Shown piece after piece: positions 1 through 23,581 of a stretch of DNA of 23,581 bases. The stretch lies in IMG/VR virus record IMGVR_UViG_3300002231_000844, positions 130 through 23,710 of that record. One strand, 5' to 3'. Every line of letters begins with the position of its first letter. Within the stretch, counting starts at the first letter, position 1. The stretch is from a virus. Position numbers and translations under genes: made by a program. Below the pieces are notes generated by a model. The model saw only the letters and a list, made by a program, of their open reading frames with translations. It searched no databases and was not told the DNA's origin.

Positions 1-32
1 CCACCAGGGAGGGTTTTTAAGAAAGTGGAATC

Positions 33-57
33 CCCCTAAACTCCAATAGTCTAGGGG
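33..57 (-). terminator. Hairpin after 74-304
   Basis: 10-bp stem with one mismatch and a 5-nt loop (CCCCTAAACT / AGTCTAGGGG on the plus strand), located shortly after the stop of 74-304. There is no clean U-run, so it may stabilise the 3' end rather than terminate alone. Confidence 0.4.
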
Positions 58-73
58 ATTCTGAGATACCTTA

Positions 74-304
74 CTAAGCTGGGTATATCAGTAAAATATC
101 GCCTTGGACAAGGGCGACAAAATATCCGTCGCCAATAGGCCCAGTTTTTATAAGGTTACGCTGGTGATTAACAAACCTTAGGACGTATTCTTTACTTACC
201 TCCGTATACGTATTGTCGGATTGTATGACGTAAAAAGAACTTGCCAAGTCCACTAGCTCAGGTGCTTTGTGAGAGTAAGCGCGACAGATGGGGTTGTTTG
301 CCAT
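74..304 (-). CDS. Small leaderless accessory gene (76 aa)
   Basis: I do not recognise this family. The 76-aa product starts MANNPIC and has a central FYVIQSD segment followed by a helix (VSKEYVLRFVNHQ). That central layout resembles the product at 906-1086 (LYVIKS, then SRSDIILSLKDM), so the two are probably distant paralogs. The ATG is 6 nt after a TAGAAT box with TTGCGC 17 bp further upstream, so the transcript probably starts at the ATG itself; there is no Shine-Dalgarno sequence. The gene is followed by a CCCCTAAACT-type hairpin at 33-57. It sits in the repeated-cassette region, the usual place for small host-takeover or anti-defence genes in T4-like phages; that role is inference only. 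Confidence 0.6.
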   Translation of the reverse strand: MANNPICRAYSHKAPELVDLASSFYVIQSDNTYTEVSKEYVLRFVNHQRNLIKTGPIGDGYFVALVQGDILLIYPA

Positions 305-339
305 ACCCCTATTCTAGGGGAGCGTATTCTAGAGCGCAA
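305..339 (-). promoter_or_regulatory. Leaderless promoter for 74-304
   Basis: Minus strand: TTGCGC at 339-334, 17-bp spacer, TAGAAT at 316-311, then exactly 6 nt to the ATG. The expected transcription start is at or within a base of the ATG. The spacer contains TCTAGA flanked by GCGC/GCGT, a possible operator half-site arrangement. Confidence 0.65.
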
Positions 340-383
340 GGGTAAACTTGGAAATCTTCTAGGTTATTTTGTACGGTTTAGGC

Positions 384-413
384 TTGACAAGCGATTGTGC
401 GCTATGGTACACT
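384..413 (+). promoter_or_regulatory. TTGACA promoter copy with degenerate -10
   Basis: TTGACA (384-389), 18 bp, TACACT (408-413). It has the conserved upstream block (taaacttggaaatcttc... ttttgtacggtttaggc) but diverges after the GTAC, so it lacks the usual downstream hairpin/T-run. It may be a decayed copy. Confidence 0.45.
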
Positions 414-469
414 GAAGATAGACGCTGGAATCTCGCATCGCCAGAAAGTATATTTAAGCTTCTATCTGT

Positions 470-499
470 ATCGTACCATAGCGCACAATCGCTTGTCAA
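470..499 (-). promoter_or_regulatory. Inverted TTGACA promoter copy
   Basis: Minus strand TTGACA (499-494), 18 bp, TACGAT (475-470). It points toward the gene at 74-304 through the decayed plus copy, and is one arm of a 43-bp perfect inverted repeat with 544-586. Confidence 0.55.
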
Positions 500-543
500 G
501 TCTAAACTCCACAAAATAACTCAAAAGATTATCAAGTTTACTA

Positions 544-573
544 TTGACAAGCGATTGTGCGCTATGGTACGAT
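544..573 (+). promoter_or_regulatory. TTGACA promoter copy
   Basis: Consensus -35 TTGACA (544-549), 18-bp spacer, TACGAT (568-573). Followed by the repeated element GAAGCTAAAGTTTGGGCCACC and a T-run at 610-614. It fires toward the 3' end of the minus gene at 613-906. Confidence 0.6.
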
Positions 574-579
574 ACAGAT

Positions 580-614
580 AGAAGCTAAAGTTTGGGCCAC
601 CCTGGAGTGTTTTT
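580..614 (+). ncRNA. Candidate short repeated RNA, copy 1
   Basis: Predicted from a start about 7 nt after the -10 box at 568-573 to the T-run at 610-614, about 35 nt. It contains the conserved GAAGCTAAAGTTTGGGCCACC; the hairpin before the T-run is weak here (CCTGGAG instead of CGAAAGG). No coding potential. Confidence 0.3.
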
Positions 615-906
615 AAGGTTGCTCTTTGTCCCAGTTTTGAGCGGGGAGAAGTGGAATATTAGGTGGCTTGGGGAGAATCATATCCTGGACTTCCTCATTA
701 GTCATTTTAAGGCCCGTCACTGCGTCAAAGTATACCGTAGTATGTAATGCCATATCTGAGCAAACAAGAGCACAGCGTCCACTAGGGTAACGCCGGATAG
801 TCTCTCGGCCAGCATTGTAAGGTACGATATTATCACCTACCCTTTCCAGCCATTCTTCGACTGTTTCTCCCCCTAATCGAGAATACTTGAGAATATATCC
901 TAGCAT
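613..906 (-). CDS. Small accessory protein (97 aa), coupled to upstream gene
   Basis: Unrecognised 97-aa protein starting MLGYILKYSR. Its ATG overlaps the TGA of the upstream gene (TGATG), so it is probably translated by termination-reinitiation. A TTG three bases upstream is possible but less likely. The first half is polar and helical (GGETVEEWLERVGDN). The second half has a strand-turn-helix pattern (TTVYFDAVTGLKMTNEEVQD) like the C-terminal part of its two cassette neighbours. The C-terminus is Pro-rich. It shares the promoter of 906-1086 and is followed by a regulatory cassette containing two opposing TTGACA promoter copies. Confidence 0.6.
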   Translation of the reverse strand: MLGYILKYSRLGGETVEEWLERVGDNIVPYNAGRETIRRYPSGRCALVCSDMALHTTVYFDAVTGLKMTNEEVQDMILPKPPNIPLLPAQNWDKEQP

Positions 907-1086
907 CAAAAGTTCCCTCTTTCTTCCATATCCTTCAGACTTAGGATGATATCACTACGCGAGAGCCAGCCAGTTTCCCCCGTAGTGTGATTTGATAACG
1001 TATAGGTACTGACAGCCATCCCTATAGGTAATCCAGTCTTCTCCACGCATCGGAACAAAAATGCCTTCGTGCTTGTCGTTTGCCAT
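906..1086 (-). CDS. Small leaderless accessory gene, frameshifted at a G5 run
   Basis: The promoter and first codons match the gene at 74-304: TTGCGC-17-TAGAAT, 6 nt, then ATGGCAAAC. From the ATG at 1086 the frame reads MANDKHEG...QYLYVIKS and stops after about 43 codons. Skipping one G in the GGGGG run leads into ETGWLSRSDIILSLKDMEE and a TGA at 906-908, which overlaps the ATG of the next gene (TGATG). The combined product (about 59 aa) aligns in outline with the 74-304 product around Y-V-I-Q/K-S and the following helix. An uninterrupted frame from an ATG at 1121 also exists, but its start lies inside the -35 box, so I think it is spurious at its N-terminus. An extra G in the assembly, a real mutation or +1 recoding are all possible. 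Confidence 0.5.
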
Positions 1087-1121
1087 ACCCCTATTCTAGG
1101 GAAGCGCATTCTAGAGCGCAA
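1087..1121 (-). promoter_or_regulatory. Leaderless promoter for 906-1086
   Basis: Minus strand: TTGCGC (1121-1116), 17 bp, TAGAAT (1098-1093), 6 nt, ATG. Near-identical to the promoter at 305-339. The -35/spacer contains GCGCTCTAGAATGCGC, an inverted GCGC pair around TCTAGA. Confidence 0.65.
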
Positions 1122-1165
1122 GCCTAAACTTGGAAATCTTTCAAGTTATTTTGTACGGTTTAGGC

Positions 1166-1195
1166 TTGACAAGCGATTGTGCGCTATGGTACGAT
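1166..1195 (+). promoter_or_regulatory. TTGACA promoter copy
   Basis: TTGACA (1166-1171), 18 bp, TACGAT (1190-1195). Divergent from the leaderless promoter at 1087-1121, with the two -35 boxes about 45 bp apart. Downstream are a CCC-GAAA-GGG hairpin and a T-run. Confidence 0.6.
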
Positions 1196-1201
1196 ACAGG
1201 T

Positions 1202-1236
1202 AGAAGCTAAAGTTTGGGCCACCCGAAAGGGTTTTT
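1202..1236 (+). ncRNA. Candidate short repeated RNA, copy 2
   Basis: Promoter at 1166-1195, transcript about 35 nt ending in ACCC-GAAA-GGGT plus T-run, a minimal intrinsic-terminator shape. An alternative TTTGGG/CCCGAA pairing in the same RNA would exclude the terminator hairpin. Read-through would include the strong hairpin 1250-1276 and become antisense to the 3' end of 1293-1538. Confidence 0.35.
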
Positions 1237-1249
1237 AAGAAAGTGGAAT

Positions 1250-1276
1250 CCCCCTAAACTCCAATAGTTTAGGGGG
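1250..1276 (-). terminator. Hairpin after 1293-1538
   Basis: Perfect 11-bp stem, CCCCCTAAACT / AGTTTAGGGGG, loop of 5. It lies 17 nt past the stop of 1293-1538 on the minus strand and downstream of the short plus RNA. Confidence 0.45.
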
Positions 1277-1292
1277 TTCGCAAGCAACTTCG

Positions 1293-1538
1293 CTAGTCGC
1301 GGAACATATTCTTTCTATAACACTCGATAATGTCGGGCAAGTCTTGGCGAGGAAAAAACTCCACTAGGGCTTCATGCGCGGCCTCAGAACATCCAAGCGG
1401 TACGATGGCGGACACGGTGCTACTTTGCCACGCTAGGTCGAGCCACCTTTCCATGCTGGCGTCTGGTTGATTCTCGCGGATTTCCAGCGCGAGACGCGCG
1501 AGAATGCGGAGGGCGTAAGGAGAAAGAGGAGCGGACAT
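1293..1538 (-). CDS. Small leaderless accessory gene (81 aa), paralog of 1906-2211
   Basis: Family not recognised. The 81-aa protein is mainly helical with Arg/Leu-rich amphipathic stretches. It aligns with the 1906-2211 product: shared MSAPL start, a W.LD.AW core, a central P-containing segment and a late A...LV.F..R pattern. The ATG lies 6 nt after TACGAT, with TTGCGC 17 bp upstream, so a leaderless transcript is predicted; no Shine-Dalgarno is visible. An 11-bp perfect hairpin at 1250-1276 follows the stop. Base composition is more GC-rich than the core genes, which suggests horizontal acquisition. Confidence 0.6.
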   Translation of the reverse strand: MSAPLSPYALRILARLALEIRENQPDASMERWLDLAWQSSTVSAIVPLGCSEAAHEALVEFFPRQDLPDIIECYRKNMFRD

Positions 1539-1573
1539 GACTATATCGTACTAAAGCGCATTCTAGAGCGCAA
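1539..1573 (-). promoter_or_regulatory. Leaderless promoter for 1293-1538
   Basis: Minus strand TTGCGC, 17 bp, TACGAT, 6 nt, ATG. It uses the same -10 hexamer (TACGAT) as the divergent TTGACA promoters of this region and the GCGC-TCTAGA-ATGCGC spacer. Confidence 0.65.
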
Positions 1574-1617
1574 GCCTAAACTTGGAAATCTTCTAGGTTA
1601 TTTTGTAAAGTTTGAGC

Positions 1618-1647
1618 TTGACAAGCGATTGTGCGCTATGGTACGAT
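1618..1647 (+). promoter_or_regulatory. TTGACA promoter copy
   Basis: TTGACA (1618-1623), 18 bp, TACGAT (1642-1647). Divergent from the leaderless promoter at 1539-1573 and facing the inverted copy at 1703-1732. Confidence 0.6.
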
Positions 1648-1719
1648 ACAGATAGAAGCTAAAGTTTGGGCCACCAGAAAGGGTTTTTAAGCTTCTATCT
1701 GTATCGTACCATAGCGCAC
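1631..1719. repeat. 30-bp perfect inverted repeat
   Basis: 1631-1660 and 1690-1719 are exact reverse complements separated by 29 bp. The arms are the 3' halves of two promoter copies facing each other. Confidence 0.85.
1654..1688 (+). ncRNA. Candidate short repeated RNA, copy 3
   Basis: Promoter at 1618-1647. The same GAAGCTAAAGTTTGGGCCACC block, then AGAAAGGGTTTTT. Immediately downstream the sequence turns into the inverted promoter copy, so a longer transcript would fold back on its own 5' end (stem of up to 13 bp). Confidence 0.3.
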
Positions 1720-1732
1720 AGTATCTTGTCAA
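1703..1732 (-). promoter_or_regulatory. Inverted TTGACA promoter copy
   Basis: Minus strand TTGACA (1732-1727), 18 bp, TACGAT (1708-1703). The spacer starts differently from other copies (AGATACTGTGCGC rather than AGCGATTGTGCGC). It forms a 30-bp perfect inverted repeat with 1631-1660. Confidence 0.55.
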
Positions 1733-1776
1733 TGGTAAACTGGGAAATCTTCTAGGTTATTTTGTAAAGTTTAAGG

Positions 1777-1806
1777 TTGACAAGGGATTGTGCGCTATGG
1801 TACGAT
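1777..1806 (+). promoter_or_regulatory. TTGACA promoter copy
   Basis: TTGACA (1777-1782), 18 bp, TACGAT (1801-1806), with the conserved upstream block and the CCC-GAAA-GGG-TTTTT element downstream. Confidence 0.6.
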
Positions 1807-1812
1807 ACAGGT

Positions 1813-1847
1813 AGAAGCTGAAGTTTGGGCCACCCGAAAGGGTTTTT
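1813..1847 (+). ncRNA. Candidate short repeated RNA, copy 4
   Basis: Promoter at 1777-1806. The block has one change (GCTGAAG for GCTAAAG), the ACCC-GAAA-GGGT hairpin and T-run are intact, and the strong hairpin at 1861-1887 follows. Confidence 0.35.
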
Positions 1848-1860
1848 AAGAAAGTGGAGT

Positions 1861-1887
1861 CCCCCTAAACTCTAATAGTTTAGGGGG
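1861..1887 (-). terminator. Hairpin after 1906-2211
   Basis: Perfect 11-bp stem of the same sequence family as 1250-1276, with only the loop changed (CTAAT versus CCAAT). Confidence 0.45.
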
Positions 1888-1905
1888 GATTCGTAAGTAC
1901 CTATC

Positions 1906-2211
1906 TTAGGATAGGCCTAGGATAAGGCGAGGATATTGCGCAGTGATGTAGGTAGGTTGGGGATATTCTAATCCTAGAACATACTCTTTGCGCTCTAAAA
2001 AGTCTACTAGGTGGCCGTAGGCGTCGCCTTTCACAAGATATGGGATATCACACTGGCGTTCAACAATATCCCAGGCGTGGTCTAGTTGCCAATCTAGAGT
2101 TTTTTCAGGGTAAAGAAGTAGTACCGCGCGAGATATGTAGGCGATATCGGCATGTTGCTTATCATTGATTACAACGACGGGAGCGGAGTCAGACGGAAGC
2201 GGAGCGGACAT
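1906..2211 (-). CDS. Small leaderless accessory gene (101 aa), paralog of 1293-1538
   Basis: Unrecognised 101-aa protein. The middle (ISRAVLLLYPEKTLDWQLDH then AWDIVERQ and HLVDFLERKEY) matches the layout of the 1293-1538 product, while the N-terminal insert (SDSAPVVVINDKQ) and a longer C-terminal tail are specific to this copy. Promoter, spacing (TACGAT, 6 nt, ATG) and first codons (ATGTCCGCTCC) are nearly identical between the two, so the regulatory cassette and the gene start probably duplicated together and the coding parts then diverged. A perfect 11-bp hairpin at 1861-1887 follows the stop. Confidence 0.6.
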   Translation of the reverse strand: MSAPLPSDSAPVVVINDKQHADIAYISRAVLLLYPEKTLDWQLDHAWDIVERQCDIPYLVKGDAYGHLVDFLERKEYVLGLEYPQPTYITAQYPRLILGLS

Positions 2212-2246
2212 GGTTATATCGTACTAAAGCGCATTCTAGAGCGCAA
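2212..2246 (-). promoter_or_regulatory. Leaderless promoter for 1906-2211
   Basis: Minus strand TTGCGC, 17 bp, TACGAT, 6 nt, ATG; essentially identical to the promoter of 1293-1538 apart from bases in the 6-nt interval. Confidence 0.65.
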
Positions 2247-2290
2247 GGATAAACTTGGAAATCTTTCAAGTTATTTTGTACGGTTTAGGC

Positions 2291-2320
2291 TTGACAAGCG
2301 ATTGTGCGCTATGCTAAGAT
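2291..2320 (+). promoter_or_regulatory. TTGACA promoter copy with TAAGAT -10
   Basis: TTGACA (2291-2296), 18 bp, TAAGAT (2315-2320). This last copy has a better -10 box and is not followed by the short hairpin element. Its transcript would run into the gene-less G-poor tract and then antisense to the minus block. Confidence 0.6.
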
Positions 2321-2340
2321 AGGATGCCTCAGAATAGTTC

Positions 2341-2621
2341 GCGTTGGCGGGACTCCTGTTCCTCCCATATACGCAATACATAGGTACTCCTTTAGTTTCT
2401 CTTTTTACAACAAATATAAAACATTGTAAAACTAATCAAACACAATCAAACACCATAAAACCAATCCAACACATTATAAAAATACTACTTATTCAATGTC
2501 CATATTGTCAGAACAATAGAAATGGTTCTCATCGTATATAAAATCTGATAACAGTCTATCCCTTTGGGACTCCTTAGACTCTTGGGACTCCTTAGACTCT
2601 TGGGACTCCTTGTACTCGTAC
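2341..2621. other. Gene-less stretch with G-depleted tract
   Basis: No convincing gene. From about 2393 to 2497 the plus strand has only one G (at 2426), being A/C/T-only, with short direct repeats of AATCAAACAC. A 65-codon open frame at 2344-2541 follows this skewed composition and is probably not coding. A strong plus promoter (2291-2320) points into it. An unstructured RNA, a replication or recombination site, or a simple spacer are all possible. Confidence 0.4.
2564..2611. repeat. 18-bp tandem repeat, 2.7 copies
   Basis: The unit TTGGGACTCCTTAGACTC occurs at 2564-2581 and 2582-2599, with a partial third copy at 2600-2611, just past the 3' end of the minus-strand block. Function unknown; regularly spaced protein-binding sites or slippage are possible. 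Confidence 0.85.
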
Positions 2622-2933
2622 CTAATTACTATGCCAAACTTCGCAAACCAAGGGAATATTTTTAGACAGCAATCTAACTTCTACGCCAAGGAATACTTCG
2701 TCTACGTCCCCTATCCTCTCAGATATAAGATTAACCCAATCCTTCTTCTTAACTTCAAGATATTTATCTTTTGAGATATACAACTCATTGGGAAGCACAC
2801 TCTCCCATGTAGTGTAATCCCTCCCCATAAGTCTATATTTTGCACCTCTATAGGATGTTATCTTAGGTATTCCAAAGTATTCTAAGATTTCCTTATATGG
2901 GATATATAAGACCTTCTTTTTAATTATTTCCAT
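2622..2933 (-). CDS. Hypothetical protein (103 aa), tandem paralog of 2936-3268
   Basis: Unrecognised 103-aa protein. It shares a clear pattern with the gene immediately upstream: MEI...KVL.IPY.EI.EYFGIPKI at the N-terminus, then LPN.LYI, and V.VR.LSK near the C-terminus. The conserved first 25 residues could be a small DNA-binding or interaction helix; this is a guess. AGAAGAG upstream of the ATG serves as a ribosome binding site. It is the last gene of the minus block. Confidence 0.65.
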   Translation of the reverse strand: MEIIKKKVLYIPYKEILEYFGIPKITSYRGAKYRLMGRDYTTWESVLPNELYISKDKYLEVKKKDWVNLISERIGDVDEVFLGVEVRLLSKNIPLVCEVWHSN

Positions 2934-2935
2934 TT

Positions 2936-3268
2936 CTATATCTCTTCTCTGTGATTATACCGTACTACTATTCCAAACTTCGCTAGGCTAGGGAACATCT
3001 TTGACAGAGTTCTAACTTCCACTGTACCCCCGTTCACTGAGCTTATATCAATTTTACTCTCTATCAACTTTTGGTACTTAAACTTATTAAATGTAACATA
3101 GCCCCCTCTCTCAATATACAGCTTGTTAGGAAGTTGGTATCTTAGATTAGAATCTAGATATGTCGGATACGCCACTATCATTCCGTAATTTATTATTTTA
3201 GGTATTCCGAAATACTCTATGATTTCCTCATAAGGTATGTGTAAAACTTTACTTCTAGTAATTTCCAT
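2936..3268 (-). CDS. Hypothetical protein (110 aa), tandem paralog of 2622-2933
   Basis: Paralog of the next gene, two bases away. The N-terminal IPYEEIIEYFGIPKI and late EVRTLSKMFP motifs are shared, while the middle parts differ. GGAG about 8 nt before the ATG is a good ribosome binding site, and the ATG follows the TGA of 3269-3517 directly. Function unknown. Confidence 0.65.
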   Translation of the reverse strand: MEITRSKVLHIPYEEIIEYFGIPKIINYGMIVAYPTYLDSNLRYQLPNKLYIERGGYVTFNKFKYQKLIESKIDISSVNGGTVEVRTLSKMFPSLAKFGIVVRYNHREEI

Positions 3269-3517
3269 TCATTTAGCTCCACGGATTGTCATTACTGCTA
3301 GTACTTTCTTTTTCTCTGTAACTTTATCTGATATGCTGTCAAGTTTATCCAGTACATCCTGAAGTCTTGGGTGTTCGTTTCCGTAGGCGATACCACCCCC
3401 TTTCGTCTCTCTTTGGAACCATTTCCTTCTCCAAAATTCAAAGAAGAACTGCTTCTCTTCAAGGGAGTAGGTTTTCCTACCCGACACTAATCTGTTTTCA
3501 ACTATTCTATATTTCAT
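3269..3517 (-). CDS. Hypothetical protein (82 aa)
   Basis: No family recognised. Basic, with an aromatic patch (FFFEFWRRKWF) and a C-terminal helix with coiled-coil character (LQDVLDKLDSISDKVTEKKK). A GGAAGG ribosome binding site precedes the ATG, which overlaps the end of the upstream gene by 4 nt (ATGA). Confidence 0.6.
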   Translation of the reverse strand: MKYRIVENRLVSGRKTYSLEEKQFFFEFWRRKWFQRETKGGGIAYGNEHPRLQDVLDKLDSISDKVTEKKKVLAVMTIRGAK

Positions 3518-3924
3518 TTATCTTCCTTCCCAGTATAGCACCATAACCCTACAGCATATGCTTTATCAAGAATACTTAATGCCTTTTTTATATCCTCGTT
3601 GCCAAGACTACGTAACTCCTTCTCTAGCTCTGGGTAGCCTCCTAGAAGCTCTACAACCTTAAGTGCGTTTATTACTCCGTCCTCTCTTATTGAAAGAGTA
3701 GAGGCAGCATTTAAAACTAGTGTTCTTAACCTCTCAATCTCAGCTTCCTCTGCCGCGACATATTTATCAACTCTCTTATTATGTTCCTCAGCACCACAGT
3801 TACATTCATCACCTGCGAATTCATTAGCACAGCCTTCCGTGCTTTGTGGGCAAGAATACCAAGAGTCTTCACATACTTGGTGGTGCATATATAAGTCTTC
3901 TTTTACTAATGGAGTATCGTTCAT
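3514..3924 (-). CDS. Cys-rich small protein (136 aa), likely Zn-binding
   Basis: I place the start at the ATG at 3924 (MNDTPLVKED) because AGAGGAA sits 5 nt upstream and this removes a long overlap with 3927-4235; the open frame itself extends back to 3999. The N-terminal third has four Cys and a His (SCPQ...GC...ECNCGAEEHN). The CxCGAxxHN ending recurs in small phage proteins and suggests a zinc site. The remainder is helical (EEAEIERLRTLVLN, then KVVELLGGYPELEKEL). Function unknown. Its end overlaps the next start by 4 nt. Confidence 0.6.
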   Translation of the reverse strand: MNDTPLVKEDLYMHHQVCEDSWYSCPQSTEGCANEFAGDECNCGAEEHNKRVDKYVAAEEAEIERLRTLVLNAASTLSIREDGVINALKVVELLGGYPELEKELRSLGNEDIKKALSILDKAYAVGLWCYTGKEDK

Positions 3925-3926
3925 TG

Positions 3927-4235
3927 TTATTCCTCTAAAGCCCTTATAGCGGCAGCGCATCTTTCTGGAAGAGGTCTGGATATCTTCCATGCTTCCCATG
4001 CCAACATGTCATAAGGTTGAATGTCTGGCACATTCCCATTTTCTTCCGCACAAACCTCTAGTTTGGTACAGTATAGCTCAACCAGACCTTTTTCTATTAG
4101 AACATTTAACACCCGCTCCCAATCGTTAGCGTCGGTGGTGGGGTCGAAGCCTACAATCTGGACAAAGTTAGGCATACGATTAGGCCAACACAGCTTTGCT
4201 AACTTCTCTGCGATGTTGGGTGTGGGTTCAGGCAT
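3927..4235 (-). CDS. Hypothetical protein (102 aa)
   Basis: Unrecognised 102-aa acidic protein with an N-terminal NIAEKLAKLCW helix, a DPTTDANDWERVLNVLIEKG segment and a C-terminal helix (RCAAAIRALEE). The start overlaps the stop of the upstream gene by 8 nt, indicating translational coupling. It belongs to the group of short, slightly more GC-rich genes at 3514-4997 typical of phage accessory operons. Confidence 0.6.
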   Translation of the reverse strand: MPEPTPNIAEKLAKLCWPNRMPNFVQIVGFDPTTDANDWERVLNVLIEKGLVELYCTKLEVCAEENGNVPDIQPYDMLAWEAWKISRPLPERCAAAIRALEE

Positions 4236-4506
4236 CTAAAAACTCCACTTCTTCAATTCCTAGGTACAGGCGGTGTCCTGTCGGAGCGCGAAGATTAATA
4301 CCTGAAAGCGTGTCCACCTGCACCCCTTCAATAACAAACTCTAAACCCGTCAACGGTTTCTTGGAATGGCCGTATGGTTGTCCGTTGTAGTTTGAAATAA
4401 TCCTTACTCGTCTCCCAATTAATAAGGCTTTGATACCTTTTTCACTCTCTATCATTTCTGTTAACAACTCAAGAACACGGGATAGTTTGTTTTTATTATC
4501 ACTCAT
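4228..4506 (-). CDS. Hypothetical protein (92 aa)
   Basis: Unrecognised. An N-terminal helix (LSRVLELLTEMIESEKG) precedes a beta-rich half (LIGRRVRIISNYNGQPYG, FVIEGVQVD, HRLYLGIEEVEFLDA) that could be a small barrel. The start overlaps the upstream gene by 8 nt (ATGAGTGA) and the end overlaps the next start, so it is part of a coupled chain. Confidence 0.6.
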   Translation of the reverse strand: MSDNKNKLSRVLELLTEMIESEKGIKALLIGRRVRIISNYNGQPYGHSKKPLTGLEFVIEGVQVDTLSGINLRAPTGHRLYLGIEEVEFLDA

Positions 4507-4876
4507 CTAATTCCTCTGCTTCAAGCACAATTTCGTCCAAATACTCCATCGCACCAATAGGGTCTGTCCAAGCCTTTCTCTCAAATCTATCTGCTGATAC
4601 CGCCAATAAGTGTTCAATATCACCTTCTTTACTAAACACTTTGGTGGCACATATTCTTGAAACTTTTTCTCTCACCCATGCCAACGCCCTTGCGCAGTTT
4701 CGGTGGTCGGATAGGTATTCGTCGAAGTACATATGGTCTTTGCGCCAGTTGAATTCTTTTGGAGGAATGACACTAGCTTTATACACGCCATGCACGGGTG
4801 CTGCGAGCATAAATCCATCCTTCAGGCGATTCGTCCAACGCCATGCGACGGCCACTATTTCTTCGTTATCTTTCAT
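4499..4876 (-). CDS. Hypothetical protein (125 aa)
   Basis: Unrecognised 125-aa protein with a Trp-rich N-terminus (VAVAWRWTNRLKDGFML), a central CARALAWVREKV helix and an acidic C-terminal helix. Its ATG overlaps the TAA of the small gene at 4866-4997. Confidence 0.6.
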   Translation of the reverse strand: MKDNEEIVAVAWRWTNRLKDGFMLAAPVHGVYKASVIPPKEFNWRKDHMYFDEYLSDHRNCARALAWVREKVSRICATKVFSKEGDIEHLLAVSADRFERKAWTDPIGAMEYLDEIVLEAEELDE

Positions 4877-4997
4877 TGCACTTTACCATAAGACTTTCCA
4901 TTTCGTCCACAATGACAGATACATTACGAACCCCATCCCTTCGCAACTTGTCGCACAATTTACGTAAGTTGTTAGCTAATTTACGGCGTGTCATCAT
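4866..4997 (-). CDS. Tiny basic protein (43 aa)
   Basis: A 43-codon frame starting MMTRRKLANNLRKLCDKLRR. It fills the gap between 4981-5271 and 4499-4876 exactly: its start overlaps the end of the former and its stop overlaps the start of the latter, the same coupling seen along the operon. The first half is strongly basic and helical, the second acidic (VSVIVDEMESLM). It may bind RNA or DNA; unproven. Confidence 0.55.
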   Translation of the reverse strand: MMTRRKLANNLRKLCDKLRRDGVRNVSVIVDEMESLMVKCNER

Positions 4998-5271
4998 TCT
5001 TCACTGGCGGTACATACTCCCAGGTCGCACCATCTTTCAAAGATGCCCATAGAATCCCAGGGATATAAAAGGTTTTAGTTCCTTCTTTATCAGACTGAAC
5101 CGTAATGTAATATACATCTTGATAACCTGCAATCATCGAGTATGTTGTGTAAGCTCCTTTGTATATTACCTCTCCCTTAAAAGCATCTTGCTCAGAAGGG
5201 AAATCCCAAGGAACTAATAAAAACGCTGCAATGATAAATGCAGCTAGTAATGTAGCGCATAGGTCTTTCAT
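4981..5271 (-). CDS. Small membrane-anchored or exported protein (96 aa)
   Basis: The N-terminus is Met-Lys-Asp followed by about 18 hydrophobic residues (LCATLLAAFIIAAFLLVPW), a signal anchor or uncleaved signal peptide. The remaining roughly 70 residues are beta-rich and polar (VYYITVQSDKEGTKTFYIPG) and would lie outside the inner membrane. Possible roles include superinfection exclusion or lysis regulation, but no family is recognised. GGAG about 8 nt upstream of the ATG is a good ribosome binding site. Confidence 0.6.
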   Translation of the reverse strand: MKDLCATLLAAFIIAAFLLVPWDFPSEQDAFKGEVIYKGAYTTYSMIAGYQDVYYITVQSDKEGTKTFYIPGILWASLKDGATWEYVPPVKNDDTP

Positions 5272-5273
5272 AT

Positions 5274-6170
5274 TTAAACTCCACTATAATCTCTCATTCT
5301 TTGCCAAAACATTCCAAGTGTAAGTCTCATGGACTTTATCCTACTTGGCTTATACGGCTTTGCTTTAATTTCACCTGTTAGAGCCTTCATAGACTCTGTA
5401 AAGCTTCCATCCCTATTGAAGAAATCCTTTCCTAGGAATAGAATACAACTCATATGTAATTCAGTAGCTTGCTCTACCATTTCTCTACAGTAGGCTCCCG
5501 CTTCTTTAGTATAGAGTCCTTCATGTCCTACTCTAGAATCATCCTTCCCTCTAAACCCCCAATGCAGTTCTCCAATTGTGAAGTCCTGATGTGGAAACCA
5601 TTTTCTAAGTCTACGCAAATGTTTAGGTGATGCACCAGCATTTCCGTACATATGGAAGTTGTACATATTTGGATAAGGCATACCGTAATTCCAATTATCT
5701 CTGAAAGAAGATAAGTTTGCAACTGCTCCACGAACACCTGAATCATCTTGTACTTCTTTTGTAGCACTCATAGTATAGTCCATAAGTGTTTTATAACCCT
5801 TCATACCTGAACCAGCTACCATTGAGTTACCAACACTTATAATAACCCCATAAGTGAAGTAGTTTAGTACTTTTTGAGTAACATCTTCTTCTCTTGCGAA
5901 ATTAACGTGTGGTGTGAATCCCAATCTAAGACCTTCAGTAACAGCATCTAGAGCGTTATTTAAGTCTCTCTTTACATCATGGATTCTAATCCCTAAAGGA
6001 ACATCTAAGTGTTGTACAGGTACAGTATCATACCCAAATGCCTGTAACCATTGACTACAAAACCCTTTGGCGTAATCCCGACCTTCTTCAATGAAGAATC
6101 CTGGGAGTATTGGTCGTTGTTCTTTCTTCATGTTAGTCTTAAGTCTTGTGTCCGCTTCTTGCGGTTTCAT
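5274..6170 (-). CDS. Possible glycoside-hydrolase-like TIM-barrel protein (298 aa)
   Basis: The 298-aa protein has a pattern reminiscent of clan GH-A hydrolases: alternating strands and helices, an NFHMYGNAG segment in the middle and a strand ending in an acidic residue (DFTIGELHWGF) that would fit the nucleophile Glu. I cannot identify the acid/base Glu or the exact family, so substrate and even activity are uncertain; cell-wall or surface-polysaccharide degradation is one option. No signal peptide. The start could be the ATG at 6170, overlapping the upstream gene by 32 nt, or the ATG at 6131 (MKKEQRPILPG), which fits the domain boundary better. Confidence 0.4.
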   Translation of the reverse strand: MKPQEADTRLKTNMKKEQRPILPGFFIEEGRDYAKGFCSQWLQAFGYDTVPVQHLDVPLGIRIHDVKRDLNNALDAVTEGLRLGFTPHVNFAREEDVTQKVLNYFTYGVIISVGNSMVAGSGMKGYKTLMDYTMSATKEVQDDSGVRGAVANLSSFRDNWNYGMPYPNMYNFHMYGNAGASPKHLRRLRKWFPHQDFTIGELHWGFRGKDDSRVGHEGLYTKEAGAYCREMVEQATELHMSCILFLGKDFFNRDGSFTESMKALTGEIKAKPYKPSRIKSMRLTLGMFWQRMRDYSGV

Positions 6171-6414
6171 ACTGGTCTAACAATTCGTCCACATTAGACG
6201 TAGCTGACTTACTATCAGACATTTCACTATTGTAACTTTTACTCCACACATAAGGTTTGCGTCTTCCCTTAATCTCCTCCATGTTTCGAAGTTTATTTTT
6301 TATAGCCTCGACCTCTTCTTCTGCTGATTCTAAATCTTCCTCTGATTGCCACAGTTTCTCTTTGAGAAGTTCAATCTCTTCTCTTAGTTTCTTAATCAGT
6401 TTTTTCTTCTTCAT
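6139..6414 (-). CDS. Coiled-coil protein (91 aa)
   Basis: The first 50 residues are an almost uninterrupted charged coiled coil (KKLREEIELLKEKL, DLESAEEEVEAIKNKLRNME). The tail is polar. Function not recognised. Its start overlaps the end of 6392-6679 and its end overlaps the start of the next gene, so it is co-translated in the minus operon. Confidence 0.6.
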   Translation of the reverse strand: MKKKKLIKKLREEIELLKEKLWQSEEDLESAEEEVEAIKNKLRNMEEIKGRRKPYVWSKSYNSEMSDSKSATSNVDELLDQYETARSGHKT

Positions 6415-6679
6415 AGCGCGTCATATATAGCTTAAGGTGCTTGTCAAATTTTTCGAACTTTTCTTTGTTCCCGAGTAGTTCCAAGAGAGTTGTATATTCT
6501 TGAGAATCACTAGACAACTGATGACTAATTCTACCTGTGGATTCTCTTACAGCTTCTCTGAATAGTTTAATATCATCTTTCACTATCTCAGAGTAAGCTA
6601 TTAAATCTTGTAAGTTTTTCTCTAATCTCGTTGCAATTCTTCTGTTGCCATCCATTACTTCCTTTATACTAACTCCCAT
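6392..6679 (-). CDS. Helical protein (95 aa)
   Basis: Entirely helical by appearance, with heptad-like spacing in RIATRLEKNLQDLIAYSEIV and LLELLGNKEKFEKFDKHLK. AGGAAGGG about 9 nt before the ATG is a strong ribosome binding site. Unrecognised; it may form a complex with the coiled-coil product of the next gene. Confidence 0.6.
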   Translation of the reverse strand: MGVSIKEVMDGNRRIATRLEKNLQDLIAYSEIVKDDIKLFREAVRESTGRISHQLSSDSQEYTTLLELLGNKEKFEKFDKHLKLYMTRYEEEKTD

Positions 6680-6684
6680 GCCTA

Positions 6685-6972
6685 TTACCCTTCCTTAATG
6701 TTATACTGTTTCATAACTCTTTCTCTTTCCTGTACAATAGCACTGTTTAGCTCTTTTGGCACATAGCTTAAATCTCTAAAGAAATAAGCGTCTTCTGGTT
6801 CCATATAGTCATTAGCAACAATCTCTTCTTTCACAGAACCGTCTTCCTGCTCTGTCTCCTTAATTAGGTAAGAAGTGGGGTCATACACATTATAGTCGTC
6901 TCCTAGTTCCTCCTTCAACTCTTCTGATAACTTCTCATAGACTCTTACACGATAACGAAATTCTCCTTCCAT
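6685..6972 (-). CDS. Hypothetical acidic protein (95 aa), leaderless start
   Basis: Unrecognised 95-aa protein rich in Glu (LSEELKEELGDD, KETEQEDGSVKEEIV). The ATG is exactly 6 nt after a perfect TATAAT (6984-6979 on the minus strand), the same spacing as in the left-end genes, so its mRNA probably begins at or near the ATG. It is the promoter-proximal gene of the block that runs left to about 2622. Confidence 0.6.
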   Translation of the reverse strand: MEGEFRYRVRVYEKLSEELKEELGDDYNVYDPTSYLIKETEQEDGSVKEEIVANDYMEPEDAYFFRDLSYVPKELNSAIVQERERVMKQYNIKEG

Positions 6973-6984
6973 GCTATTATTATA
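6973..6984 (-). promoter_or_regulatory. TATAAT box 6 nt before ATG of 6685-6972
   Basis: Perfect TATAAT with 6 nt to the start codon and no clear -35, resembling a T4-type late promoter but fused to the ATG. Confidence 0.5.
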
Positions 6985-7025
6985 GCTGGGTGGGTTCAGA
7001 TTATACTTCGTACTTAGGCGTATCT

Positions 7026-7247
7026 CTATTTTAAGCTAAACTTCAATCTTTCCTTTTCGTCATAAGGGTTTATACTGTACCTTAACATCATCCTTATCAA
7101 AAATGATTCAGGGAAGTCTAGTGGCCTCCTTACACCTTCCCCGTATGTGTAGTAACCTCTTTCAATATCTCTCTCCTCAGCCTTCCTAAATTCATTGAAA
7201 AACCCTAAGATGCCTGTGTCCTCCTCTTCAAGACTCCTTTTTACCAT
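7026..7247 (-). CDS. Hypothetical protein (73 aa)
   Basis: Unrecognised, charged 73-aa protein (EFRKAEERDIERGYYTYGEG, then a basic C-terminus). TATAAT lies 7 nt upstream of the ATG, so a leaderless or near-leaderless transcript is expected. It is divergent from 7268-7822 with only 20 bp between the two start codons. Confidence 0.55.
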   Translation of the reverse strand: MVKRSLEEEDTGILGFFNEFRKAEERDIERGYYTYGEGVRRPLDFPESFLIRMMLRYSINPYDEKERLKFSLK

Positions 7248-7267
7248 TACTCTTATTATAGAGTCTT
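7248..7267. promoter_or_regulatory. 20-bp bidirectional promoter
   Basis: TATAAT (minus, 7260-7255) and the overlapping TATTAT/TTATAG (plus, 7254-7261) occupy the 20 bp between divergent start codons. With 7 nt and 6-8 nt to the ATGs there is no room for 5' untranslated regions with ribosome binding sites. Confidence 0.5.
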
Positions 7268-7822
7268 ATGCGTAAAAACTTACTATATAATAATGATATG
7301 TGGAGAATTATACGAACTATCGCACGTACCTTGTATTACAAAACAAGAAACGTACTAAGGAGATTAAAGAATGCGCTTAACCAGATAATATCAAATGAAT
7401 GCTATATGTGTCCTGTACAGGACTACCCCGCTGTTGGAGAAAAGGATAGCCCTTGGAATAATCCTAAACTGAAGAAAATAAAGAAGAAGAATGATAATGC
7501 TCGAAAAGCTTTAAACATTATAGATGCTGAATCTGACTCAGAAAGGCTTCGTATTAGGTTGAAAAGAGCCAAGAAAGAACTCACTCATCTTAAGACTATT
7601 ACAGAGAGTTCAGGAGCTAAACTTAGACGAGCAGAGAAATCTCTTTCGGCTAAGAGAAAGAAACAAGTTAAAGCTTCAGTTGAAGGTGGCCCTGATGACT
7701 CTGTAGATGCCAACTCTAAAATAAACCTAATAGATAAAGACGCAAAGAAGATTCGTATTAAAAGAGTTATGAAGAGTAAGGATGGATTGAGAAGGATTAA
7801 AAACTCCAAAGGTACTCCGTAA
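7268..7822 (+). CDS. Basic helical protein (184 aa)
   Basis: Unrecognised. Strongly basic, with an Arg-rich N-terminus (RIIRTIARTLYYKTRNVLRR), a two-Cys motif (CYMC) near residue 46 and a long central coiled coil (SERLRIRLKRAKKELTHLK). It lies directly before the gp14-like neck gene and its stop overlaps that ATG (TAATG), so it may be a head or neck component, or a DNA-binding head protein; inference from position only. Confidence 0.55.
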   Translation: MRKNLLYNNDMWRIIRTIARTLYYKTRNVLRRLKNALNQIISNECYMCPVQDYPAVGEKDSPWNNPKLKKIKKKNDNARKALNIIDAESDSERLRIRLKRAKKELTHLKTITESSGAKLRRAEKSLSAKRKKQVKASVEGGPDDSVDANSKINLIDKDAKKIRIKRVMKSKDGLRRIKNSKGTP

Positions 7823-8355
7823 TGAATCTTAGAAAGAACTTTAATCCTTTTGAACTTGTACCTTCTAATGAGGATGCCCCTGCCGTCCCAGAAGAAAACA
7901 GGTTAAATATGTTTAGCGAGAGGAATCCTGATATAGGATTATTCAATATGCTGGACGAGGAGATTATATCTAAAGGAGGTTCTGAGTTTTACATATACAA
8001 GTTTGAGTTGGATGAAGGGTATGATGAACTGTATGAAGAAGATAGGCTTAAGAAGTACGGTTCTAAAGTTCTTGTCAGAGGTCATTATAACCCACTGCCA
8101 GTTGGTGAAGAACTTAGCGAGTTTGGTATAAAGCTCACTAACGACCAACTATTCACGTTTAACAGGAGCTACCTTGATTCTTCTCTAGGGAGAAAGTTAC
8201 AAGCAGGTGATGTCATACAGCCAAGATTTCAAAACCTAATGTATGAGGTACATGAGGTTCAGGAAGATGGTTTTGCTTCGTATGGGGTCTACCATTACGT
8301 TGCTACGGGACAAGTCAGAAGAGATTTAGAATCTCTTATATCTCAAACAGTTTAA
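7822..8355 (+). CDS. Neck protein, T4 gp14-like
   Basis: The 177-aa protein matches the layout I know for T4 gp14-type neck proteins: an N-terminal NPF motif, a YIYKFELDEGYDELYEEDR segment near a quarter of the length, a LVRGHYNPLPV...FGIKLTNDQLFTFNR strand region and a late GDVIQPRFQNLMYEVHEVQE. gp14 sits at the head-tail joint after DNA packaging. T4 gp14 is longer (about 256 aa), so this would be a compact version. The start overlaps the previous stop. A perfect 16-bp terminator follows. Confidence 0.55.
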   Translation: MNLRKNFNPFELVPSNEDAPAVPEENRLNMFSERNPDIGLFNMLDEEIISKGGSEFYIYKFELDEGYDELYEEDRLKKYGSKVLVRGHYNPLPVGEELSEFGIKLTNDQLFTFNRSYLDSSLGRKLQAGDVIQPRFQNLMYEVHEVQEDGFASYGVYHYVATGQVRRDLESLISQTV

Positions 8356-8368
8356 ACAGGTATAATAT

Positions 8369-8404
8369 AAAACAAGGTGTAAGATTAGTCTTACACCTTG
8401 TTTT
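8369..8404. terminator. Bidirectional intrinsic terminator
   Basis: Perfect 16-bp stem (AAAACAAGGTGTAAGA / TCTTACACCTTGTTTT) with a TTAG loop, A-rich on the left and T-rich on the right. It lies between the convergent genes 7822-8355 and 8420-9043 and should stop both. Confidence 0.85.
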
Positions 8405-8419
8405 ATTATTGAGTCTGTA

Positions 8420-9043
8420 CTACTCGTCGTTTTCTTCAGCAGCAGCTTGTCTTGTAACGTCGCGGTGAGCCTTTCTGTTTTCGTGGCTCTCTTTCTGCTT
8501 CTTATTCTTCTTAGCAAGTTTCACCATGCGCTTCAACTTATCAGTCTTCTTCTTAGGGTCTTTCTCGTTCTTGAACTCTTTAGCAGTTCCTTTAAACTGA
8601 CGGGCTGTTTTCTTTGCGCCTTCCGTGATATAAACGGCCTCAAAACTATCAATCTGGTCTAGGTTTCCTTTTTTCATTTCTGTAACTGTTTCTGCGGCCT
8701 TAGCCTTCTTATCCTTTTCTCTTTTCTTAATGACATCTTTTGATGCTTTTATGGATGCTTTAAGGTCAGCTTTCTTAGATTTAGTTTTGAGAGATTTCTT
8801 TACAGACTTAGCTTTCTTCTTGTCTAGCTTTTTCTTACCTATACTGTCAAGCTTATTTCTAGCTTTCTTTTTAAGGTCGTTGTCGGTGTCTCTATTCTTA
8901 GCTTTTTGAATATCTCTCTTAGCTGAAGAGATTCCTTTCTTTGCTCCAAGAATTGTCCTCCCTGCCACCTTACCTGCAATCTTACCCGCCGCGTGGAGAG
9001 CTAACCCTAAAACCTCATTAATCTGACCTTTCGTTTGTTCCAT
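8420..9043 (-). CDS. Lys-rich basic protein with glycine-zipper-like N-terminus (207 aa)
   Basis: No family recognised. Residues about 12-36 form an Ala/Gly-rich helix with small residues at regular intervals (LGLALHAAGKIAGKVAGR), able to pack or insert in a membrane. The rest is extremely Lys-rich (KKKARNKLDSIGKKKLDKKK) and helical. It could be a packaged internal head protein, a DNA condenser or a membrane-active factor. It sits among morphogenesis genes but on the opposite strand. A CTATATAG palindrome about 18 nt upstream may serve this gene and its divergent neighbour. Confidence 0.55.
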   Translation of the reverse strand: MEQTKGQINEVLGLALHAAGKIAGKVAGRTILGAKKGISSAKRDIQKAKNRDTDNDLKKKARNKLDSIGKKKLDKKKAKSVKKSLKTKSKKADLKASIKASKDVIKKREKDKKAKAAETVTEMKKGNLDQIDSFEAVYITEGAKKTARQFKGTAKEFKNEKDPKKKTDKLKRMVKLAKKNKKQKESHENRKAHRDVTRQAAAEENDE

Positions 9044-9060
9044 ATTAAGTACCCGTCATT

Positions 9061-9072
9061 CTATATAGAGTT
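9061..9072 (+). promoter_or_regulatory. TATATA box 5 nt before GTG of 9073-9561
   Basis: The CTATATAG palindrome at 9061-9068 lies between divergent genes. On the plus strand TATATA ends 5 nt before the GTG start. Confidence 0.4.
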
Positions 9073-9561
9073 GTGAGAAAGACTGATAGGAGAATTGCTT
9101 TACTTGGGGACAGTAAACTTAGAGGTAAGGACAAGAAGTACGCTAAGAAAATTATGACTAACCTAATAAAGAGTCTTAGGCCAGATGTTGTCTATGTTTC
9201 TATATGCCCTGGTATTCTCTTCAAGATGCTCTCTATCCTTGAGGAAATTGACTGTAAGACTATTATGGTTCTGCCTAGCCAAGAATATTTGAAAGTGTTC
9301 AATGAGAGTGAGTTAGAGCTATTCTGTGAATACGCGGACTTACTTAACGGGGTGATACTCCTGAATGAGGTAAGGGACATAAAATACAATAAGGATACGA
9401 TGTTGACAAGTCAAGTCCCATTTCTTACGGAAGCCACTAACATTAGAGTGGTACTGGCCTCAAACTTTGTAGTGGAGGGGGATTTAAAGAACGCGGTAGA
9501 TAAGTTTAAAAGTGCCAAGGACTTTAAGGAAAGTACCAATATAGTTGTTAATTACAGATAG
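9073..9561 (+). CDS. Rossmann/SLOG-like protein (162 aa)
   Basis: GTG start. The fold pattern begins with a hydrophobic strand and a small-residue turn (RRIALLGDSKLRGKD), then strand-helix repeats (VVYVSICPGILFKML, TIMVLPSQEYL, GVILLNEV). This resembles nucleotide-binding SLOG/YpsA-type domains, but no decisive motif is present. It converges with the glycosyltransferase gene, the two stop codons being directly adjacent. Confidence 0.4.
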   Translation: MRKTDRRIALLGDSKLRGKDKKYAKKIMTNLIKSLRPDVVYVSICPGILFKMLSILEEIDCKTIMVLPSQEYLKVFNESELELFCEYADLLNGVILLNEVRDIKYNKDTMLTSQVPFLTEATNIRVVLASNFVVEGDLKNAVDKFKSAKDFKESTNIVVNYR

Positions 9562-10284
9562 TCATTTTATGGTGCAAGGTAGGTGCTTCTTATACTTATC
9601 TGTAAATGCCTTCCTATTCGAATGCCATCCCTCCCTACCTCTAGTATCTCCTGGGGATGAGTGAAGTACGCTTAAAGGGACGACGTAATTATTCAACTCT
9701 TTCATATGTGCTTGGAAAGTGTAGTATATGTCATAGAAGTCCCACTTTCCTGTAAACTCAGATGGCATTTTAGTTCTGATATTCCTCCACGTCTTTACCT
9801 TGGCAGCTAAGAATAAACCGTCCATAACAACAACTTTACGTCTGTTCCCAGGCCCGTACTGAGTTAAAGACATATTTTCATAGTCCTCTCCATGATACAC
9901 TGCTCCTGCTCTAGGACTTCTAGGAGTATAGTTACCTAACCCTTCCCACCATATGCCACTTTCTCCCAAAAGTTGAGTTCCTGCCAATCCGATGAATCCA
10001 GCATTCCGTATATCTAAAGTATCCATACAGTACTTAAATACGTTTTTATCAGATAGTATTTCTACATCATCGTGTATAAGGAGTAAGGTATCCTCACCGC
10101 ATAAACCTTTTATATGTGAGACAGAATCAACTTCATCAAATATGCTAGTAGCACCTTCCATTACCTCAATATACGAAACTTTATCTAGTAAGCTCCTATA
10201 TCCTCTGCTCTGTAGGTATTTCTCTTTATCTCTGGTAAGTACCAAAGCATATGTAATTGCTTTATAATCAGACATTTTGCTCAT
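9562..10284 (-). CDS. Glycosyltransferase, GT-A fold (StrF-type)
   Basis: The 240-aa protein has the marks of GT-A transferases of the PF13712/StrF type: LLLIHDDVEIL (DxD-like metal site around residue 90), MDGLFLAAKVKTWRN, WDFYDIYYTFQAHM and a late PLSVLHSSPG. It probably transfers a sugar to phage DNA, a virion protein or a host surface glycan; the acceptor is unknown. The start may be the ATG at 10284 or the one at 10275. It is divergent from terminase, sharing a TATATA box, so it is probably expressed late, which favours a virion target. Confidence 0.65.
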   Translation of the reverse strand: MSKMSDYKAITYALVLTRDKEKYLQSRGYRSLLDKVSYIEVMEGATSIFDEVDSVSHIKGLCGEDTLLLIHDDVEILSDKNVFKYCMDTLDIRNAGFIGLAGTQLLGESGIWWEGLGNYTPRSPRAGAVYHGEDYENMSLTQYGPGNRRKVVVMDGLFLAAKVKTWRNIRTKMPSEFTGKWDFYDIYYTFQAHMKELNNYVVPLSVLHSSPGDTRGREGWHSNRKAFTDKYKKHLPCTIK

Positions 10285-10292
10285 ATCCCACG

Positions 10293-10303
10293 TATATAAT
10301 AGT
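10293..10303 (+). promoter_or_regulatory. Late-type TATATAAT box at terminase start
   Basis: TATATAATAGT directly precedes the ATG at 10304, with no Shine-Dalgarno. The palindromic TATATA also reads on the minus strand 8 nt before the glycosyltransferase ATG. Confidence 0.5.
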
Positions 10304-11788
10304 ATGGAATCTGTAGATTATAGTGAGGAGTATAGGAAATGCTCCGAAAGTTGTGAATATTTCATACTTAACTATATCAAGATAAAACACCCTGTAAAAG
10401 GTATCATACCTTTTGCCTTATACCCATTTCAGAAAAGGATAGTTTCTGAAATCTCTACTCATAGGTTTAATATAATTAGGAAGTTTAGACAAGCGGGTGT
10501 TACTACCATTATGTGTGCATACGCTCTATGGTATATAATACTTCAAAGAAAATAAGAATATTATGGTGGTTTCCATAGGTGAAAGAGAGTCTAACTTATT
10601 TTTATCCCGCGTTGTTGAAATGTATGACTGGTTGCCTGAGTTCCTACAACCTTCTATCATAAAGAAGAATGTCCACGTGTTACATCTAGAAACAGGCGGG
10701 ATTATAAAATCACAACCAGCAGGTGCTGGTCGTTCAGAAGCAGTGTCCTTACTTATAGTTGATGAGGCCGCTTTCATTGATAACATGAGAGAGTTCTGGA
10801 AAGCAATCTACCCTACTATTTCAACTGGTGGTGAATGTGTTATGCTTTCAACAGTTAACGGAATGTCTAATGTATACTATGAACTTTACAGAGACGCTGT
10901 AGCAGGTATTAATGACTTCAATGTAATTGATATTCATTGGAGAGAACATCCTGATTATGATGATGAGTGGGCTAAAGTAACAAGACCTAACCTAGGTGAA
11001 AAAGGTTGGATGCAAGAAGTACTTTGTCAATTCCTAGGAACAGGTGATACTTTCATTGATAGGGAGACTTTAGCTAAGTTAGTTGGGGAGGTAGATGTTA
11101 AGTATAAGCTATCCCATAACAAGAGAATGAGGACTTGGAAGAGAGCAGAACCTGGGAAGGAGTACTTAATCTGCGCCGACCCTGCGTTTGGTGTAGAGAG
11201 AGATAACTCAGCATTCCATGTATTATGTCTTAATACAGGAGAGCAGGTAGCTGAATTTTACTCTAACTCAACTAAAGTAAAGGAGTTCTCCCAGATAATC
11301 TATCAGACAGCATTAGAGTATAATATGGCACTTGTGGCCTGTGAAAGAAACTCTTTAGGGATAATAGTTATTGAAGAGATATTTGAAGGTCTTGAATATG
11401 AAAATATGTGGTTTGATGAGAAAGGGGAGCCAGGAGTGCTGTTAAGTAGAAACGGGCGTGATGCTGTATTAGAAGCTCTACAAGACTGTCTCTACCTAAA
11501 TAAAGTGAAAGTGAACTCTAAGAGAACAGTAGATGAGATAACTACATTCATTACTACAGATACAGGGAAAGTACAGGCTGATAAAAGACTACTACGACGA
11601 CCTTGTTACAAGTTTAGCTATTGGCTGTCATGTATTATCAAAAGTTAGAGTTCTCAGGTCAACTTCCCTCTATGGAAGCCCAACACGCTACAGAAGAACC
11701 TTTAGGAATACCTTTGCTCAGTTCACATGAGTATATCAATGTAGATAGAGAGTTTGAAGATTACAGAAAGTGGATGTTAAATGGATAG
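10304..11788 (+). CDS. terL: Terminase large subunit (gp17-like), three +1 shifts in sequence
   Basis: This is the T4-type packaging ATPase/nuclease, about 493 aa if all segments are joined (T4 gp17 is 610). In order: adenine-binding-like LYPFQKRIV, a deviant Walker A (KFRQAGVTT), Walker B LLIVDEAAF, coupling motif STVNG, and a RuvC-type nuclease with Asp in CADPAFG, Glu in ACERNSLG and Asp in YYDDLV. The coding sequence is broken three times, each by one extra base: near 10541-10544 (CTTC), in AAAA at 11583-11586 and near 11618-11620. Skipping them restores KENKNIMVV, ADKDYYDDLVTSLALAVMYY and a C-terminus ending WMLNG, whose stop overlaps the portal start by 8 nt. The start is the ATG at 10304, not the upstream TTG. 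Confidence 0.85.
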
Positions 11789-13415
11789 AGAAGAACTATA
11801 CGAAGGGTACACCGAATTTCCTCAGCAGGACGTAACTGCTGCTGGTAGAACTAACATAGGGCCATTTGCAGCACTATGGAATAGGTTGACTGGTAAGAAA
11901 CGAGGAAGAGGTAGACCCCCTATCGAGTTACCTAAGACTGGTGATACAGCCTCGCCTATGGTTCCTGCGGAAGAGGAGTCATATATGAGTTCTATTACCT
12001 CTAATAGAGGTAGGTCTACTATACAACTTCCTAGAGTTGAGGCTACAAGAAGAGGGCGTTACAGAGATGTTGAAAGAATGGACGAGCATCCTGAGATTAG
12101 TTCCGCTTTCGACATATACTCAGATGATGCTTCGCAAGAGGATATCAAAGGAAACCCTATCCTTATAGAAACTGACGACCCTTTACTTAGAAGAGAAGCG
12201 GAGAAGTTTTTAGAGAACACTAGAATTGATAAGTATCTGTGGGATATTGTTAGAAACGTAGCAAAGTACGGTGATTCCTTCATTGAGAATATTGTCAGTG
12301 TAAATAACCCAAAGCTAGGTATTGTAAAGGTAAAACCTCTAAATCCAAACTACATTTATAGAGTAGAGGATAGAAAGGGCAATCTTCTAAAGTTCTACCA
12401 AGAGATTCCTAGACCAGGAGACCCCATGATGAGTAGTGGGGAGACAGATGCTTTAGATAAAACTAGAGCTATTGAACTCAATAAAAGACAGATAACTCAC
12501 TTTAGGAGAAGAACCTCTGACCCAAACTATTACCCATATGGTAAAAGTATAGCTGCCGCTGCTATTAGAACTTGGCGTTCCTTAAGGCTAATGGAAGACG
12601 CTATGTTAATCTATAGATTACAACGCGCACCTGAGAGAAGAGTGTTTAAGATTGACGTTGGTAACCTTCCTCAAACTAAAGCAGAGGCATTCCTGGAAAG
12701 GGTAAAGGCGAAGTTCAAGAAAGAGAAGTTCTTTGATACTACTACTGGTACAGTAAACGAGAGATATAATCCCGCTTCCGTAGACGAGGATTTCTTCGTA
12801 CTTAATAGAAACGGAAAGGGTACTGATATCGACGTACTCCCAGGCGCACAAAACCTTGGGGATATAGATGACGTTAAGTATTGGAGAGATAAGGTACTTG
12901 CGGCTATGAAAGTACCGAAAGACTTCATTGTTGAGAAGGACAAGTCTCCTGAAAGAAAAGCCAACTTAAGTCAGTTGGATGTTAAATTCTCTAAAGCTGT
13001 ATCAAGGCTCCAAAGAGATATTGAGTTAGGGTTAGAAGATATCCTAACCTTGCATTTAATGTTGAGAGGTTTCAGCAGAAGAGCTACTAAAGCTATCAAG
13101 CTTAAGCTTTGCCCTCCTTCCGACATGAATGAGAAGAGAAGACTTGAGCTAGACGAGAAGAAACTTCAAATCGTAACTCAAGTACAAGGGCTTAATCTAT
13201 TCGATGACGAGTACATCTATAAGACATATTTCGATATGTCTGATAATGAGGTATCCGTTATGAAGGACAGATTGAAGAAGGAGAAAGAAGCTAAGGCACT
13301 TGAGGAGGCTCAAATCCAAGCTGCTATGGCTCCTCCTGAAGGAAGCTCTGATGAAGAAATGCCACCAGGAGCGGAAGGTGCGCCCCCAGGCGGTGAACCT
13401 ACAGGCCCAATGTAA
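11781..13415 (+). CDS. 20: Portal vertex protein, T4 gp20 family
   Basis: A 544-aa protein (T4 gp20 is 524) that forms the dodecameric portal through which the terminase packages DNA. Diagnostic stretches are ISSAFDIYSDDA near the start of the core, KYGDSFIENIV, RAPERRVFKIDVGNLPQTKA, TGTVNERYNPASVDEDFFV, DIDVLPGAQNLGDIDDVKYW and LAAMKVPKDFI, all in the order of the gp20 family. The N-terminus carries an Arg/Pro linker (GKKRGRGRPP) and the C-terminal tail is Pro/Gly/Glu-rich. The ATG overlaps the terminase stop, matching the T4 pairing of packaging genes. Confidence 0.92.
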   Translation: MDREELYEGYTEFPQQDVTAAGRTNIGPFAALWNRLTGKKRGRGRPPIELPKTGDTASPMVPAEEESYMSSITSNRGRSTIQLPRVEATRRGRYRDVERMDEHPEISSAFDIYSDDASQEDIKGNPILIETDDPLLRREAEKFLENTRIDKYLWDIVRNVAKYGDSFIENIVSVNNPKLGIVKVKPLNPNYIYRVEDRKGNLLKFYQEIPRPGDPMMSSGETDALDKTRAIELNKRQITHFRRRTSDPNYYPYGKSIAAAAIRTWRSLRLMEDAMLIYRLQRAPERRVFKIDVGNLPQTKAEAFLERVKAKFKKEKFFDTTTGTVNERYNPASVDEDFFVLNRNGKGTDIDVLPGAQNLGDIDDVKYWRDKVLAAMKVPKDFIVEKDKSPERKANLSQLDVKFSKAVSRLQRDIELGLEDILTLHLMLRGFSRRATKAIKLKLCPPSDMNEKRRLELDEKKLQIVTQVQGLNLFDDEYIYKTYFDMSDNEVSVMKDRLKKEKEAKALEEAQIQAAMAPPEGSSDEEMPPGAEGAPPGGEPTGPM

Positions 13416-13447
13416 ATAATTGAAAGTTTATCATTATTTAAGAGGTA

Positions 13448-13466
13448 TATACTTTTAGACATTATT
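13448..13466 (+). promoter_or_regulatory. TATACT box before 13467-14783
   Basis: TATATACT ends at 13453, 13 nt before the ATG. The same TATATACT-13-ATG arrangement occurs on the minus strand before the ATG at 21016, suggesting a shared promoter type with a very short leader. Confidence 0.4.
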
Positions 13467-14783
13467 ATGGAAATAGAAGACTTATTTAAGGTTAGAGATA
13501 AATCCTACATTAGATTAAACAATCTTACAGACTATCTTGGACGCTCTCTACGGGAGAATGTTGTTATTTTCGACGTAGATAGTAAAGAAAACGAAATAAG
13601 TTTTCTGACTGAATCGGAGAAGTTTATAACGGGTAAGTACACCTTAAAAGAAGGAAGTATGATTCTTGAGGATATTACAGTTGACAATGCTGACGATGTA
13701 ATGTCCGATGAAGCAGTTGATAATTACCTAACAGAGCAAGTCCATAGTTTTGTATCTAATCTTAGAGAAGGCTCTTACTCTGATGCCACTCTAGATTATA
13801 ATGGAATGATAGATGTGTTCAAGTCAAGAGGTAGAATTAATGAAACACGTAGTAATCTATCAGAAAAGCTAAAATCCCTTACTGAGTCTTCCCTAACAGG
13901 CGACTCTTCTTGCTTTGGTAAGCTCTCAGAATTAAAGGATAATATTGAGAAGTTTGTAAAGGATAATGAGAAAGTCATAAAAGAGAACTCTGATATTCTA
14001 AACTCCGTTAAGTTAAATAACTCAATGTCTAGAGTATTTGATACAAAGAAACTTACATATGACGAACTAATTAAAGAAGGACTCTATGTAGACGATAATG
14101 AAAGTATTGAGTTATATGAAATGGTTTGTCGTAGAGAACTTATTGCTAGAGAAATATATGAGTCTAGAAAGAACTTCTCTAACATGTGGGTATCTAATAA
14201 CTTATTAGGGGAACTGGCTGAGGGATTAATAAACGAAGAAGTATCTGTACCTGATAAGGTTTCTAGTTTAATAAAGGAAGTTCCTTACTTTGCACTGGCC
14301 GCTAAGTCCGAGATAAATGAGGCACTTTCAAGAGTTGCCATGATTGACTTAGGTGGAGAAGTATCCAAGAAAAGAATCAAAGAGTATACAGCAGCAATCT
14401 TCGAACTTAAGAAAGACGCTAAGAAAGAAATCGTCAAGAGACTTAATGAGTCTTATGGGGTTAACATTAATAACCTGAGATACGTTCCGACATTCTCAGA
14501 CTTAGCTACAACCCAAGCAACGCTATTCGAAACATTAGCTAGTATGAGTGGCAGTGAGATTATTACTGAGAAACTAACTGAGGCAGCTAATTCTATAAAA
14601 GGACACTCAGGGATTGATGTTCTAGTTGTAAGTGATGTAATCAATGAAGTTCTCACACCTGCCCTGAATGTTATATTTGAGAATGCAATCCCAGAACTTA
14701 ATGACTCTATTCTACTAGAAGAACTAGGAGCGGAAGCGTCGAATCTAATATCTAGAAGAAGGTTACTATGGGGATATGGGTGA
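13467..14783 (+). CDS. Hypothetical helical protein between portal and core protein (438 aa)
   Basis: Not recognised by sequence. A small beta-rich N-terminus (VVIFDVDSKENEISFL) is followed by about 350 mostly helical, charged residues (LSEKLKSLTESSL, LKDNIEKFVKDNEKVIKENS). T4 places head-core genes 67, 68, 21 and 22 after portal, so a scaffold or core role is plausible. No protease motif (Ser-His dyad) stood out. The end (RRRLLWGYG) overlaps the next gene by 8 nt in the +1 frame, so a fused product by +1 shift at GGG-TGA is possible but not needed. Confidence 0.55.
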   Translation: MEIEDLFKVRDKSYIRLNNLTDYLGRSLRENVVIFDVDSKENEISFLTESEKFITGKYTLKEGSMILEDITVDNADDVMSDEAVDNYLTEQVHSFVSNLREGSYSDATLDYNGMIDVFKSRGRINETRSNLSEKLKSLTESSLTGDSSCFGKLSELKDNIEKFVKDNEKVIKENSDILNSVKLNNSMSRVFDTKKLTYDELIKEGLYVDDNESIELYEMVCRRELIAREIYESRKNFSNMWVSNNLLGELAEGLINEEVSVPDKVSSLIKEVPYFALAAKSEINEALSRVAMIDLGGEVSKKRIKEYTAAIFELKKDAKKEIVKRLNESYGVNINNLRYVPTFSDLATTQATLFETLASMSGSEIITEKLTEAANSIKGHSGIDVLVVSDVINEVLTPALNVIFENAIPELNDSILLEELGAEASNLISRRRLLWGYG

Positions 14784-15246
14784 TGGGGAGGACGACGATG
14801 AAGACGAGTCCAAGAAATCAAAGAAGAAGGCAAAGGGTAAACTTGTAAAGAAGAAGAAAGGCAAGGACGGTGATGATGAGGACGGTGATGATGAGGACGA
14901 AGATGATGAAGGTGTAGATGACGAGAAGGGCAAAAAGAAAGAAGATAAAAAGCCCAAGAAAGGTAAGAAACCTCTAAAGGAAGGCGTTGAAGAAGATGGA
15001 GATATAGAGGAAGAAGTAGAACTTACCGATGAAGAGATAGCTGCTGGTGAAGTACCTGATGAAGATGGTATGAGAGAAGGTGAAGAGGAAGATGAGGAAG
15101 TTGAATCCAATGACCAAGTTAATCTCTCAGATGAAGATATTCACAAACTTACTGATGACCTAGGAGATATGATGAAAGGTATGGAAGTGTCATCTAAGAA
15201 AGGTTCAGTAGATGATGAACCAGACCTTAGTGAAGACGAAGAGTAA
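14776..15246 (+). CDS. Highly charged prohead-core-like protein (156 aa)
   Basis: Nearly all Asp, Glu, Lys and Gly: alternating acidic and basic blocks, for example DGDDEDGDDEDEDDEG then KGKKKEDKKPKKGKK. The composition and position after portal resemble T4 gp67, a small acidic prohead core protein. The 15-bp unit GACGGTGATGATGAG is tandemly duplicated near 14868-14897, so the acidic run may grow by slippage. The C-terminal third is more ordinary (VNLSDEDIHKLTDDLGDMMKG). Terminated by the hairpin at 15270-15301. Confidence 0.5.
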   Translation: MGDGEDDDEDESKKSKKKAKGKLVKKKKGKDGDDEDGDDEDEDDEGVDDEKGKKKEDKKPKKGKKPLKEGVEEDGDIEEEVELTDEEIAAGEVPDEDGMREGEEEDEEVESNDQVNLSDEDIHKLTDDLGDMMKGMEVSSKKGSVDDEPDLSEDEE

Positions 15247-15474
15247 TTACTCAGTATAACCTTGCTTTAAAAGAGACATGTAGACAGATACATGTCTCTT
15301 TCTCATTTGTATAAGTTCTAGTATAGACTGGTCTAGAGTCTCTATTGTATCCTCTGAAATTGAACCGTCTTCCGATATTGATTTCGCTAACGTATTCATA
15401 ATTTCCAGTATTGAATCAACATCACTCTTGTTAAAGTCTGCTGCCTTTCTAACTCTATCTTCGTTTGTTTTCAT
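15247..15474 (-). CDS. Small helical protein (75 aa)
   Basis: Unrecognised. Two helices (VDSILEIMNTLAKSIS and IETLDQSILELIQMRK). The ATG overlaps the TGA of the restored UvsW reading frame (ATGA), with AGAAGAG upstream. Its last 10-15 codons coincide with the terminator hairpin 15270-15301, constraining both. Confidence 0.6.
   Translation of the reverse strand: MKTNEDRVRKAADFNKSDVDSILEIMNTLAKSISEDGSISEDTIETLDQSILELIQMRKRHVSVYMSLLKQGYTE
15270..15301. terminator. Bidirectional hairpin inside the 3' end of 15247-15474
   Basis: 13-bp perfect stem (AAAGAGACATGTA / TACATGTCTCTTT) with a 6-nt loop. T-rich sequence follows on both strands. It ends plus transcription after 14776-15246 yet encodes the last residues of the opposing small gene. 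Confidence 0.65.
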
Positions 15475-16825
15475 CTATCTCTTCTATATTGAAATTTTAA
15501 TCTCTTGTATGAGCTTCTCCTCTTCTTAGCGTGTTGTATAAGGTAAGGGGCTTTTATCCAAGAAATCAATTATCTCTACACTGTCCTTACTTTCATGTAG
15601 TCTCAAAAGCTCTACCCATAGCCTGTATAGTAGCTATCTCAGATTTTAATGCTCTAGCATTTATGAAGTGAGTTATCTCAGGAATATTTATACCTGTCTG
15701 GAATACCACTGTTCCTATTATAACACCGTGAGTAGAGTTCACAAAATTACTTACCTTTTTATCTCTTACACTTAACGGGTCTTTTCCTTGTACAATCACT
15801 GAATCAGGTATAAGTACATTTAGTATTTCAGCATGTTCAATATTCTTTACAAGAATTAATACTTTACTACTCTCAGTCGTACTTTGAACATCCTTTACAA
15901 TATCTCTTATGATACCATTTCTAACTCCACTCCTGATTATAAACCTTTGGTAATAATCTTCATATCCAAAACCATCACATTTAGATAAGTCAGGTTCCTT
16001 CATATCTATTAGTGTTATCTTGGGGTCTGTCAACCAACCTTCATCGACAAGCTCTTTGGCAGATACTTCGTTTATAATCTTACCTAATCCTGCAACTAAG
16101 TTAAGTCTAGGGATATGGTCTTTAGGTACTGTTGCACTCATACCTATCCTAACATAAGCCTTCTTGAATGAAGAGATTAAAGCCTTGCCTATTTTACCAT
16201 TAGCAAACTCGTGAACTTCATCAAACATTATAAACTCAGCATCTAAATGTGTGTCTAGTATTCGGCCAACAGACTGTGCGGTACACAGCATAACATCTTT
16301 CATAATGAATCCGTCCCCAAAGCATAAACCGACATCAAATCCAAACTTCTTTAAAAACTCATATGTTTGAGTAAGGATAGATTTCTTTGTGAAGAAGATG
16401 ATACCTTTTCTCCCCTCTAAGGCACTTAAAAGATAAGCTAATATTGGAGTTTTACCTGATGCGGTAGGAGCTTCAATAATACATCTTTTTTCAAGTAGTG
16501 CTGAATCAACTATTCTAGTTTGGTAATCTCTAAGTGTTAATCCTTCTACAAAAGGTTCCTCTAACTCATAGGTTTCTCTTGTGTCATTTATTTCATAATC
16601 TAGACCTACCAACTCCAAGTCTTTAATTATATGACTTAGTAGACCTGTCCCAAACGTACCTTTCTTAGTAAAGTATTCTTTAGTACCTTTCCAGTACCCT
16701 CGCCTATACTTCGATGAGAAGTGCGCTCCTGGAATTTTCCGTGTATATTTCCTATTTAGAACCTCTAGCAGCTTCTGGTTGTCTGTCTCTAGTCTAGTTC
16801 TCTGATTGCCTACGTGAAATATCAT
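15471..16825 (-). CDS. uvsW: UvsW-type SF2 helicase, two +1 shifts near the C-terminus
   Basis: An ATP-dependent helicase that in T4 unwinds R-loops and migrates branched recombination intermediates. Visible motifs: TLRDYQ (Q-like, about 97-102), Walker A APTASGKT (119-126), DEVH (202-205), SAT (230-232), then GVIIGTVVFQTGINIPE and IQAMGRA (motifs V and VI). The open frame stops after 410 aa, just past motif VI. Skipping one T in the TTTT run at 15605-15608 (minus strand) gives GRALRLHESK...DFLDK; skipping one A in the run at 15552-15555 gives APYLIQHAKKRRSSYKRL and a TGA overlapping the next ATG. The joined protein is about 450 aa (T4 UvsW 502). Confidence 0.85.
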
Positions 16826-16867
16826 CCACTGTATTTATTATAACAGACTTCTATAATAGATACTAAT
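16826..16867. promoter_or_regulatory. Divergent TATAAT boxes between uvsW and the gp26-like gene
   Basis: Two TATAAT hexamers in 42 bp: minus 16842-16837 (11 nt to the uvsW ATG) and plus 16852-16857 (10 nt to the ATG at 16868). No -35 boxes and no room for a normal leader. Confidence 0.5.
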
Positions 16868-17743
16868 ATGGAAGATAAAGAAGTTAGCATCATAGATATG
16901 GCAAATGCTCACATGGCCACAGGTAGAACATTAACCTCGCCGCCCCAAGAAGGTAATCCAACTATTGAAAAACCACAAGACTCTCCTATTGTAGGGAATG
17001 TCCCTACTAGAAATGACGATGAGGCTGTTCTCTCAAACTTACTACTGAAAGTGAAGGAGAATAAGAACCCTTCTGTAGAGCTAAAACTACCTTCTAATGG
17101 CTTTGCCTATAACGGTATTTCTACTGTTAAGATATCTCCTTTCACCTGGGAAGATGAGGTTAACCTTAAGACTATGGCAGAAGAATCAGACCCTGATGCT
17201 CTTATGGCAGAGATACTTAACAAGTACGTTGAAGGTCTTGATATAAACTATGCTACTCTACCAGACAGAGATTTTATACTTTACAGTATACGCAGGGTAA
17301 CATATGGAGATTCGTACCCTATGGAGAAGACTTGTACCCATGAAGGGTGTGGAAAGATTAATAAGGTTAACTTGTCTCTAAGTAGTTTACCTGTTGTCTA
17401 CGCATCAGCTTCCCTTAATGTAGATGAATATACTCTTCCTGATTCTGAACAAGTGTGCGTATCCAGACACCCAGCGGTTAAAGATGAGAAATTCATTAAT
17501 GGCCTTAGAAACAGTTATCTGAATCTTCATAAATTCATTGTTTCAATAGGTGGTATTACTGACTCCAAAGTAATCTATGAGTTTCTTAAGAGAACCACCA
17601 CTAAAGATATAAATGTAATACACTCTCACGTGTTTGAAGAAACATACGGTATGGAACATCTTGTTATGTTCGATTGTGCTAAGTGTGGCAAGGATAATGC
17701 GGTGAGATTGGAACTTACACCTGAGTTTTTTACGCCGAGTTAA
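16868..17743 (+). CDS. Baseplate hub/assembly protein, T4 gp26-like
   Basis: 291 aa. After a disordered N-terminus of about 65 residues comes the pattern of the T4-type baseplate family PF12322: VELKLPSNGFAYNG, then VKISPFTWEDEVNLKTM, a DRDFILYSIRRVTYGDSY segment and a split zinc ribbon (Cys156/Cys161 and Cys270/Cys273). In T4 this protein helps assemble the central baseplate hub. The frame ends in a run of six T (17726-17731) shortly before the stop; a -1 shift there opens a further 55 codons with no start codon of their own. Confidence 0.6.
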   Translation: MEDKEVSIIDMANAHMATGRTLTSPPQEGNPTIEKPQDSPIVGNVPTRNDDEAVLSNLLLKVKENKNPSVELKLPSNGFAYNGISTVKISPFTWEDEVNLKTMAEESDPDALMAEILNKYVEGLDINYATLPDRDFILYSIRRVTYGDSYPMEKTCTHEGCGKINKVNLSLSSLPVVYASASLNVDEYTLPDSEQVCVSRHPAVKDEKFINGLRNSYLNLHKFIVSIGGITDSKVIYEFLKRTTTKDINVIHSHVFEETYGMEHLVMFDCAKCGKDNAVRLELTPEFFTPS

Positions 17744-17898
17744 GCTTCCGCCTAAGCGCAAAGAATCTCTTAAGAGAAGCCGCAATCTTTGAAGAGGCAG
17801 ATATAAGCTACCCTTTGTATTCGTCTCTTAGTTATAAGGATAGACAAGTACTCATAGATGTTATAAAAGAACTTCGTGAAGAGGGTAAGAATAAGTAA
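17731..17898 (+). CDS. -1 frameshift extension of the gp26-like gene (gp51-like)
   Basis: A 55-codon segment beginning YAELSFRLSAKNLL. It has no ATG or GTG; the first TTG is about halfway through, so it is probably not an independent gene. It is in the -1 frame relative to 16868-17743 and joins it at GAG TTT TTT AC. The content (AEADI-like linker, YPLYSSLSYKDRQVLIDVIK) resembles short T4 gp51-type baseplate-hub assembly proteins. A fused product would have about 343 aa. This is reminiscent of -1 frameshifted tail-chaperone pairs (lambda G/GT, P2 E/E'). A lost T in the assembly would look the same. Confidence 0.5.
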   Translation, partial: YAELSFRLSAKNLLREAAIFEEADISYPLYSSLSYKDRQVLIDVIKELREEGKNK

Positions 17899-17906
17899 AT
17901 ATCTAT

Positions 17907-18905
17907 ATGGCGCAGTTAAACAGTATTACAGTCATACCTAGACATAATAGACCTTCTACAGAGGAAAGGGTAGAATTACAACTTAATTATATTGTAGGTG
18001 GAAGTCTAGCCGACCCCTATGAAATAGAGTCAGTTCACATATTTAAGGATACAACGGCATCTAGCGTAGAATTCCCTTACATAACAAATGGGCTTATTGA
18101 GAACCTAGTAGACCTTTCAGCAACGTCAGATAATTATGGACTGTTAGCTACTTCATCCCTCAACTCTTCTGTATTTAGATACGCATACACTTCAGGCACA
18201 CCTGTTACAAGTTCTGTCTATGATACTTCTAACTACAGCCTTGATTCTTCTGCCGCAAGTGGAATATACAGGTCGGATGATTACGCGGAAGGTGTTTTCT
18301 CAGTTATATTAGCACCTGGGATATCTGGTACAGAGGAAGATGATACCGCTAGAACCATACCTGCGAGTGGGCTACAGTCAGGAGATTACTTCGACGTATG
18401 GACGGTAAGACACCGTAGTACAGGTAATCTAAGGATATTCGCCCATGAGTTCAAGCTAAGTCTAGACTCTGTGATAACAACTACAGAGCCTATCATTGTA
18501 GAGTCTACGGTTAAGCTTAAGAACAGGTACGTTGAAATGGGTTCTAAGGAGGACTTACATTTCACATGTAACTATGGCGTTACTTCAAAAGGGTTGTCTA
18601 GGGCAGAGAAGAATATATTCAGAGACTCGCTTCTCAGGGATGTAAAACTTCGCCTCGTAAAAATAAACGAAGACCCTAACTTAACCTCCAGATTCGAAGT
18701 GTCAGGGTTCTCAGATACATCTGGACTTATGCACGTAACAGCGCACGACGATGTTTTATTCAACTTTGATACAACTGTACTTCAAACTATAGCTAATGCT
18801 AATACAGACTACGGTTCTATCTTAGGAGTATATGAGGTTCAGCTAGAGTACGTAATACTTACAGAGACGTTGAGAAGTCCTAAGTTTAGGATAGTTGTGA
18901 GATAA
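17907..18905 (+). CDS. Beta-rich structural protein (332 aa)
   Basis: Function unrecognised. Ser/Thr/Tyr-rich with many short strands (SSVYDTSNYSLDSSAASG, GDYFDVWTVRHRSTGNLR), typical of phage surface or tail-decoration domains. The N-terminus (ITVIPRHNRPSTEERVELQL) looks like an Ig-like or baseplate-attachment domain. It follows the baseplate gene by 8 nt. TAAATATCTAT precedes the ATG and could be a near-leaderless promoter. Its end overlaps the convergent primase gene by 20 bp. Confidence 0.5.
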   Translation: MAQLNSITVIPRHNRPSTEERVELQLNYIVGGSLADPYEIESVHIFKDTTASSVEFPYITNGLIENLVDLSATSDNYGLLATSSLNSSVFRYAYTSGTPVTSSVYDTSNYSLDSSAASGIYRSDDYAEGVFSVILAPGISGTEEDDTARTIPASGLQSGDYFDVWTVRHRSTGNLRIFAHEFKLSLDSVITTTEPIIVESTVKLKNRYVEMGSKEDLHFTCNYGVTSKGLSRAEKNIFRDSLLRDVKLRLVKINEDPNLTSRFEVSGFSDTSGLMHVTAHDDVLFNFDTTVLQTIANANTDYGSILGVYEVQLEYVILTETLRSPKFRIVVR

Positions 18906-19899
18906 GTAAATACTCTAACTTAGATTTATTTATATTCCCGTATACGTAATTTCTAACTTCTGAAGCCCCTCTCTTAACTAGGAATTCATTCCAGTCCCCG
19001 TACTCTTTAGGAGGGTGGCAGAACATTACCTTATCTGCACCTACACCCCCTAGAATCTTAGCAGAGCATTCCATACCTTTTCTCCCTGCATCATCATTAT
19101 CGAATGCAAGTATTATTATTGCACCATTAGAATTAGCCCAGTCCTTAAGTTTTCTAGCTTGTATGGCTGAAATGTAGCTCCCATTTATACATGTAGCATT
19201 TACATTAGACGATTGCAATGTAATAGAGTCAAGTGGCCCTTCAGTAACCATTACATACTTGGATTCTTCATTATAAGGGTACAGTATGTTTGAGCATTTA
19301 TGAAGCTCACCTGTATCTTTCTCTGTTGGGTTTAAATACTTTAAAGGGCTGTTACCTAAAGCTCTAGCCTGAAAGAAGAACATAGAATCGCTGTCTTTAT
19401 ACCTATAAGGTATAATGAGTCTCCTGCTGTACTTCCCTTTCTCACAAAACATTAATTCCCCTAAGGGAAGAGACCGTTCAAAAGCCATTTTGAAAGCAAG
19501 TCTTTCAGATAAAGAATATGAGTTTCTACTGAACTCATAGGTGAGAGGTTTGAAGTCTTTAGCAATTTCATTTATCTTACTTACCCCTACTACTGTCTCT
19601 GACTCAGGGCGGCTCCTACTTTTATAGAATATTAGTTCAGGTGAATCTAGAAGTTTTCTCCCTATGAATATCCTTGCTGCATTTATGGATATTCCCTCCA
19701 TAAAGGCTACTAGCTGCTCAAAGTTACCTTTCTGCTTATACTTGAAACATTGCCATAAACCAGTCTCCTGATTTATACTCATGTGCTTATTGGTATCCTC
19801 TCCGAATATAGAGTTTACTATAAATTCTTTGTCAGACTCATTATAATCATCAAAATGAGAGGTGAGGTAGTCTATTATAACGTGAGAGGGAATTTCCAT
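18886..19899 (-). CDS. DNA primase, gp61/DnaG-like TOPRIM
   Basis: 337 aa (T4 gp61 is 342). TOPRIM motifs are clear: YVMVTEGPLDSIT (catalytic Glu, about residue 225) and IIILAFDNDDAGRKG (DxD). It makes RNA primers for lagging-strand synthesis with the replicative helicase. The N-terminal zinc site usual in this family is degenerate: around GLWQCFKYKQKGNFEQLVAF there is only one Cys where a CxxC pair is expected. The start is head to head with the nuclease gene, the two ATGs overlapping by two bases. Confidence 0.75.
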   Translation of the reverse strand: MEIPSHVIIDYLTSHFDDYNESDKEFIVNSIFGEDTNKHMSINQETGLWQCFKYKQKGNFEQLVAFMEGISINAARIFIGRKLLDSPELIFYKSRSRPESETVVGVSKINEIAKDFKPLTYEFSRNSYSLSERLAFKMAFERSLPLGELMFCEKGKYSRRLIIPYRYKDSDSMFFFQARALGNSPLKYLNPTEKDTGELHKCSNILYPYNEESKYVMVTEGPLDSITLQSSNVNATCINGSYISAIQARKLKDWANSNGAIIILAFDNDDAGRKGMECSAKILGGVGADKVMFCHPPKEYGDWNEFLVKRGASEVRNYVYGNINKSKLEYLLISQLS

Positions 19900-20746
19900 G
19901 TATATTAAGAAAGTAAGTCCAAGTAAGATTAAAGTTTATGACGAATGCCAATATAAGTACAAGAGTAAATATATTGATAAGATGCCTGATGTTTTTAACG
20001 ATAAGCAAAGCACAGATGCTTTACAGTTTGGGTCATATATCCACAGGATATTTGAGCTAGGATACCAGTGTGAAAAGGTAGAAGAGATATATGAAATAGC
20101 TAAAGACATTAGGGAGAAGTACCCTTTTAAAGGTTACGGCCCAAAGAAGATAAAAACTTGCATAGATAACTTCTTTCGGTTTAACAAAACCCTGTCTAAG
20201 ACTTTAGGTGTAGAACATATATTCGACATTGAAGCCGACACCTACAACGTCAATGGTATCATTGACCGTGTTATAATAGGTGAGAACGGCGGAATAATGG
20301 TTATTGATTACAAGACAAGTAAAAGAGCAAGTACGACTGCTGCCTTGTACTCAGACCCACAGATGCTAATATATGCTTTTGCAGCACATAAGCTATTCAA
20401 TGTCCCTTACAACAAGATTCTTCTTGCACACTACTACCCACACCTTGATAAACTGGTTACTGTGAGAATACCACAAGTGAACGTAGAAAGGTACATTAGT
20501 AAAAAACTCAAGAACTCTGTGTGGTCTATCCGTAAAAAGACGAAAGGGGAGTTTCCACCAATGCCTAATAAGTTCTGTTCTTGGTGTGGAGTTCAAGGTA
20601 TTTGCCCAAGCTACCACAGTGCTGAACATATAGAAAAAACCATACAAGGCAAGGCTGGGGAGATTCAGGAAGCAAAGGAAAGAACCAAAGCTTACTATGC
20701 AGAGCAAGACAAGAAGAGAAAGGAATCTGGGAAGATAGACGTTTAA
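19898..20746 (+). CDS. Cas4/AddB-like PD-(D/E)XK nuclease with Fe-S cluster
   Basis: The 282-aa protein has all RecB-family nuclease motifs: His49 in GSYIHR, Asp123 in GIIDRV, Asp137 and Lys139 in VIDYKTS, and Gln155/Tyr159 (QMLIY). Cys17 with C227-x2-C230-x5-C236 is the 4Fe-4S arrangement of Cas4 and AddB. It likely has 5'-3' exonuclease or end-processing activity. Paired with the divergent primase it may act in replication or recombination; no cas genes are nearby. GAGAGGG before the ATG is a ribosome binding site. The C-terminal 40 residues are a charged helix. Confidence 0.8.
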   Translation: MYIKKVSPSKIKVYDECQYKYKSKYIDKMPDVFNDKQSTDALQFGSYIHRIFELGYQCEKVEEIYEIAKDIREKYPFKGYGPKKIKTCIDNFFRFNKTLSKTLGVEHIFDIEADTYNVNGIIDRVIIGENGGIMVIDYKTSKRASTTAALYSDPQMLIYAFAAHKLFNVPYNKILLAHYYPHLDKLVTVRIPQVNVERYISKKLKNSVWSIRKKTKGEFPPMPNKFCSWCGVQGICPSYHSAEHIEKTIQGKAGEIQEAKERTKAYYAEQDKKRKESGKIDV

Positions 20747-20967
20747 CGTATCAAAGGCCGATATAGGCCAATCTCTATATCATTAAAAAAGTCCAATATA
20801 ACTTGACGGTTATATTGGTTTTTTTTGACTATTGTGCTAATAAACTTCTCTTTATCTATAGGTCGTTGGGTTTCTAGTGAATTGACTATTTTATCCTGGA
20901 AGAGGCTTATCAGGTGCGTACCGTACTTATAGTCTCCACGTTTCAATAAACCTGCGAGAAAGTCCAT
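20743..20967 (-). CDS. Small helical protein (74 aa), possibly longer upstream with +1 shift
   Basis: Unrecognised. Amphipathic helices (MDFLAGLLKRGDYKYG, THLISLFQDKIVNSLE). There is no ribosome binding site or promoter at the ATG at 20967. A better start is the ATG at 21016 (MENLYTEASEFMEQI), which has AGGAAA and a TATATACT box upstream; its frame joins this one if a single A is skipped in ATTAATT near 20968-20973. The 3' third overlaps the terminator 20785-20826. Confidence 0.55.
   Translation of the reverse strand: MDFLAGLLKRGDYKYGTHLISLFQDKIVNSLETQRPIDKEKFISTIVKKNQYNRQVILDFFNDIEIGLYRPLIR
20785..20826. terminator. Bidirectional intrinsic terminator inside 20743-20967
   Basis: Perfect 10-bp stem CCAATATAAC / GTTATATTGG with a 6-nt loop, followed by eight T on the plus strand; six A precede it, giving a T-run on the minus strand too. 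It stops plus transcription after the nuclease gene, while encoding part of the opposing small protein. Confidence 0.85.
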
Positions 20968-21016
20968 AATTAATCTGCTCCATAAACTCCGAAGCTTCTG
21001 TATAAAGGTTTTCCAT

Positions 21017-21035
21017 GAAAATTTCCTATAGTATA
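21017..21035 (-). promoter_or_regulatory. TATATACT promoter with Shine-Dalgarno before ATG 21016
   Basis: Minus strand TATACT (21035-21030), then AGGAAATTTTC leading into the ATG at 21016. It matches the spacing of the TATACT box before 13467. Confidence 0.4.
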
Positions 21036-21094
21036 TATAACATCTCTTTAGTTCTTTTCTTTAGTTTCCTTTGTTAACTCAGTAAATATACTAG

Positions 21095-21118
21095 TATAAT
21101 AGTACAAAATGTTCTAGA
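21095..21118 (+). promoter_or_regulatory. TATAAT box before 21119-21577
   Basis: Perfect TATAAT (21095-21100), 18 nt to the ATG, preceded by TAAATATACTAG. The expected leader is only about 10 nt. Confidence 0.45.
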
Positions 21119-21577
21119 ATGAGCCTACAATCCGACAGAAATTTCTTGGAGTCAGAACAGGAGAAACGCCTACTAGCTCCATCCATAGCGTTCAAGTCTA
21201 GAAAGACGAGAGTGAGGGAGATTCCCAGGGTTAAAGGTACGTGTTTATACTTATTTGACTACAGAAGTAAGAACGTACACGACAGACACCCACTAGTTCT
21301 CCTTATAGGTCGTGCAGGAGGTTCCCCATATTTCAGATATCCACCACCCGCTACACGAGCCAAAGGCGATACTTATCTTGCCGCCATCAACCTAAGCTAC
21401 TTAGCCCCAGGTCTTAGGCGTTACCTAATTGATAAATATGGGCGACTTTCATATATACCTACAGGAGAAGCACGTAGGTTAGAACTCCTTACAGATGTGT
21501 ATAGGATATATGACACAAGGAAGATTAGAGGTCTTTATCCAGTAGATTCACAAATGTACCTTAGCATTATAACATGA
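21119..21577 (+). CDS. Conserved-looking phage protein, possibly baseplate (152 aa)
   Basis: No certain family. The core reads GTCLYLFDYRSKNVHDRHPL, VLLIGR, then AINLSYLAPGLRRYLIDKYG. I recall a similar layout (a 'Y.FxYxxK...PLV...GINxxYLxP.xR' pattern) from uncharacterised proteins of T4-like marine phages located among baseplate genes, but cannot verify it. The gene precedes the 573-aa tail gene and overlaps it (ACATGA), consistent with a tail or baseplate role. Confidence 0.45.
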   Translation: MSLQSDRNFLESEQEKRLLAPSIAFKSRKTRVREIPRVKGTCLYLFDYRSKNVHDRHPLVLLIGRAGGSPYFRYPPPATRAKGDTYLAAINLSYLAPGLRRYLIDKYGRLSYIPTGEARRLELLTDVYRIYDTRKIRGLYPVDSQMYLSIIT

Positions 21578-23295
21578 CATTAGAAGACAGTATTGGTAGA
21601 CTTGAAGCGGCTATAACAGGCTACTCTAGCAAAATGGATAGATTTGCTAGAAGGTTTGACCGTTTGGAGAACGATATGACTAAGAGTATCGCAACCAATA
21701 TGACTAAGCTTATTGCTACGGGTAAAGAGCAAGTCTTTACAGGCAATACTTTAGCGAAAGAGTTTAGGAATACAGGTCTGTCTTTAAAGGAAAGTTTAGG
21801 ATTACTTAGAACATCTATTGTAACTGGATTTAGACAATACGACGGTGCATCTAAGAAGCTATTAACTTCCGTAGTTAAGCTAGGTCTAAGTGAGAGACTA
21901 TTCTCTGATATGCTGGCTTTTAATTCTGAAGTTCTTGGAATTAACAATAGGGAGAATGTTAAACTAGGAGACCATATAGTATCTCTTGGTAGGAGATTCA
22001 ATATAGACTCTAATGCACTTGTAGCTCAACTACGGTCATTAGATGATACTACTAGAAGGTATGCTTTACAGTATGGCGGTGGAGCAGCAGCTAATCTACA
22101 GCGCGTAGTAACGACGCTAGGGGCCGCTCTAGGGCCGCAGTACTTAGGTGCGGTTGGAGAGCTTGCTAACCTCGTTACGTCCACCACGGTCAAGGACTAC
22201 GTTACTGCGGCTAGGTTTGGTGGTGGTGGCGTAGGGAGAGGAGCTTCGTCAGATAAGATACTAGACGAATTCTCTAAAATGTCTAAGTCAATCCTAGACT
22301 TATCCGATAGGTTTGGAATCTCCAATTCCCCACTTTCCTTCCAGGCACAAATATTTGGTAAACAACTTAATGTCTCAAAAGAACTTCTACAACTTGTTAG
22401 AAAATTAGATGAGACTGGTGGAATTAAAGGTTCTCTAGGTTTAGAGATAGCAAAGCAGATGGACGTAACTCAAATGAGTTATGATGTTCAAAGAAATATA
22501 ACTTCTGTTATTGCGAGTTTCCAAGCTACTATGTTACCTTATGCCTTGAAGTTTACTAAATGGCTTGCAGAGAATGTAGGAGAGATTAATAAGTTTGTTG
22601 ACAGGACAATGGTAAACATTGAAACCTTATTCAATAAATGGAATGTGTCTGGTAAGTTCGACGGGATACTAGATACTGCCTCTAAAGGATTCAGAAATAT
22701 CCTAGAGTGGACACAAGGGCAACTCCCTAACATAACTGCCAAGTATGTAAAGCCAGCATTCTCTTGGATGATTGAATCAGGTAAGTCAGTTATAAGCGCA
22801 TCTAAAGAAATGTATAATGCGTTTCATGGAATCGGTACAAGTCCATTTGGGGAGTATATGTCTGGTAAGATATCTTGGTGGGATATGATTACAGGTAATA
22901 CATTAGAAATGCAAGAGGAGGAAAGGTTGAGAGAGAAAGCTATCGCAGCAGAGTTACGTAGTAGAGACTCTCGTTATTTCAATAGTGCGTACAAGAAACT
23001 TGGGTACAGAGTACCTTTTGAACACGTAAAAGAGCCAAGTCCAATACCTGAGTTTATGAACACAGGTATAAGGGACACCTTTCAACCTCCTTCTCCATTT
23101 AATAAATTTGACCCTATGACTCAAACTGAGATGTCGTATAATACACAAGCGTTATTAGATGCACGAGAAGCTTCTGAAGAACTAGCAAGAGAGATGAGAA
23201 GAAAAACTCAACTTGAAGCTTATTCAACTCGTCTAAGTGGTATGAGGTCTCAAGCTATACCAATTCAAAACAACCTAATATCTTTCACTCACTAA
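21574..23295 (+). CDS. Tail tape-measure / hub-like protein (573 aa)
   Basis: Long, helical and Ala/Ser/Gly-rich with repeated amphipathic segments (SLKESLGLLRTSIVTGF, KLLTSVVKLGLSERL, ANLQRVVTTLGAALG) and a hydrophobic stretch around 310-330 (SVIASFQATMLPYALKFTKW). This is the look of tape-measure proteins, and the length is close to T4 gp29 (590 aa), which sets tail length from the hub. Homology is not proven. A Gly-rich loop (ARFGGGGVGRG) sits mid-protein. The start overlaps the upstream stop. Confidence 0.5.
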   Translation: MTLEDSIGRLEAAITGYSSKMDRFARRFDRLENDMTKSIATNMTKLIATGKEQVFTGNTLAKEFRNTGLSLKESLGLLRTSIVTGFRQYDGASKKLLTSVVKLGLSERLFSDMLAFNSEVLGINNRENVKLGDHIVSLGRRFNIDSNALVAQLRSLDDTTRRYALQYGGGAAANLQRVVTTLGAALGPQYLGAVGELANLVTSTTVKDYVTAARFGGGGVGRGASSDKILDEFSKMSKSILDLSDRFGISNSPLSFQAQIFGKQLNVSKELLQLVRKLDETGGIKGSLGLEIAKQMDVTQMSYDVQRNITSVIASFQATMLPYALKFTKWLAENVGEINKFVDRTMVNIETLFNKWNVSGKFDGILDTASKGFRNILEWTQGQLPNITAKYVKPAFSWMIESGKSVISASKEMYNAFHGIGTSPFGEYMSGKISWWDMITGNTLEMQEEERLREKAIAAELRSRDSRYFNSAYKKLGYRVPFEHVKEPSPIPEFMNTGIRDTFQPPSPFNKFDPMTQTEMSYNTQALLDAREASEELAREMRRKTQLEAYSTRLSGMRSQAIPIQNNLISFTH

Positions 23296-23296
23296 T

Positions 23297-23581
23297 ATGC
23301 CGAATCCAGTATACAATCAGGCGATAGATGCCGTAACAAACTTTGTAGGACTTACAGGTGATAGGAGAGATTTAATATATGATGATTACTTAGACCCTGC
23401 TTCTCCTAGAATGAACAAAGCTCTTGAGGAAAGAGGCTTTGTAGAATTCAGATATGGAGGCTCTCAGTTCGCTGTAGATGAAAGCGATTTATTCTCCTTT
23501 CAAGAAACTAATCAGTCTAAGGTTAGAAAAGTTTCAAATCCAAGACGGCTACCGTTCTTTGAAGATTTAACTATAAAAGAG
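23297..23581 (+). CDS. Partial gene, possible baseplate tail-tube-junction protein
   Basis: Open from the ATG at 23297 to the window edge (95 codons), starting MPNPVYNQAIDAVTNFVG. The end of the visible part (SNPRRLPFFEDLTIKE) resembles the conserved 'PFF...I.ES' entry of T4 gp48/gp54-type baseplate proteins; this is a weak impression. It follows the tape-measure-like gene directly, as expected for a baseplate operon. Confidence 0.4.
   Translation, partial: MPNPVYNQAIDAVTNFVGLTGDRRDLIYDDYLDPASPRMNKALEERGFVEFRYGGSQFAVDESDLFSFQETNQSKVRKVSNPRRLPFFEDLTIKE

Follow-up and report, generated by a model that had tools for sequence, protein, structure and literature searches.

A tandem array of putative leaderless early-gene cassettes with divergent promoters in the variable region of a T4-superfamily phage

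We describe a repeat array in a phage sequence where promoters stand back to back at a fixed distance and one promoter of the pair runs directly into the start codon of a small gene. We find it reasonably probable that a T4-superfamily phage here carries, in its hyperplastic region, a tandem array of cassettes for the leaderless expression of early genes, with one promoter, P1, insulating the units and with units that recombine.

Results and discussion

The window, that is the whole stretch of 23,581 nucleotides analysed here, corresponds to bases 130-23710 of the 23,710-bp IMG/VR virus record IMGVR_UViG_3300002231_000844, whose sample source is environmental. The contig has 129 bp more to the left of the window, its left break falls within a repeat and two N are present. 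Family matches place the T4-superfamily core (large terminase, portal, UvsW-like helicase, baseplate hub, primase and exonuclease) in the right part of the window, and on these matches the phage is a member of the T4 superfamily. Its relatives are uncultured, the best having a portal identity of 62 %; with isolates, portal identity peaks at about 34 %, for Flavobacterium phage immuto and Microcystis phage Mel-JY01. Rightwards of 7.8 kb most genes are syntenic with the relatives. From 1 to 7.8 kb the sole gene with a homologue in the relatives is 4981-5271, whereas the core genes have many. Judged by this gene content, the far left of the window, where the array lies, is the hyperplastic (variable) region in T4 terms.

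Promoter inventory and pairing

Two types of promoter make up the array (Table 1). P1, with the form TTGACA-18-TAnnnT, occupies eight sites, six on the plus strand (384, 544, 1166, 1618, 1777 and 2291) and two on the minus strand (499 and 1732); P2, with the form TTGCGC-17-TAnnAT, occupies four, all on the minus strand (339, 1121, 1573 and 2246). The remaining 21 kb of the window contain neither. When the first 2.4 kb of the window are Markov-shuffled, a shuffle contains on average 0.02 P1, 0.007 P2 and 0.001 occurrences of P2 followed by 6 nt and ATG. The eight TTGACA and four TTGCGC sites listed in the preliminary description are therefore all present and far above chance.

The divergent pairing described earlier is also borne out, with six back-to-back pairs in the window (four P2/P1 and two P1/P1) and a seventh at the left end of the contig, cut by the contig end (P1 at L011:77, P2 -35 box at L011:32-27). 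Because this seventh pair lies left of the window, the array begins before base 305; the extent first assigned to it, 305-2320, holds the located boxes and misses this earlier start. The distance between paired -35 boxes is exactly 44 bp in 6/6 window pairs and also in the seventh, so that the conserved block proposed between them is real in all pairs, with this length in place of the "about 45" bp first given.

Two convergent P1/P1 pairs (384+/499- and 1618+/1732-), missed earlier along with the strong 3' stem-loops on three of the four gene units, arise because a 136-bp inverted unit is present in opposite orientations (454-589 and 1687-1822). These two units carry the 44-bp block in opposite orientations with P1 on both sides.

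Table 1 Features of the array, with positions in the window
Feature	Position	Strand	Basis
Gene E, 76 aa (MANNPICR...); predicted leaderless start at 304, ATG 6 nt after TAGAAT, without Shine-Dalgarno	74..304	-	ORF
P2 of gene E, TTGCGC-17-TAGAAT	311..339	-	motif match
44-bp block between divergent -35 boxes	340..383	.	alignment
P1, TTGACA-18-TACACT	384..413	+	motif match
136-bp inverted unit, divergent P1 at 499 (-) and 544 (+) around the 44-bp block	454..589	-	repeat I1, alignment
Gene D, 97 aa, second in its unit; Shine-Dalgarno GAGGGA; without 3' stem-loop	613..906	-	ORF
Gene C, 43 aa; predicted leaderless start at 1086	955..1086	-	ORF
P2 of genes C-D, TTGCGC-17-TAGAAT	1093..1121	-	motif match
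44-bp block	1122..1165	.	alignment
P1, TTGACA-18-TACGAT, extended -10	1166..1195	+	motif match
Predicted short P1 RNA: hairpin, then GGGTTTTT	1199..1236	+	folds
Strong stem-loop CCCCCTAAAC...GTTTAGGGGG, 3' end of gene B; P1 RNA would arrive from the opposite side	1250..1276	.	repeat, folds
Further stem-loop copies	31-57 (gene E), 1861-1887 (gene A)		repeat, folds
Gene B, 81 aa (MSAPL...); predicted leaderless start at 1538	1293..1538	-	ORF
P2 of gene B, TTGCGC-17-TACGAT	1545..1573	-	motif match
44-bp block	1574..1617	.	alignment
P1, convergent with P1 at 1732 (-)	1618..1647	+	motif match
136-bp inverted unit, opposite orientation, P1 at 1732 (-) and 1777 (+)	1687..1822	+	repeat I1
Gene A, 101 aa (MSAPL...); predicted leaderless start at 2211	1906..2211	-	ORF
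P2 of gene A, TTGCGC-17-TACGAT	2218..2246	-	motif match
44-bp block	2247..2290	.	alignment
Last P1, TTGACA-18-TAAGAT; homology to other copies stops just past it	2291..2320	+	alignment

P1 matches the sigma-70 consensus at 10/12 positions in all eight window copies and has a TG extended -10, and P2 is the poorer match. The P1 core is also the most conserved part of the unit, with a mean pairwise identity of 94 % compared to 82 % for the 44-bp block and 81 % for P2, and P1 and most P2 share GCGCT four bases ahead of the -10. The near-consensus P1 and the shared GCGCT would suit a model where only P1 matters, its copies acting as decoy sites that titrate the host RNA polymerase or a host regulator, with P2 weak or inactive. 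Such a model leaves the exact 6-nt fusion to ATG and the 3' stem-loops unexplained, and we consider it very improbable.

Predicted leaderless starts

The -10 hexamer normally ends 6 nt ahead of the first transcribed base. In 4/4 units the P2 -10 is followed after exactly 6 nt by the start codon, that of gene A, B, C or E (these four starts being repeat copies and hence not independent of each other), and transcription is accordingly predicted to begin on the first base of this codon and to give a leaderless mRNA. The six intervening nucleotides differ (ATAACC, ATAGTC, AGGGGT) and the -10 is of two types, yet the spacing is constant. None of the four genes has a Shine-Dalgarno at a usable distance; gene D and most neighbours (F-L, N) have one. 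The mRNAs of the array that start at P2 should therefore be leaderless, given this spacing. The fusion of minus-strand promoters to start codons had been recognized earlier and holds for 4/4 P2; its leaderless consequence had not been drawn.

T4 early genes differ in having a leader and a ribosome-binding site. Under the same rule, T4 early promoters lie 11-51 nt upstream of the start, nearly all at least 23 nt, and 45/69 genes of the T4 early region have a Shine-Dalgarno.

We also looked at the 414 non-redundant ORFs of the window plus its relatives and found TATWAT 5-8 nt before the ATG in 33 of them (about 2 per offset elsewhere), with a Shine-Dalgarno in 0/33. In controls the same arrangement is absent from T4 (0/49; none in its late genes), S-RSM4 and Mel-JY01 and occurs once in immuto. 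The clade motif is close to CTATWATAG and thus nearly its own reverse complement, and a single such copy in the 20-bp gap at 7247/7268 could serve two divergent genes. Taken together, leaderless expression looks like a trait of the clade, which the early-type promoters of the array fit. A search of six relatives with a cyanophage query, run without positive control, did not find a T4-like gp55 late sigma.

Organization of the units

Read on the minus strand, a unit consists of P2, 6 nt, ATG, a small gene, in some cases a further gene that has a Shine-Dalgarno, then CCCCCTAAAC-loop-GTTTAGGGGG, followed by the next unit. The stem-loops, at the 3' ends of genes E, B and A and not of D, fold strongly in both directions, and stem-loop and sense promoter are separated by an antisense promoter plus the 44-bp block. 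We considered integron-like attC sites for the stem-loops and rejected them, since by eye the arms depart from the core pattern of attC. Gene C may be frameshifted, since an overlapping frame at 906-1121 continues.

Repeated promoters with short RNAs in a T4-type phage also bring to mind a replication origin, with promoter-primed R-loops and repeated binding sites like T4 oriE and oriF; the T4 record annotates transcript-primed origins. T4 origins are, however, single sites, compared to seven units separated by genes, and in the array coding genes and stem-loops come between the promoters. We give this explanation hardly any weight.

Predicted P1 RNAs

No ORF is driven by any P1. The RNA predicted from P1 is structured, about 35-40 nt long, and runs first into GGGTTTTT and next into the neighbour's stem-loop; the terminators of P1 are weak hairpins. 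It starts with ACAG(A/G)TAGAAGCT in six plus and two minus copies (one diverged, one truncated).

These features raise the possibility that P1 sites are multi-copy genes for a small RNA, a structured molecule of about 35-80 nt acting in trans on host or phage mRNA, with the small proteins as passengers. The high conservation of P1 and the common RNA start point in this direction, as do a hairpin retained in c2, c3, c4 and c5 despite different sequences and folding z-scores of -3.6 and -2.6 for two copies. However, the body of the RNA is diverged in c1 and absent in c6, over 84 nt copy c2 is no more stably folded than its shuffles (z 0.7), and the only Rfam matches are microRNA families on long inverted repeats that we judged to be chance. 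We therefore regard small-RNA genes as quite unlikely, though they are the main alternative for the role of P1. Our preferred inference is that P1 insulates and keeps P2 open.

Mosaic structure of the cassettes

Comparison of the five P2/P1 units (c0, c1, c3, c4 and c6) reveals informative sites in linked segments that conflict between segments by the four-gamete test. The P2 type separates c0, c1 and c3 from c4 and c6, the left part of the block unites c3 and c6, and the right part unites c0 and c4; P2 type and block type occur in four combinations among the five cassettes. Adjacent sites conflict less often than sites in random order do, with 3/15 pairs incompatible compared to 7.9 expected (P = 0.007), a test that rests on five cassettes, which is few. 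The type of P2 and the first codons go together: ATGTCCGCTCC opens genes A and B, and ATGGCAAAC opens genes C and E. Recombination or gene conversion within the array is thus well supported by the pattern of these sites. The proposal that the cassettes are recombination-prone stands to the extent of this reassortment among the array's own cassettes; recombination between phages we infer.

Genes A and B align locally over 42 residues (z = 5.0) and are probably distant paralogues, so that part of the array may have been born by duplication followed by divergence.

The cassette DNA was not found in the records of 20 relatives, IMG/VR, INPHARED phages, PLSDB plasmids or GTDB genomes, using megablast and sensitive blastn for phages, blastn for plasmids, exact or degenerate patterns for IMG/VR and an exact 22-mer for GTDB. 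The relatives, a comparison already suggested in the preliminary description, comprise many fragments, and the nearest has the 62 % portal identity given above. The 18-mers present in at least 3 copies in the relatives turned out to be low-complexity or short-period repeats and not promoter cassettes.

Array genes and their origin

No homologue came up in database searches with genes A, D and E or when the five array genes were compared by tblastn with the relatives' records, and Pfam and PHROGs gave no family. The structure model of gene D (pLDDT 73, built without alignment) had no Foldseek match below 0.001, and that of gene B (pLDDT 59) was not used. That the array genes act in host interaction, as originally put forward, is a guess.

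Array genes use 17 CGN and 5 AGR arginine codons, compared to 12 CGN and 74 AGR in portal, terminase and helicase, and have a GC content of 44-55 % compared to 36-42 % for the core. This contrast fits recently acquired genes and could possibly also reflect a chimeric contig. One explanation would be that the contig is chimeric, or that the array was inserted very recently from a foreign source (plasmid, satellite or other phage) and lies outside the phage's own early region. In addition to composition and codon bias sharply unlike the core, the homology stops abruptly at 2320, no gene spans the junction at 2320-2620, and the contig breaks within a repeat and contains N. Arguing against it, the leaderless habit is common to the array and the phage clade, genes at 3.5-4.9 kb are intermediate in codon usage, and the hyperplastic genes of T4-type phages are often foreign in composition. 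Taken together, we find a chimera or foreign insert unlikely, and favour leaderless cassettes in the phage's own hyperplastic region.

Comparison with known systems

PeSLs are promoter-early stem-loop cassettes of T4-type phages, reportedly the subject of Arbiol et al. 2010 and Comeau et al. 2014. The array resembles them in its T4-type phage, in its variable region of small genes, in its repeats at gene boundaries, which may be a like composite of sigma-70-like promoter and stem-loop, and in its signs of shuffling. PeSLs are cited as mediating gene shuffling (PMC4503421, PMC3950731). Unlike PeSLs, the promoter of the array is fused to the start codon and faces away from an opposing promoter at an invariable distance of 44 bp, convergent pairs are created by the two inverted 136-bp units, and the unit was not found in other phages. 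The likeness to PeSLs noted at the outset is thus partial: phage type, region, repeats and reassortment agree, and the fusion to the start codon and the divergent promoter at constant distance do not. PeSLs are defined by exchange between genomes, with one cassette bordering different genes from phage to phage; the array appears to be a variant that would work like a PeSL and is not a proven member.

The host-takeover module of SPO1 (Herelleviridae) has dense strong early promoters and many small proteins, as does the array. Its genes, by contrast, have ribosome-binding sites, and its promoters are not known to lie in repeated divergent cassettes.

In cluster K mycobacteriophages, SAS/ESAS are described as a short site that immediately precedes the start codon and has 17-bp inverted repeats on its upstream side; SAS is tied to translation initiation and about half have the inverted repeat (PMC3203893). 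Both there and here a repeated element stands directly upstream of many small-gene start codons. The array nevertheless falls outside the SAS/ESAS definition, being a promoter pair in a T4-type phage, and the passages on SAS report neither a divergent pair nor a gene-end stem-loop.

The haloarchaeal myovirus HGTV-1 offers another likeness, a promoter-like element with an inverted repeat recurring before ORFs. Its TATA-like and inverted-repeat motif precedes most ORFs of one genome side and was compared with PeSLs by its authors; promoter and host are archaeal, unlike the array, and the passage on the motif reports no divergent pair (PMC3950731).

A model for the array

We propose that the host sigma-70 polymerase would read P2 early in infection. 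The mRNA would begin on the A of the ATG, and the small protein would be made without a ribosome-binding site; the second gene of a unit, if any, would be translated via its Shine-Dalgarno, and the stem-loop would close three of the four units. The near-consensus P1, 44 bp from P2, would fire the opposite way, and its short RNA would stop at the U-tract or at the neighbour's stem-loop, head-on with the transcript of that unit. P1 would most likely be an insulator that blocks read-through between units, and divergent transcription from it would hold P2 in an open state. Each unit has about 200 bp of near-identical regulatory DNA, and this would be a substrate for homologous recombination of the phage, which would duplicate, invert and reassort units.

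More tentatively, and with clearly less confidence than in the cassettes themselves, we hypothesize that a whole T4-superfamily clade is leaderless for early and late genes. The early region of this phage would then consist of shuffling promoter-ATG-gene-stem-loop cassettes, each sense promoter being held at a fixed distance from a strong antisense promoter, and the short RNA of the latter would insulate or regulate the units.

Mobile promoter-terminator cassettes are regarded as a means by which T4-type phages gain host-specific small genes. The cassette of this array includes the start codon, so that a coding sequence joined downstream of it by recombination would need no ribosome-binding site of its own to be expressed immediately. 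In this simple way the phage could sample new early genes. The clade-wide presence of a late-promoter-like box at the start codon suggests in turn a reliance on leaderless translation throughout one branch of the T4 superfamily, and such reliance would point to hosts and a way of translating that are unfamiliar from T4.

Reading frames and assembly

Gene C, the first minus-strand gene of one array unit and predicted to be leaderless, ends early, and its reading is carried on by an overlapping frame whose end is Shine-Dalgarno-like, for gene D. A frameshift in gene C near a GGGGG run (about 975-985) is possible. In the source contig (L011), which reaches 129 bp left of the window, two N (L011:127 and L011:129) lie within the left-most cassette and the contig end falls inside a repeat, as would be expected if the array had been difficult to assemble. 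Two frames seem to share the large subunit of the terminase between them, through a frameshift or a sequencing error.

The two neighbouring genes right of the array are clearly paralogues of each other, and three 18-bp tandem repeats adjoin the 3' end of the first. The variable-region protein had no match among PHROGs, Pfam or relatives.

Positions of the features in the window
Feature	Position	Strand	Length
Gene C	955-1086	minus	
Overlapping frame	906-1121		
Tandem repeats	2564-2617		
Neighbouring genes	2622-3268	minus	103 and 110 aa
Variable-region protein	5274-6170	minus	298 aa
TATWAT starts	6972, 7247/7268		
Terminase, first frame	10303-10555		84 aa
Terminase, second frame	10563-11648		361 aa

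TATWAT boxes at start codons

Start codons with TATWAT (about CTATWATAG) 5-8 nt upstream and without a Shine-Dalgarno sequence are found clade-wide, in the window and in further sequences (L012-L114). The 20-bp gap at 7247/7268 holds one such box, which could serve two divergent genes. Genes with a TATWAT box 5-8 nt before the start are apparently leaderless late genes.
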